From positions 1-45,529 of IMG/VR virus record IMGVR_UViG_3300044622_001316: DNA of 45,529 nt. The stretch is one strand, 5' to 3'. Shown here piece by piece: positions 1-45,529 of the stretch. A program made the translations under genes and the position numbers. Below the pieces are notes generated by a model, which did no database searches, was not told where the DNA came from, and saw only the letters and a program-made list of their open reading frames with translations. How positions within the stretch are numbered: position 1 is the first letter of the stretch; every line of letters begins with the position of its first letter. The stretch comes from a virus.

Positions 1-531
1 TCAGCCTCGGAATAGACGGACGGCGTAGTTGGCGGCCCCGCCCATGCAGTAGGGGCCGAGATAGGACTGGAGCCAGGGGTAGACGTCGAAGACGTTGTTG
101 ATGACGCCGCTGGTTTGTGAAGTTTTGTTGTATTTGACGCGGAGGTCGCCGAGTTCGACTTCGTCGTAGATGCCTGTGGTGCCGGTGGTGCCGGTGATGG
201 CGTCGGTGTCGTTGGCGAGGGCCCGGGCCAGCTCGTAGGTGGCGGTTTTAATCGGGTCCGGGATCAGGGTGCAGGCGAGGTCGATGCCGTCGACCGTGTA
301 GTCCTCGCGGGGCCATTTCAGGGCTTGCGTGGTGGTGCAGCGGTCGCCGTAGAAGCTCAGGCCGTCGATCCAGCGGGTGGCGGAGATTAGGGAGCGGTTC
401 TTCTGGTCGTCAGTCTTGTTGGTCCAGGTGGAGGAGTCGGGGACCGTCTCGAAGTAGGCGTTGGCAGCCGCGAGCGTCACGTACGAGTTGGCGTTGGCGC
501 CAGACAAGGTTGCGTCGATGGCGGCAGGCAC
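1..531 (-). CDS. Head-tail connector / DnaT-like head completion protein
   Basis: 176 aa. The N-terminus (residues 13-27, NANSYVTLAAANAYF) is the pattern I associate with phage proteins annotated as DnaT-like ssDNA-binding or head-tail adaptor proteins. In phages these sit directly after the capsid gene and plug the portal side of the head. The stop codon lies on bases 1-3, and the same stop recurs at 45403, one base from the ATG of the head-closure gene at 45401. In the circular genome it is therefore the link between capsid and neck genes. The DNA-binding name is probably historical; a connector role is inferred from position. Confidence 0.65.
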   Translation of the reverse strand: MPAAIDATLSGANANSYVTLAAANAYFETVPDSSTWTNKTDDQKNRSLISATRWIDGLSFYGDRCTTTQALKWPREDYTVDGIDLACTLIPDPIKTATYELARALANDTDAITGTTGTTGIYDEVELGDLRVKYNKTSQTSGVINNVFDVYPWLQSYLGPYCMGGAANYAVRLFRG

Positions 532-533
532 GG

Positions 534-728
534 TCAGTACAGTCTTTGTCTGAGTCTAGCCTCGGTTGTGAGTTTTCTTTGTTTCTTGGGTTGACTCAAG
601 ATGGAGGCGTGGTAAATGGTTGCTCCAGTCATTTCGAGGTCGGCGACGCGCTCTAAGTGGGCTCCGTGGGGGACGTCTTCGTGCCAGAGGCGGTTATCCT
701 GTGATATGTAAAGGCGAACTGTTGCCAT
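534..728 (-). CDS. Small hypothetical protein between capsid and connector
   Basis: 64 aa starting at the ATG at 728..726; a TTG at 767 is the only upstream alternative. It ends 2 bases before the connector start and is in line with the head operon. It begins MATVRLYISQDNRLWHEDV and ends in a basic tail. I do not recognise the family. The start codon shares CATG with the start of the opposing gene at 727. The gap from the capsid stop (1056) to this start holds only that opposing gene and a terminator, so this gene needs its own promoter or read-through. Confidence 0.55.
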   Translation of the reverse strand: MATVRLYISQDNRLWHEDVPHGAHLERVADLEMTGATIYHASILSQPKKQRKLTTEARLRQRLY

Positions 729-1002
729 GCCCGCTCGTAAAACTGCCGAGGCCAGCCTAGAGGCCAAGACGGATAAGGTCTCGTCGTTCCTACCTGGGAA
801 TGAGATTCGGACTCTGGATGTTGTAGTGCCAGAGGCCCGGAGACTGCACGAGGAAGATGGCCTGACGGTGCCGGAGATTTCGGCAAAGTTGCAGGTCAGT
901 TATGACGTGCTGAACCAGGTGTTTTTGCAGTCGTACAAGATGGCGATCAACACCGTGGAATTGTTCGAGAGGCAGGAAAAAAAGAGGATTGAAGGGGAAT
1001 GA
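727..1002 (+). CDS. Small helix-turn-helix protein, opposite to head operon
   Basis: 91 aa. Residues about 36-66 read as a helix-turn-helix of the resolvase/sigma-region-4 type: an Arg-rich helix, then LTVPEISAKLQVSYDVLNQV. It is probably a small DNA-binding regulator. The ATG at 727 is the first possible start, because an in-frame stop lies at 709. A weak AAGG lies 12 bases upstream. It is read against the head genes, converges on the capsid gene, and is followed by a strong two-way terminator at 1011..1038, which supports it as a real transcription unit. What it regulates is not visible. Confidence 0.6.
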   Translation: MPARKTAEASLEAKTDKVSSFLPGNEIRTLDVVVPEARRLHEEDGLTVPEISAKLQVSYDVLNQVFLQSYKMAINTVELFERQEKKRIEGE

Positions 1003-1010
1003 GCACAAAG

Positions 1011-1038
1011 AAAAGGCCCCCGAGTTGGGGGCCTTTTT
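1011..1038. terminator. Bidirectional rho-independent terminator
   Basis: Inverted repeat GGCCCCC / GGGGGCC with loop GAGTT, flanked by AAAA on the left and TTTTT on the right, so it has a U-tract in both directions. It lies between the convergent stops of the helix-turn-helix gene (1002) and the major capsid gene (1056) and can end both transcripts. Confidence 0.85.
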
Positions 1039-1055
1039 GATGTCTACACCTGGGA

Positions 1056-2168
1056 TCAGGCGTAGGCGCTGGTGTCGAAGGGGGTGTTGACCAGCAGACG
1101 GGCCACAGGCACCATCTTGGTGGTAGCAAACACCAGGTTCCAGCTTTCGGTGGCGGCGAGGTTGCCGCTGTTGCTGGTGTTGTTCGGGTTGTCGCCAGCG
1201 GCGGCCCACTTGGTGCCGGTGATGTGGTAACCGTAGTGGTAGTCAACGGCCAGAACGTCCTGCATGGACAGGATGTTGCGGTCGGCGGCGAGGCGCAGGT
1301 CCTGTTGAATACCCTCGGAAACCACGCCGGACTTGAAGAGGTACACGGGGTACTTCTTGGCGTGGGTGGCAGTGCCGCCGGTGAGGGCGGTCAGTTGATC
1401 GTCGATGACGACGCGCAGACCCGCGAAGGTGGCAACTTCGGTTTGGGTCACGCCCACACCGCCGCCGCCCCAAGTGATGGAACCACCGGTGGACAAGGCC
1501 GAGGTGCTGAAGGTCAGCATCCCGACTTGCTGCAGGTAGTAGGCCACGTTGGAGTGCATGGCGATGGCGTCAAGTTCGTCGCCGCGCTCGCCGAGGACTG
1601 CCTTGGTGGCAACCACGTTGGCAACGTTCAGGAAGTTGGCCTCGGTCATGGAACCGGGGACACCAGCGAACGACTTGTTCACCTGGTTGGGGCCGAGGAC
1701 GCCGTTGCCAGCGATGGGACCGAACAGACCCAGCAGTTGGGCTGCCAAGGTGGCGGTCTTCAGCTTGTTGATGGCGGCGGTCAGCTGGTTGCGGACGTGG
1801 GCCAGGGGGTCGGCGCCCGAGCCGAGCTTGCTGAGATCATCTGCGGCGTAGGCAAAGCCACGGTGCAGGATGGTCATGATTTGCTCGTCGGCGGTCACGT
1901 TCTGGGGAACGAGGTAGCCGGCGCTGGTGCCGCCCCAGCCGTTGGAGCTGAGGATTTGGGTCTCGGTGGGGGCGATGGGGTCGAAGAAGGGCACGCGGAC
2001 CCGGGTGCCGCCGCTGCGGGCGTCCAGGGCAGCGTTGCGCTGCACGATGCCGCTTTGGATCCACTTCGATTGCTCGAAGATGCCCTCGGCGGTGTACTGA
2101 AGGAATTCGGGGCGGGCAACCAGGTTCGAGAGGAACGTTCCCCCGTAGTTGCCGGTAAAGGAAGACAT
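1056..2168 (-). CDS. Major capsid protein
   Basis: 370 aa. Its position directly after a scaffold-like gene, its length and its character (Ala/Gly/Thr/Val-rich, few charges, no signal peptide) fit an HK97-fold coat protein. Residues 54-62 (GGTRVRVPF) and the later VATFAGLRVVIDD segment are the conserved pattern I associate with phage major capsid proteins of this type. The ATG at 2168 has TGGAG seven bases upstream, a good ribosome site for a highly expressed gene. The gene ends at a strong terminator at 1011..1038. No protease domain is seen here or in the scaffold, so any maturation protease is unidentified. Confidence 0.85.
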   Translation of the reverse strand: MSSFTGNYGGTFLSNLVARPEFLQYTAEGIFEQSKWIQSGIVQRNAALDARSGGTRVRVPFFDPIAPTETQILSSNGWGGTSAGYLVPQNVTADEQIMTILHRGFAYAADDLSKLGSGADPLAHVRNQLTAAINKLKTATLAAQLLGLFGPIAGNGVLGPNQVNKSFAGVPGSMTEANFLNVANVVATKAVLGERGDELDAIAMHSNVAYYLQQVGMLTFSTSALSTGGSITWGGGGVGVTQTEVATFAGLRVVIDDQLTALTGGTATHAKKYPVYLFKSGVVSEGIQQDLRLAADRNILSMQDVLAVDYHYGYHITGTKWAAAGDNPNNTSNSGNLAATESWNLVFATTKMVPVARLLVNTPFDTSAYA

Positions 2169-2202
2169 GGTTTAGCTCCAGTGGAGTCGGGTTGGGGAGG
2201 GT

Positions 2203-2215
2203 GCCCCACAGGGGC
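2203..2215 (-). other. Intercistronic hairpin before the capsid gene
   Basis: GCCCC-ACA-GGGGC, a perfect 5-bp stem touching the scaffold stop codon and 34 bases before the capsid start. No U-tract follows. It could stabilise or process the capsid mRNA; function inferred. Confidence 0.4.
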
Positions 2216-2925
2216 TAGTTGATGCCTGCCTCGGCTTTGAGCAGCCTGGCTTTATCGGGGTCGCTGGCGAGCATCATCATTTGCTGAGTGATGTTCCAGG
2301 ACTCCTTGGACCAGGGGTTGGATTGGCCGGGGAGGGCGGTGGAGCGGGCACTGCCTGCTACACCCATGCCGGCGCGGTTCGTGGCGGCAAAATGATGCTC
2401 GTAACCGCTGCCCGGGTTTTTCAAGTTGGCGATATATTCGCCAACCGGAACTTCGACGCCGCCGACGACAGCCACGGGCTGCCCTTCTTTGGCACGCAGG
2501 TTCTCCTGCAATAAACGATACAGCTGATCGGGCGCCAGCGCACCAGCCTGGGAGAGTTGGGCGATGGCGGCAGATTTGACCTGTTCTTGTGTGAATCCTT
2601 GGCGGATTTGGTCGACTTCGGATTCTTTTGCGGCGAGTTGTTGTTTGAGGTCGGCGACAGTTTGTTGGGCTTCTTCCCAGAGTGTTTTGAACTCGCCGGA
2701 TTCTGCGAGTTTGGCGGTTTTGGCGGTTTCTTGGGCGGTGCGGAGTTCGTCGATCTGGGCCTGGAGGGTTTCGCGGTTTTCGCGGTCCTTGCGGCGCTCG
2801 GCGATAAGCTCCTGGTTTTTGGCTCGAAGGGCCTCAACTTGGGAGCTGAGGTCCGGGTTTTCAGCCACGGGCTGAGGGGCAACAGGCTCCACGGGAGTCG
2901 CTGGTGCTGTTGGGTCTTCGGGCAC
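2215..2925 (-). CDS. Capsid scaffolding protein
   Basis: 236 aa, GTG start. Residues 1-25 are Pro/Ala/Glu-rich. Residues about 28-125 are a long charged coiled coil (repeated E/K/Q with Leu every 3-4 residues, for example VADLKQQLAAKESEVDQIR). The C-terminus (about 170-236) is less charged and could dock on the coat protein. Acidic coiled-coil proteins encoded between portal and major capsid are internal scaffolds of the procapsid. There is no sign of a protease Ser/His motif. The function rests on composition and gene order. Confidence 0.75.
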   Translation of the reverse strand: MPEDPTAPATPVEPVAPQPVAENPDLSSQVEALRAKNQELIAERRKDRENRETLQAQIDELRTAQETAKTAKLAESGEFKTLWEEAQQTVADLKQQLAAKESEVDQIRQGFTQEQVKSAAIAQLSQAGALAPDQLYRLLQENLRAKEGQPVAVVGGVEVPVGEYIANLKNPGSGYEHHFAATNRAGMGVAGSARSTALPGQSNPWSKESWNITQQMMMLASDPDKARLLKAEAGIN

Positions 2926-2960
2926 GGTTGTGTACTACTTGGACGGCTGTAGTTTAGCAG

Positions 2961-4400
2961 TTAAGAACTGAGTTCCTCGACGCGGTCTTCCATGTCCTCG
3001 TCGCCGCTGTTCTCGGCGGTTTCGGGTAGTGCCAGGGCGTTGGTGGTGCTGGCTTCGAGTTCGTCTTCGATGTTGATGTTGTCGGGGAGGACTTCGCCGC
3101 GGCGGAGGATTTCCAGCAGCATGGCGTCGCTGATTTTGCCGGAGGCGTTGAGTTGGCTAAGGACGGCGACGTCTTGGCCGATCAGGCGGTAGTAGTCGAA
3201 GTCGCGGTCGATGGTGATTTCGGGAGGTTCCATGCCGACGTATTCGGCGGCGAAGGCGAAGGCTTGGTTGAGGGCGCTCTCCAGTTCTTGGCTGATGATC
3301 GAGAGGACGCTGTTGGACTGGGCTTGGTCGATGCGCTTGGCCTCGGCGGACTCGGCGACGAATTTTTGGCCGAAGAGTTTGGTGACGCCCAACGTGGACA
3401 TTTGTGATGCCAAGGATTCCAGCTCGGCCATTTGGGCGTCGAAGCTGGTGGCGTCGGCTTGGACGTAGTACGCCTTGTTGCCGGGTTGCATGGCGATGGC
3501 GTAGTTGACGCCCATGGTTGCGCTGCCGGTGGTGTCGTCCCAGCCCTCTAGGACGAGGGTGGGCATGGCGGCGATGTGGAGGGCGTGGATGAGGTCGGCC
3601 TGGCGTTGGTAGTGGGTGATGTTGAGGTTGGCGATGTCCAGCAGCGGGGGCTGGGAGATGAGTAGGCCGCGGCGGTTGCTGTAGATGGGGACCAGGGGGA
3701 TTTCGGTGAGGCTGTAGCCGCCGCTGGAGGTGAATTCGACGACGTCTTGGCCGAGGGTGTAGAGGTCGTAGCGGCCTGGGTAGATGACGCGCATTTCCTC
3801 GACTTGTTCTTCGCCGAAGTCGTTGAGGGGGCGGACGTCGTAGTCGTGGATGCGGACCTGGAGGAGGCGGTTGGTGACGGGTTCTTTGCGCCAGCCCCAG
3901 ATTTGGGGGGCATCGACGTGGACGAAGTAGGGGCGGCGGCCCAGGGCGCGTTCTTCGGCCAGGTTGAGGACTGCGGCGGCGGCCGGGTAGTCGACGAGGA
4001 TGGCGCTGTGGCCGTAGGTGAGGCTGCTGACTAGGGCGCGGCGGGCGTATTCGTTGATGTTCGAGCCGAGGCCGTCGATGTTTTGGGCGAGGTCCAGCCA
4101 GTATTGGTCGCCTTCGATGTGGATGGGTTTGCGGAGGATGGCGCCAGCTGCGGTTTCGATGAGGCGGCTGGTGTAGGGGCTGAGGACGCTGCGATCGACG
4201 CGGGTTTGGTAGGCGTCCTCGTCTTCGCGGGGTTCTTGGGGGAGGTAGGTTTCGCTGAGGTCGCGTAGGTAGTTGGTGCCGCGGGTGACGGCGGCCATGA
4301 CGGCCCAGTCCGGCATCATGGCGATGACGTCGAGGCTGCGGACAAATGGGGATTCGCTGACTACAGCGCCAGTGGGCGGGATGTTGGCGCTGTAGACCAC
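2961..4400 (-). CDS. Portal protein (DUF4055-like)
   Basis: 479 aa. Portal subunits form the dodecameric ring through which DNA enters and leaves the head. The text resembles the DUF4055 portal-like family: a Tyr/Asp-rich N-terminal third (YRGTNYLRDL-type segment near 42, PYTSRLIETAAGAILRKP near 75), and a C-terminal helical part (residues about 345-400) rich in Ala/Glu/Gln. The start is GTG at 4400 with TAGGAG seven bases upstream. It is followed at a 35-base distance by the scaffold. Alternative portal families cannot be excluded by eye, but order and length agree. Confidence 0.8.
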   Translation of the reverse strand: MVYSANIPPTGAVVSESPFVRSLDVIAMMPDWAVMAAVTRGTNYLRDLSETYLPQEPREDEDAYQTRVDRSVLSPYTSRLIETAAGAILRKPIHIEGDQYWLDLAQNIDGLGSNINEYARRALVSSLTYGHSAILVDYPAAAAVLNLAEERALGRRPYFVHVDAPQIWGWRKEPVTNRLLQVRIHDYDVRPLNDFGEEQVEEMRVIYPGRYDLYTLGQDVVEFTSSGGYSLTEIPLVPIYSNRRGLLISQPPLLDIANLNITHYQRQADLIHALHIAAMPTLVLEGWDDTTGSATMGVNYAIAMQPGNKAYYVQADATSFDAQMAELESLASQMSTLGVTKLFGQKFVAESAEAKRIDQAQSNSVLSIISQELESALNQAFAFAAEYVGMEPPEITIDRDFDYYRLIGQDVAVLSQLNASGKISDAMLLEILRRGEVLPDNINIEDELEASTTNALALPETAENSGDEDMEDRVEELSS

Positions 4401-4453
4401 GGCTGGACTCCTACTTTGTACCTATTTTGGCACTAGCTGTCGAGAGGTGATCC

Positions 4454-4714
4454 GTGCGCGAGTGGGATACGCCTGTGCGGGGCCCGTGGAACGCGCTGAT
4501 TAAACAGTGCCTGGATGCGATTGATAGGCACGAGGAGTTATATCGCTCCAGTGGGAGTGGATGGCACGCGGCGAAGGCGCAGGATTTGCGGTGGTATGTG
4601 GCGGAGTTAAAAGATTGGATTCACGCGCAGGAGCGTGTCACCACTTCGTCTTGTCCGCCCAGTACGCCGGGGACATCTTGCCACGGGCAATGTTACTGGC
4701 GTGCCTTGCTTTGA
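4454..4714 (+). CDS. Small conserved-looking protein, opposite to head operon
   Basis: 86 aa, GTG start with AGAGGTG four bases upstream, a strong ribosome site. Residues 12-60 (NALIKQCLDAIDRHEELY, then HAAKAQDLRWYVAELKDWI) form two amphipathic helices and recall a small protein family I remember from cyanophage genomes. After residue 61 the sequence is low-complexity and overlaps the opposing gene (4638..4913) by 77 bases. It runs against the flow, divergent from the portal gene. Function unknown. Confidence 0.55.
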   Translation: MREWDTPVRGPWNALIKQCLDAIDRHEELYRSSGSGWHAAKAQDLRWYVAELKDWIHAQERVTTSSCPPSTPGTSCHGQCYWRALL

Positions 4715-4913
4715 ATGATGCCCGTCTGGCCTGGTCTGCTGCTGATTCTCCTTTTCGTGGTGGTGAGCCAGATACGCCCTGTTGGCCGAAGCGGATGAGT
4801 TTGATCGTGCTGCCCTCTTTGGCGAGGACGGCGTGGGATTTGGTGGGGTGGTTGGGGGTGCGCTTGGGTTTGTTGTAGCCCTCGAAGCGTTCGCCGCGAT
4901 ACTCAATCGTCAT
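4638..4913 (-). CDS. Small basic protein (DUF6321-like)
   Basis: 91 aa from ATG 4913; an upstream in-frame ATG at 4994 lies inside the preceding gene. It begins MTIEYRGERFEGYNKPK and ends KMSPAYWADKTKW, a pattern I associate with a small conserved family of marine phage and cyanophage proteins. It is strongly basic (many Lys/Arg, few Asp/Glu), so nucleic-acid or capsid-interior association is possible. It overlaps the previous gene by 11 bases and is in line with the head operon. Confidence 0.7.
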   Translation of the reverse strand: MTIEYRGERFEGYNKPKRTPNHPTKSHAVLAKEGSTIKLIRFGQQGVSGSPPRKGESAADQARRASFKARHASNIARGKMSPAYWADKTKW

Positions 4914-5103
4914 CTTCGGGTTCCTCGTCGTCGGGGTCGGGCAGGGGTACCAGGATTTCGATGCCGTGGGCAAGCATCGTGACGAAGCCGCCAAGAGTTT
5001 CGGGGAGGGAGGGGGTTTTGAAGACGAAGGTGGCGTGGGTGAGGCCCTCTTCTGCGTCGATGTCGATCTGGACGCAACCGCCGTTAATTGTTTGGATGGC
5101 CAT
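4903..5103 (-). CDS. Small acidic hypothetical protein
   Basis: 66 aa. Beta-type N-terminal half, then a very acidic tail (DPDDEEPEDDD). It starts at ATG 5103, overlapping the stop of the large structural gene upstream, and ends inside the start of the next gene, so it is translationally coupled on both sides. No family recognised. Confidence 0.65.
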   Translation of the reverse strand: MAIQTINGGCVQIDIDAEEGLTHATFVFKTPSLPETLGGFVTMLAHGIEILVPLPDPDDEEPEDDD

Positions 5104-6365
5104 TAGCGGCTGATTTCCTCCCAGTCCATGGATGCATGTACGTTAGACGTTGCCGTACCCGCCGTGACAACGAGGCTTAATTCGTAGGGGGTTGTTGCGA
5201 GGCCGTTGCGTTCCAGTTGGAATTTGAAAAGTGCTTCTTTGAGGATGTCCACTGAGGATGTGCTCTGATTGGTGGAGCTGAAATAGCCCTGGGCAAGGAT
5301 GCGACCGCCGGTTGTTGCTGTTCCAGTCAGGTTGTATTCGACGCTGGATTCTGTTCCGGCGCTTGTCCAAGTGCCTCCGGTGGTTGTGGCAGAGGCAACT
5401 ACACGCCAGTTGTAGTTTGCGTTGGCTGTGGCGCCAAGGATGGATAGGGCGGTAAGGATTACAATCGCATCTAGTGCGGTTGATTTAAGGCGTAAAGAGA
5501 TGATTGGGTAGTATGTGCCGGCTGTGGTGAGGGCGTAAGGGGCAGTTATTGTTGTGCCGATGGCTTGTTGGAGGCCGCGGAGTTCGTAGCCGCCTTCAGA
5601 AAGTACGGTTGAGCAGACTTGTTTGAGGGTGCTTGTGCTGGCGGTGGCGGCGGTGTTGGTTATTTCGTAGCGGAGAGGAAGGGAGGCGGTGGTGATGTAG
5701 GTGGAGGTGATGATGTTGGCGTGGTGGAAGGAGTGGCAGTGGATGAATTTGCCGTTGATGACGAAGCCCATGCGGACTGTGCCGAGTCCCAGCCACTCGA
5801 TATCCATCCAGAGGATTTGGGATTTGGTTGGGTCGAGGGTGAGATTGGAGGGGCCGGTGCCGTTGAGGGGGTCGATGTTCCAGTTGGATTGGGCGACGCG
5901 GGTTTCGGCGAGGGTGCCGGTGGAGGAGCTGCGTTCGACGAAGGAGAGGGTGGTGTTGTCCAGCTCCAGGTACATGCCGTTGGCGGCGCCGTAGTAGCCG
6001 ATCCGCTGGCGGAGGTTGGTTTTGGCGGGGTTGAGGGTAAAAGTGGACATCACCAGCAGGGATTTACCGGGCTGGTAGGAGAAGCATTTTGTGGTCTCGC
6101 GGATGACCTCGGAGCCGGAACTGGTGGTTACGGAGAGGTTGACGAGGCCGGCGTTGGCGTCGAAGGTTGCGGTGCCGCCGGTTGCGGTGGAGGTGCTCCA
6201 GAGGCCGTTGTCGTGGTAGCGGTGGCTGGAGTCAAAGAGGGTGAGCGGGCTTGACGTGCGAATGCGGCCGAAGGCGTCGGTGGCTCCAGCAGCATTGGAG
6301 CCGCCCGCAGTGCCGTAGGGGGTGTAGTACGGGTTGTTGACGGAGATCGTGTTGAGTAGCTGCAT
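5103..6365 (-). CDS. Putative structural (head decoration or neck) protein
   Basis: 420 aa, Ser/Thr/Gly/Asn-rich and beta-sheet-like throughout. Residues about 29-53 (DAFGRIRTSSPLTLFDSSH, then RYHDNGLW) resemble a conserved opening of proteins encoded in marine phage structural modules. It lies between small basic proteins and the portal, so it is more likely a head-associated or decoration protein than a fibre. The 3' third (5140-5560) is visibly more AT-rich than the 5' part, which suggests a domain swap. The exact role is unassigned. Confidence 0.6.
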   Translation of the reverse strand: MQLLNTISVNNPYYTPYGTAGGSNAAGATDAFGRIRTSSPLTLFDSSHRYHDNGLWSTSTATGGTATFDANAGLVNLSVTTSSGSEVIRETTKCFSYQPGKSLLVMSTFTLNPAKTNLRQRIGYYGAANGMYLELDNTTLSFVERSSSTGTLAETRVAQSNWNIDPLNGTGPSNLTLDPTKSQILWMDIEWLGLGTVRMGFVINGKFIHCHSFHHANIITSTYITTASLPLRYEITNTAATASTSTLKQVCSTVLSEGGYELRGLQQAIGTTITAPYALTTAGTYYPIISLRLKSTALDAIVILTALSILGATANANYNWRVVASATTTGGTWTSAGTESSVEYNLTGTATTGGRILAQGYFSSTNQSTSSVDILKEALFKFQLERNGLATTPYELSLVVTAGTATSNVHASMDWEEISR

Positions 6366-6392
6366 GGCGGCCTCTGTGTAGGGAAAATGAGG

Positions 6393-6548
6393 CTATTTCT
6401 TGGGTTTTTTGGCGGTTTTGGCGGAGGCTTTGAAGGAGGCGGCGGTGGGGGCGCCTTTGGAGCCGGGTTTGCGCATTTTTTCGCCGCTTCCGGCAGCGAT
6501 GCGCTTGCGCTTAGCGTTGATGTTGGCGTAGAGACCGGGTTTAGCCAT
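6393..6548 (-). CDS. Small Lys-rich protein
   Basis: 51 aa, MAKPGLYANINAKRKRI at the start, then a tail of Lys/Ala/Pro. The start ATG at 6548 overlaps the stop of the next upstream gene as TAATG. It is extremely basic. Two such peptides in a row just after the terminase suggest DNA-binding or virion-internal polypeptides, a common cyanophage arrangement as I remember it. Function unproven. Confidence 0.7.
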   Translation of the reverse strand: MAKPGLYANINAKRKRIAAGSGEKMRKPGSKGAPTAASFKASAKTAKKPKK

Positions 6549-6742
6549 TATTTTTTACCTTTTTTGGTGGATTTTTTCTTGGGCATGGACATGCCAGCCT
6601 CGGAGAGGGCGATGGCGATGGCCTGTTTGCGGGATTTCACCACGGGGCCTTTCTTGCTGCCCGAGTGGAGTTCGCCTTTGCCGTACTCGCGCATGACTTT
6701 GGAGACTTTTTTCTGGGCCTTGGTGGGTTTTTTGGCGGCCAT
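6548..6742 (-). CDS. Small Lys-rich protein (DUF6496-like)
   Basis: 64 aa. Residues 11-34 (KKVSKVMREYGKGELHSGS, then KKGP) and SRKQAIAIALSEAG near residue 37 match a small family I recall as DUF6496, found in bacteria and phages. Highly basic with a Lys-rich tail. It follows the large terminase by 15 bases and is coupled to the next basic protein through a one-base overlap. Confidence 0.75.
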   Translation of the reverse strand: MAAKKPTKAQKKVSKVMREYGKGELHSGSKKGPVVKSRKQAIAIALSEAGMSMPKKKSTKKGKK

Positions 6743-6757
6743 AACGTCCCAGGTGGG

Positions 6758-8008
6758 TTACCACACACGATAGTTGGTCTTGCCGAGGGATTCTGGTTTG
6801 GCGAGGTTGAAAGTTTGGAGGCAGAGGTAGCCGAGGGCGTCGAAAGCGTGGTCCACGCCGAGGTTTTTGTTGGGGAGGCCGGTGCCGGGGGCGTAGGTCA
6901 GGGTGCGGAGGGATTTTATGAGTTCCTTGCAGCGGGGGTGGATGAAGAGGCGGCGGGTTCCAGTGGCGTCGAGGAGGGCGGTGTTGACGCAGGTGATTTT
7001 GTCGCGGATTTTCCAGGGGGAGCGGGGGCTGGAGACGGTGAAGCCGGACTTGCGGAGGATGTTGTGGTCGGTGGCGCCGACGCCGGAGGTTTTGCGGGCG
7101 CCGCCGGTGGGGTCGGGGCAGGCGATGATGCGGCGTTCCACGCCGAAGCGGGACTGGATTTCTTCGCAGAGGTCCCAGGTGGTGGCGCCGCCGGTCATGA
7201 TGACCTCGTCGAAGATCCAGAGGACGTCGCCTTTTTTGACGCCGCAGACGGCGGACATGGGGTCGATGTTGAAGTCGACGCCCAGGAGGAGGGGGAGGAC
7301 TGGGAGGTCTTGGACCAGCTTGTCGATGTTGTCGTCGGCGAAGCTGATGGCGACGAGGCCGGAGAGGTTCTCGAAGCTGGCCTCGAATTCTTGGCGGAAG
7401 GTGCGGGCGTCGAGTTGGGCGCGGGCGGCCTCGATTTCCTCTGGGGGGACGTTGTCGCCTTCGATGGTGGTGAATTGCCAGCGGCTCCAGTCCGGGTCGT
7501 CGTTTTCGCAGTAACACCAGAGGTCGTAGAACCAGCTGGCGGTGCCGTCGGGGGTGGAGATGAAGAGGGCCCAGCCCTGTTTGTCGGCGAGGGCGGGGCG
7601 GATGACCTCGAACCAGACCTCGGCGTCCATGAAGGCGGCTTCGTCGAGGACGACTCCAGCGAGGCTTCGGCCGCGTAGGGCCATGGCGTTTTCGGTGCCT
7701 TTTAGCTCAATCGTGCTGCCGTTCACCAGCTCGATCTTGAGGTCCGTCTCGTTTTTGCTCTTGATCCAGGCCTTGGGGACCAGCTTTTTCATCACTTTCC
7801 AGGCGATGTCCTTCGCCATCCGGTATGTAGGGGCCGCGTAGAAGAATGTTTCGCCCGGTCGCTCGATCGCCCCACGCAGCAATTCGATACATGAGAGGTA
7901 GCTTTTTCCGAAGCGGCGGCCTGCTACCAATACTCTGAAGCGTTTGCGGCTGGAAAATACCTCGCCCTGGGCGTATCTCAGGGTTAGCGCACCAGCAGAA
8001 TCGGGCAT
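6758..8008 (-). CDS. terL: Terminase large subunit
   Basis: 416 aa. ATP-driven motor and nuclease that packages the genome into the prohead through the portal. Walker A AGRRFGKS at 29-36 and Walker B VVLDEAAF at 119-126 with its catalytic Glu. The RNase-H-like nuclease half has acidic residues at GVDFNIDP (D245, D249), CPDP (D299) and DHAFDALGY (D386, D390). Length is normal for a compact TerL. The ATG at 8008 has only a distant AGAAGG about 20 bases upstream, so initiation may be weak. Small terminase lies about 0.9 kb upstream on the same strand. Confidence 0.95.
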   Translation of the reverse strand: MPDSAGALTLRYAQGEVFSSRKRFRVLVAGRRFGKSYLSCIELLRGAIERPGETFFYAAPTYRMAKDIAWKVMKKLVPKAWIKSKNETDLKIELVNGSTIELKGTENAMALRGRSLAGVVLDEAAFMDAEVWFEVIRPALADKQGWALFISTPDGTASWFYDLWCYCENDDPDWSRWQFTTIEGDNVPPEEIEAARAQLDARTFRQEFEASFENLSGLVAISFADDNIDKLVQDLPVLPLLLGVDFNIDPMSAVCGVKKGDVLWIFDEVIMTGGATTWDLCEEIQSRFGVERRIIACPDPTGGARKTSGVGATDHNILRKSGFTVSSPRSPWKIRDKITCVNTALLDATGTRRLFIHPRCKELIKSLRTLTYAPGTGLPNKNLGVDHAFDALGYLCLQTFNLAKPESLGKTNYRVW

Positions 8009-8036
8009 TTGTATTTTTGGGGGTACCTTCTAGGGT

Positions 8037-8062
8037 AGTACAGAGAATCGAACCCCTGCCCC
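8037..8062 (-). other. tRNA T-arm-like fragment in terminase leader
   Basis: Read on the minus strand, AGGGG-TTCGATT-CTCTG has the consensus T-loop TTCGATT, but only three of the five stem pairs hold if G-T is discounted. It is preceded by a GCCCC-AAT-GGGGC hairpin. No matching 5' acceptor half was found within 150 bases, so it is not a complete tRNA. It may be a tRNA or tmRNA 3' remnant or chance. Confidence 0.2.
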
Positions 8063-8210
8063 ATTGGGGCGTGTGTAACAGTAGGAAGAATTGAGAATGT
8101 GTCAGTAGGTTCCCTATGCGCTGCCACGCGCCGCCCATCGCCGGACCCTACCCCCGGCCGGGGGAGGCGGTGGGCCGGTGGGCCGCTTCCGCCTCGGGGG
8201 TCGGTGGGGA
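8063..8210. other. Gene-free spacer between terL and helix-turn-helix gene
   Basis: With the fragment to its left this forms a 202-base spacer (8009-8210). It holds no convincing ORF. It contains a GC palindrome CCCCCGGCCGGGGG near 8151-8164 that could form a strong hairpin, without a U-tract on either side. Confidence 0.4.
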
Positions 8211-8585
8211 TCAGGCAGTGGCAGCCATGCGGCGGCGAACTGTAGCGCGGCTGCAGCCGAGCTGAGCGGCGATGGCGCGCTGGCTCAGGCCCTGAGCGTA
8301 GAGAGCCAGCACGGTTTCAGTGGTGACGGTCTGCGTGGTGACCGAGGCACCGGTCTCGGCGATCACGGCAGCCAGTGGTTCAGTTGTACTAGTCTCGGCA
8401 GTGCGTGGGCGGGTCGGCCAATTGCGAGCCAGTAGGTCGTTTGTACTATGCACCCAGCGGCCTAGCAGGCGGCCTAGGTGGTACGTGTGAACCACTAGCG
8501 TTAGCACGAAAGCGACGTAGGGAGCGATGGTACGGGCATACTGCTCCAAGCGAGCAGAAACTTGAGCGGTTGTGGGGTAGTGCAC
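8211..8585 (-). CDS. Helix-turn-helix protein with possible membrane segment
   Basis: 124 aa from a GTG at 8585 with GGAG six bases upstream; an open frame extends to 8672 but lacks a ribosome site there. Residues about 20-45 are hydrophobic (IAPYVAFVLTLVV) and could be one membrane helix. The C-terminus is a clear resolvase-type helix-turn-helix (LALYAQGLSQRAIAAQ, then LGCSRATVRRRM). A linker rich in Thr joins them. It could be a membrane-tethered regulator, or the hydrophobic part may be a buried helix. The upstream DNA carries AT-rich inverted repeats, so autoregulation is plausible. Confidence 0.6.
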   Translation of the reverse strand: MHYPTTAQVSARLEQYARTIAPYVAFVLTLVVHTYHLGRLLGRWVHSTNDLLARNWPTRPRTAETSTTEPLAAVIAETGASVTTQTVTTETVLALYAQGLSQRAIAAQLGCSRATVRRRMAATA

Positions 8586-8642
8586 TTGTTCTCCTTGGTG
8601 TAGGTGGATTGTGGGTGAAGGGTCCGTTGCTCCCTCACCCAT

Positions 8643-8697
8643 ACAGTATAACACTACAGGCAGGCAGAACACCGATACTGTAACATATTGTAATACA
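8643..8697 (-). promoter_or_regulatory. AT-rich operator-like inverted repeats
   Basis: An AT-rich patch in GC-rich surroundings holding ACTGTA-N11-TACAGT, plus related words TACAGTAT and ACTACAG to its left. It lies 60-110 bases upstream of the helix-turn-helix gene on the minus strand. On that strand TATACT could serve as a -10, but no convincing -35 was seen. Operator function is inferred from symmetry and position. Confidence 0.4.
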
Positions 8698-8715
8698 GTT
8701 CAGATGTACTAGCCT

Positions 8716-8829
8716 TCAGCGATCCATGTAGAGAGCGCTGCATCCCACGCCAGCGAAGAACACAGCTAGGGGTGGCAGTGTGGTCACACAAGCGAGAGTG
8801 AGGAAGGTTGCTGCAGTGAGCTTAAGCAT
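8716..8829 (-). CDS. Possible small membrane peptide
   Basis: 37 aa, MLKLTAATFLTLACVTTL then a second hydrophobic stretch AVFFAGVGCSALYM. It has the look of a signal-anchor or tiny membrane protein. No good ribosome site precedes the ATG and the frame is short, so this is a weak call. Confidence 0.3.
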   Translation of the reverse strand: MLKLTAATFLTLACVTTLPPLAVFFAGVGCSALYMDR

Positions 8830-8929
8830 GGGGTGGTGTCCCGTGGTACCCTCACACAGTAGCGAAGCCGGGGACCGTAGCAAGGTTGCGACGCTCCAGC
8901 GTTCACACTTTGTAACACTCGCAGTGGGC

Positions 8930-9421
8930 TCAGGCTTGCCGCTTGTCTTCGACCGTGATATTGAGCGTCGGGGCTGCCGCGGCCGCGGCTTCCGGCGCAA
9001 CCTCGCCAACGACCGCGCCAAGGTCGCGCATCAGCAGCTGAGCCGAGCCGATCTGGCCCTTTCGGATCGCTGCGTCAATCGCTCTCATGCGCATAGCCTG
9101 CAAACGTGAAACTATACTCTCGCGATCTTTACTCCAATCTTCCTCGTTCCATTGCTTAACGGCGTCCCAATCACGCCAAGCTGTAACTTCGCCGATGCTT
9201 TCACGGTCAGCATGATCTAGCACCAGTTGGCGAACAGGTAAGCCCGTCAACTGCCGCTTGTACAGCCGCTTCCGGCGCTCTTCAATCACGGCGTCAGGGT
9301 TACGTTTCCCGTAGGGTCGCGGCTTGTTTGTTACAGCTTCCGGCTGATCTTCCGGCGCTGCGTTGTTAGCTTCCGGCTGATCTGTCACGGTTACAATCCC
9401 CAACGGCTTTGGTTCAATCAT
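8930..9421 (-). CDS. Probable terminase small subunit
   Basis: 163 aa from ATG 9421. Another possibility is a GTG at codon 12, which has GGGG nine bases upstream while the ATG has no ribosome site. Residues about 45-75 (basic RRKRLYKRQLTG, then PVRQLVLDHADR) could be a DNA-binding helical domain. Residues 85-140 are long amphipathic helices like the oligomerisation core of small terminases, ending in an Ala-rich linker and a short beta tail. It lies upstream of terL on the same strand, where TerS is expected. No sequence signature is unique to TerS, so the call is contextual. Confidence 0.55.
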   Translation of the reverse strand: MIEPKPLGIVTVTDQPEANNAAPEDQPEAVTNKPRPYGKRNPDAVIEERRKRLYKRQLTGLPVRQLVLDHADRESIGEVTAWRDWDAVKQWNEEDWSKDRESIVSRLQAMRMRAIDAAIRKGQIGSAQLLMRDLGAVVGEVAPEAAAAAAPTLNITVEDKRQA

Positions 9422-9432
9422 AGACGCACACT

Positions 9433-9456
9433 AAAAGACCCGGCAGCATGGCCGGG
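9433..9456 (-). terminator. Rho-independent terminator before small terminase
   Basis: On the minus strand CCCGGC-CATGCT-GCCGGG is followed by TCTTTT. A longer outer pairing AGACCC/GGGTCT is possible with upstream bases, so two alternative folds exist. It lies between the stop of the 79-aa gene (9482) and the ATG of the small terminase, only 12 bases before that start. Confidence 0.75.
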
Positions 9457-9481
9457 CCCGGTAGGGTCTGCAGTGTGCCAA

Positions 9482-9721
9482 TCAATAGGACGGGATCAGG
9501 AACGCAACGGTGCATGAGCCGATCGGCCGCAGTTCGAATCCCTCGCCGTAGTCGAACGTACGGCAACGGCAGCCGGTAAGCCCTAGCGCAGCCTTGCCGG
9601 CCGCTACGATCTGGCGCCGTGTTGCGTCAGCCGGTAGCTCGAAGCTCTCGCGGTTGCACCATGAGTAGTTTGCCTCACCACCAAACGTGTCAGTCAGTTC
9701 TGCCTGCCAGAGAGTCTGCAT
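9482..9721 (-). CDS. Conserved-looking phage hypothetical protein
   Basis: 79 aa. The opening WQAELTDTFGGEANYSWCNR is a pattern I remember from many unrelated phage genomes, usually next to a protein like its upstream neighbour here. No catalytic motif seen. Ends just before the terminator at 9433..9456. Spaced 3 bases from the upstream gene, so co-transcribed. Confidence 0.65.
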   Translation of the reverse strand: MQTLWQAELTDTFGGEANYSWCNRESFELPADATRRQIVAAGKAALGLTGCRCRTFDYGEGFELRPIGSCTVAFLIPSY

Positions 9722-9724
9722 CGC

Positions 9725-10039
9725 TCAGGCCTCCCAATAGTTGCCGAGACGGAATTCAGCGACCATAGAGTCAGCGATGGACTCAGCAGCAGCCAGCCGG
9801 CAAGACTTAGGGAACCAATCCTGCCAGCGGTCGCGCATCCCTCCGAATTCCAGGCGGTATTGTTTGGCGGCAGGTACCAGCACGTAGCGGTCAAGGTACG
9901 CTATGGCGCGATCCTTGTTGTAGGTTCCGGCTTTGTGGAACTTTCCTAGGGTCAGCCATGCCGGCTTAATCCAGGTCTCAGTGTTGTTGGCCCAGAGCTC
10001 CAGCTCTCGGGCAGCGTCGCAGTATTCGGGTTTTGCCAT
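9725..10039 (-). CDS. Conserved-looking phage hypothetical protein
   Basis: 104 aa, mostly helical, Trp/Arg/Ala-rich (NKDRAIAYLDRYVLVPAAKQ near 42). It forms an adjacent pair with the ELTDTFGGEANYSW protein; I recall this pairing from other phages, which suggests a shared, unknown role. ATG at 10039. Confidence 0.65.
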   Translation of the reverse strand: MAKPEYCDAARELELWANNTETWIKPAWLTLGKFHKAGTYNKDRAIAYLDRYVLVPAAKQYRLEFGGMRDRWQDWFPKSCRLAAAESIADSMVAEFRLGNYWEA

Positions 10040-10096
10040 GGTGGTTTGCCTGTGGTGTGGCTTGTGTGTGATTGTAGAACCGGATCCGGCCGGATG

Positions 10097-10486
10097 TCAA
10101 TAGCGCCAGCGCCAGCCCAGAAGGCGGCAAACTCTGAGCCAGCTAGAATCTGTAATCCAGTCCGGCCGATGGACTGACGCGCTAACGCCTAGCGCATCGT
10201 CGCCAGCAAGGTCTCGCCAGAATGGGCTGAGCCAGAAGTCAGACTCAGGGTCCAGGGTGACCCACCGCGGAACCGCGGCGCCGTCACCCTCTGCGCAGCA
10301 TCCTGCTAGGCGATCCATAAGGTCCCTAAGGTCCCAGGCTGACTCTGCGTAGTCATCGCAAGGGCAGCCATTCCAGGAGAGCCAACCAGACTCTGCGTAG
10401 TCTCCCTGTTCTGCTGACTCTTCTGTGACTGTTGTGTAGGTGACGCGGAAGGTCCCGTAGGGTTCCACGCTGCGAAGGATTGTCAT
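10097..10486 (-). CDS. Hypothetical acidic protein
   Basis: 129 aa from ATG 10486 (MTILRSVEPYGTFRVTYTTV). A GTG at 10579 would add 31 residues but has no ribosome site. It is rich in Trp, Asp and Ser with Cys pairs (CPCDDY, GCCAEG), so metal binding is possible. No family recognised. It is the first gene of the leftward unit; the plus-strand unit starts about 170 bases away, so the promoter region is 10490-10660. Confidence 0.5.
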   Translation of the reverse strand: MTILRSVEPYGTFRVTYTTVTEESAEQGDYAESGWLSWNGCPCDDYAESAWDLRDLMDRLAGCCAEGDGAAVPRWVTLDPESDFWLSPFWRDLAGDDALGVSASVHRPDWITDSSWLRVCRLLGWRWRY

Positions 10487-10660
10487 CGGGGTCCCATCGT
10501 TGGTTGTGATGTGGGAGGGCTTGAGCCCGACCGCATCATCGGCCACAGACCGCGCCAGCTGCTGCCGTTGTTGTATCACTTAACAATCCGGTCGGCTGGC
10601 TTGCGTCTGCTGTTACTGTGCAAGGGCACACCCCTATCACCCACACCATGGGTAGGACTC

Positions 10661-10933
10661 ATGCACGTCACAACGAGACAGGGAACCATCCTGACCCTGC
10701 ACTTAGCAGCGATCCCCAGGCTTCCGGCTGGTCAGCCTGACCCAATAGTCGAATTCAGATACAAAGGGGGGATCCTTTGTAGCACCTATTGGCTGGCAAC
10801 GTTCCAGGCTATCCCCGCGGGACAGGGTCTCTGCCTTGAGGGAGGAACCTTTGAAAGGCAGGATCTGGACCCGGATGCCGTAGCAGCGTGCCAGGCACAT
10901 TGCGCGGCGCTGATGGCGGAGGTTATGGCATGA
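10661..10933 (+). CDS. Hypothetical protein
   Basis: 90 aa from ATG 10661; the frame is open further upstream to 10511 but that part reads as low-quality coding. Beta-rich middle, then a helical C-terminus with Cys/Ala (VAACQAHCAALMAEVMA). Its stop overlaps the next start (ATGA at 10930). First gene of the rightward unit. Confidence 0.5.
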   Translation: MHVTTRQGTILTLHLAAIPRLPAGQPDPIVEFRYKGGILCSTYWLATFQAIPAGQGLCLEGGTFERQDLDPDAVAACQAHCAALMAEVMA

Positions 10934-11367
10934 GTGGCGGCCAATGGACCACACAACGGGAACGGCGCCAGAACCGAGAGGATGCCAGAGAGGCTAAGCG
11001 CCGTCTGGTGATCGAATGGCAAGACAAGCTCTGGCTTGCCCAGACCCATCCCTGCGCTGACTCTGTGTTGGCATGGTTGAGCGAGAACCGCGCCGAGGCA
11101 TCAAAGGTGGGCGCCAGCCGCTGGCACCTTGAGACCTTGCCAGCGCTGGTGGCGGCCCAGGAACGTCTGAGGATGGCCGAGCGATTCGAGGCAGTCCTAG
11201 AACGCGCCAGAGTCAGCCACCAAACCCTCACGGTTCAGGATGTCCTAGGTGATTCTCCACAGAATCCACAGATTCAGCCTGCGGAAACCGGAAACGCCGC
11301 GCCGTCAAGCAGACGCACCAGACGGGATGCAGGTAAAGCCCGGAAACGGTCCAGGCAGACTAGTTAG
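10930..11367 (+). CDS. Hypothetical helical, basic protein
   Basis: 145 aa from ATG 10930, four-base overlap with the preceding stop. Long charged helices (RERRQNREDAREAKRRL near 11, then LPALVAAQERLRMAERFEAV near 68) and a very basic disordered tail (SSRRTRRDAGKARKRSRQTS). Possibly nucleic-acid binding. The stop codon lies inside the 16-base perfect inverted repeat at 11356..11371. Confidence 0.5.
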   Translation: MSGGQWTTQRERRQNREDAREAKRRLVIEWQDKLWLAQTHPCADSVLAWLSENRAEASKVGASRWHLETLPALVAAQERLRMAERFEAVLERARVSHQTLTVQDVLGDSPQNPQIQPAETGNAAPSSRRTRRDAGKARKRSRQTS

Positions 11368-11417
11368 TCTGTGGTACGTTACATTATGTGACAATCTGCC
11401 GATCGCGCTATCTAGCG
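11356..11417 (+). promoter_or_regulatory. Three inverted repeats upstream of 62-aa gene
   Basis: CAGACTA-GT-TAGTCTG at 11356..11371, GTTACAT-T-ATGTGAC at 11378..11392 (one mismatch) and CGCTA-TC-TAGCG at 11406..11417, all in 62 bases and 58 bases before the start of the next gene. None is followed by a U-tract, so they look like protein-binding dyads rather than terminators. The protein bound is unknown. Confidence 0.5.
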
Positions 11418-11474
11418 TGATACATTAGACGTGGTGGAGGAAACTCCGCCACGTTCCACTGTATCCGCTCACCC

Positions 11475-11663
11475 ATGGCGACAGACTACGTTGCAACATT
11501 GGAGAAACTCTCAGGGGTGCTCCAGGCGGTTGACGAGTTGCAGGCAGAATTGAAGGTTTTACGGGAAACCGTGCCAGATGATGCCTGGGATGCTCTGGCT
11601 GATGGACCTTTCGGGGATCTGCTGGCCCACTGCCTGGAAGTAGAACACCAGTTCGAGTCATAA
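11475..11663 (+). CDS. Small acidic coiled-coil protein
   Basis: 62 aa, MATDYVATLEKLSGVLQAV then DELQAELKVLRETV: one amphipathic, Leu-heptad helix followed by an acidic tail. It has its own upstream dyad cluster and a perfect terminator 5 bases after the stop, so it is a single-gene transcript. Such small autonomous units in phages are often regulators or host-takeover proteins; here that is only inference. Confidence 0.6.
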   Translation: MATDYVATLEKLSGVLQAVDELQAELKVLRETVPDDAWDALADGPFGDLLAHCLEVEHQFES

Positions 11664-11668
11664 CCACA

Positions 11669-11689
11669 GGGGCCCGTGGGCCCCTTTTT
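11669..11689 (+). terminator. Rho-independent terminator
   Basis: GGGGCC-CGTG-GGCCCC followed by TTTTT, five bases after the stop of the 62-aa gene. Textbook form. Confidence 0.9.
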
Positions 11690-12095
11690 ACTACCTGCGG
11701 GTGAGACTCGTGAGACACACACTGAGACACCGTGGCCGGTCAAGCCGCCTACGCTCCAGGGCAAATGCACCATGCCCGGGCACGGATGTATAGGTTTTGT
11801 CGCAAGCCATGAATGGTTTTTGTGCGAGGTCGAAGACCGAGCACTATGAATGGGGCCCCAGGCTAGGTATTTTTACTGGCGAGAACGGCCAGAGGCCAGG
11901 GGCTCCAGCAGCCTACTGGCCTCCTTTCATGAATGGGTTTTTACTGTAGTAGGCTAAGCCTGTATGAATGGCTTTTAGGGTTATGGAAAGTCGCAACTGG
12001 GGAAGCACGCTGTTCTGGTTAGCTGCCGTGCCTCTCACGCTTCTGTTGCTGTCGAAACTACCTGCTCCAAGCACTCGTATTTGCGTGTGCCCCAG
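11690..12095. other. 406-bp gene-free convergent region, possible replication origin
   Basis: No convincing ORF on either strand, which is rare in this tightly packed genome. It lies between two gene 3' ends (11663 plus, 12096 minus). It holds three TGAGAC direct repeats (11702-11728), four ATGAATGG motifs, a GGGGCCCC palindrome at 11850, a strong hairpin at 11892..11923 and AGGCT-A-AGCCT at 11951..11961. Repeats plus hairpins near replication genes suggest an origin, a packaging site or a structured RNA. Confidence 0.5.
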
Positions 12096-12466
12096 CTACG
12101 TTTGTGTTTGTCCATGAATGGCGTTTTGCAGCTGGTCGAAGTAAAGCTCCACCCTGGCCATGAATGAATCCTCGGCCTCTTTTAAGTCGCGTAGCGACAT
12201 TGAATGGACGTTGGGGGCGCCACAGCGGCGAGCCAGGATGATGGCTGCTCCAGTTGGTTGGAGGCCCGTGAGGTGCTTGAGGCCCAGGCTGTAGGCGCCG
12301 CACTGGTCGATGTATGAATGGCCGGGCGGCAGGCGTTCCAGGCCGTCTTCGTCTTTTGTGGTCTTGCGGCCGACGCTGGTCTTCCAGTCGGCTAGTACCA
12401 GGCTGTTGTTCTTGAGGCCGATCAGGGCGTCGCAGGTTCCAGCGAAGCCGGCGGGGTGATGAATGG
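11809..12466 (+). repeat. Nine ATGAATGG-like direct repeats (iteron-like array)
   Basis: Perfect ATGAATGG at 11809, 11846, 11929, 11964, 12114, 12314 and 12459. Near copies are ATGAATGA at 12160 and TGAATGG at 12201. All are in one orientation. Start-to-start spacings are 37, 83, 35, 150, 46, about 40, about 114 and 145, several near multiples of 36-40. Flanks are unrelated. Five copies fall inside the nuclease gene on its opposite strand in three different reading frames, so the repetition is at DNA level. I did not notice this 8-mer elsewhere in the window. Confidence 0.75.
11892..11923. other. Strong composite hairpin in the gene-free region
   Basis: GAGGCCAG ... CTGGCCTC is a perfect 8-bp stem enclosing a second GGCT-CCAGC-AGCC stem. 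It sits between repeat copies two and three. It is followed on the plus strand by CTTTC and, after the next repeat, TTTTT, so it might end plus-strand transcription, but it may equally be an origin hairpin. Confidence 0.55.
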
Positions 12467-12944
12467 AAAATTCCGACGCGAAAATCTCGGTGACGTTCTC
12501 GGCGATCCAGTCTGAAAGACTGCGGGCGTAGCCTGAGGCGCTCCAGCCCACACGGGGGACGTTCGGTCTTACGCGCGTTAGCGCCCATTGTGTGATTTTG
12601 GGCGGGATGCGTGCCAGGCCGTCGGAGTCCCAGCTGATGGCATTGCGCTTGTTGGCGGTATTGCGTGCCAGCTGCTGGGCGGTCTTCAGTAAGTATTCAG
12701 CTTGTGAGTGGGCCATGTTGCCTCGGGTGGCGGCAACGTTGCGCTGGCTGGTGGCCTCGGCGGGTCCCAGGCGAGCAACCCAGCGATCCAGTCCTGTGGT
12801 GTCGCTTGTCTCTTTGAGAATATGAGTTACTGAGTGATACACAGTGCCGTTTGCGTCTCTGTAGACGCGGAATGGGCCAGAGTTATCCTGTTCCAGCCTC
12901 CATCTTCGTAGCGATGCCAGTGTGTCCTGGGTATTGGAAGGCAT
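12096..12944 (-). CDS. PD-(D/E)XK exonuclease (RecB/Cas4-like)
   Basis: 282 aa from ATG 12944. A GTG at 12962 would lie at the predicted transcript start and has no leader. Motifs of the RecB nuclease fold are GNMAHSQAEYLL (His of motif I), FAGTCDALIGL (motif II Asp), LVLADWKTS (motif III, D-x-K) and DQCGAYSLGL (Gln/Tyr helix). Such phage enzymes degrade or process DNA ends during recombination or host DNA breakdown. It has its own promoter (12967..12995). The coding strand contains five CCATTCAT-type words belonging to the repeat array. Confidence 0.85.
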   Translation of the reverse strand: MPSNTQDTLASLRRWRLEQDNSGPFRVYRDANGTVYHSVTHILKETSDTTGLDRWVARLGPAEATSQRNVAATRGNMAHSQAEYLLKTAQQLARNTANKRNAISWDSDGLARIPPKITQWALTRVRPNVPRVGWSASGYARSLSDWIAENVTEIFASEFSIHHPAGFAGTCDALIGLKNNSLVLADWKTSVGRKTTKDEDGLERLPPGHSYIDQCGAYSLGLKHLTGLQPTGAAIILARRCGAPNVHSMSLRDLKEAEDSFMARVELYFDQLQNAIHGQTQT

Positions 12945-12966
12945 TTGGATAGTCTGTCCCACTTTG

Positions 12967-12995
12967 ATAATACCAGTAAAAAGCTACTTGGGCAA
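12967..12995 (-). promoter_or_regulatory. Sigma-70-type promoter for nuclease gene
   Basis: On the minus strand TTGCCC (12995..12990), a 17-base spacer, then TATTAT (12972..12967) preceded by TGG, an extended -10. Start of transcription would be near 12960, which makes ATG 12944 the likely translation start. It lies directly after the terminator of the ssDNA-binding-protein unit, so the nuclease is a separate transcript. Confidence 0.65.
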
Positions 12996-12996
12996 G

Positions 12997-13020
12997 AAAA
13001 AGCCCCCGGTTGATGGGGGC
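12997..13020 (-). terminator. Rho-independent terminator
   Basis: On the minus strand GCCCCC-ATCAACC-GGGGGC followed by TTTTT-C. It ends the unit made of the ssDNA-binding protein and the 69-aa protein, just upstream of the nuclease promoter. Confidence 0.88.
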
Positions 13021-13036
13021 ATTAACTGGATGAAAG

Positions 13037-13246
13037 TCAATCGAGTTTGCGAGTCATCCAGTCGCCGCAACCACTTTCACCGTGTACTACAGGCCATAAG
13101 GTTTTGTAGTGCGTGATGTTGTCGTTGTAAGCAACCGGGTGGGGCGCATGTCTGTGGCACTCGCCGAAAGAATCATGTGGTTCTTTTGAAACGTCTTCAA
13201 AGTGCCAGCCCCAGCGGCAAGTGCAGCAGTACTGAACTTCAGCCAT
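13037..13246 (-). CDS. Small Cys/His-rich protein, possible zinc binder
   Basis: 69 aa, MAEVQYCCTCRWGWHFE then ECHRHAPH and GCGDWM. The spaced CxxC, CHRH and Cys residues could bind one zinc. Its start lies 1 base after the stop of the ssDNA-binding-protein gene, so both are co-expressed and end at the terminator at 12997. Family not recognised. Confidence 0.6.
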   Translation of the reverse strand: MAEVQYCCTCRWGWHFEDVSKEPHDSFGECHRHAPHPVAYNDNITHYKTLWPVVHGESGCGDWMTRKLD

Positions 13247-13247
13247 C

Positions 13248-13829
13248 TCAAGCGGCCTTGAAGGGGTTACCTCCGGTCAGAAGGCGGGTGAGGTCGAAGC
13301 CTTCGGCTTTGGACTCCAGCCAGGCGGCGTCGATGTGCTCTTGGCTGCCTTTCTTGCGGGGGACGGGGCGGACGGTGTACTCGGTGGTGAGGCCGCTGCC
13401 TTTTTTGCTGATGCTGAAGTCCCAGGAGAGCAGGTCTTCGTAGTCCTCCATTTGGGAGATCGAGTCCAGCTCTTTGAGGATGGACTTTTGGGTGATCTGG
13501 AGGACTTGGACTTTGCCGGACTCGTAGTTGTAGACGGGCACGGCGATGGCGAATTTGACGTCGGCGGTGCCGGGGCCGCCGCGGCCTTCGCGGGGCTCGA
13601 AGTCGCCCATTTCCGCGGTGATGTCCTCGGGGGTGGGCTCGTAGTCAAAGCGGAAGGGGCGGGAGGCGCCGTCGCAGGTGCCCCAGCACTCGTAGAACTC
13701 CAGGGGTTCGTCGGAGAGCATGGCGAAGCGGACCGAGCCGCCGTCGGGGAGCTTCGAGAGCTGGAGGTAGCCGCCGCCAGCGCCGCTGGTGGAGACTGCT
13801 GCTGAGGCTGCTTTTGAAAGGAAAGCCAT
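13248..13829 (-). CDS. Putative single-stranded DNA-binding protein
   Basis: 193 aa from ATG 13829; upstream in-frame codons cross the promoter region and are unlikely. Residues about 98-160 (YNYESGKVQVLQITQKSILK, an acidic linker, then DFSISKKGSGLTTEYTV) follow the beta-barrel pattern I associate with phage gp32-like ssDNA-binding proteins. N-terminal Gly/Ser-rich segment, C-terminal helical tail. It is divergent from the primase-helicase and probably coats its template strand. An OB-fold is inferred, not demonstrated. Confidence 0.6.
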   Translation of the reverse strand: MAFLSKAASAAVSTSGAGGGYLQLSKLPDGGSVRFAMLSDEPLEFYECWGTCDGASRPFRFDYEPTPEDITAEMGDFEPREGRGGPGTADVKFAIAVPVYNYESGKVQVLQITQKSILKELDSISQMEDYEDLLSWDFSISKKGSGLTTEYTVRPVPRKKGSQEHIDAAWLESKAEGFDLTRLLTGGNPFKAA

Positions 13830-13857
13830 TGTGTTTTGGTGTTTGGGATGTCGCCTT

Positions 13858-13905
13858 GAGTGGCAACCCTTGCACAGTAGCACGGGGTTGACCGAGTGGC
13901 TACCC
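13858..13905. promoter_or_regulatory. Direct repeats in divergent replication promoter
   Basis: GAGTGGCAACCC at 13858..13869 and GAGTGGCTACCC at 13894..13905, 11 of 12 identical, 36 bases apart. They lie in the 143-bp gap between the ssDNA-binding-protein and primase-helicase genes. TTGACC at 13888 could be a plus-strand -35, but no good -10 follows. Likely regulator sites. Confidence 0.5.
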
Positions 13906-13908
13906 TAG

Positions 13909-13940
13909 AAAAATGCCCCAGCACTGGGAGGTGCCGGGGC
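13909..13940 (-). terminator. Hairpin with minus-strand U-tract upstream of primase
   Basis: GCCCCGGCAC-CTCCCA-GTGCTGGGGC on the minus strand (one G-T pair) followed by ATTTTT. It would stop leftward antisense transcripts from the primase region before they enter the ssDNA-binding-protein promoter. On the plus strand it forms a leader hairpin 33 bases before the primase start. Confidence 0.55.
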
Positions 13941-13972
13941 GACATAACCAACTTCTGTAGGAGTCTAACATC

Positions 13973-16402
13973 GTGTCTCACGCGACGCAAGAGTTGCTGG
14001 CGTTTGTGCGCCAGTTGCCGGTGGGGATGGCATATGCCCCGATCTATGCCAAGGACAGGGCGCTCCAGTCTGGGAAAATTTCGAAGGGCAAGACGCCGCT
14101 GGAGAAGTCGCACCATGTGGTGATGACGCCGGCGGATGTGGCGCTGCAGATCGAGCGCCGGCCGGAGGTGTTCCAGGCCGTGGGGGTGTTTACGGGGGCC
14201 CGGAGTGGGGGCCTTGTGATCCTTGACGTGGACAGGAATCTGGCCAAGTTGCGGAAGAAGTGGGGTAGCACGCTTGATAACGCGCCAGTTATCACCAGCA
14301 CGAAGGCCAACGCGGCGAAGTACCTGTTTCGCGTGCCGGAGGCGCTGTGGGGTGAGCTGAAGGGGATTGGGCTTTCGGATACCGGGGCGGGGTACGAGGT
14401 GCTGTGGGGCCGTCAGGGGCTCCTGTATGGCGCTTATCCGGGCTCCAGCGATGGGAAGGCACCAGCAGGTCAATACGGGTTTGCAGGGGACCTGGAGGCG
14501 ATTCCAGAGGCCCCTGAGTGGCTTGTGGCGGAGATGAGGGATGCCGCGGGGAAGCAGATCGAGGATGGCGGGTTCATCAAGAACCGGAAGGCGCTGGATT
14601 TCTCGGATCGAGATCCAGCTGAGGTGGCTGAGTTTGTGCAGTCGGCGTTGCGGGTGATTCCAGGGCAGGGTGCGGGGAGCCGGGACCACTGGGTGAAGGT
14701 GGGGATGGCGATCCACTCGGAGTTGCCGAACGACCTTGGGTTGACGTTGTGGAGTGCGTGGTCGGCGGATGATCCGGAGTATTCGGAGGAGTGGGCGGAT
14801 TCCAATCCCTGTGAGGAGGTGTGGAAGTCGTTCAGAAAGGGGCCGGTGAGCCTGGGGACGCTGTTCTGGATGGCGGACCAGCAGATGCCCGGGCGGCTAT
14901 GGCTGTCGGAGGATTTGCGACGGATTGTTACGGAGGTAGAACAGGACCGTGTGCAGCGTTTCCGTAACACCGGCCTGCCACACGAAGAGATCGTTAAGCG
15001 CGGTGAAGCGGTCATGAAGCTGCCTAACCCGTCCGAGTTGCAGCACAAACTTCACGAGCTTGCGCTCGAAGCTGGCTACCGCGATGCGGCTGCTGTTGTA
15101 CGTCTGTTAATTGCTGATCAGGAGTTTCGTCGCGGATCGCATGGTGGATCGCTGCAGGAAATTTTTGCCACGGAGGAAACACCAATCGAATACCTGATTC
15201 CTGATTTGCTGCCGAAACCGGGAACTGTGTTGATGCATGGTCGTGGAGGATGCGGCAAAACGATGGCAGTTCTGACGCTGGCAAAACACATTGCCCGTGG
15301 GATTCCGTTTTCTGTACAGGGCCAGGACGTACCAGTTGAACAGGGCACAGTTCTCTGGCTTAACGGCGACCAGAACAGTCGGCGGATTCGTAAGCAGTTC
15401 AAAGACTTGGACTTCACCGCTGACGATCCGGTGATTGTGCGCAACAAGGTCTCGATGCTTTGGTATCCCTGGTTTATTCAGCAGATCGAGGAGCACCGTC
15501 CCAAGTTGGTGGTTTGGGATTCGGTGACGGCTTGTATGCGTGGTTGTGCTTTTGACCAGAACAAGGCTGAGTACGCCGAGCCGCTCTACTGGTACTCCTC
15601 GGAAAACGGCGAGAGCTTCCCGGCCACCACAATCCTCTTCATCCACCACGCCAACAAGGAGGGGGGCTTCAGGGGCACCACAGCGCTCGAAGACGGTGTG
15701 GATGAGTCTTGGGCTATCCGGCGACCTGAGAAGGGCGAGAAGGAGCGTGTAGGAGCCTCTGCGCGGCTTATCACCATCAACAAAAGCCGCGAGGGCAACG
15801 AGGGGAAGCAGTTGGTGCTGCGCCAGCAGGCTGACCTGACGTTCGAGTTAAAGGACCTGCCTAGTGAGGGGGTCGAGGAGGGGTCGCCGGCTTCGGTGGT
15901 GGATCGAGTGCTCCAGCGGCTGCGGACGCGCGGAGAGTCGATGACGCGGCGCGAATTGAACGCAGACCCAGTCGTGGGGGGAAGCGTTGAAGGGATCCGT
16001 AAGGCGCTCGAAAGGCTGATCGACCGTGGACTGGTCACGTCCGAGGGTAAGGCCAGTTACCGGAGGTACCAGGCTGTTACCGCGCGCAGGGGGGTCGGGC
16101 TAAAAGGTGTCCATTCTGAAGAAGAAGGCAGTGCTGGTACTGGATCTGACGATTCCGGGTGTCCTGAAGTGTCCGAAACTGTCCGGAGTCTGTCCTTTTT
16201 TGGGGCATCCGATGATTCAGGACACCCTTCCGCCCAAAAACGGACAAGACCGGACAAACAGGGTCAGTCAGATTGCTCAGATCCACTGCACCGCAACGTG
16301 TCTGACGAAAACGGACAGGATGCCAGCGGGCTATTCACGCGCGAGCGATCTAAGAGCGAACTGGACGACCTGATCCGTACAGCCGCGGATACCTGGAGCT
16401 AA
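13973..16402 (+). CDS. Bifunctional primase-polymerase / AAA helicase
   Basis: 809 aa, GTG start with AGGAG nine bases upstream. Residues about 1-195 are a Prim-Pol domain with the D-x-D motif LVILDVDRN (D85, D87) and a YLFRVP strand at 117-122. Residues about 215-305 resemble the primase C-terminal domain PriCT-2. Residues about 405-640 are a RepA/DnaB-like ATPase: Walker A GRGGCGKT 423-430, Walker B LVVWDS 512-517 and LFIHHANKE 555-563. The C-terminus (650-705) looks like a winged helix, followed by a low-complexity tail. One protein can thus prime and unwind for the PolA encoded downstream. Confidence 0.88.
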   Translation: MSHATQELLAFVRQLPVGMAYAPIYAKDRALQSGKISKGKTPLEKSHHVVMTPADVALQIERRPEVFQAVGVFTGARSGGLVILDVDRNLAKLRKKWGSTLDNAPVITSTKANAAKYLFRVPEALWGELKGIGLSDTGAGYEVLWGRQGLLYGAYPGSSDGKAPAGQYGFAGDLEAIPEAPEWLVAEMRDAAGKQIEDGGFIKNRKALDFSDRDPAEVAEFVQSALRVIPGQGAGSRDHWVKVGMAIHSELPNDLGLTLWSAWSADDPEYSEEWADSNPCEEVWKSFRKGPVSLGTLFWMADQQMPGRLWLSEDLRRIVTEVEQDRVQRFRNTGLPHEEIVKRGEAVMKLPNPSELQHKLHELALEAGYRDAAAVVRLLIADQEFRRGSHGGSLQEIFATEETPIEYLIPDLLPKPGTVLMHGRGGCGKTMAVLTLAKHIARGIPFSVQGQDVPVEQGTVLWLNGDQNSRRIRKQFKDLDFTADDPVIVRNKVSMLWYPWFIQQIEEHRPKLVVWDSVTACMRGCAFDQNKAEYAEPLYWYSSENGESFPATTILFIHHANKEGGFRGTTALEDGVDESWAIRRPEKGEKERVGASARLITINKSREGNEGKQLVLRQQADLTFELKDLPSEGVEEGSPASVVDRVLQRLRTRGESMTRRELNADPVVGGSVEGIRKALERLIDRGLVTSEGKASYRRYQAVTARRGVGLKGVHSEEEGSAGTGSDDSGCPEVSETVRSLSFFGASDDSGHPSAQKRTRPDKQGQSDCSDPLHRNVSDENGQDASGLFTRERSKSELDDLIRTAADTWS

Positions 16403-16419
16403 GCTCCCGGCAAGGCAAA

Positions 16420-16441
16420 GGGAGGGGTGCCAGCCCCTCCC
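16420..16441 (+). other. GC hairpin after primase-helicase
   Basis: GGGAGGGG-TGCCAG-CCCCTCCC, perfect 8-bp stem 18 bases after the stop. No U-tract follows, so it may protect or attenuate the transcript rather than end it. It marks the left edge of the AT-rich HNH insert. Confidence 0.5.
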
Positions 16442-16509
16442 CATGCGTCGCCACACCCGTGGCCGCACAGCCCCGTTCACCTACGCCCGGAGCTTGCTCC
16501 GCCCATCTT

Positions 16510-17178
16510 ATGCAATTCAGCAATCCTTATACTCAGTTTGTTGTAGATACCGGTCTTCGCAAACTAAATAACACTGAAGAACTTATAGCTTTTAGAGATA
16601 GACCTATACCTGTTTTTTATGTAAAAGGCTTTAACAATTTAAATATAACATGGGGTCCGTGGGAATTTAAATACATTAAAGATACCGAAGGAACTTTTTA
16701 CGCTTTATACAACGAAGCCGCTATGTATGAAATTTCACTGAACTGCGTAAACAACACTACAGATATCCTAGACTGGATTTTACACATCAGCGGTAAAAAC
16801 GAAAATGTTTACGGCGAACACTGTGCATATTTTTTAGGTAAAGCGTTCAGGCAAATTTGCGCACATTCAGACGTAGACATATGTAAGCATGGTTACTTTG
16901 ATGGTGTAGCCGTTGCGCGTAAATACTGGCACAGTTCTCGTTGTAGAAGAAATATATCTGTCCGTGTGCGCCATACAATATTGGAGCGAGACGGTTTTAG
17001 GTGCTGTGACTGCGGGGCATCTGCCTCCACAGGAGCTGTACTAGAAGTAGATCACACGATTCCGGTTTCTAACGGCGGTAGTAACGATCCAAGCAACTTA
17101 AGGACTCTGTGCTCAGAATGCAATCGTGGGAAATCCGATCGACTCGTTAGCTACCCGGATGCCGTTACCGAGGTTTGA
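16510..17178 (+). CDS. HNH endonuclease on an AT-rich insert
   Basis: 222 aa from ATG 16510; the open frame upstream to 16459 lacks the AT-rich character and a ribosome site. Residues about 155-214 form an HNH nuclease with zinc Cys pairs: CCDCGAS, LEVDHTIPVSNGG, NDPSNLRTLCSECNRGKS. Residues 1-150 are an unrecognised domain rich in Asn, Phe, Tyr and Lys. The gene is far more AT-rich than both neighbours, with codons such as TTA, AAA and ATA that they avoid, so it was probably acquired recently from a low-GC phage or host. A free-standing homing-type endonuclease is the likely role. Confidence 0.8.
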   Translation: MQFSNPYTQFVVDTGLRKLNNTEELIAFRDRPIPVFYVKGFNNLNITWGPWEFKYIKDTEGTFYALYNEAAMYEISLNCVNNTTDILDWILHISGKNENVYGEHCAYFLGKAFRQICAHSDVDICKHGYFDGVAVARKYWHSSRCRRNISVRVRHTILERDGFRCCDCGASASTGAVLEVDHTIPVSNGGSNDPSNLRTLCSECNRGKSDRLVSYPDAVTEV

Positions 17179-17239
17179 AGCACCTAACTTGTTCCTAGGG
17201 CTGCTCCGCATCGCGGCGTGGCTGTTTTGGAGACCTCCG

Positions 17240-17515
17240 ATGGCGACCTCAACCAAGCCCAAGCGCGAGCCACGGCCTCCTCGGAGGCCCACGCTCTCGG
17301 TGACCCAGTGCTCGATCCCCGACGAGATCCACAGCATCATCCGCACCAGCTGGTTCAAGAACGGCCGCATGGTCGAGGTGGACGAGGTCCAGGTGCCCGA
17401 GTGCGACGACGCCCGCGACGCCTTTCAGTACGTGGTCGGTGGGGCACTCAAACGGGGCTGCGACGTCTGCGTCATGACCACCTACCCGCCCGAGGCCCTG
17501 GGCATCCAGCGATGA
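17240..17515 (+). CDS. Small hypothetical protein
   Basis: 91 aa from ATG 17240; an in-frame start at 17126 would overlap the HNH gene and lacks support. Basic Pro-rich N-terminus, then SVTQCSIPDEIHSIIRTSWF and a helical segment. GC-rich again, so the foreign insert ends near 17180. Coupled to the next gene by ATGA. Confidence 0.55.
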   Translation: MATSTKPKREPRPPRRPTLSVTQCSIPDEIHSIIRTSWFKNGRMVEVDEVQVPECDDARDAFQYVVGGALKRGCDVCVMTTYPPEALGIQR

Positions 17516-17712
17516 GTGACCGCAAACTCCTGCAACGTCTCCAAAAGGCCTACCAGTGCTGCGACGCTTGTGGCACCGCCTACGGCACCCCAACAGGCGG
17601 TTACAGCACCTACTGGCGGGGTGTCTGTGACGTCTGCGGCCTGGAGCTGGCGGTGACCGAAACCCGGGACTGGGGCTACCTGCAACGCGGCATCAGCAGC
17701 GCTCGCAGTTAG
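17512..17712 (+). CDS. Small zinc-ribbon protein
   Basis: 66 aa. Two CxxC pairs (CCDACG near 16, CDVCG near 39) separated by 18 residues make a zinc ribbon. The rest is a short helix on each side. Followed by a strong terminator, so it ends the unit begun at 17240. Role unknown. Confidence 0.6.
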   Translation: MSDRKLLQRLQKAYQCCDACGTAYGTPTGGYSTYWRGVCDVCGLELAVTETRDWGYLQRGISSARS

Positions 17713-17740
17713 AGCCGCTTGCGATTGTTACAGAGTGTGA

Positions 17741-17768
17741 ACAGGGGGCTCACGGGTCCCCTGTTTTT
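17741..17768 (+). terminator. Rho-independent terminator
   Basis: ACAGGGG-N10-CCCCTGT followed by TTTT, 29 bases after the zinc-ribbon stop. Confidence 0.85.
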
Positions 17769-17795
17769 GTGTCACAGTACGGGAGTTCAACCAAC

Positions 17796-17815
17796 AGGGA
17801 GGCGCCTGTCTCCCT
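17796..17815 (+). promoter_or_regulatory. Leader hairpin covering a ribosome site
   Basis: AGGGAG-GCGCCTGT-CTCCCT, a perfect 6-bp stem that contains the AGGGAGG Shine-Dalgarno-like word upstream of the next start (17825). It could make translation conditional; inferred. Confidence 0.4.
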
Positions 17816-17824
17816 AACACACCA

Positions 17825-18079
17825 ATGAACTACCCCAACTTCCGCACCAGCATCCCCACCGAGCTTTTAGGTAGCTGGTACTACGCCGTCCGGTGGTCTC
17901 GCCTGGCGCTCCAGGAGCGCATCCGTACCAGCAAGGACTACGGCCTGTCCACCAGCTACGACGATCTCATGATGTCTCATGTTGAGTCTCTTGAGTCTTA
18001 CCTCCGGGCGACGTACGACGAGTACATGGATTGGCTGGCGCAGCCGGTTTCGGCGCTGACGGAGACAGCAGATGTCTGA
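17825..18079 (+). CDS. Small hypothetical protein
   Basis: 84 aa, helical, Tyr/Ser/Leu-rich (LLGSWYYAVRWSRLALQERI, then LESYLRATYDEYMDWL). No family recognised. Overlaps the next gene by 8 bases. First gene after a terminator and leader hairpin, hence a probable new transcript. Confidence 0.55.
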   Translation: MNYPNFRTSIPTELLGSWYYAVRWSRLALQERIRTSKDYGLSTSYDDLMMSHVESLESYLRATYDEYMDWLAQPVSALTETADV

Positions 18080-18323
18080 CATCATTTCTCTGCAGGGTGT
18101 GACGATTTCCGATGAGCGCGTTGGTGTTCTTGCTTTGGTGGATGATGCTGTGGTTGCATGGCCGCAGACTTTCTTCGAGCCCGAGGAGTATGGCCCTGCC
18201 TTGTGCCGAGGCTCCTTCGACCTGGATACCGACGAGGTAGTTCCAGAGGACTATGAACAACTCCGAGAATTCATCCAGCAGCGGGTCCACCACTGGGAGC
18301 CGGTCGACCCAGCAAATCCGTAA
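18072..18323 (+). CDS. Small acidic hypothetical protein
   Basis: 83 aa, beta-rich N-terminus (VTISDERVGVLALVDDAVV) then an acidic helix (PEDYEQLREFIQQRVHHWEP). No motif recognised. Coupled to both neighbours by overlap. Confidence 0.5.
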   Translation: MSDIISLQGVTISDERVGVLALVDDAVVAWPQTFFEPEEYGPALCRGSFDLDTDEVVPEDYEQLREFIQQRVHHWEPVDPANP

Positions 18324-18570
18324 CGCCTTGGCACGCTCCATTCGCAACGAAACCGACTACGACGACTGGGATTACGGCACGGAGCCGATTGAGAAGGACA
18401 CGACCTGGGTCCAACCAGCCAGCATCCTTCACCTTTATGCCCGGTTGCTCCAGCGGTTTCAGGAAGAGGAGACCGTCAGCCATGCGCGGCTGGCGGCCCT
18501 GGCGGTCACCGAGATTCTCACGATCCCACCCGAGACTCTTGTGAGACTCGCTAAGACCTTCACTCCCTAG
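18253..18570 (+). CDS. Small hypothetical protein, start uncertain
   Basis: 105 aa from ATG 18253, with a 71-base overlap with the previous gene. The Ser-rich first 18 residues may not be translated; a later TTG near 18328 is possible. The remainder (TDYDDWDYGTEPIEKDTTWV, then a helical ILHLYARLLQRFQEEE) looks like a real protein. AGAGG lies 3 bases before the ATG, an unusually short spacing. Confidence 0.5.
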   Translation: MNNSENSSSSGSTTGSRSTQQIRNALARSIRNETDYDDWDYGTEPIEKDTTWVQPASILHLYARLLQRFQEEETVSHARLAALAVTEILTIPPETLVRLAKTFTP

Positions 18571-18599
18571 TACACTAACCCAGTTCTTTTTTCAATCTC

Positions 18600-18974
18600 A
18601 TGCTCACACTTCTATCAACCAAAGACGTCGGCCAGCTCCAGGCATATCTCACCGAGATCGGCACTGCCCTGGAAAACCTGACCCAGGTGCTGGAGCACGC
18701 GCAGACCGTGCAGGTCGAGGTCGAGGCTCCTGTACGGAAGTTGCCCGTACAGCGAGAGTCTCAAAGTAAGACTCGTGTGTCTCGCCGCAAGAGGGGGCGT
18801 AAGGCGTTGACGGCTGAGCAGGTGGCGCATATCAAGGGTGCGCTTCTGCGGGGACGGACTGGATTGTCGCTGGCACGGGCGTACAACGTGCATCCCACGA
18901 CCATCAACCACATCAAGCTCGGGAAGACCTGGAAGACGATTGCTCCAATGGAAACAGGTGGAGTTGCGGCGTGA
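18600..18974 (+). CDS. Helix-turn-helix DNA-binding protein
   Basis: 124 aa. N-terminal coiled helix (LQAYLTEIGTALENLTQVLE), a basic linker (SRRKRGRKALTAEQVAHIKG) and a C-terminal helix-turn-helix (RTGLSLARAYNVHPTTINHI followed by KLGKTWKTI). The layout suits a dimeric transcription regulator or resolvase-like DNA binder. Its stop overlaps the GTG of the dCTP-deaminase-like gene (GTGA). Confidence 0.65.
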   Translation: MLTLLSTKDVGQLQAYLTEIGTALENLTQVLEHAQTVQVEVEAPVRKLPVQRESQSKTRVSRRKRGRKALTAEQVAHIKGALLRGRTGLSLARAYNVHPTTINHIKLGKTWKTIAPMETGGVAA

Positions 18975-19486
18975 TTCTGTGTGATACAGAAATTCGGGCC
19001 CTCTGTATGGAGGGCCTTGTTACTCCCTACGATCCACGACTGGTGAATCCAGCGAGTCTCGATGTGAGACTCGGGTATGAGTTGATGGTGGAGGTCGAGG
19101 AGTTTCCTGACCTCGTGCCAATCGACCTTACCGGGCACACGCAAACCAATCCGTTTTGGCTAGTGCCAGGCGAATTTGTATTGGGTTGCACGCTGGAGAC
19201 GTTTTATCTGCCGGTGGATGTGGCGGCCCAGTTTGCGCTCAAAAGCACTAGGGCTAGGCAGGGGATCGAGCATCTGATGGCCGGTTACTGCGATCCTGGC
19301 TGGAGTGGTTCCAGGCTGACTCTGGAGCTGATGAACGCTAGAAGGAAGCACGCCGTTGCACTGTGGCCGGAGATGGCAATCGGGCAGCTTGTGTTCCACA
19401 AGATGTCGATGGCTCCGTTCAAGGACTACTCAGTTACAGGACACTACAACTACGATTCTTCCGTTCAGAGTGCTAAGTATGCCTGA
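18971..19486 (+). CDS. dcd: dCTP deaminase / dUTPase-fold enzyme
   Basis: 171 aa, GTG start overlapping the previous stop. The Dcd/dUTPase trimer signature is clear: NPASLDVRLG near 26, LKSTRARQG at 90-98, CDPGWSGSRLTLELMN at 107-122 with the likely catalytic Glu (E119), and a C-terminal loop. The family converts dCTP to dUTP (or to dUMP) and so raises thymidylate supply. The strain of pocket residues needed to tell deaminase from dUTPase cannot be settled by eye. It overlaps the DUF3310 gene by 8 bases. Confidence 0.85.
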   Translation: MILCDTEIRALCMEGLVTPYDPRLVNPASLDVRLGYELMVEVEEFPDLVPIDLTGHTQTNPFWLVPGEFVLGCTLETFYLPVDVAAQFALKSTRARQGIEHLMAGYCDPGWSGSRLTLELMNARRKHAVALWPEMAIGQLVFHKMSMAPFKDYSVTGHYNYDSSVQSAKYA

Positions 19487-19736
19487 CATGGTTAACAGTC
19501 CACCGCACTATACGGATGGGCGCAGATTCGATGTTATTGACGTGATTGAAGACTCGGTGAAATTTGCACCGGATCCCGTTTTAGGAGGTCTGCAGTGGCA
19601 GGTACTTAAGTATGTGCTTCGTTGCTGGAGTAAAGACACGCCTCAGGAAAATCTGCAAAAAGCTATGTGGTTCTTAATGCGTTTAATTGATCAGTTGCAA
19701 ACAAAAGAAGATATTTCGAAAGATGGCAATGGATAA
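19479..19736 (+). CDS. DUF3310 protein (phage nucleotide-kinase-like)
   Basis: 85 aa from ATG 19479. The start VNSPPHYTDG is the DUF3310 hallmark, a small family often annotated as phage nucleotide kinase, with the usual helical remainder (LQWQVLKYVLRCW, then LQKAMWFLMRLIDQL). Located directly after the dCTP-deaminase-like gene, in keeping with a nucleotide-metabolism role, though no activity is established for the family. Confidence 0.85.
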   Translation: MPDMVNSPPHYTDGRRFDVIDVIEDSVKFAPDPVLGGLQWQVLKYVLRCWSKDTPQENLQKAMWFLMRLIDQLQTKEDISKDGNG

Positions 19737-19926
19737 CTACAAGTTTGAGTTGATTAGGGCAGATGAAGCCCAGCAGATTACCTATAGCATGATCAACAAG
19801 TTCCAGGCGAACTTTGCTGAGGAGCTTGTGGAGGCTTTTGTTGACTTCGCTTCTGGGTGTGGGTTTTACAAAAAATCCTTGTACCAAGCGATGCAACGAC
19901 GTATAGATGAGGAACCTATCGAATGA
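19723..19926 (+). CDS. Small hypothetical protein
   Basis: 67 aa from ATG 19723; a second ATG at 19729 gives 65 aa. Helical (DEAQQITYSMINKFQANFAE). Overlaps the DUF3310 stop and the frame of the next peptide. AT-richer than the average gene here. No family recognised. Confidence 0.5.
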   Translation: MAMDNYKFELIRADEAQQITYSMINKFQANFAEELVEAFVDFASGCGFYKKSLYQAMQRRIDEEPIE

Positions 19927-19930
19927 CCTC

Positions 19931-20020
19931 ATGGACTGGGAGTGGTTTGCGCTACTTGCGGTTGTTTACTGCTTGGTCTGCGCTCTTGTTATTTGTCTAG
20001 GTAAGTTTTTACTGCCATGA
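19931..20020 (+). CDS. Tiny single-span membrane peptide
   Basis: 29 aa, MDWEWFALLAVVYCLVCAL then VICLGKFLLP: an acidic short N-terminus and one membrane helix. Its stop overlaps the next ATG (ATGA at 20017), which argues it is translated. It could be a minor lysis or membrane-modulating peptide, or a leader for coupling; not identifiable. Confidence 0.5.
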   Translation: MDWEWFALLAVVYCLVCALVICLGKFLLP

Positions 20021-20178
20021 CTCCTTACAAGTGCTACAAAATTCAAATGCAGGTAACCACGACTGAGTTGCTGGCGCCTAGCATTGCCTCTGCCATCCTG
20101 GCGGCACAGGAGTTGTATCCGGGCCAGGAAGTTCTCAGTGTTCTTTTACAGCCCGAATGGGAGGATTGTGATGACTAA
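20017..20178 (+). CDS. Small hypothetical protein
   Basis: 53 aa, MTPYKCYKIQMQVTTTELLA then SIASAILAAQELYPGQEVLS. The pattern (strand, helix, strand) resembles the small protein at 23006..23191. Coupled by ATGA upstream and an 8-base overlap downstream. Confidence 0.6.
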   Translation: MTPYKCYKIQMQVTTTELLAPSIASAILAAQELYPGQEVLSVLLQPEWEDCDD

Positions 20179-20341
20179 CCCTCTTTGGAAACAGATGGAA
20201 GTGCAGCTGGAGCGCCAGGGGCAAGAATGGCCGCCGAAGGTGGCGCGTGTCTTGCGGGTGCTGGCGCACCAGGAGCAGGTGACGCCTGAGCAGCGCGAGT
20301 GGTTACTGCGTCAGGCGGTTGATGCTGAGCTGGCGGGCTAG
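20171..20341 (+). CDS. Small helical hypothetical protein
   Basis: 56 aa from ATG 20171, GGGAGG six bases upstream. Charged helices (QMEVQLERQGQEWPPKVARV, then TPEQREWLLRQAVDAEL). One-base overlap with the next GTG. No family recognised. Confidence 0.55.
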   Translation: MTNPLWKQMEVQLERQGQEWPPKVARVLRVLAHQEQVTPEQREWLLRQAVDAELAG

Positions 20342-20556
20342 TGCCAGCGATACAGACGCCTTGCCCTGAGTGTGGGGCGGCTAGGACGTACGTTGTGCTG
20401 TCTAGCCTCTTGGAGACCGGGTGGATTGTGCGAAGGCGGAAGTGTGCCGGGTGTGATCACCGCTGGTACACCAAGCAAGCGCCCGAGGAGATTGTTTCGC
20501 CGTACCAGCTGGTCTGGAAAAAAAGCAAAGTTTGGAGCTTGCAGAACGATGTGTGA
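20341..20556 (+). CDS. Zinc-ribbon protein, NrdR-like
   Basis: 71 aa, GTG start on the last base of the preceding stop. Zinc-ribbon Cys pairs CPECG near 8 and CAGCDHRW near 35 enclose the RxRRRKC-type strand seen in the N-terminal domain of NrdR and in transcription-factor ribbons. There is no ATP-cone domain, so it is not a full NrdR. Probably a small DNA/RNA binder or regulator. Overlaps the next zinc-ribbon gene by 8 bases. Confidence 0.6.
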   Translation: MPAIQTPCPECGAARTYVVLSSLLETGWIVRRRKCAGCDHRWYTKQAPEEIVSPYQLVWKKSKVWSLQNDV

Positions 20557-20848
20557 TGTGTGTCCGGGGTGCCGGAGTGAGCGGATCTACGTGATCAGCA
20601 CCGACATCGCTGCCGATAAGCAGCGGCGGAGGCGGTATGAGTGCCGGGTTTGCCTGGAGCGCTGGACGTGCCATGGCAACAAGCTGATTGTGATACACGA
20701 ATACGACAGGGATGTTCCAGCAGATCAGGGGTGTAGGCGGTGCGGGCACTACTCGCGTGGGGTCTGTTCGCTTGGTATCCCTGAGTCCAGGCTGCCTGGG
20801 TTTGTTACAGAGTGTGAAGCCCGGCTGGTGGAGGAGGCACTGGTGTAG
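20549..20848 (+). CDS. Double zinc-binding protein, NrdR-like ribbon
   Basis: 99 aa from ATG 20549; the frame is open further back inside the previous gene. First ribbon: CPGCRSERIYV ... RRRRYECRVCLERW, very like the NrdR ribbon. Second Cys cluster: CRRCGHYSRGVCSL and a final TECEARL. It is a tandem neighbour of another ribbon protein, suggesting duplication. No ATP cone. Role inferred as nucleic-acid binding. Confidence 0.6.
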   Translation: MCDVCPGCRSERIYVISTDIAADKQRRRRYECRVCLERWTCHGNKLIVIHEYDRDVPADQGCRRCGHYSRGVCSLGIPESRLPGFVTECEARLVEEALV

Positions 20849-20881
20849 TACATTGACGGTGTTCTCGACCCACAGGTCAAC

Positions 20882-21130
20882 ATGCCAGGCAGCGACAGGC
20901 GTCCCGATGGGAAGGGGCGGAATTTTACGGTGAATTTGAGGTTGAGTCGGGAGGAGATTGAGGAGGCCAGGCGGCTTGGGGCTGGGAATGTGTCGATGGG
21001 GGTGAGGTGGGCGTTGCGGTTTGCGACAAACCGGAAAATGCGTCCCATCCCGCTGTCTACGATGCTGCGGTCAGCCGCTGTGCTGGCTATCGAGCTGGAG
21101 GAGCGAGCCGATATTCCACCAAAGGAATAA
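20882..21130 (+). CDS. Ribbon-helix-helix-like DNA-binding protein
   Basis: 82 aa. After a basic N-terminus, NFTVNLRLSREEIEEARRLG, then SMGVRWALRFA has the strand-helix-helix order of Arc/MetJ-type repressors, followed by a helical tail. Upstream, TTGAC ... GTCAA flanks a 16-base core between 20855 and the start and may be its operator. It directly precedes the DNA polymerase gene. Confidence 0.55.
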   Translation: MPGSDRRPDGKGRNFTVNLRLSREEIEEARRLGAGNVSMGVRWALRFATNRKMRPIPLSTMLRSAAVLAIELEERADIPPKE

Positions 21131-21173
21131 TTACCGCTCGTTCGCAGAACTTACTAACCACACGATCCACACC

Positions 21174-23009
21174 ATGGACACAAAGTTTTTGTTTGGCCTG
21201 GAGTATTTGCACACGCTCCAGAACGCGACGACTGTTGCGTTTGACTGTGAGACTACGGGGCTCCAGCCGAAGTTTGGCGGGTTGCGGTTATTGCAGTTGG
21301 CGGCTCTGGACCGGGAGCCGGTGATCATCGACTGTTGGGAACTGGAGGATCACCAGTGGACTGAGCTGGAGGATTTCTTTGCGACCAAGCGGTATTGGGT
21401 GGCACACAATGCCGTGTTCGATCTGGGCTGGTTGCAGGAGCACGAGATTTATCCAGAGGGGGATGTGCTTTGCACCATGCTGGCTAGTCGGATCTTGACG
21501 AATGGACTGCCGAATGTGAAGCACGGCCTTCAGCACGTGGTGAAGCGTTACCTGAAGGAGGAGATCTCGAAGGAGGAGCAGAGGAGTGATTGGAGTGGTG
21601 AACTTACGAGGGAACAAATGTACTATGCCGCGAAGGATGTGCAGGTGTTGATTGAGTTGGATGGGCCGATCAATCAGCGGATGGCGGAGGCGAATCTGCA
21701 CCATGCGTGGTTTTTGGAGTGTAAGGCGTTGCCGGCGATGGCGCAGTTGTGGAGAACCGGGCTGCCGTTTGATCGCAAGTCACTAGAAACGCTCCAGGGG
21801 GACTTAACGGTTGAACATGAGCAGCGGGGGCGGGAGTTTTTGGTTGCACTGGATCGGGCACTGCCGGCGGACTCCAAGCTACCGAGGGAGGCGGATGGCA
21901 GCATCAACACGCGCTCCAAAGCAGTTGGCAGTGTGCGAGCTGGGACCAGGCTGGAGGCTGGTTTCAATCTGAACAGTCCCAAGCAACTGCTGGATGTCTT
22001 TACGAAGTTGCTGGGGCGGAAGCCGGTGGATGCGAATGGGAAGGCGAGTGCCAGCAGGCAGGCGTTGCGGGAGTATGCGGGGGACCATCCGGTGGTGGCG
22101 GAGTATCTGGCGTGGAAGCGGGTGGAGAAGCGGCGGCAGATGGTTGAGGCGCTGATTAAACACCTGCAGGCGGATGGGTTTATTCGTGCCAGCTACATGC
22201 AGTTGGGGGCGGATACGGGGCGGATGTCGTGTATCAGTCCGAACCTGCAGCAAATTCCAAGAGATTCTAGATTTAGGGACTGTGTGAAGGCTCCGAAAGG
22301 GTGGAGACTAGTGGTGGCCGATTACGCGCAGATGGAACTGCGGTTGGCTGCTGCAGAAGCCGAAGATCCGCTCATGATCGAGGCGTTCCAGCGTGGGACG
22401 GACTTGCACACACTTACTGCAATGCAGATTTATGGAGTTGATGAACATGAAGTCACAAAAGAGCAGCGCCAGATTGCTAAATCTGCGAACTTCGGCCTTT
22501 TGTATGGATCGGGAGCCAGAGGATTACGCAACTATGCAGCAAGCATGGGGATACAAATGGATCTTGATGAGGCAGCGGAGGTGCGGGAAAAGTTCCACGC
22601 AGCCTATACAGGAATCAGCCGGTGGCAACGCAAAAATGCTCAGGCAGCTGATGCTTGTAAAGCAAATGCTGCGATCCGTATTCGTAAGTCGCAGTTGCGG
22701 CGGTTTCTTCCGGGTGAGCACAACAAGCTAACCACTCGTTGTAACACTCCAATTCAGGGGGCTGGTGCGGCGGTGTTGAAGCGGACGCTGGGGAAGTTGT
22801 GGCCGCTACTGCGCAAGGAAAGCGATGAGGTGGTGCAGCTTGCTGGCGTGGTCCACGACGAGGTGATCTTGCTGGTGCGGGAAGATCAGGCGGAGAGGTG
22901 GGCGCTCCAGTTGGCTAAGACGATGGAGGAGGCTGAGGCGGAGTGGCTTGGGGTGGTGCCAGCGCTGGCTGAGGCGCATGTTGGGGAGTCTTGGCTGGAG
23001 GCGAAATGA
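21174..23009 (+). CDS. polA: DNA polymerase I (family A) with 3'-5' exonuclease
   Basis: 611 aa from ATG 21174; the open frame to 21021 overlaps the previous gene. Replicative phage polymerase. Proofreading domain: FDCETTG (D24, E26), VFDLGWL (D83), YAAKD (Y151, D155). Polymerase: motif A LVVADYAQMELRL (D383), O-helix R432, K436, F440, Y444, motif C VVHDEV (H561, D562). No 5'-3' exonuclease domain, as usual in phages. F440 is the residue equivalent to E. coli Phe762, a form associated with virulent phages. Confidence 0.95.
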   Translation: MDTKFLFGLEYLHTLQNATTVAFDCETTGLQPKFGGLRLLQLAALDREPVIIDCWELEDHQWTELEDFFATKRYWVAHNAVFDLGWLQEHEIYPEGDVLCTMLASRILTNGLPNVKHGLQHVVKRYLKEEISKEEQRSDWSGELTREQMYYAAKDVQVLIELDGPINQRMAEANLHHAWFLECKALPAMAQLWRTGLPFDRKSLETLQGDLTVEHEQRGREFLVALDRALPADSKLPREADGSINTRSKAVGSVRAGTRLEAGFNLNSPKQLLDVFTKLLGRKPVDANGKASASRQALREYAGDHPVVAEYLAWKRVEKRRQMVEALIKHLQADGFIRASYMQLGADTGRMSCISPNLQQIPRDSRFRDCVKAPKGWRLVVADYAQMELRLAAAEAEDPLMIEAFQRGTDLHTLTAMQIYGVDEHEVTKEQRQIAKSANFGLLYGSGARGLRNYAASMGIQMDLDEAAEVREKFHAAYTGISRWQRKNAQAADACKANAAIRIRKSQLRRFLPGEHNKLTTRCNTPIQGAGAAVLKRTLGKLWPLLRKESDEVVQLAGVVHDEVILLVREDQAERWALQLAKTMEEAEAEWLGVVPALAEAHVGESWLEAK

Positions 23010-23191
23010 GGCCCAAGCCGTTGCGGTGGTATGTCGTGGTAATGCGGTGCATTGGGGGTCCGCTCCATGAGTACAAGGTGGAGGCGGAGGATGCGTTCCA
23101 AGCGCACCAGCAGATACAGCAGCTGTTTCCGGGTAAGACTGTGGTCAGAATTGCGCTGGCACCACCGGTATTTGATGGCGAAGACTGGTAG
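23006..23191 (+). CDS. Small hypothetical protein
   Basis: 61 aa from ATG 23006, overlapping the polymerase stop as ATGA. LRWYVVVMRCIGGPLHEYKV, then a helix (EDAFQAHQQIQQLFPGKTVV): strand-helix-strand, similar in layout to the 53-aa protein at 20017. Family not recognised. Confidence 0.6.
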   Translation: MRPKPLRWYVVVMRCIGGPLHEYKVEAEDAFQAHQQIQQLFPGKTVVRIALAPPVFDGEDW

Positions 23192-23201
23192 GGAGATCAT
23201 C

Positions 23202-23378
23202 ATGGAGCGGCTGTACGCGGCCATTCGCCGTTCTCGAACAGCGGATATTCAGCGTGCAGCCATGTTTCTGGAGTGGGCGTATGAGGTCAGGTTGGGCTCG
23301 AAGCGCCAGCGGGCTGTGGCGAGGCAGGCGCAGTCGGAGGCGTGGAAGAAGAAGGTGGACGCTCCAGCTCGTTGGTAG
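23202..23378 (+). CDS. Small basic helical protein
   Basis: 58 aa from ATG 23202 with AGGGAG six bases upstream; an ATG at 23175 would overlap the previous gene. Rich in Arg/Ala/Lys helices (ERLYAAIRRSRTADIQRAAM). Possibly nucleic-acid binding. No family recognised. Confidence 0.5.
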   Translation: MERLYAAIRRSRTADIQRAAMFLEWAYEVRLGSKRQRAVARQAQSEAWKKKVDAPARW

Positions 23379-23393
23379 TGCTACTATGTAGCA
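23379..23393 (+). promoter_or_regulatory. Perfect palindrome upstream of ribbon-helix-helix gene
   Basis: TGCTAC-TAT-GTAGCA, starting on the base after the preceding stop codon and 17 bases before the start at 23411. Suitable as an operator for the small ribbon-helix-helix protein it precedes, or as a mRNA hairpin. Confidence 0.45.
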
Positions 23394-23410
23394 GAGTAGA
23401 CCGCACGGGT

Positions 23411-23671
23411 ATGCCGCTTAAGCACGGGAGCAAGTTTTATTGCCAGGTCTTGCTGGATCCGAACAGGTATGGGCTGGTGGTGAAGCTGGCTGAGAGGGAG
23501 AACAAAAGACCCACGGCATTGATGAGGGAGATGATTTATGCGGCGTTGGAGAAGATGTCGTTGACGTCGGATTACAAGGCGGCGGAGGCGGCGGATCATG
23601 CGATGTGGGCGGAGTCGGTAAAACGACGAGTAGAAGGCAGGCAACGCTCCAAGCAACAGGGGGATTCATGA
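23411..23671 (+). CDS. Ribbon-helix-helix-like DNA-binding protein
   Basis: 86 aa from ATG 23411. SKFYCQVLLDPNRYGLVVKL then AERENKRPTALMREMIYAAL is strand-helix-helix in the CopG/Arc order, with a helical charged tail. A second such gene lies before the polymerase. The palindrome at 23379..23393 may be its binding site. Coupled to the next gene by ATGA. Confidence 0.6.
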   Translation: MPLKHGSKFYCQVLLDPNRYGLVVKLAERENKRPTALMREMIYAALEKMSLTSDYKAAEAADHAMWAESVKRRVEGRQRSKQQGDS

Positions 23672-23892
23672 CGCGGTACGTGATTTTGTGTGGCGACAAG
23701 TACGTGGCGGCTGCGCAGCCAGACACGAGGAAGATTTTGTTGACTGAGGCGCGTGAGGATGCTGGGTCGTGGTCGACCTACGAGCGCACCATCAAGGCGG
23801 CCAGGTTTGTAGAGGAGGTTACTCGCGTTCCAGTGATCGTGCAGGCCGTAGAGGAGCCTGACTATCCGAAGTCCTGGAATGTCGAAGACTAA
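23668..23892 (+). CDS. Small hypothetical protein
   Basis: 74 aa. MTRYVILCGDKYVAAAQPDT then KILLTEAREDAGSWSTYERT: alternating strands and helices. No motif recognised. Overlaps both neighbours (ATGA upstream, 14 bases downstream). Confidence 0.55.
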   Translation: MTRYVILCGDKYVAAAQPDTRKILLTEAREDAGSWSTYERTIKAARFVEEVTRVPVIVQAVEEPDYPKSWNVED

Positions 23893-24121
23893 GCAGTGGG
23901 TTGAGGTGGAGGTGTGGCTCCCGGGGCGTGGGGCGCTGCGGACGCTTGTGCCGGGGGAGAACTGGGAGGAGGCCCGTACTTACGCGGAACGTAAGTATCG
24001 GGGGTGTCTTGTGTTGTTGCCGGGGCAGGTTAAGAAGCCCGAGCTGGCGCGGTCGAAGAATGGGGCGGAGAAGGATGCCCGGGCGATGCTAAAAAGGCGT
24101 CAGCAGGAGTCGCGGTCGTAG
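23879..24121 (+). CDS. Small basic hypothetical protein
   Basis: 80 aa. VEVEVWLPGRGALRTLVPGE then a helix and a Lys/Arg-rich tail (RAMLKRRQQESRS). Last gene of the long rightward train. Its end overlaps the opposing gene at 24100 by 22 bases, with no terminator seen between them. Confidence 0.55.
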   Translation: MSKTKQWVEVEVWLPGRGALRTLVPGENWEEARTYAERKYRGCLVLLPGQVKKPELARSKNGAEKDARAMLKRRQQESRS

Positions 24122-24324
24122 CCGCAGATGTCGGCCAGGTTGTTGGCGGCTTCGCGGATGGCCCAGTCGGTTTTGATGCGTTCCAGGTGGTAGAGCTGGT
24201 TGAGGAGTTTTGCGGCTTGGTGGAGTTCGTCGATGTTGCGGGCCGCGTGGAGTTGGTCCAGGTAGCGCTCCTGGGCGTGCTGTGTGAGCTGGTGCTCCAG
24301 GCGGGGTTCGAGGGGGTTGTGCAT
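24100..24324 (-). CDS. Small helical hypothetical protein
   Basis: 74 aa, helical and His/Leu/Ala-rich (EHQLTQHAQERYLDQLHAAR, then AKLLNQLYHLERIKTDWAIR). It starts one base after the endolysin stop, so it belongs to the lysis transcript. Family not recognised; no membrane segment, so not itself a holin or spanin. Confidence 0.55.
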   Translation of the reverse strand: MHNPLEPRLEHQLTQHAQERYLDQLHAARNIDELHQAAKLLNQLYHLERIKTDWAIREAANNLADICGYDRDSC

Positions 24325-24325
24325 G

Positions 24326-25447
24326 TCAGACGGGGTGGATTTGGAGGAGCCAGCCAGAGTCGGGGCCGTCGATGAGCCAGCGCGGGAGCCAGTTCTTGCG
24401 GGAGTATGCGATGCCGGCGCCGCCTTTGTTGCTCACGTAGCCACCTTTTACGAGGTCGGCTTCGCCGTTGGGGTCGTTGTGGATGAAGTGGGTGGGGGTG
24501 AAGCCGGTGACGACGCTCCAGTGGCCGGAGCCGTTTGGGGCGGAGACGGGGCCGCGGTGGAGCCAGCCGACTGGGGTGGGGCGGCCCTTTTCGAGTTGTT
24601 CCTCCAGGGTGGAGGCGGTGGCGTCTTGGATGAAGGTGGCGGCGAGGCCCAGGGAGCGGAGGGCGCTGAGTTGGGCGGAAACGTCTGTGCTGTCGCCGTA
24701 TTTGCGGCGGATGACGTTGTAGGCGTCGTCGTTGCCGATCTTGCCCCAGTAGCGGGCGACCATGGCGCAGCTGGAGCTGAAACACTCGCGGTAGCCGGTG
24801 CCGCTTTTGTTGTCGAGCTGGTACTCGTAGGGGACTTTGAGGGTGCAGGTGCCAGCGGTTTCGGGTTTGACCGCGTGCTGATCCATGAGTTTGATCAGCT
24901 TTTCGGGGTAGGTGGGGTCAGTGGCGTAGCCCTGCTTTTGCAGCATCCGGGCGGCGTCTTCGCGGGATGCGGCGTTGTTGACGCCTTTGTAGGTTTTGAA
25001 GTCTTTGTACCAGTGGTCGACGAGGTAGCAGACGCAGGTCTGGATGTCCGGGAAGTCGATGAAGGAGTCAGTGATGGTGACCCACTGGTTGTTGAGGAAT
25101 TCTTGGGTTTTGGTGGCGGTGCCTTCGCCTTTGAGGCCGAAGAAGTTGTTACGGCCCGAGGTTTTGGTGCCGTGGGCGGATTCCAGGGCCCATTGGGCGG
25201 CGACCAGTTCGGGGAATTTGGCGCCAGCGATGCGGGCGGCTTTGGTGATGCCGTTCCAGTCGTTGGTGATGGCCAGGATTTTGCCGCTCTGGCTCCAGGT
25301 TTTGAACCAGGGTTGGTTGCGGCTGAGGATGTTGGGGTCGGACTTGTGGATGGCTTCCTGCAGTTCTTGCAGGGCGGCCATCTGGTGGGGGAGGGCACGG
25401 TAAAACCGGCACAGATCCAGCAGACGGAGGGAGGAGGGGTTAGTCAC
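24326..25447 (-). CDS. Two-domain endolysin: glucosaminidase + C39-like peptidase
   Basis: 373 aa, GTG start. Residues about 55-195 resemble FlgJ/LytG-type N-acetylglucosaminidases: AAQWALESAHGTKTSG (probable catalytic E89) and NNFFGLKGEG. Residues about 203-373 resemble a C39-like papain-fold peptidase: FSSSCAMVARYWG (C227), GHWSVVTGF (H309), IHNDPNG (D325). The enzyme would cut both glycan and peptide bonds of peptidoglycan. No signal peptide, so it needs the holin. The start overlaps the previous stop by 8 bases (GTGACTAA). Confidence 0.85.
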   Translation of the reverse strand: MTNPSSLRLLDLCRFYRALPHQMAALQELQEAIHKSDPNILSRNQPWFKTWSQSGKILAITNDWNGITKAARIAGAKFPELVAAQWALESAHGTKTSGRNNFFGLKGEGTATKTQEFLNNQWVTITDSFIDFPDIQTCVCYLVDHWYKDFKTYKGVNNAASREDAARMLQKQGYATDPTYPEKLIKLMDQHAVKPETAGTCTLKVPYEYQLDNKSGTGYRECFSSSCAMVARYWGKIGNDDAYNVIRRKYGDSTDVSAQLSALRSLGLAATFIQDATASTLEEQLEKGRPTPVGWLHRGPVSAPNGSGHWSVVTGFTPTHFIHNDPNGEADLVKGGYVSNKGGAGIAYSRKNWLPRWLIDGPDSGWLLQIHPV

Positions 25448-25682
25448 GGCGCCAGGGGGCGTGGATGGATATCGGGCCGCCGAGCTTCTGGGACTCTCCG
25501 GTCTGCAGCTCGGGATCTATGGGGTGGTCAATGGTCGTGGGAGAGTCGGTGGGTGGGGGCTGGCTGTTGTGCCAGGCGGTGATTTCCGCGTCGACCTTGG
25601 CTGGGAGCGTGCGCTCGAACCACCACTTGCGGATGGCTGATTCGAGGTCACGCTCCAGGGCAGGTTTGCCGAAGCGGATCAG
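25440..25682 (-). CDS. Lysis-cassette protein with non-standard start
   Basis: 80 aa. The frame between the upstream stop and the endolysin contains no ATG, GTG or TTG in its coherent first 30 codons. The best start is CTG at 25682, overlapping the TGA of the holin-like gene as CTGA. The text reads as a real protein (RFGKPALERDLESAIRKWWF, then KVDAEITAWHNSQPPP), with a helical N-terminus and a Pro/Thr-rich tail. No membrane span. Possible partner of endolysin or holin; unknown family. Confidence 0.5.
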   Translation of the reverse strand: MIRFGKPALERDLESAIRKWWFERTLPAKVDAEITAWHNSQPPPTDSPTTIDHPIDPELQTGESQKLGGPISIHAPWRRD

Positions 25683-25819
25683 CCCTTTTTTGCCTTGAGG
25701 AGGTTAAGGATTTGGAAAACAAGTTGGACGATGCTGTTGCTCTTGAGGGGGGACAGAGCGATCAGCTCGGAGGCGGCGGCGACCACGATCCAGAAGGCTG
25801 GATGCGACAGGAAGTCCAT
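25679..25819 (-). CDS. Holin-like small membrane protein
   Basis: 46 aa from ATG 25819. MDFLSHPAFWIVVAAASELIA is a hydrophobic segment, then a second moderately hydrophobic helix (SNSIVQLVFQILNLLKAKKG) ending in Lys. I recall close relatives in cyanophage lysis regions. First gene of the leftward lysis unit; its job would be to open the inner membrane for the endolysin. Assignment rests on size, hydrophobicity and position. Confidence 0.6.
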   Translation of the reverse strand: MDFLSHPAFWIVVAAASELIALSPLKSNSIVQLVFQILNLLKAKKG

Positions 25820-25858
25820 GAGATGTAGTAGGGGACTTTTCTGTGTAAGTCTAACTGT

Positions 25859-25900
25859 GGTAGCAAGCGTTTTAGCAATAACGCTGTTTCTGTCGCTACC
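25859..25900. promoter_or_regulatory. Nested inverted repeats in lysis/HNH divergent region
   Basis: Outer GGTAGC (25859) / GCTACC (25895) encloses AGCGTT-N8-AACGCT (25866..25885). Located between the holin-like gene (leftward) and the HNH gene (rightward). May be a shared operator or a leader structure. Confidence 0.4.
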
Positions 25901-25922
25901 GTTGGGGTAGCTGCTGCGCGGT

Positions 25923-26231
25923 GTGGATTACATCGACGAGCAAGACGGGTTTGTTCGTAAACGCGAGGCTAAGGCCAGGTTTCGAGAGCAGATATTGAAG
26001 GGTTGGGATTACAAATGCGCATATTGCCGCGAACCGCTTGGCAAGTCGGGGACGCTGGATCACGTGCGTCCCAAGTCGAAAGGTGGTGAGACGGTGCCAT
26101 CGAACTTGGTGGCGTGTTGCCTATCGTGCAACACCCGGAAGAGTTCCACGGAATGGTCAGCGTGGTTTCGGATGCAGGAGTTCTGGGAGCCGCATGTGGA
26201 GGATGCGATCCAGTGGTGGTTGAGTCAGTGA
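25923..26231 (+). CDS. Small HNH endonuclease
   Basis: 102 aa, GTG start. Compact HNH: YKCAYCREPLG, TLDHVRPKSKGG, PSNLVACCLSCNTRKS, with two zinc Cys pairs and the catalytic His. GC content matches the surroundings, unlike the HNH at 16510. Small HNH proteins can assist terminase cleavage in some phages or act as homing nucleases; here it lies far from terL, so the role is open. Overlaps the opposing 26225 gene by 7 bases. Confidence 0.85.
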   Translation: MDYIDEQDGFVRKREAKARFREQILKGWDYKCAYCREPLGKSGTLDHVRPKSKGGETVPSNLVACCLSCNTRKSSTEWSAWFRMQEFWEPHVEDAIQWWLSQ

Positions 26232-26413
26232 GTGGACTGGTTTGGGGGGAGCCAGCCCATGGATTCGGCGTACATCATGGCCATCCACAAATCTTCAACA
26301 TATCTACAGGATCCGCGGGTGCAGATGCGGTAGTAGATGCCGCCGTCGTCGCCGCGGATGGTGTCGAGGTGGAAACTTTGGCCCAGGTCTTCGGTAGAGA
26401 TTACTGAGGACAT
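26225..26413 (-). CDS. Small hypothetical protein
   Basis: 62 aa (TEDLGQSFHLDTIRGDDGGI, then YVEDLWMAMMYAESMGWLPP). No family recognised. Overlaps the stop of the upstream membrane/coiled-coil gene by 13 bases, so co-translated with it. Confidence 0.5.
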   Translation of the reverse strand: MSSVISTEDLGQSFHLDTIRGDDGGIYYRICTRGSCRYVEDLWMAMMYAESMGWLPPNQSTH

Positions 26414-26658
26414 GATGAGGGACGGGATTCCAATACGGTGACTCGTTGTTCGACGCGGTTGAGGCGGCCGAAAGTTTCTTTGCGGTCTTCTTTGATGTCG
26501 GTGTGGAGCACTTCGAGTTGGGTGGCGATGTGTTCCACGGCAGCGGTGAGGCGGATTACGGCATCACGTGCTTCGTCGCTGCGGCGACTAAAACCCATCG
26601 CGCCCATAGCGGCCACGCTGATGGAGGCTCCAGCAACAGCAGCGATCAGCTCGATCAT
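26401..26658 (-). CDS. Membrane-anchored coiled-coil protein (XhlA-like)
   Basis: 85 aa. N-terminal hydrophobic helix (IELIAAVAGASISVAAMGAM) followed by a coiled coil (AAVEHIATQLEVLHTDIKED, then FGRLNRVEQRVTVLE). This layout resembles, in reverse order, the XhlA-type lysis accessory proteins, and also minor tail-associated membrane proteins. It lies between lysis and fibre genes, which suits a lysis accessory role. Confidence 0.5.
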   Translation of the reverse strand: MIELIAAVAGASISVAAMGAMGFSRRSDEARDAVIRLTAAVEHIATQLEVLHTDIKEDRKETFGRLNRVEQRVTVLESRPSSCPQ

Positions 26659-26667
26659 GCACCTAGG

Positions 26668-26805
26668 TTAGCGCCCCTGCCCGCGGCGAGGTTTCTTGCC
26701 GCGGCGGCGGGGCCGGCTGTTCTGGCCGTAGCCGATGCTGGTGGTCTTGGGTGGCCCGGGTTGGTGGTCAATCCGGGCGGCGCCAGTCTTGGCTTTTACG
26801 GCCAT
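26668..26805 (-). CDS. Tiny very basic protein
   Basis: 45 aa, MAVKAKTGAARIDHQPGPPK then SIGYGQNSRPRRRGKKPRRG. I recall very similar short proteins near structural genes of cyanophages. The start overlaps the upstream stop as TGATG. A strongly positive, disordered peptide, possibly virion- or nucleic-acid-associated. Function unknown. Confidence 0.65.
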   Translation of the reverse strand: MAVKAKTGAARIDHQPGPPKTTSIGYGQNSRPRRRGKKPRRGQGR

Positions 26806-27335
26806 CAGAATCCGCTGCTGGTGCTGTTGGTGCTAAACAGCACGGTGTCGTCGCCTTGGGGGGCGGCGGGCTGCGGCGCGTAGGGATCAGATGGCCAAGA
26901 GGAGTAATCCGGGCTGGTGATGTAGGCCGCGAGTGCCTCGGTATCGGCGGTGTTGCGAATTTCGTAGTTTTTGCTGCCTGAGGCAAGGCGGATTTCTTCG
27001 CGCCAGGTCCGCAAGACGGGGTCGGCTGTTTTGCCGTTGTCGGCCTCGCGGATGATGATCCAGTCGGTGGGGGCCATCAACGTGTTAGCCGTGGTGCGGG
27101 TTTGTTGTACCCACTGATCCACGAGTTGGGCGTGGTCCTTAGGGATCAGCTTGCCCTCGGCGTCGTAGCCCCAGTAGAAGCGCTGGTCCCAGGTCGGAGG
27201 GTCGGGGACTTCGGTGATGCCGATGGCGGTACGGTCTTCGGGGCTGCTAAGCCTGACCCAGTTAGCCGGATACTGGATTCCGTCGTGCGTGAACGCAACG
27301 TCCGGGCTGAGGGGTTTGCCGTCGAGAAGAAACAC
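26805..27335 (-). CDS. Putative tail-fibre-associated protein
   Basis: 176 aa, GTG start. The segment PTDWIIIREADNGKTADPVL followed by RTWREEIRLASG is a pattern I associate with cyanophage proteins encoded next to tail fibres and with tail-fibre assembly helpers (Caudo_TAP/XkdW-like). It sits downstream of the two fibre genes on the same strand. It may be a fibre chaperone or a minor virion protein. Confidence 0.5.
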   Translation of the reverse strand: MFLLDGKPLSPDVAFTHDGIQYPANWVRLSSPEDRTAIGITEVPDPPTWDQRFYWGYDAEGKLIPKDHAQLVDQWVQQTRTTANTLMAPTDWIIIREADNGKTADPVLRTWREEIRLASGSKNYEIRNTADTEALAAYITSPDYSSWPSDPYAPQPAAPQGDDTVLFSTNSTSSGF

Positions 27336-27410
27336 AGTGGTTCAGGCGTCTAGTAGTTGACACCGCTGGAAGGCTTCTGTCACTCTAGCCTCCCACGCAA
27401 TCACGGCACC

Positions 27411-27635
27411 ATGACCGACGAAGAGATCCAAGAAATTATGTACATGCACGCAAACTGCTTCACCAATTACATCTGCTTCAGCGATCAGGGCGTGCTCGAC
27501 TTTGCCCGTGCCGTGCTGGACCAGGCTGGATACAAGGCGCCAGAGCCGCAATCAGAGCCTATCGGTGCCAGTTATGCCGACGCGATGTGGCGCTTTTCGG
27601 AAAGTGTGGACAAACTGCAGGGGAAGTTGGAATGA
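27411..27635 (+). CDS. Small hypothetical protein
   Basis: 74 aa from ATG 27411 (MTDEEIQEIMYMHANCFTNY). Helical, acidic. A perfect TTGACA lies at 27357 but without a clear -10 at the right distance. It converges exactly on the next gene: its TGA (27633..27635) abuts the opposing stop at 27636. Similar openings are familiar from cyanophage hypothetical proteins. Confidence 0.6.
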   Translation: MTDEEIQEIMYMHANCFTNYICFSDQGVLDFARAVLDQAGYKAPEPQSEPIGASYADAMWRFSESVDKLQGKLE

Positions 27636-27878
27636 CTACTGGGCTTCAAGCTCGGCGGCGATGGCGAGGATTGCCTCACGGGCCGAATCGTTTCTTGCCT
27701 CCATGGCAAAGTCATGATCGTGGTGGCCAGTGTAGCTCGAGTAATCCTCAGGCACCACTTGATCCGCAGCAGCTCGCAGGGCGGCAGCGGCAATCTCCCG
27801 GGAGTAACACTCAGGGTTGATCTCGTACTGCATGGCAGCATCCAGCACCGCCTGCGCGGCGGGGGAGAGGTCAGTCAT
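27636..27878 (-). CDS. Small hypothetical protein
   Basis: 80 aa from ATG 27878; an upstream in-frame ATG at 27923 lies inside the preceding gene. MTDLSPAAQAVLDAAMQYEI, then SREIAAAALRAAADQVV and an acidic segment. This opening recurs, as I remember it, in cyanophage genomes. Function unknown. Overlaps the upstream stop by 8 bases. Confidence 0.6.
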   Translation of the reverse strand: MTDLSPAAQAVLDAAMQYEINPECYSREIAAAALRAAADQVVPEDYSSYTGHHDHDFAMEARNDSAREAILAIAAELEAQ

Positions 27879-28116
27879 CGAGTTGCTCCAAGGCACGAAG
27901 AAGGATGTTGTAATGAGCTGCATCTAACTCAGTATCTTCCAGAACTGCGATGGCCTGCTCCTTCAAGCTCGGTGGCTTGGGTTGGGCCAGGGCGGCTTCC
28001 GCTTTGGCGCGAAGCATGGTCCAATCGCCGGTTGTTGCTCCTGTTTCGTAATACAGAGCCTCCAGCAGCTCATCGCATAGCGCTCGGAAGTCAGGCTTGT
28101 CGTAATCTGGGGTCAT
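27871..28116 (-). CDS. Small hypothetical protein
   Basis: 81 aa, ATG 28116 with GGAGG six bases upstream. PDFRALCDELLEALYYETGA, then an Ala/Lys helix and DAAHYNILLRALEQLDD. A cyanophage-type small acidic protein of unknown role, paired with the next gene. Confidence 0.6.
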   Translation of the reverse strand: MTPDYDKPDFRALCDELLEALYYETGATTGDWTMLRAKAEAALAQPKPPSLKEQAIAVLEDTELDAAHYNILLRALEQLDD

Positions 28117-28222
28117 CGTCGATCCTCCAATCGGCGGTCATGGGGCAGGGTGTTAGCGCACCGCTGCTTCACCACCTTACCACCGTATCAAGCTGCCACA
28201 CAGGTCTTGTTCTCTAGTGGGG

Positions 28223-30631
28223 TCAGCGGGCGCGGGCGTAGTTGAAGGGGGATTCGGCGAAGGCGGCGTAGATGTATGTGGCGCCAGAGTTGTTGCTACC
28301 TCCACCAGTATTGCGAACCTTAAATCCGCTGGATGTAAAGTCGATTGGAAACGCATCTGTAATTTCTGCGTTACTTAAATTTGGCAAAAGAATCGTCCTG
28401 TTGCTGTCGTTATAAGGTTCTCGCATTGAATCTCTAATCTCCCACCCGTTACCAGAAGCACTTGATTCCTTTAGCATCACAAACGCTGGCCTAAACCCGG
28501 TATAAACAAACGGCCCATCCGAGCTGCCGTTGCCGGTGTAGCTGCCGAAACTAGAGTACCCGACTACTGGGGCGAAGCAGTAGGCGACGCTATTGCCACC
28601 ACCTGCATACGTACTGCCAAGCGTGAATACTGTTGATGTGGGTGTAGTGCTGTTCCACGCGTTTGAGGTATTGTCCTGAGCCGCCGTTGAGTTGAGAATC
28701 AAGTAATAGGCGTTTGATGTCAGGTTCTTGTGGTAGACAAGCCAGCTATATGTTTGCGCCCTTGACTTAACGATGATCAGATGGGGCTCGACGCCTAGGC
28801 CGTGACCGATAGTTGCGCTGCCACTGGATTGTGCAGTGAACGTCACCACGCTAAACCCCGCCGTCGCGTTGGCCCTGACACCTGTTGGCGTGATCGTGCC
28901 TGCTGTGTTGTTGGTGACTGTTGTGGTTCCGGCGTCCCAGGTCCAGGCGACAATAGAGCCACCATTTATGTTTGGGCTGTTGAAATTTTGAGGTGTTCCA
29001 ACTGTAAAACCGGCGCTGTCAAAAGAAGACAAATCATTGCCTACACTACTTGTTTGTTCAGCGCCAGTTGAGTCACTAAACAATCCACTTGCTCGACCGC
29101 GAACCGTATCGAACAGTGCGTGACTATTTGCACCGCTGCGATTTTTAAACCACACAAAATCAGGGCTGAATCCAAGACCAGTGATGCTCTGACTACTACC
29201 TGTACCCGTATACAGCTTCACGTCCATCACCGTGGAAGGCTTTGTGACTAATGGCGCGGGCAGGTTTGCCGTGCAGAGCGCCTTGAAGCCGCTGGGGGCC
29301 GTGTAGGCGAAGGGGCGTTGGCCGAAGTTGGCGGTTGAAGAGCAGGTCTGCGCACCAGAATCACTAACAGCGGGGAAGTAGGTGCCAGCAGCAAGGCCGG
29401 AGTACATAACCCCTAGACTTACGCCATTTTTATACGCCGTAATGGTTCCGGCGTCAGCATCAAAAGCAAAACCGATTACATCATTTGTTGTGTATGAGCT
29501 TCCGTATGAGGCTGCCGTATTATTGTTGTATTTTGATCCGGTGTTTTGATAATACATCCAGCCATTAGCGTCACCACCTAGATAATCATTGATGTTTACC
29601 TTGTCGGTCGCTATTCCGAATCCATTTGCTTGCGAGGATGTTGCAGTGATCTCCCAATACCATTTACCACTACTGACTCCAATTGTGCCAAGTACTGTAT
29701 TGAAACCAGTGGTGGTTGAACTGGTGAAATCAAGATTGCCATTTGTCAGCGTGGCGTTAGCGCCAATTTTTAGAGGGTTCAACGTACAGTAGTTCCCCCT
29801 AACCTCACCCCCCACGCCCGTATCCGTCTGCGCCCCATTAGTGGGAACGTCTACGAGGCTGTCGTTGCCTGCACCAGCGGTGACCGACAGGTTGTTCGGC
29901 GTCCAGTTGTTGCTGTTGCCACTAGTGTCCTTCCCTAATGTGGTCGCGGTGTTGCTGCTGTTGTCCGCGAACTCCAGGTGCCAACCTTGCGAGCCGTAGC
30001 TGCCGGTGTATGCCTTCGGGATGAGCTGGCCGGTGGTGGCGTCGGTTTCGGTGAAGCTGGTGGGGGTCAGCGCTTGGCCGTCGATGAAGTAGATGTCGGC
30101 GAGATAGCCGTTGAAGTACTGACTTTGTGAAGAAATCTGATGAAGCGCATTGTTATTCCAGGCCGTGCTAAAACCTGGAGCCGCTGTTGACGTACTCGTC
30201 CATGTTGTTACTTCAGATCCGTTTACATAGATTCGCGCTCTATTGGCAGCCGTGCCATTATCAGTATCAACAACAAAAACTAGATGGTACCAAGCCGATG
30301 GGTCACGAAAAACCTGCGCTGTTTGACGCAGAAAATTAAACACACTTCCTGTGTAGTCATAAAACTGAAGAGTATCTCCCGAAAAATTGCACCAAGTATG
30401 AGCCGTGCCGCTTGTTGTTCCAGGGCTATGGAATAAAGCGCCATCGCTCAGATTGCTTCGTTTTACCCACAGGGCCAGCGTCCAAATCTTGCGGTTGCCA
30501 GCAGATGCGGGGGTGCGGGACAAGTAGGCACTGTCACTACTGTTGAAACGCAGGCTCCTGGAGATGCCCGCTGCGGCTGGGGCGCCCTGACCGGACGAAC
30601 CGATCAGCATGTTCTCATGAAAGACTGACAT
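28223..30631 (-). CDS. Tail fibre / adhesin with LamG and SPRY domains
   Basis: 802 aa. Residues about 25-240 read as a LamG/concanavalin-like lectin (RKIWTLALWVKRSNLSDGAL, WYHLVFVVDTDNG, ARIYVNGSEV, FNGYLADIYFIDGQALT). Residues about 310-450 read as a SPRY-like domain (GKWYWEITA, GFAFDADAGTITAYKNG, YFPAVSDSGAQ). Residues about 460-795 hold two similar beta repeats (GLGFSPDFVWFKNR and TGFRPAFVMLKES). Such modules bind surface glycans, so it is a likely receptor-binding fibre. Patches are AT-rich. The start overlaps the previous stop as TGATG. Confidence 0.75.
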   Translation of the reverse strand: MSVFHENMLIGSSGQGAPAAAGISRSLRFNSSDSAYLSRTPASAGNRKIWTLALWVKRSNLSDGALFHSPGTTSGTAHTWCNFSGDTLQFYDYTGSVFNFLRQTAQVFRDPSAWYHLVFVVDTDNGTAANRARIYVNGSEVTTWTSTSTAAPGFSTAWNNNALHQISSQSQYFNGYLADIYFIDGQALTPTSFTETDATTGQLIPKAYTGSYGSQGWHLEFADNSSNTATTLGKDTSGNSNNWTPNNLSVTAGAGNDSLVDVPTNGAQTDTGVGGEVRGNYCTLNPLKIGANATLTNGNLDFTSSTTTGFNTVLGTIGVSSGKWYWEITATSSQANGFGIATDKVNINDYLGGDANGWMYYQNTGSKYNNNTAASYGSSYTTNDVIGFAFDADAGTITAYKNGVSLGVMYSGLAAGTYFPAVSDSGAQTCSSTANFGQRPFAYTAPSGFKALCTANLPAPLVTKPSTVMDVKLYTGTGSSQSITGLGFSPDFVWFKNRSGANSHALFDTVRGRASGLFSDSTGAEQTSSVGNDLSSFDSAGFTVGTPQNFNSPNINGGSIVAWTWDAGTTTVTNNTAGTITPTGVRANATAGFSVVTFTAQSSGSATIGHGLGVEPHLIIVKSRAQTYSWLVYHKNLTSNAYYLILNSTAAQDNTSNAWNSTTPTSTVFTLGSTYAGGGNSVAYCFAPVVGYSSFGSYTGNGSSDGPFVYTGFRPAFVMLKESSASGNGWEIRDSMREPYNDSNRTILLPNLSNAEITDAFPIDFTSSGFKVRNTGGGSNNSGATYIYAAFAESPFNYARAR

Positions 30632-33060
30632 CAGGCGAAGGCTTTGGTGAGCACAGCGTGGATGCTGCCGCTTGCGCGGACAATGTAATCAATACGATCC
30701 ACGGCATTAGCTGCCGTGCTGAGTGTAGGTGCAGTACTACCGGCAAATTCCCAGTCCGACGAATACGCCAAGGTCCGCGAGCCGGTGCCGTCCTGTGTCA
30801 CGAACAGCGACCCGGACTGCCCAGCCACTTGGTTGGTGGGATTGCCCAAGGTGCGGTTGCCGCCGAGTGTTACCGAAAAGTTGTTGCTATCTGCAAAGTC
30901 AACCGCAATGGTGGCCGCGTCGGTAAGCGCCGTCACCTCAGCACGTTGGCCTTTGGTCCAGGTTTGGGCGGTGTCGATGGCGCCGTAGCCGCTGATGGTC
31001 TGGCCTGCAGCGAAGGTGATCGCTCCAGTCATCGTGCCGCCGGACTTGGGCAGGGCAGCGTTGGCTAGGTCGTAGGCGCTCTTGACTGCGTTGGGTGTGG
31101 CGGCTGTCGTTGTGCTGGTGCTGCTGGTGCTGTCGGTGAGCTGCAGTTTCCCTGCGACGCTGGTGCTGCCGCTAACGACGGTGGTTGCCCCAGTGTTGCT
31201 GATCGTCACATCGCCGCTCATGGCGACGGAAGTGGCCACGTTGCTGCTGTTGCCGACGAGGATGTTGGCGCTGGTCAGTGCGGCCAGTTTGCTGAAGGCG
31301 ATGGCGGCGCTGGCGTTGATGTCCGCGTTGACAATGCTGGCGTTGCCGCTAACGATGACGTTGCCGCTTTGGTCCGGGAAGGTGATAGTCCGGTCGGCGG
31401 TCGGGTCGGCGGCGGTCAGGTAGGTTTCGTAGGCGTTGGCAGTGGAGCCCTCAAACGCAAAGCTGCCGGCGCTGCCGATCAGCAGCTCGCCGGTCATCGT
31501 GCCACCGGCCTTGGCGAGCTTTTCGCTCTCTAGCTCGTCGATAGCGGCTTGGACGTTGACAGCAGCAAGGCCGCCGCTGGGGGTGTAGCTGACTTGGTTG
31601 GCGGTGACGCTGGTGATCGTCTGGCTAACGTCAACCTCGGTCCATTCGTTGCCGTTCGACAGGACGATGTCAGGCGGTGCCAGAGCAACGTTCGGGGCGT
31701 TGCCGCTGGTGATCGTGCCAGCCTCGGAGACCACCAAGTAGTAGCGGTTGTTGGCGGTGGCTGCTGAAGGTAGCGGCTGACCAACGACCAGGCCGATGGC
31801 GGTGCCTTCTGCGGTGACGGTAGCGATCAGGCCGCTGCCGCTTCCGGCGGAGGCATCAAACGTGCCAGCGAAGATGATTTCGCCCACCGAGATGCCGATG
31901 GGCTGGAAAACGTTACCGTCCCAGAGGAAAAGGTCGCGGGTGAGGGGATTGAAGAAGAACTGGCCGATCATGTCGGCCGTGGGCTGCGTTTCTCCAATCT
32001 TGGTGATGGCGTAGTTGGCCAGCTTGGCGCCAGTCACCGTGTTGTTTGTGATGCGGGCAATGTCAAGCGAACCGCTGGTCAGCTTGGTGGCCGGAAGGTC
32101 TGGAATGTCGCCTGCAACTAACGCCGTGGCATTGGTGATGTGACCCTGGGCGTCGAAGGTGATGCCGTTTTGCGTGGTGCCTGCAACGCTATTGGAGTGG
32201 TTGAGGACGCCGCTGCCGTCAACGCTGAGGCCAGTGCCAGGACGGACGGCGCCCGTTAAAACACTGGTGGCAACAGGCAGGTCAGAACCAGCAACAGCAG
32301 TGCTGGCGGTGATCAGGCCTTGTGCGCTGTAGGTGAGTTTGCGGAGGGAGTCGGTGACAGGGGTGACGGTGTTGTTGATGATGGCGGTGTCGCCACTCAT
32401 CGTCAGGCCGCCGCCATTGATGATGACGCCGCCCTTCGCGCTAGTGGTGGCCGTGGGGAGATCGGCGCCAGCGATGGTGCGGTAGCTGACGGCTCCAGCA
32501 GAACCAGTCGGGCCTGCGAGGAATTGGCCGGCGGCGCCTGTGTTGTCGAGGCTGGTGCCAACAGTGGCGGTGTCGCCGCTAGTGCTGACTGTGATGTTGA
32601 CGATGCCGCTGGTGTCAGCCGTGATGGTGTTGATCGAGCCAGCAGCTTTGACCGAGTTCCAAGTGCTGTTCTGCCAGAGGTAGATCTTGACAGTGTCGGT
32701 GGTGAAGCCGAGTTGGCCGATAAAATCGCCAGTGACTGCGTCGAGGGCAGCTTTGCTGGCAGCGACGATGCAGGTGCTTTGGTCTCCGAGTTTGGCGGCG
32801 GTTACAGCGTCGGCGCCAATCTTGGTGGCAGTGACAGAGCCAGTGGCAAGCGATGCTTCGACGATGGAGCCAGCGGCAAAGCTGATTTTGGCGCTTGGGA
32901 TCTCGGCGTTCGAGATGAGGTCGGCGCCGTATGCGATGAGGTCGCTGACCGTGATTTTTTTGGTTTCGCTGGCGCTGATGTCCGCGATGGCCAGTTCGTC
33001 CGTGGCTGCGAGGTTGGCACCAGCGAGGGCCTGCAGCTCTGTAATTTTGAGGTCTGCCAA
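30631..33060 (-). CDS. Long tail fibre protein
   Basis: 809 aa, TTG start with GGAGG eight bases upstream. N-terminus ADLKITELQALAGANLAATD is a typical virion-attachment opening. The middle is long Ala/Thr/Ser/Gly-rich beta or triple-helix material with repeated phrases (for example KSGGTMTG and AKAGGTMTG), and the C-terminus (about 700-809) is a small beta domain. Lies directly upstream of the LamG/SPRY fibre, so both probably form one adhesion apparatus. Confidence 0.75.
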   Translation of the reverse strand: MADLKITELQALAGANLAATDELAIADISASETKKITVSDLIAYGADLISNAEIPSAKISFAAGSIVEASLATGSVTATKIGADAVTAAKLGDQSTCIVAASKAALDAVTGDFIGQLGFTTDTVKIYLWQNSTWNSVKAAGSINTITADTSGIVNITVSTSGDTATVGTSLDNTGAAGQFLAGPTGSAGAVSYRTIAGADLPTATTSAKGGVIINGGGLTMSGDTAIINNTVTPVTDSLRKLTYSAQGLITASTAVAGSDLPVATSVLTGAVRPGTGLSVDGSGVLNHSNSVAGTTQNGITFDAQGHITNATALVAGDIPDLPATKLTSGSLDIARITNNTVTGAKLANYAITKIGETQPTADMIGQFFFNPLTRDLFLWDGNVFQPIGISVGEIIFAGTFDASAGSGSGLIATVTAEGTAIGLVVGQPLPSAATANNRYYLVVSEAGTITSGNAPNVALAPPDIVLSNGNEWTEVDVSQTITSVTANQVSYTPSGGLAAVNVQAAIDELESEKLAKAGGTMTGELLIGSAGSFAFEGSTANAYETYLTAADPTADRTITFPDQSGNVIVSGNASIVNADINASAAIAFSKLAALTSANILVGNSSNVATSVAMSGDVTISNTGATTVVSGSTSVAGKLQLTDSTSSTSTTTAATPNAVKSAYDLANAALPKSGGTMTGAITFAAGQTISGYGAIDTAQTWTKGQRAEVTALTDAATIAVDFADSNNFSVTLGGNRTLGNPTNQVAGQSGSLFVTQDGTGSRTLAYSSDWEFAGSTAPTLSTAANAVDRIDYIVRASGSIHAVLTKAFA

Positions 33061-33063
33061 GGG

Positions 33064-33948
33064 TTAGTCCTCCTGCTCCAAGGCCAAGTACGAGCTGGCG
33101 TCTTGCTCAAGCTCAAGTCTATCGCCGTTTTCCTGCAGCAAGTATTCGAGCTGACCCACGCCCGTGCGGAGACGGATGGGGCCAGTTGTGATGAAGTCGG
33201 CGGTCACTTCAACAATCGAGCCTGGCTGGAACGCAACGGCTGCGTTTGTAATGATTGCACTAATACTGTAGTAGATTTTGTCGTTTAATTCGTCTTGTTG
33301 GCCAGTTGGAGAATAGTTTTCTGTTTTGACGAACAGTTCGGCGTCGAATTCGCTGCCAACTTCGGTGCGGAGGATTAGCTGCAGCAGGTAGTTGCCGCTT
33401 TCTGCAACGGTGTCGAGGTAGTCCCAGTGGCAGGAGATGGTGCCCGAGCCGGACATCAAGCCGCTGTACTGGCTGCGGAACTCTTCCGACAGGGCCGTCA
33501 CGTCGATGGCCTCGCGGTTGGTGTTGATCTCGTAGGAGGTGACTGCCCCAAGCAAACGCGTGCTGGCGTTTTCGACCTTGACGCGGATGGGGATGTCGGA
33601 GGCGATGGAGGCAAGCGTGATGGCCGAGGCTTGTTCGCCGTCGAGGGACGCGGCGAAGTTGTTGTACAGGCGGATACCGCCCATGTCGTCAACGAAGACG
33701 TACCACTTCCCGCTGCTTTGCTTGGTGTTGTTGGCCCATCCATCGGTACCAACAAAGCCGAGGACGACGCCGTTGGTGCTGGTGATCTCCACCTCGTCGC
33801 CGCTGATCAGGAAGCCGGGCTCGAAGTCAAAGCTGAACCGGCGGGCAGTGACGTTGATGTCGCTGGCGTTGACGACAGAGGTTTTTTCGCCTTCATCGCT
33901 TTTGCGGCGGAGGGCGACGCGACCGTAAGCGCCAAGGTAGGTGGACAT
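33064..33948 (-). CDS. Tail-tube-fold protein, possible tip or fibre adaptor
   Basis: 294 aa. Residues about 130-240 (EINTNREAIDVTALSEEF, GTISCHWDYLD, a middle strand pair, EVTADFITTGPI) have the layout of tail tube proteins, as does the major tail protein at 43154. N-terminal about 120 residues are an extra beta domain, and the C-terminal tail (SYLALEQED) is acidic. Encoded after the tip protein, so perhaps a modified tube ring or fibre platform. Confidence 0.55.
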   Translation of the reverse strand: MSTYLGAYGRVALRRKSDEGEKTSVVNASDINVTARRFSFDFEPGFLISGDEVEITSTNGVVLGFVGTDGWANNTKQSSGKWYVFVDDMGGIRLYNNFAASLDGEQASAITLASIASDIPIRVKVENASTRLLGAVTSYEINTNREAIDVTALSEEFRSQYSGLMSGSGTISCHWDYLDTVAESGNYLLQLILRTEVGSEFDAELFVKTENYSPTGQQDELNDKIYYSISAIITNAAVAFQPGSIVEVTADFITTGPIRLRTGVGQLEYLLQENGDRLELEQDASSYLALEQED

Positions 33949-34358
33949 CAGATGGCCACTCCCGTAGCGGCGCCAGAACCCTGGAAACTGATTTGAGCGC
34001 TCACTACTTCGCCAACGCTGGCTCCATAGGAGGCACTGGTGATGAAGGCGTTGATGGTGACAGTCTTGCTGCCGAGCGCCAGGATGAAGGCGATGGGGGA
34101 AGTGCTGGGGGCGCCAGTGCTGATGACGCGCTTGACTTGCGTCGCAGCGTCGTTGCGGGCGGTGTCGTCTTCGTAGTACAGAAGAGTGGCGGAGCCGCTG
34201 TACGAGCGGATGCCGGGCGTGTAGCTGCGGTCGTCGTCGCCCAGCGTGGTGGTCTCCAGCATCTCCAGGTCGGCCTGCAGGGACCAGTTGGTCACCTTCA
34301 CCTGCGTGGTGCCAGCGATGCTGAGGGTGCCGTCTTTGCCGGTGTAATACTTGCTCAT
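33948..34358 (-). CDS. Tail-tube-fold protein
   Basis: 136 aa, compact tail-tube-like pattern: GTLSIAGTTQVKVTNWSLQA, LEMLETTTLGDD, SGSATLLYYED and a final AQISFQGSG strand. Overlaps both neighbours by one to four bases. A second small tube-like protein distinct from the major tail protein; might form distal tail rings. Confidence 0.6.
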   Translation of the reverse strand: MSKYYTGKDGTLSIAGTTQVKVTNWSLQADLEMLETTTLGDDDRSYTPGIRSYSGSATLLYYEDDTARNDAATQVKRVISTGAPSTSPIAFILALGSKTVTINAFITSASYGASVGEVVSAQISFQGSGAATGVAI

Positions 34359-34732
34359 GATGTGGTCACGACCAGGCGGATGGTTACGGTGCTACGACCG
34401 GGCTTGACGCTGGCAATATCCGGGGGCTCTGCATAACGATAACGCAGCCCTGATTGTGGTACAAAAGTAGAGCTGCTGCCGGTCCAGCCGGCTTTGGCGT
34501 TGTCGGGCAGGTCGAAGGCGGAGAAGGTGCCTTTGGTGGTGTCGTAGCTGGAGATGAAGAGGTCGGCGTCTGCGTCGCTGATGTTCTGGTAGGTCAGTTC
34601 CAACGTGCCGCCGACGCGCTTGTTGCCGTAAAGGATGCGGGATTCGGCGCCGCTTTGCGTGCGAAACAACTTGACCGGATAATCGCCCGGATTAAAAGTG
34701 CGGCTCGATGGTCGGAGGTTTGGCAGGGTCAT
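34355..34732 (-). CDS. Minor tail protein, lambda M-like
   Basis: 125 aa. Pattern LELTYQNISDADADLFISSY with a later aromatic LRYRYAEPP and PGRSTVTIRL recalls the gpM family of tail-tip proteins. Its start overlaps the stop of the giant tip protein as TGATG. In lambda M precedes L, K, I and J; here the M-like gene follows J, a rearranged order. Confidence 0.6.
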   Translation of the reverse strand: MTLPNLRPSSRTFNPGDYPVKLFRTQSGAESRILYGNKRVGGTLELTYQNISDADADLFISSYDTTKGTFSAFDLPDNAKAGWTGSSSTFVPQSGLRYRYAEPPDIASVKPGRSTVTIRLVVTTS

Positions 34733-37700
34733 CAGTCAGGTGCCAGGTCGCTTACCACCGTGAATCCATTGTAAGAAGGCTTGAGTTCATTAGCGACCAC
34801 GCTGTAGCCGTTTTCGTCGATGGGGAAGTAGCTGGCGCTGATGCGTGCCAGGCCTTCTTCGTCGAGGTCGATGGAGTCGACCATGTAGACAAGCGAGCGC
34901 GTTGTTGTGTCTTTGATGGCGAAGATTGAGCCGAACAGTTTGTTGGCTTTGGGCTGGCCGTCGACGATGCTGATGGTGAGCGTGTCTTCGTTGACCTCGT
35001 TGTCGTTGCGGTCCCAGTAGTACACCTGCACGCTTTGGCCGTTGGTGAGCTGGGCGGGCGTGATGATGGCGCCGTTGTCTTTGATGATGCCCGACGCGCC
35101 AGGCTGGACGTAGCTGGCTTGCGTCACCACGCGGATGAAGTCGCCGGGCGCCAGGCCGAGGCCGTAAGGCAGCGTCTGGAAGCTGACCACATGGGTGCGG
35201 TGGCGGCGGGCGCTCAGGGCATATTTGGCGAACAGTTCGGCGTGGTAGCGGCTGGTGATGTGGGTGAAGTTGAACTCCTCCAGCGGGCCGTTGGGCTGGT
35301 CTGTGTAGTACACGACTGCTGTTTGCTCTTGCGGGAAGCGGTTGGGTAGTTCTGTGCGGTAGCGCACCATGGCACGAATGGGCAGGCGCTCTTGGGCTTG
35401 GACGTACTCAAGCTGGAAGGAGTCCTCGATGATGTTGCCTTCGGTGAAGATGCCCGAAATCGGCACCTTGACATCGAACATCGTGTAGTCGCGGGTGGCG
35501 TCGATGGGGAGGGCGGGTTCGATTGAAAACTTGCCGCCGCGCATGACAAGGTTGCAAAGCAGCGAAGTGCTGATGCGTGCCAGGAATTCGCGCAGGTTTT
35601 GCGGTTCGACGATCACGTCGTCGTAATACAAGTAGTTGGCCTCAAGGAACATTGCCGTGCGGGCAAACTGAGCCTTGTCGATGAGGTCAGAGCTGATTAG
35701 TTCGCCAGCGCCGGTCTGGATGTTGGTAAGGAGGAAGTACGCCAAGTCCGTGAATATGTTTGACGAACTTACGGTTTCGATTATGTTGCCATTGCTGGTC
35801 AGGCGCAGATTGGTAACGCTGATGCCGTTCTTTGCGTAAATGTGAAGCTGTTCCAGTTGGTTCAGTTCTGCTGTGCTGCGGAGCTTGAGCCCCGCCATGG
35901 CGCAGCCGGTGTATGTGGCTGGGCTGTTGCTGCGAACAGCCACGGTTTCGTTGATGTAGACAATCTCGTGCTCTGGGCCGTTGTCGCAACTGCGCGAAAT
36001 TAAATTTGCGTAGTGTGATACCTCGGCAATTCCTACATTGCCTTCAAATGTTCTTTCGCCGCCGAGGGTGGGCGGAGAACTGATGGGAACTGGCGCAACA
36101 ATTTGGAAGTAGTAGTCAATGGTGATGGCGGGATTTCGCAGAAGGCTACGAATGACAAAGATTTCGTTGCCAGTCCAACTGCCGGTCAACTGCAAAATTT
36201 CGATGTTGTCTGGCTCTACAATTTCCCACCAGTGACTCAGGAAGTTTGTAGCTGTTATGTTTTCTGGCGTGGTGTACAAGCGCAGCTTCATCTTTAGTCG
36301 CACAACGCGACCACCCTGGTCGTAGCGAAATGCGGTGCTATCGGATTCCGAAAATGTGTAAATGCCACCAACGTTGAAGGGGAAGTATGTGATAACTGGA
36401 GTGCCATGGAAAGTGTTGTGTTCGGCTCCTCGTGGATCGGGATCTTTGTCGATGGCTTTAGCGATACCGTTGCTGATACGGAATCCATTTGCGTTTATGT
36501 CCAACGCATCCGAGGCTACTGCCTTAAGGAACCGGACACGCGATGGGGGAGGAGTGTATGTTGAGGCCCCTCCTTGATACACGGGATTGCTAATCATTTC
36601 CGGCGCCAGTGCCAGCTCTTTTACGCTGGCAGGCTTTGCCATCATGTACAGCGTGAACAGCCCGTAGTTTGTTGTTTTTGTTTGCGAAATGTACTGGCCT
36701 TCAGCATAAGGAACAGCGCCTTCTACATAGAGTCGGTAGCAGGGGCCTTCTACGGTTATGCCATTGATGGTTGCTTTTGTGTAGGAACCGTCGGCATTGC
36801 GTATCTGGTTTATTTCACCTGAGGTGACAGGACGCAGTCTGAATTCGTACTGCCCGAATCCATGGGCAATGCGGATAAAGTTGAACTGATCTTGCGGGGC
36901 TGATCCAACCACCGCAAAGGGATGGTCATTTAGTTTTTCCCAGCCCTGATTAAAAGCATATGACTGGTTTGCAGGCCTGACGTAGACGTCAAAAAACGAG
37001 GCTCGCTGGATGTATGACTGGTTTGTTCCAGCGGTTAGTGCAATGTTTTGAACGTCGTAATCCCGTAGCTTTGTTACGTTGGGAACTGATTTAAAATTGC
37101 AAATGCCGTTTAGTTTATTCCAGACGTTGCTCTTTATGCCTATTTCAGTGACGTTACAGCTACGGCTATTTTGGAACGATGCAATGTCAGCTTTGCAGAT
37201 TGGGAACCAGGCTTGGCCGATGTCATAGATTGCCCCGTCTGGCCCTTCTGGGAGGTTGGTTTCGGTGTTGACGAAGCCACGGTGACACACGCCGACCTTC
37301 CCGACTGTCCCATCGAAGACTTCTTTGCATACCAAAGTAACAGTGCGAGGCTGTAAGTCGCTGCGATCGTATATTGTATTGGCTGGATTTCTGGCGGTAA
37401 CTTGAAAAATACAGTTACCAATCATCCATTTAGTGCCGATCTTCAGTAAGTCATCTTGCTGTTCGTGTTCGGCTTGGATGGCATCGCGGACTTGTCGGTT
37501 GTCGACGGCATTAACGTCGGGGTTGGCGTACAAAAAGCCATCGCCTGTGTTGCGGTTTTTGTTTGCAACGATGTTGGGGTTGTTGTTGTCGTAGTAAAGC
37601 TCGTCCCTGACGCGCCCCTCGTTGTAGATGATCGTGATTTGATCGCCTACTTGCGTGTCTACTTTTAAGCCTTGGCTTCGATCGCCTGGTGCAGTTGTCA

Positions 37701-38841
37701 CCTGACCGTTTCTTATGTGCTCGACGATCCCGAACTGGCGAGCATAGTTACGTCCCACGCCAGCCATTTTGGGGTTGCCGGCGATCTGGAAGCGCTTGGC
37801 AACTGGGGTTTGACCGGCCTGTTCTGAGGATGCGCCGGGATAGGGCACGATTTCCCAGTTAAGGCGGTAGGGCGTGCCGTTCGGTAAGCCGTTGTACACG
37901 CCAAAAACGGCGCGATTAGTCAAGGAATAAGCATGGCTAAACCCTGTGCTTTCCAGGCCGCTAAATGTGTGGTTTCTAAATGCGTTGTCGCGTTCGCCTT
38001 CGCCAATCCAGAAATCTCCGTATCGACGATGTAGTCCCAGCAGCCTGCTTTGCCCAGTTGTATTTTTGTTACCTTCAAATGTTGCTGGTCGGTAGTCGGA
38101 GCTATTCGGTACTGGCTCACCGCCGGAATAGTAATACCAGCGGAAGTCAGATTCTTGGAGTGCATCAAGAGGAGCTTGGCCGATGTAGATACCAGCGCGG
38201 TCTTCGTTGCGGGCTGCTTCTGTGTCGTATGGGCCTCTGGATACGGGAGACTGTCCCAGCAGGAAGACCAAGTCGACGGATTGGTAGCTGCCGTGGGAGT
38301 ACATGCGGCTCCACACCAGCTTGGGGGCGACCATGATGCCGCCGACATAGGAGAAGTCGCTGCGGCTGGGAGGGAGTTGAACGTACTTTTGCCTGGCGAA
38401 GACAATGGGAATCGTTTCGCCGTAGCGGCTTAGTTCTTGGCTGGCCTGGAAGCCGTATGTCGGGGCGAAGCGGTCACGGCCGACGATGCTATCTAGCTGC
38501 CGGTTTTCAATCCCTTTGGGCGCCGATGGCGGCTTGGGCGCCAGTAGCAGCGAAAGGCCTTGGGAAACAACGCCGAGGACCAGTGAAATAATCGCAACAG
38601 TTAAAGCATCGTTTTGTACGTCTGGAATATGCGCGTACTCCGCCGGGCGTTCGCGACTGAGCCAGTCGATGCGTTGCTTGAACTGGAGGTATTCCTGTTC
38701 GGTGCAGCCCAGTTCCTGGACTAATTGGCGCTCGTAGGGGAGCAGTTGCTGCGGTAGCAGCGGAGTGCAGGAAACGCTGTAAGCGGGTGCCAAGTGGCCG
38801 CTTGCAGACTGGCTGTTATGTAGAGGATGCCGTCCTGCCAA
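34732..38841 (-). CDS. Tip attachment protein (fused I- and J-like)
   Basis: 1369 aa from ATG 38841. Residues about 85-105 (IISLVLGVVSQGLSLLLAPK) and the following RYGETIPIVFARQ recall the hydrophobic segment and C-terminus of lambda gpI; the remainder, beta-rich, resembles central tail-tip J proteins that contact the receptor. Overlaps the NlpC/P60 gene by 121 bases. The middle (about 35.7-38.1 kb) is clearly AT-richer than the ends, a sign of domain exchange. No hydrolase motif seen. Confidence 0.75.
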   Translation of the reverse strand: MAGRHPLHNSQSASGHLAPAYSVSCTPLLPQQLLPYERQLVQELGCTEQEYLQFKQRIDWLSRERPAEYAHIPDVQNDALTVAIISLVLGVVSQGLSLLLAPKPPSAPKGIENRQLDSIVGRDRFAPTYGFQASQELSRYGETIPIVFARQKYVQLPPSRSDFSYVGGIMVAPKLVWSRMYSHGSYQSVDLVFLLGQSPVSRGPYDTEAARNEDRAGIYIGQAPLDALQESDFRWYYYSGGEPVPNSSDYRPATFEGNKNTTGQSRLLGLHRRYGDFWIGEGERDNAFRNHTFSGLESTGFSHAYSLTNRAVFGVYNGLPNGTPYRLNWEIVPYPGASSEQAGQTPVAKRFQIAGNPKMAGVGRNYARQFGIVEHIRNGQVTTAPGDRSQGLKVDTQVGDQITIIYNEGRVRDELYYDNNNPNIVANKNRNTGDGFLYANPDVNAVDNRQVRDAIQAEHEQQDDLLKIGTKWMIGNCIFQVTARNPANTIYDRSDLQPRTVTLVCKEVFDGTVGKVGVCHRGFVNTETNLPEGPDGAIYDIGQAWFPICKADIASFQNSRSCNVTEIGIKSNVWNKLNGICNFKSVPNVTKLRDYDVQNIALTAGTNQSYIQRASFFDVYVRPANQSYAFNQGWEKLNDHPFAVVGSAPQDQFNFIRIAHGFGQYEFRLRPVTSGEINQIRNADGSYTKATINGITVEGPCYRLYVEGAVPYAEGQYISQTKTTNYGLFTLYMMAKPASVKELALAPEMISNPVYQGGASTYTPPPSRVRFLKAVASDALDINANGFRISNGIAKAIDKDPDPRGAEHNTFHGTPVITYFPFNVGGIYTFSESDSTAFRYDQGGRVVRLKMKLRLYTTPENITATNFLSHWWEIVEPDNIEILQLTGSWTGNEIFVIRSLLRNPAITIDYYFQIVAPVPISSPPTLGGERTFEGNVGIAEVSHYANLISRSCDNGPEHEIVYINETVAVRSNSPATYTGCAMAGLKLRSTAELNQLEQLHIYAKNGISVTNLRLTSNGNIIETVSSSNIFTDLAYFLLTNIQTGAGELISSDLIDKAQFARTAMFLEANYLYYDDVIVEPQNLREFLARISTSLLCNLVMRGGKFSIEPALPIDATRDYTMFDVKVPISGIFTEGNIIEDSFQLEYVQAQERLPIRAMVRYRTELPNRFPQEQTAVVYYTDQPNGPLEEFNFTHITSRYHAELFAKYALSARRHRTHVVSFQTLPYGLGLAPGDFIRVVTQASYVQPGASGIIKDNGAIITPAQLTNGQSVQVYYWDRNDNEVNEDTLTISIVDGQPKANKLFGSIFAIKDTTTRSLVYMVDSIDLDEEGLARISASYFPIDENGYSVVANELKPSYNGFTVVSDLAPD

Positions 38842-39104
38842 ACTGTCCCGAAAGCGTAATTCTTGTGTGGTAGGAGAACCACGTCTCCATCATACAAAGG
38901 ATCTAGCACGCGGCGTCCCCAGCCGTGGATAGCCTTGATGATTTGACGAGGCGGCGCGTCGTACCAAGATGGGTCGAAGGCGGGGGTGGTGATGCCGAGG
39001 CGGTCGAGGGCTGTGTAGACAAGATGGATGCAGTCGATGGCACCATCAGGGTCTGTGCCGTCTGCACCGAGGCGGTAGGGGCGACCGATCAGGTCGTACA
39101 TCAA
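38721..39104 (-). CDS. NlpC/P60-like tail-tip peptidase, His not evident
   Basis: 127 aa, lambda gpK-like. GRPYRLGADG and DCIHLVYTALDRLGI give the NlpC/P60 fold with its Cys (in DCIHLV). The usual GH-V segment with catalytic His reads NYAFGTVW here, so the second catalytic residue is not obvious; a His near WHPL is the only candidate. The enzyme may be inactive or act only structurally. Coupled to the L-like gene by ATGA and overlaps the tip gene by 121 bases. Confidence 0.7.
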   Translation of the reverse strand: MMYDLIGRPYRLGADGTDPDGAIDCIHLVYTALDRLGITTPAFDPSWYDAPPRQIIKAIHGWGRRVLDPLYDGDVVLLPHKNYAFGTVWQDGILYITASLQAATWHPLTAFPALRCYRSNCSPTSAN

Positions 39105-39589
39105 CTCAGGCGGACCTGGGCAGTGGTGGGCAGTGGGCCAAACACGTCTTCAGTGATGCGGCGTCTTGGTACGTCACCACCAACTGCGTCGATGACAGAG
39201 GAGATCTCCAGGCGGAGTTCGGCGTCGCTCCAGATGGCGCCGGCCACTTGACCTGCGTAGGAGCTGAGCACGCGGTAGTCGGACTTGTTGTCGGGGTTGA
39301 GCATCAGCATGTCCACTAGCACCACCCAGCTACCATCGACCAATGTGGAGGCCCAGCTACGGCTGAGCGAGTTGTTGGGCAGGGCAAGTTGCGTGGACTG
39401 GTTGTCGCCGCTGCGGTTGACCGTGACGCCAGAGAAGCCGAAAGGCAGAAAGCCGTGGGTGTTGCCGTTGTATGCGACGTTTTCGTTGATCCAGAAGTTT
39501 TGGAAGTAGAGCGGGGATGCGCCGTCCGTGCGGGGCTTGGCGGTCAGCATGTGACCCAGTGCTATTTCAGTCTTGAAGCTGGTGTCCAT
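39101..39589 (-). CDS. Minor tail protein, lambda L-like
   Basis: 162 aa. The text YNGNTHGFLPFGFSGVTVN, LSRSWASTLVDGSWVVL and SSVIDAVGGDVPRRRI follows the N-terminal domain of lambda gpL. The Cys-rich iron-sulphur C-terminal domain of gpL is absent; the protein ends after that point. The position after the tape measure and before the NlpC/P60 gene matches. ATG overlaps the tape-measure stop. Confidence 0.65.
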   Translation of the reverse strand: MDTSFKTEIALGHMLTAKPRTDGASPLYFQNFWINENVAYNGNTHGFLPFGFSGVTVNRSGDNQSTQLALPNNSLSRSWASTLVDGSWVVLVDMLMLNPDNKSDYRVLSSYAGQVAGAIWSDAELRLEISSVIDAVGGDVPRRRITEDVFGPLPTTAQVRLS

Positions 39590-42483
39590 CAGTTCATGCC
39601 GAGGCGGCTACGGGTGGCGCGGGACTGCTGCAGGCGGCGGAGGGTGCGCTGTTCGCCCTGCGTGGCGCCTTGCTGGGCGGCTTGGGTCATGCCAGTGCGG
39701 AACTGGTCGGCGGTGACGTAGTCAACGGAGTTGATGCGTTCCACGGTGTAGCGCACGTCGATGGCGGCTGGTGCCATTGTGGCGGTGCCGCCGCCGCTGC
39801 TGGTGTCGTCACCAGCCGGGATGACCGCAGAGCCACGAGCGCCAGCAGCATACCGGCTCATGGCGGAGCGCATCTTGCTGGCTGGGATGATGTACTCAGA
39901 TTCGCCGCCTTCGCCCACAATCGCGCTGGTCGGTCCTGTTACATAACCGCCCTCTGCAAATGCAAGTGGCGTTGAATACTGACCAACAAGTGGATTAGCA
40001 AAACCGCCTTGGAGACTGGAGCCAGGCAAACCACCCACAGATGTGCCGGTGTTCGCGCTACCGCCTCCGCCGAGGCCGGCGAACATTTTGGCGATGCCGA
40101 TTGCGATGTAGGTGGCGATCATCTGTTGGGCAGCGCTGATAAGGGCGTTGCCGATCGCGTTTAGGAAGTCGGCAAATACCTGCTCGGCTGTCTTGGTGCC
40201 GCGTACCATCTCCGCTACGCCAAAAGTAACGGCGTTGGCGATCTCTCCGCTGGCTGTTTGGATGAGTTGGCCGTAGCGCTCGAAGAATTGTTGCAGGCGT
40301 AGTTGCCGGTGTTCCAGTTGGTCCAGCAGCCCAAGCTCTTGCTGCATCAGGACGAGCTTTGCTTGCTGCGAAGCGAGGTCTGCTTGTCTCGCTTCTAGTG
40401 CGGCTGTGTCTAAAGACCCGGAGTTTATTTCTTTGGTAAGATTTGCTATTTCCCGTTCGATAGGCAACAGAGTTTGCCGCGAGCGCATACGCTGCTCAAA
40501 CAGTTGTTTTTCCTGTTCTAGTTGGTCTGCAGGTCTAGTAAAACCAGCGATGTCAAAAGATACTTGTTGTTGCTGTTGTCGGATACCTGAAACACTATCC
40601 TCAATATCCTGCTGTCTTTTGACTACTGCTAGTTCTTTTTCTAGTTGCAGTCTGTTTTTACGGCGTTCAGCCTGGGCTGCTTCCAAGTCATTTTGTTGTT
40701 GCAGCAGGTTGAGACGTCTTGCATACGCGGCATTGATCAGGTTTTGTTCTTCTACATTTTTTGTGCCCAGCAAAGCAGCTTGGCGATCGCGTTCCAGTGC
40801 TGTTTCTTTAGCGAACGCGATTTTATCTTGTGCTTGGAGTTGGGCTTCGAGGCCGCCTAGTTCGCCTTTAAGGAAAGTTTCCCGTGCAATTTGGGCTTGT
40901 GTTTGTTCGACAAACACAGAAAGGACTTGGCTCTGTAAATTTAGTATTTGGATTCTTGCTTGGATTTCTTTTTGGGCAGCTTGTTCGGCGGCTTGACGTG
41001 CTTCTTCTGCTCGTCGAGTCAACTCTTGTGTGCGGGTGCGTTCTATTTCACCTAATTTTATGGATAGGTTTAAGTTTGCTGCTCGTATAAGTTGTTCATT
41101 TTGCGCCAGGTCTACTTCGCCTTTCTTAAGTTGCAGACTAATTTTTGTTAGTTCGTTTTCGTATTCTTTTTGGGCTGTTTGTCTTTGTAGTGTAACGTAG
41201 CGATCCAGGTCTGTTTTTGCGTTTACTGTAGTTAGTTGGACCTGTAAGCGCAGTAAATCATTACTTTTAGTAAGTTCGGCTGTTCTTTCTCTTGCGGCGA
41301 TTGTTTGTGCATCGGTACCTGCGCCAGGTTGTTGACCAAAACCTCTGATAAAGTCTGTTGCTCCCCTTACTAAAGTAGCAGCGTTTACTCCGGGTACCGC
41401 ACTAATTAGGCCTTGGAGCAAACGCTGGTCTCGTATGGGTTTTAGCGCATCATCAATACGGGCCGCGCCAGCAATAATTGTTGTTACGAGTCGTTGAAAA
41501 CCTGTTGTAAATACAAATGTGTTATCGCCTAATTGCTTAAATGCTGCGGCATTTTCGACCCCTACTTGCCTAGCAAGCTCATTAAATGCTACTTCCGCGG
41601 CCTTAGCTGTTTGCCCGGATGCTTGTAGATTCTGGATTTGTTTTTTGATGGATGGGTCTAGATACCCAAGTTGTTGTTCGAGATAGCCTGCGGCGTCGCC
41701 GCCTTCACGTAAAGAAACAGAAAAGTCTTTAGCAGACTGTATAGCTTGGTCAAATACACTTCCTAGGGCTGTGCCAACAAGGGACAAACCAAAACCAAAC
41801 TGGCCACCGGCCATACCACCGGCAAAACCGCCAGCACCGCCGCCGATAGACGCGCCTAAGCCTTGACCGAAAAGCAGCGGAAAGGCGCCACCAATAATGG
41901 CGTTACCTGTAGCTTCTCTTGTTTTTTCTCGTTGTTTGAGAGCATTCGCATTTCTATCTAAAATTTTCCCTAAACGCAGTTCAAATAGTTCTTCTCTTGA
42001 AGCAATATCTAGACTTTGCCTGCGTATTTTATTTTCTTCTTGACGGATGCGTAAAATAGCTTGTTCGTTTGCTTGCTGGCGTTGACTAGCAGAAAAACCA
42101 CCGCTGAAACCCGGGCCACCTGGGCCTAGTTCAACGGTGCCGGACACTGGAGCAGCCCGTAGTAATCCTTGACGTTTTTTTATCTCTGTATCTAGTAAAA
42201 ACAATCGGCGTTGACGTACTGTGTTTTCTTCGCCCATTGCTTGAGCAAGGGCTTTTATAGCATCGGTTTCGTCTCGTGAGCCAAGTTCAGCTTTATTGAG
42301 TGCAGCAGCAGCTTGATTTACGGCTTTTGTGTAATTAGCTACGCTTTGTATTGGTGCGTTAAAAGTATTGGCTAGGTCGTCTAGTCTATTTATACGCTTG
42401 CTTAGGTCTTCGATAGTGTTTCGAAGATCGCGGAGTTTTTCCGTACCCCTTACGCCGATTTCGATTTCTGCTCTGTAGGCCAC
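39589..42483 (-). CDS. Tape measure protein
   Basis: 964 aa, GTG start. Coiled-coil N-terminus, a Gly/Ala-rich hydrophobic block (about 190-250), long Gln/Leu/Arg helical middle, and a C-terminal hydrophobic segment (FLNAIGNALISAAQQMI) with the SEYIIPASKMR sequence often seen at tape-measure ends. At about 0.15 nm per residue it predicts a tail near 140 nm. The first two thirds of the gene (40.4-42.5 kb) are much more AT-rich than the last part and than most other genes, suggesting exchange. Confidence 0.9.
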   Translation of the reverse strand: MAYRAEIEIGVRGTEKLRDLRNTIEDLSKRINRLDDLANTFNAPIQSVANYTKAVNQAAAALNKAELGSRDETDAIKALAQAMGEENTVRQRRLFLLDTEIKKRQGLLRAAPVSGTVELGPGGPGFSGGFSASQRQQANEQAILRIRQEENKIRRQSLDIASREELFELRLGKILDRNANALKQREKTREATGNAIIGGAFPLLFGQGLGASIGGGAGGFAGGMAGGQFGFGLSLVGTALGSVFDQAIQSAKDFSVSLREGGDAAGYLEQQLGYLDPSIKKQIQNLQASGQTAKAAEVAFNELARQVGVENAAAFKQLGDNTFVFTTGFQRLVTTIIAGAARIDDALKPIRDQRLLQGLISAVPGVNAATLVRGATDFIRGFGQQPGAGTDAQTIAARERTAELTKSNDLLRLQVQLTTVNAKTDLDRYVTLQRQTAQKEYENELTKISLQLKKGEVDLAQNEQLIRAANLNLSIKLGEIERTRTQELTRRAEEARQAAEQAAQKEIQARIQILNLQSQVLSVFVEQTQAQIARETFLKGELGGLEAQLQAQDKIAFAKETALERDRQAALLGTKNVEEQNLINAAYARRLNLLQQQNDLEAAQAERRKNRLQLEKELAVVKRQQDIEDSVSGIRQQQQQVSFDIAGFTRPADQLEQEKQLFEQRMRSRQTLLPIEREIANLTKEINSGSLDTAALEARQADLASQQAKLVLMQQELGLLDQLEHRQLRLQQFFERYGQLIQTASGEIANAVTFGVAEMVRGTKTAEQVFADFLNAIGNALISAAQQMIATYIAIGIAKMFAGLGGGGSANTGTSVGGLPGSSLQGGFANPLVGQYSTPLAFAEGGYVTGPTSAIVGEGGESEYIIPASKMRSAMSRYAAGARGSAVIPAGDDTSSGGGTATMAPAAIDVRYTVERINSVDYVTADQFRTGMTQAAQQGATQGEQRTLRRLQQSRATRSRLGMN

Positions 42484-42521
42484 GGCGTTGGCGTGTGGAC
42501 TGGTACTTCAGTTTACGCGAC

Positions 42522-42548
42522 AAAAAGGCCGCCGGGGTTAGCGGCGGC
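42522..42548 (-). terminator. Terminator after tail chaperone
   Basis: On the minus strand GCCGCC-N9-GGCGGC followed by TTTTT; it overlaps the last codons of the frameshift product (stop 42538..42540). Stands 39 bases before the tape-measure start, so tape-measure transcription depends on read-through or its own promoter. Confidence 0.7.
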
Positions 42549-42735
42549 GTTTGGCCTTCTCCAGCTCTTTTTGCTGGTCCTCGTTGAGGATCTGGAAGTA
42601 GGCGCTCCAGCCGATCAGTTCTTCGGCGGTCATGGTGGCCCGGACTGCGCTGAGGGACATGCCTAGCTCTTTGGCGACTCCGAACTGGAGCATGAGCCAG
42701 TTGTCCTTGCGGAGTTCGGTACTTAGTTCTTTGGG
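42538..42735 (-). CDS. Tail assembly chaperone, frameshift extension (GT-like)
   Basis: About 65 codons read in the -1 frame after the slippery site, giving a fused protein of about 175 aa. It continues ELSTELRKDNWLM ... RRR and stops at 42538. There is no separate start with a ribosome site at its beginning. Ratio-controlled frameshifting between G-like and GT-like chaperones is general in siphoviruses; the product binds the tape measure during tail assembly. Confidence 0.85.
   Translation of the reverse strand, partial: PKELSTELRKDNWLMLQFGVAKELGMSLSAVRATMTAEELIGWSAYFQILNEDQQKELEKAKRRR
42680..42735 (-). promoter_or_regulatory. -1 ribosomal frameshift signal
   Basis: CCCAAAG at 42735..42729 fits X XXY YYZ, read as CCA AAG in the zero frame and CCC AAA after the slip. 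It is 3 codons before the zero-frame stop. Nine bases further, CCGAACT (42719..42713) pairs with AGTTCGG (42686..42680); an alternative AACTGG-N8-CCAGTT hairpin also exists. Both are placed as expected for stimulating structures. Confidence 0.85.
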
Positions 42736-43064
42736 TCGATGGGCTCGGCGTCGTCGGTGATGATGGCCAGCATCAGAGCCTGGAGGTCCTTGTCCTTGAC
42801 CTCGTTTTTGAGGACGTCGATTTCGCCCGGGCTGAAGAGCTTGGTGCCCGAGTCATCGAGGGCCTTGGTGATCAGGAGTTGGAGGGCGAAGGCATTGGCG
42901 TCGTCGGACTTGGCCTGCTTTTGGGCGCGTTCGCGCTCGGCCATGGTCAGTGGGGTGACCCACATCTCGAAGGTGCTGCCGTCGCTGAGTTCGACGGACT
43001 TTTTGACGGGCTCCAGGTTGGCGGCCTTGCGAAGGCGGTCGATTGCGCGGACTGGAACAGGCAT
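42723..43064 (-). CDS. Tail assembly chaperone (G-like)
   Basis: 113 aa, upstream half of a G/GT-type pair. Residues 23-45 (VELSDGSTFEMWVTPLTMAE) and the acidic, helical remainder fit tail assembly chaperones of the gp13/TAC type placed between major tail protein and tape measure. Ends PKN just after the slippery heptamer. ATG 43064. Not expected in the finished virion. Confidence 0.8.
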   Translation of the reverse strand: MPVPVRAIDRLRKAANLEPVKKSVELSDGSTFEMWVTPLTMAERERAQKQAKSDDANAFALQLLITKALDDSGTKLFSPGEIDVLKNEVKDKDLQALMLAIITDDAEPIDPKN

Positions 43065-43106
43065 AAAAGCGACTGTTGGATGTTTTTACTGTAGCGCAAT
43101 AGACAT

Positions 43107-43130
43107 GAAAAAGCCCCGGTTTCCCGGGGC
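43107..43130 (-). terminator. Strong terminator after major tail protein
   Basis: On the minus strand GCCCCGG-GAAA-CCGGGGC followed by TTTTT. A GNRA-like tetraloop and seven G-C pairs make it one of the strongest hairpins in the window. It lies between major tail protein and chaperone genes and probably sets their expression ratio. Confidence 0.9.
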
Positions 43131-43153
43131 CGTTGAGTGTTCCAGGTGTTGTA

Positions 43154-43924
43154 TCAGGACTGGGCGAAGTCGAAGGTGGGGGTGCCGGCGGGGCGGAAGT
43201 TGACGGTCACCGATTGGGCGTCGTCGGGGTTGATGTTGAGACTGGCCGAGGTCAGCACGGCGTCGAAGGAGATCGAGCGGCTGAGGGTCTCGCTCAAGCT
43301 GCCGCCGCTGAAGACGCGGTCGGTGTAGAGCTTGAAGGCGGCGCCGGTTTGTTGGCGCTGCAGCACGTCCTGGATCATGCGGTTGGACAGGGCGGCGTCT
43401 TCGTTGGTCATGTAGACCGTGGCGGTGCCGGTGCCGTCGCCGAAGCCGCTGATGTAGCTGCGGAAGGGGACGTATTGACCGGGGGTTTGGCCGATCGTGG
43501 TGACGTCTATTTCCTGGCGGCTGATTTCGAAGCTCCAGTCGCGGACTTGGCCGACGACGGCGAAGGCGGCGTACTCGACCTGGAACTCGTTGGGGGCCAC
43601 GGCCGTGCCATCGTCGGTGATGTCGACGGTGGCGCCGCCAGCAGTTGCGGAGACCTGCAGAGCACCGGTGGAGGCGGTGTACGAGATGACGTAGTAGGTG
43701 GTGGCAGCGCTGAGGCCGGCGGGGAGGGTGCCGCTACCGGAGCCCCCGGTCTGGCTGTTGATCACGCTGAAGACAACGGGGTCGCCAACCTTGAAGTTCA
43801 GGAAAGTCTGAACTGTGATGGTGTCGGTGGCGGTGGTTACGTTGGATTCACCGAACGATCCGGTGGTTCCAGCGGGCTTGTAGTAGAGGGCGCCGGACGT
43901 GCCGGACAGGACGGTGGTGGCCAT
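43154..43924 (-). CDS. Major tail protein (tube)
   Basis: 256 aa. Tail tube fold: N-terminal beta domain, then FEISRQEIDVTTIGQTPGQY, GTATVYMTNEDAALSNRMIQ and a C-terminal SVTVNFRP strand. Hexamers stack on the tape measure to form the tube. It follows the tail-terminator gene and is separated from the chaperone by a strong terminator. ATG 43924 has only a distant purine-rich site; its leader is structured. Confidence 0.88.
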   Translation of the reverse strand: MATTVLSGTSGALYYKPAGTTGSFGESNVTTATDTITVQTFLNFKVGDPVVFSVINSQTGGSGSGTLPAGLSAATTYYVISYTASTGALQVSATAGGATVDITDDGTAVAPNEFQVEYAAFAVVGQVRDWSFEISRQEIDVTTIGQTPGQYVPFRSYISGFGDGTGTATVYMTNEDAALSNRMIQDVLQRQQTGAAFKLYTDRVFSGGSLSETLSRSISFDAVLTSASLNINPDDAQSVTVNFRPAGTPTFDFAQS

Positions 43925-43954
43925 GGGGCGTACCGGTAAATGTCGTGGTGGGGG

Positions 43955-43996
43955 CGGGCACTGCCCGGCTTAGTACAGATTAGCGTCTTCTGTACT
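43955..43996 (-). promoter_or_regulatory. Inverted repeats in the major-tail-gene leader
   Basis: AGTACAGA-N9-TCTGTACT, a perfect 8-bp dyad at 43972..43996, and CGGGCA-C-TGCCCG at 43955..43967. Both are in the 78-base gap before the major tail gene. No U-tract, so operator, RNA-stabilising or promoter-associated structure. Confidence 0.5.
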
Positions 43997-44002
43997 GTGT
44001 TT

Positions 44003-44434
44003 CTAGGAAAGAACCGTGGCGACGTAGCTGGTGTCTATTCTTCCCATGAAAAGTGGCGAGTCTTCAGTGGCGGAAAATGTAGGGCCGTTTATCTCACCGA
44101 CGCGGAAGTAGACGCCTGTTGAAGGCTTTGCGGTGTTGTTGATTGTTTCGAGGGCGTTTACTGCAGTGGTGATAAGCGTTTGATTGCGGGCGGGACCTTT
44201 GCCTTTTTCGGTGAAAATGCGGATGACAACAGCGCCACGGGCGTTGTCCATGCTGCCCACGAGCATGGGTTCGTTGGTTAGTCCGAAGGTGACGTTGACC
44301 TTGACGTGTTCGGTTGTGGTGTTGGCGGGGGCGGCTGTGATGTTGTCAAAGTAGACAGGGACTGGGGGCACCAGTGCGTTGAACGCGGTTAGGAGTGGGT
44401 TTTCGACCGCGGCGCGGATGGCTTGGTAGTTCAT
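44003..44434 (-). CDS. Tail terminator protein (DUF4128/gpU-like)
   Basis: 143 aa. YQAIRAAVENPLLTAFNAL then a central NARGAVVIRIFTEKGKGP strand and LITTAVNALETI helix follow the DUF4128/lambda gpU pattern of ring proteins that cap the tail tube at the neck. Lies between neck and major tail genes, the standard place. Overlaps the neck gene by 4 bases. Confidence 0.75.
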   Translation of the reverse strand: MNYQAIRAAVENPLLTAFNALVPPVPVYFDNITAAPANTTTEHVKVNVTFGLTNEPMLVGSMDNARGAVVIRIFTEKGKGPARNQTLITTAVNALETINNTAKPSTGVYFRVGEINGPTFSATEDSPLFMGRIDTSYVATVLS

Positions 44435-45024
44435 GTGAAGCGGTTGTTAAGGGCGGAGTCCATCTCAAGTTTTACGGCGCGGTCGATTTGGGAACTGGCG
44501 AAGGTGGCAAACCAGTCGAGGGGGGCGGTGCGACTGGAGTTGCTGTCGCCAGATCCGCCGCCCCCGATGGCGCCACGGTAAGAAACTTGGGCGCGGGGGC
44601 CGCTCAGTTCGTGCTTTCGGCGGCCGATGGCTGTGGTGGGGATTGGGGTGAGACGACGGGCATAGTATTGACGATCATGTTGGACGGCGTCGATCGCCTC
44701 CAGGGCATGAGGTGCAAAGTTCGAGATTGTGAAGACTACGCTGTTTTTGGTCAGGAAACTTTTCGTTACCTGAAGGCCGGTCAAGACCGGAGTGGTTACG
44801 GGTACGGGTTCGCCGGACTGGCCGGTGCCTTTTTTGAGGATGGTCGGGGTTTGGATTTGCCAGGAGTTGGAGAATTGGCCGCTCCAGTTTGGGCCGGCCT
44901 GCTGGAGTTCACGGACGAGTCGTTCAGCGACACGCTTTGGACCGTTGTAGACCGTGGTGGCGGCTACGCGATCCAGCTCTTGCAGGATGTTGAGGCCGCC
45001 TTTCCAAAAACCTTTGCGTGCCAT
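44431..45024 (-). CDS. Neck protein (HK97 gp10-like)
   Basis: 197 aa. N-terminal helix (RVAERLVRELQQAGPNWSGQ), beta middle (YYARRLTPIPTTAIGRRK is a short loop), C-terminal helix (SSQIDRAVKLEMDSALNN). Resembles gp10-type neck/tail-completion proteins. Placed between head closure and tail terminator, as expected. One-base overlap with the upstream gene's stop (45024). Family assignment is by pattern and order. Confidence 0.65.
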   Translation of the reverse strand: MARKGFWKGGLNILQELDRVAATTVYNGPKRVAERLVRELQQAGPNWSGQFSNSWQIQTPTILKKGTGQSGEPVPVTTPVLTGLQVTKSFLTKNSVVFTISNFAPHALEAIDAVQHDRQYYARRLTPIPTTAIGRRKHELSGPRAQVSYRGAIGGGGSGDSNSSRTAPLDWFATFASSQIDRAVKLEMDSALNNRFT

Positions 45025-45401
45025 TACTGGGGCCTCGCAATGATGGTGTGGAGGATGGGGGAGTCGCCGCGGTAGCTGGTGATGTTGACGATTTTGGCCT
45101 CGCGGGTGACGCCGGCTTGGGTGTACTGGATGCGGTCGGCTTCGGTGGGGTAGTACGTGCCAAGTTCGCTGGCGCTCATGATGATTTTGATGTCGGTGGA
45201 CTGGTAGAGGCCCTCGGATTCGCGGGAGCTGATGGGGGAGATCAGGCCTTTGGCGGTTACGTTGGTGTCGGCTCCAGTGATGTTGCCCGTGGTGGGGTCG
45301 TAGGTGCGGGGGGTGGCGGTTTTGATGAACGTGATGGATTGGCCCCAGTCCGCGATGAGGGATGGGGGGATGGAGGCGAAGGTGTCGTCGATCAGGCCCA
45401 T
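45024..45401 (-). CDS. Head closure protein
   Basis: 125 aa, mostly beta (SITFIKTATPRTYDPTTGNI, then SPISSRESEGLYQSTDIKI), ending RPQ. A typical head-closure/stopper protein (SPP1 gp16 type) by size and place: the connector gene ends one base upstream across the circle join. ATG 45401. Confidence 0.7.
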   Translation of the reverse strand: MGLIDDTFASIPPSLIADWGQSITFIKTATPRTYDPTTGNITGADTNVTAKGLISPISSRESEGLYQSTDIKIIMSASELGTYYPTEADRIQYTQAGVTREAKIVNITSYRGDSPILHTIIARPQ

Positions 45402-45402
45402 A

Positions 45403-45529
45403 TCAGCCTCGGAATAGACGGACGGCGTAGTTGGCGGCCCCGCCCATGCAGTAGGGGCCGAGATAGGACTGGAGCCAGGGGTAGACGTCGAAGACGTTGT
45501 TGATGACGCCGCTGGTTTGTGAAGTTTTG
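45403..45529. repeat. 127-bp exact terminal repeat of 1..127
   Basis: The last 127 bases equal the first 127, base for base, starting inside the connector gene's stop codon. Length 127 is the largest common assembly k-mer, so it is best read as an overlap of a circular assembly rather than a biological direct terminal repeat. The unique genome is then 45402 bp. Confidence 0.9.

Follow-up and report, generated by a model that had tools for sequence, protein, structure and literature searches.

A one-stranded octamer array oriented with the large terminase gene in diverged phages: a putative packaging-initiation region

Introduction

The packaging-initiation (pac) regions known from phages SPP1 (PMC4737164), P1 (PMC10028697) and 9g (PMC5567051) bear repeats and lie at or near terS or a mapped terminase cut. 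In SPP1 and SF6, three sets of direct repeats cover the terS promoter and start (PMC4737164); in P1, seven TGATCR hexamers lie inside pacA (PMC10028697); and in 9g, two 21-bp direct repeats accompany a mapped cut (PMC5567051). Recognition of pac DNA by the small terminase is unsettled; in vitro assays mostly show weak binding that lacks sequence specificity (PMC9611059, PMC4737164). Oriented words of another kind, the Chi sites of lambdoid phages, are concentrated between the replication origin and the packaging site (PMC3784561).

Here we describe an array of a short word in a viral DNA of 45,529 nucleotides (IMG/VR record IMGVR_UViG_3300044622_001316, positions 1 to 45,529; hereafter the window), and compare it with these systems. 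A literature search on the word returned no relevant match.

Results

The array consists of seven exact copies of ATGAATGG, all on the + strand within 658 bp (11809-12466), and two near copies on the same strand, just as the original prediction had described it. No copy lies outside the cluster on the + strand and none on the − strand over the whole 45.5-kb window. Four exact copies (11809-11816, 11846-11853, 11929-11936 and 11964-11971) are intergenic, in the gene-free stretch with hairpins where they had been placed, which is the intergenic region (11664-12095) 3′ to the PD-(D/E)XK exonuclease gene (12096-12962, − strand; PF12705, phrog_298); in relatives, this is where the array varies. The first of these is followed by TTTTT, the third by G-TTTTT and the fourth by C-TTTT, and several window copies read ATGAATGG-n-TTTT. 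The other three lie in the nuclease gene, at 12114-12121 (codons of the variable C-terminal tail), 12314-12321 (codons for GHSYIDQ) and 12459-12466 (codons for FSIHH), as do the near copies ATGAATGA (12160-12167, codons for SFM) and TTGAATGG (12200-12207, codons for VHSM). On direct reading, a GC hairpin with a T-run at 11669-11689 (+ strand) looks like the terminator of the ORF at 11475-11663 and lies outside the array.

The zero-order expectation for ATGAATGG is 0.009 copies per 658 bp, in line with the ~0.01 first estimated, and 0.63 per whole strand. As any 8-mer could have caught the eye, we used as null the top count of any 8-mer per 658 bp, which was usually 3 and once 8 in 200 dinucleotide shuffles. 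Since one shuffle of 200 reached 8, the cluster within the window alone is unusual at the ~1% level, not overwhelmingly so, and the reality of the array is settled by sequence conservation in relatives rather than by window statistics.

The relatives, which are metagenomic contigs, were collected through the adjacent nuclease, giving 80 IMG/VR loci at 80-95% identity. In nearly all 80, CCATTCAT occurs on the nuclease strand only, within the gene and immediately 3′ to it, while the number of copies, their spacing and the sequence between them vary freely. Within 0-450 bp past the nuclease gene of the relatives, CCATTCA is found 313 times and its reverse complement 0 times (CCATTCA(T) is the reverse complement of the array word). 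Few copies occur elsewhere in the genomes of 13 near-complete relatives. Overall, CCATTCA(T) recurs in ~150 relatives despite turnover of copy number, spacing and flanks, so that the search for the cluster in relatives, called for at the outset, found the motif kept amid diverged flanks.

A second, independent scan, in which all viral contigs were searched for three spaced ATGAATGG, returned mostly phages with homologues of the large terminase (TerL), nuclease, primase or small-terminase-like protein (ts) of the window, and took in an AT-rich lineage (GC ~0.35) as well as several whose TerL is only distantly related. The same word lies 5′ of TerL on the same strand where TerL is only 23-30% identical and GC ranges from 33 to 66%. 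The array carriers are mostly uncultured, deeply diverged phages, whose identifiable relatives are cyanophages; the capsid protein of the window is 41% identical to that of cyanophage S-2L, and by this sequence evidence the window phage is related to cyanosiphoviruses. Among the five cyanophage isolates PSS2, S-CBS4, KBS-S-2A, MED4-117 and S-2L (PSS2, S-CBS4 and S-2L examined in part), no array and hence no cultured array-bearing phage was found.

Several contigs deserve separate mention. A small HNH-endonuclease-like ORF occupies the usual array site 3′ of the nuclease gene in L033 and L049, and its coding sequence itself holds several CATTCA words. In L076, CCATTCA is spread through many coding sequences between nuclease and ts (4434-9400). 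A 14.8-kb contig labelled as a Planctomycetota MAG (L213, JAPOKD010000065.1), probably a misbinned phage contig, carries a nuclease 53% identical to ours and CCATTCA 10 times versus once by strand. In G021 (108 kb, AT-rich), CCATTCA (39) and TGAATGG (3) are dispersed contig-wide, perhaps through a codon or genome-wide polarity effect, and this contig was left out of support, as was G034, which has only a sub-threshold TerL and probably a coding repeat.

On the TerL strand the element has the form (A/T)4-n-G-CCATTCAT, and (A/T)4-n-G-CCATTCA(T) is common to four clades. The proposal that spacings approach multiples of 36-40 does not hold: clustered copies in the relatives are spaced 7 to 60 bp, and the main clade shows no 10.5-bp helical phasing (R = 0.08; R = 0.49 in the small clade 2 set of 32 spacings). 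Certain arrays (L076, G033) consist of simple tandems of 9-12 bp. The units between words form small hairpins (CTCGG..CCTCG, GTGCTC..CGCAC) in L076, L061, L065, L040 and at 11820-11860 of the window; their reordering among genomes suggests shuffling at the word.

We then considered the copies inside the nuclease gene. Five had been said to use all three frames, which holds only when the near copies are counted, as the three perfect ones use two frames. The in-gene copies, near ones included, coincide with the conserved residues FSIHHPAG, GHSYIDQ, NVHSM and SFMAR, and codon conservation there is not exceptional; the frame argument alone is thus insufficient to prove selection on DNA, contrary to what had been claimed. 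The position of the copy at 12314 is kept in 63 of 73 relatives and that of the copy at 12459 in 46 of 73, and new word positions arose in some relatives (e.g., TTKDEDG to TAIQDG in L076). In the coding sequences of the 73 relatives, which are not independent, the word occurs 259 times against 42 ± 6 in synonymous-codon shuffles, and its reverse complement 0 times. Conservation driven by the protein explains the in-gene copies in part, and fails for the non-coding array and for the 6-fold excess over codon shuffles.

The strand bearing CCATTCAT is, in every lineage, that of the large terminase gene (6758-8008, − strand; PF03237). Between 0.5 and 8 kb upstream of TerL, we counted 893 CCATTCA on the TerL strand versus 29 on the other, and downstream of TerL a single one in 0.72 Mb; these TerL-anchored counts are effect sizes, not p-values, since related sequences are not independent. 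By comparison, 210 control words of the same composition (permuted letters) gave medians of 33 upstream and 30.5 downstream. CCATTCA ranks first upstream among the 210, which rules out an artefact of GC skew or composition. In coding sequence downstream of TerL, CCATTCA was observed once versus 10 ± 2.4 times in codon shuffles. In a map of 118 loci whose TerL identity is 85% or more, the density of CCATTCA on the TerL strand begins to climb at ~−6 kb, reaches its maximum of 5.3/kb at ~−4 kb and falls away before TerL. Between TerL and +12 kb this density is close to zero, and the opposite strand has ~0.02-0.1/kb along the map. The set with 70-85% TerL identity displays the same pattern.

Counted over 144 loci, CCATTCA lies 891 times on the same strand as TerL and 46 times on the opposite one (122 loci versus 5). 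In the 11 loci where ts is opposite to TerL, the words go with TerL, 79 to 4. This tracking of TerL even where neighbouring genes flip argues for a directional DNA element and against an RNA or codon explanation. In 20 array-bearing contigs (GC 0.33-0.66), 14 of the 14 TerL genes above the Pfam cut-off share the strand of CCATTCA and lie 3′ to the array, as does one further weak TerL; orientation and placement in G016 and G018 assume a circular genome, and G034 is the exception. The distance from array to TerL is 2-4 kb in most of these cases; in clade 4, where TerL lies 4-27 kb away, it is 7-27 kb in G020, G022, G024 and G025 and 3.7 kb in G028.

A second polarised word was also seen. In relatives L003-L082, CTGGAGC(G) (and CTGGAAC) is strongly over-represented and strand-biased, with 1183 occurrences against an expectation of 170 and an opposite-strand count of 190; the window has 38 versus 13. 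It lies on the TerL strand whichever way the genes run, with its highest density (2.9/kb vs 0.04) near −4 kb from TerL, and may be a Chi-like or other polarised word.

Word density is highest in the first 100 bp past the nuclease stop (23/kb), and reaches 6/kb in the first 100 bp past the stop of ts, versus a background of ~0.3/kb around that gene. The ts gene (8930-9421, − strand) encodes a small-terminase-like HTH protein, and in many relatives the array begins at its stop codon: L076 carries a 9-copy tandem whose first word overlaps it, and the arrays of G016, G031 and G033 begin within ~35 bp of it. In G017 and G019, a second ts-like gene lies directly 5′ of the array, and in the isolate MED4-117 the ts homologue is immediately upstream of TerL and overlaps it. 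The window array adjoins the nuclease gene and is separated from ts by 2.4 kb; the distance in clade 2 is 3-4.5 kb, and in clade 4 no ts homologue was found. In the AlphaFold model of ts (mean pLDDT 72), a long helical hairpin comes after an HTH. Its fold matches are weak, with annotated small terminases among them; nothing fell below E = 3 in the fold search against PDB, and the sequence searches against PDB, PHROGs and Pfam gave no clear small-terminase match. We infer that ts is probably the small terminase. Its identity is 26-98% outside clade 3, whereas the word is invariant. A protein encoded between ts and TerL (8211-8672, − strand), with a hydrophobic stretch and a C-terminal resolvase-type HTH, is another candidate DNA-binding factor. 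Upstream of the nuclease gene is that of a ssDNA-binding-like protein (13248-13883, − strand), and a Prim-Pol/PriCT_2/AAA_25 primase-helicase is encoded at 13973-16402 (+ strand).

Discussion

The array had been put forward as a candidate origin or a protein-binding array. The comparisons described here support the second part well, namely an array recognized by a protein, and the origin is disfavoured. A one-stranded, multi-copy, region-restricted word fixed to the terminase direction has the look expected of a packaging-initiation signal. Packaging recognition, one of the options originally listed, fits best because of the fixed orientation to TerL, the peaks past the ts-like gene and the depletion downstream of TerL. 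We thus read the array as a directional recognition array, putatively and most likely the pac region, a reading to which we give about an even chance.

The small terminase, for which the HTH protein at 8930-9421 is the best candidate, would bind several copies through a ring of HTH domains and recruit TerL, which would cut nearby; headful packaging would then proceed from the cut, taking in first the terminase genes and then the structural ones. Having several copies would provide avidity, leaving number and spacing free to drift while orientation and word stay fixed, and copies would be excluded downstream of TerL, where packaging would mis-start. As expected of a pac signal, the word is constant in its orientation and in its position 5′ to TerL and the structural genes, and is essentially unique to the site and avoided elsewhere. 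It lies near the putative small-terminase gene in many relatives (G016, G017, G019, G031, G033, L076). Against packaging, known pac sites are compact, whereas single copies here spread over several kb; ts varies while the word does not, and its fold matches are weak; the arrays of the window and of clade 2 lie 2.4 kb and 3-4.5 kb from ts; and clade 4 combines a TerL 4-27 kb off with the lack of a ts homologue in our searches. Contig ends fall within 100 bp of the array 9 times versus 4.5 expected, a mild excess for which assembly breaks at repeats could account, and the differing start points of near-complete relatives are compatible with circular permutation, without proving it.

The main rival to packaging is a Chi-like recombination signal, with ATGAATGG read by a host or phage enzyme of the RecBCD/AddAB type entering from the nuclease side towards TerL, so that copies near the packaging start would protect or recombine that end. 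The octamer size, G-rich 3′ end, fixed orientation and adjoining exonuclease/SSB module all suit such a signal, and in lambdoid phages Chi likewise clusters in the interval from the replication origin to the packaging site (PMC3784561). Chi, however, is expected throughout host and phage genomes, and here we found no dispersal through the phage genome but a single region, depleted downstream of TerL, with copies often in tight 9-12 bp tandem and the array absent from the five cyanophage isolates (three examined in part). We regard this reading as unlikely.

An iteron replication origin would have an initiator, e.g., the Prim-Pol/AAA protein encoded 1 kb away, bind the repeats, as the alpha protein of phage P4 binds the type I iterons of ori1/crr. 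Same-strand short repeats beside replication genes and hairpins would be in keeping with it. GC skew is positive along nearly all of the window (1-45529) whatever the coding strand, as expected under unidirectional replication, which such a uniform genome-wide skew would suit; but it shows no switch at the array. The repeats are not regularly phased in the main clade (R = 0.08, against 0.49 over 32 spacings in clade 2). Of 15 array-bearing contigs, some of which are fragmentary, 11 (G016, G017, G018, G022, G025 and G028 included) yielded no primase homologue, which speaks against linkage to this initiator, although another initiator is possible. An origin would also have no reason to hold its orientation with TerL across TerL proteins that are 23-30% identical. 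Overall, we consider an origin distinctly unlikely.

We assign little probability to a site that the phage's own exonuclease/recombination module would recognize or pause at, and which would keep DNA processing local: the density maximum just past the nuclease stop and the 10 to 1 strand ratio at the 53% identical nuclease locus speak for it, but clade 2 arrays lie away from the nuclease gene and a close nuclease was not seen in clade 4. An operator, terminator or 3′-UTR signal of the nuclease operon would account for copies in a 3′ untranslated region with hairpins, but is very improbable, since orientation tracks TerL and not the local gene (79 versus 4 in the loci with reversed ts). Functionless repeats arising by chance or slippage, for which the simple tandems of L076 and G033 could be cited, are refuted by conservation of the same strictly one-stranded word across GC of 33-66% and TerL identities of 23-30%, and their probability is negligible.

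Returning to packaging, we tentatively suggest that CCATTCAT may be a portable directional packaging address across several deeply diverged phage lineages, kept while terminase, GC and neighbours change, repeated in coding and non-coding DNA 5′ of the terminase and erased downstream; its reader could be a conserved domain of the small terminase or a shared host factor. With hundreds of natural instances of an 8-bp word that obeys rules of strand and position and is apparently avoided elsewhere, sequence-specific recognition can be tested directly. The word also allows the packaging axis to be oriented from sequence in uncultured phages, and suggests that such a recognition signal can persist longer than its neighbouring proteins.

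Of the genomes compared, cyanophage S-2L shares related virion genes (capsid 41%) and the set of PD-(D/E)XK nuclease, SSAP and Prim-Pol, but has 2 CCATTCA in the 39.4 kb examined and no array. P4 ori1/crr resembles our locus in its same-strand short iterons near a primase-helicase gene; here, by contrast, spacing is irregular, orientation is fixed to the terminase and a primase homologue was not found in several carriers. Lambdoid Chi is also an oriented octamer concentrated near the packaging side, but it is host-wide and dispersed, whereas we observe compact arrays with few dispersed copies in most genomes. The 9g pac shares direct repeats next to a terminase cut, mapped by experiment in 9g and predicted from sequence here; its repeat is longer and present in two copies. 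SPP1, a siphovirus of similar genome size, and SF6 also have direct repeats beside the small-terminase gene (putatively ts here); the box repeats of SPP1 are few and show only moderate conservation even in SF6, whereas a single 8-mer is conserved here among phages with distant TerLs, frequently lying 3′ to the ts or exonuclease gene. P1 pac likewise has several copies of a short word in and around coding sequence, presumably for terminase recognition, but its word differs and its repeats contain Dam sites and span 161 bp, whereas here all copies are on one strand, in variable number over 0.1-6 kb, and common to very distant phages. Compared with pac sites generally, the present array stands apart by its kilobase scatter, free spacing, frequent position past an exonuclease gene and conservation across very distant phages.
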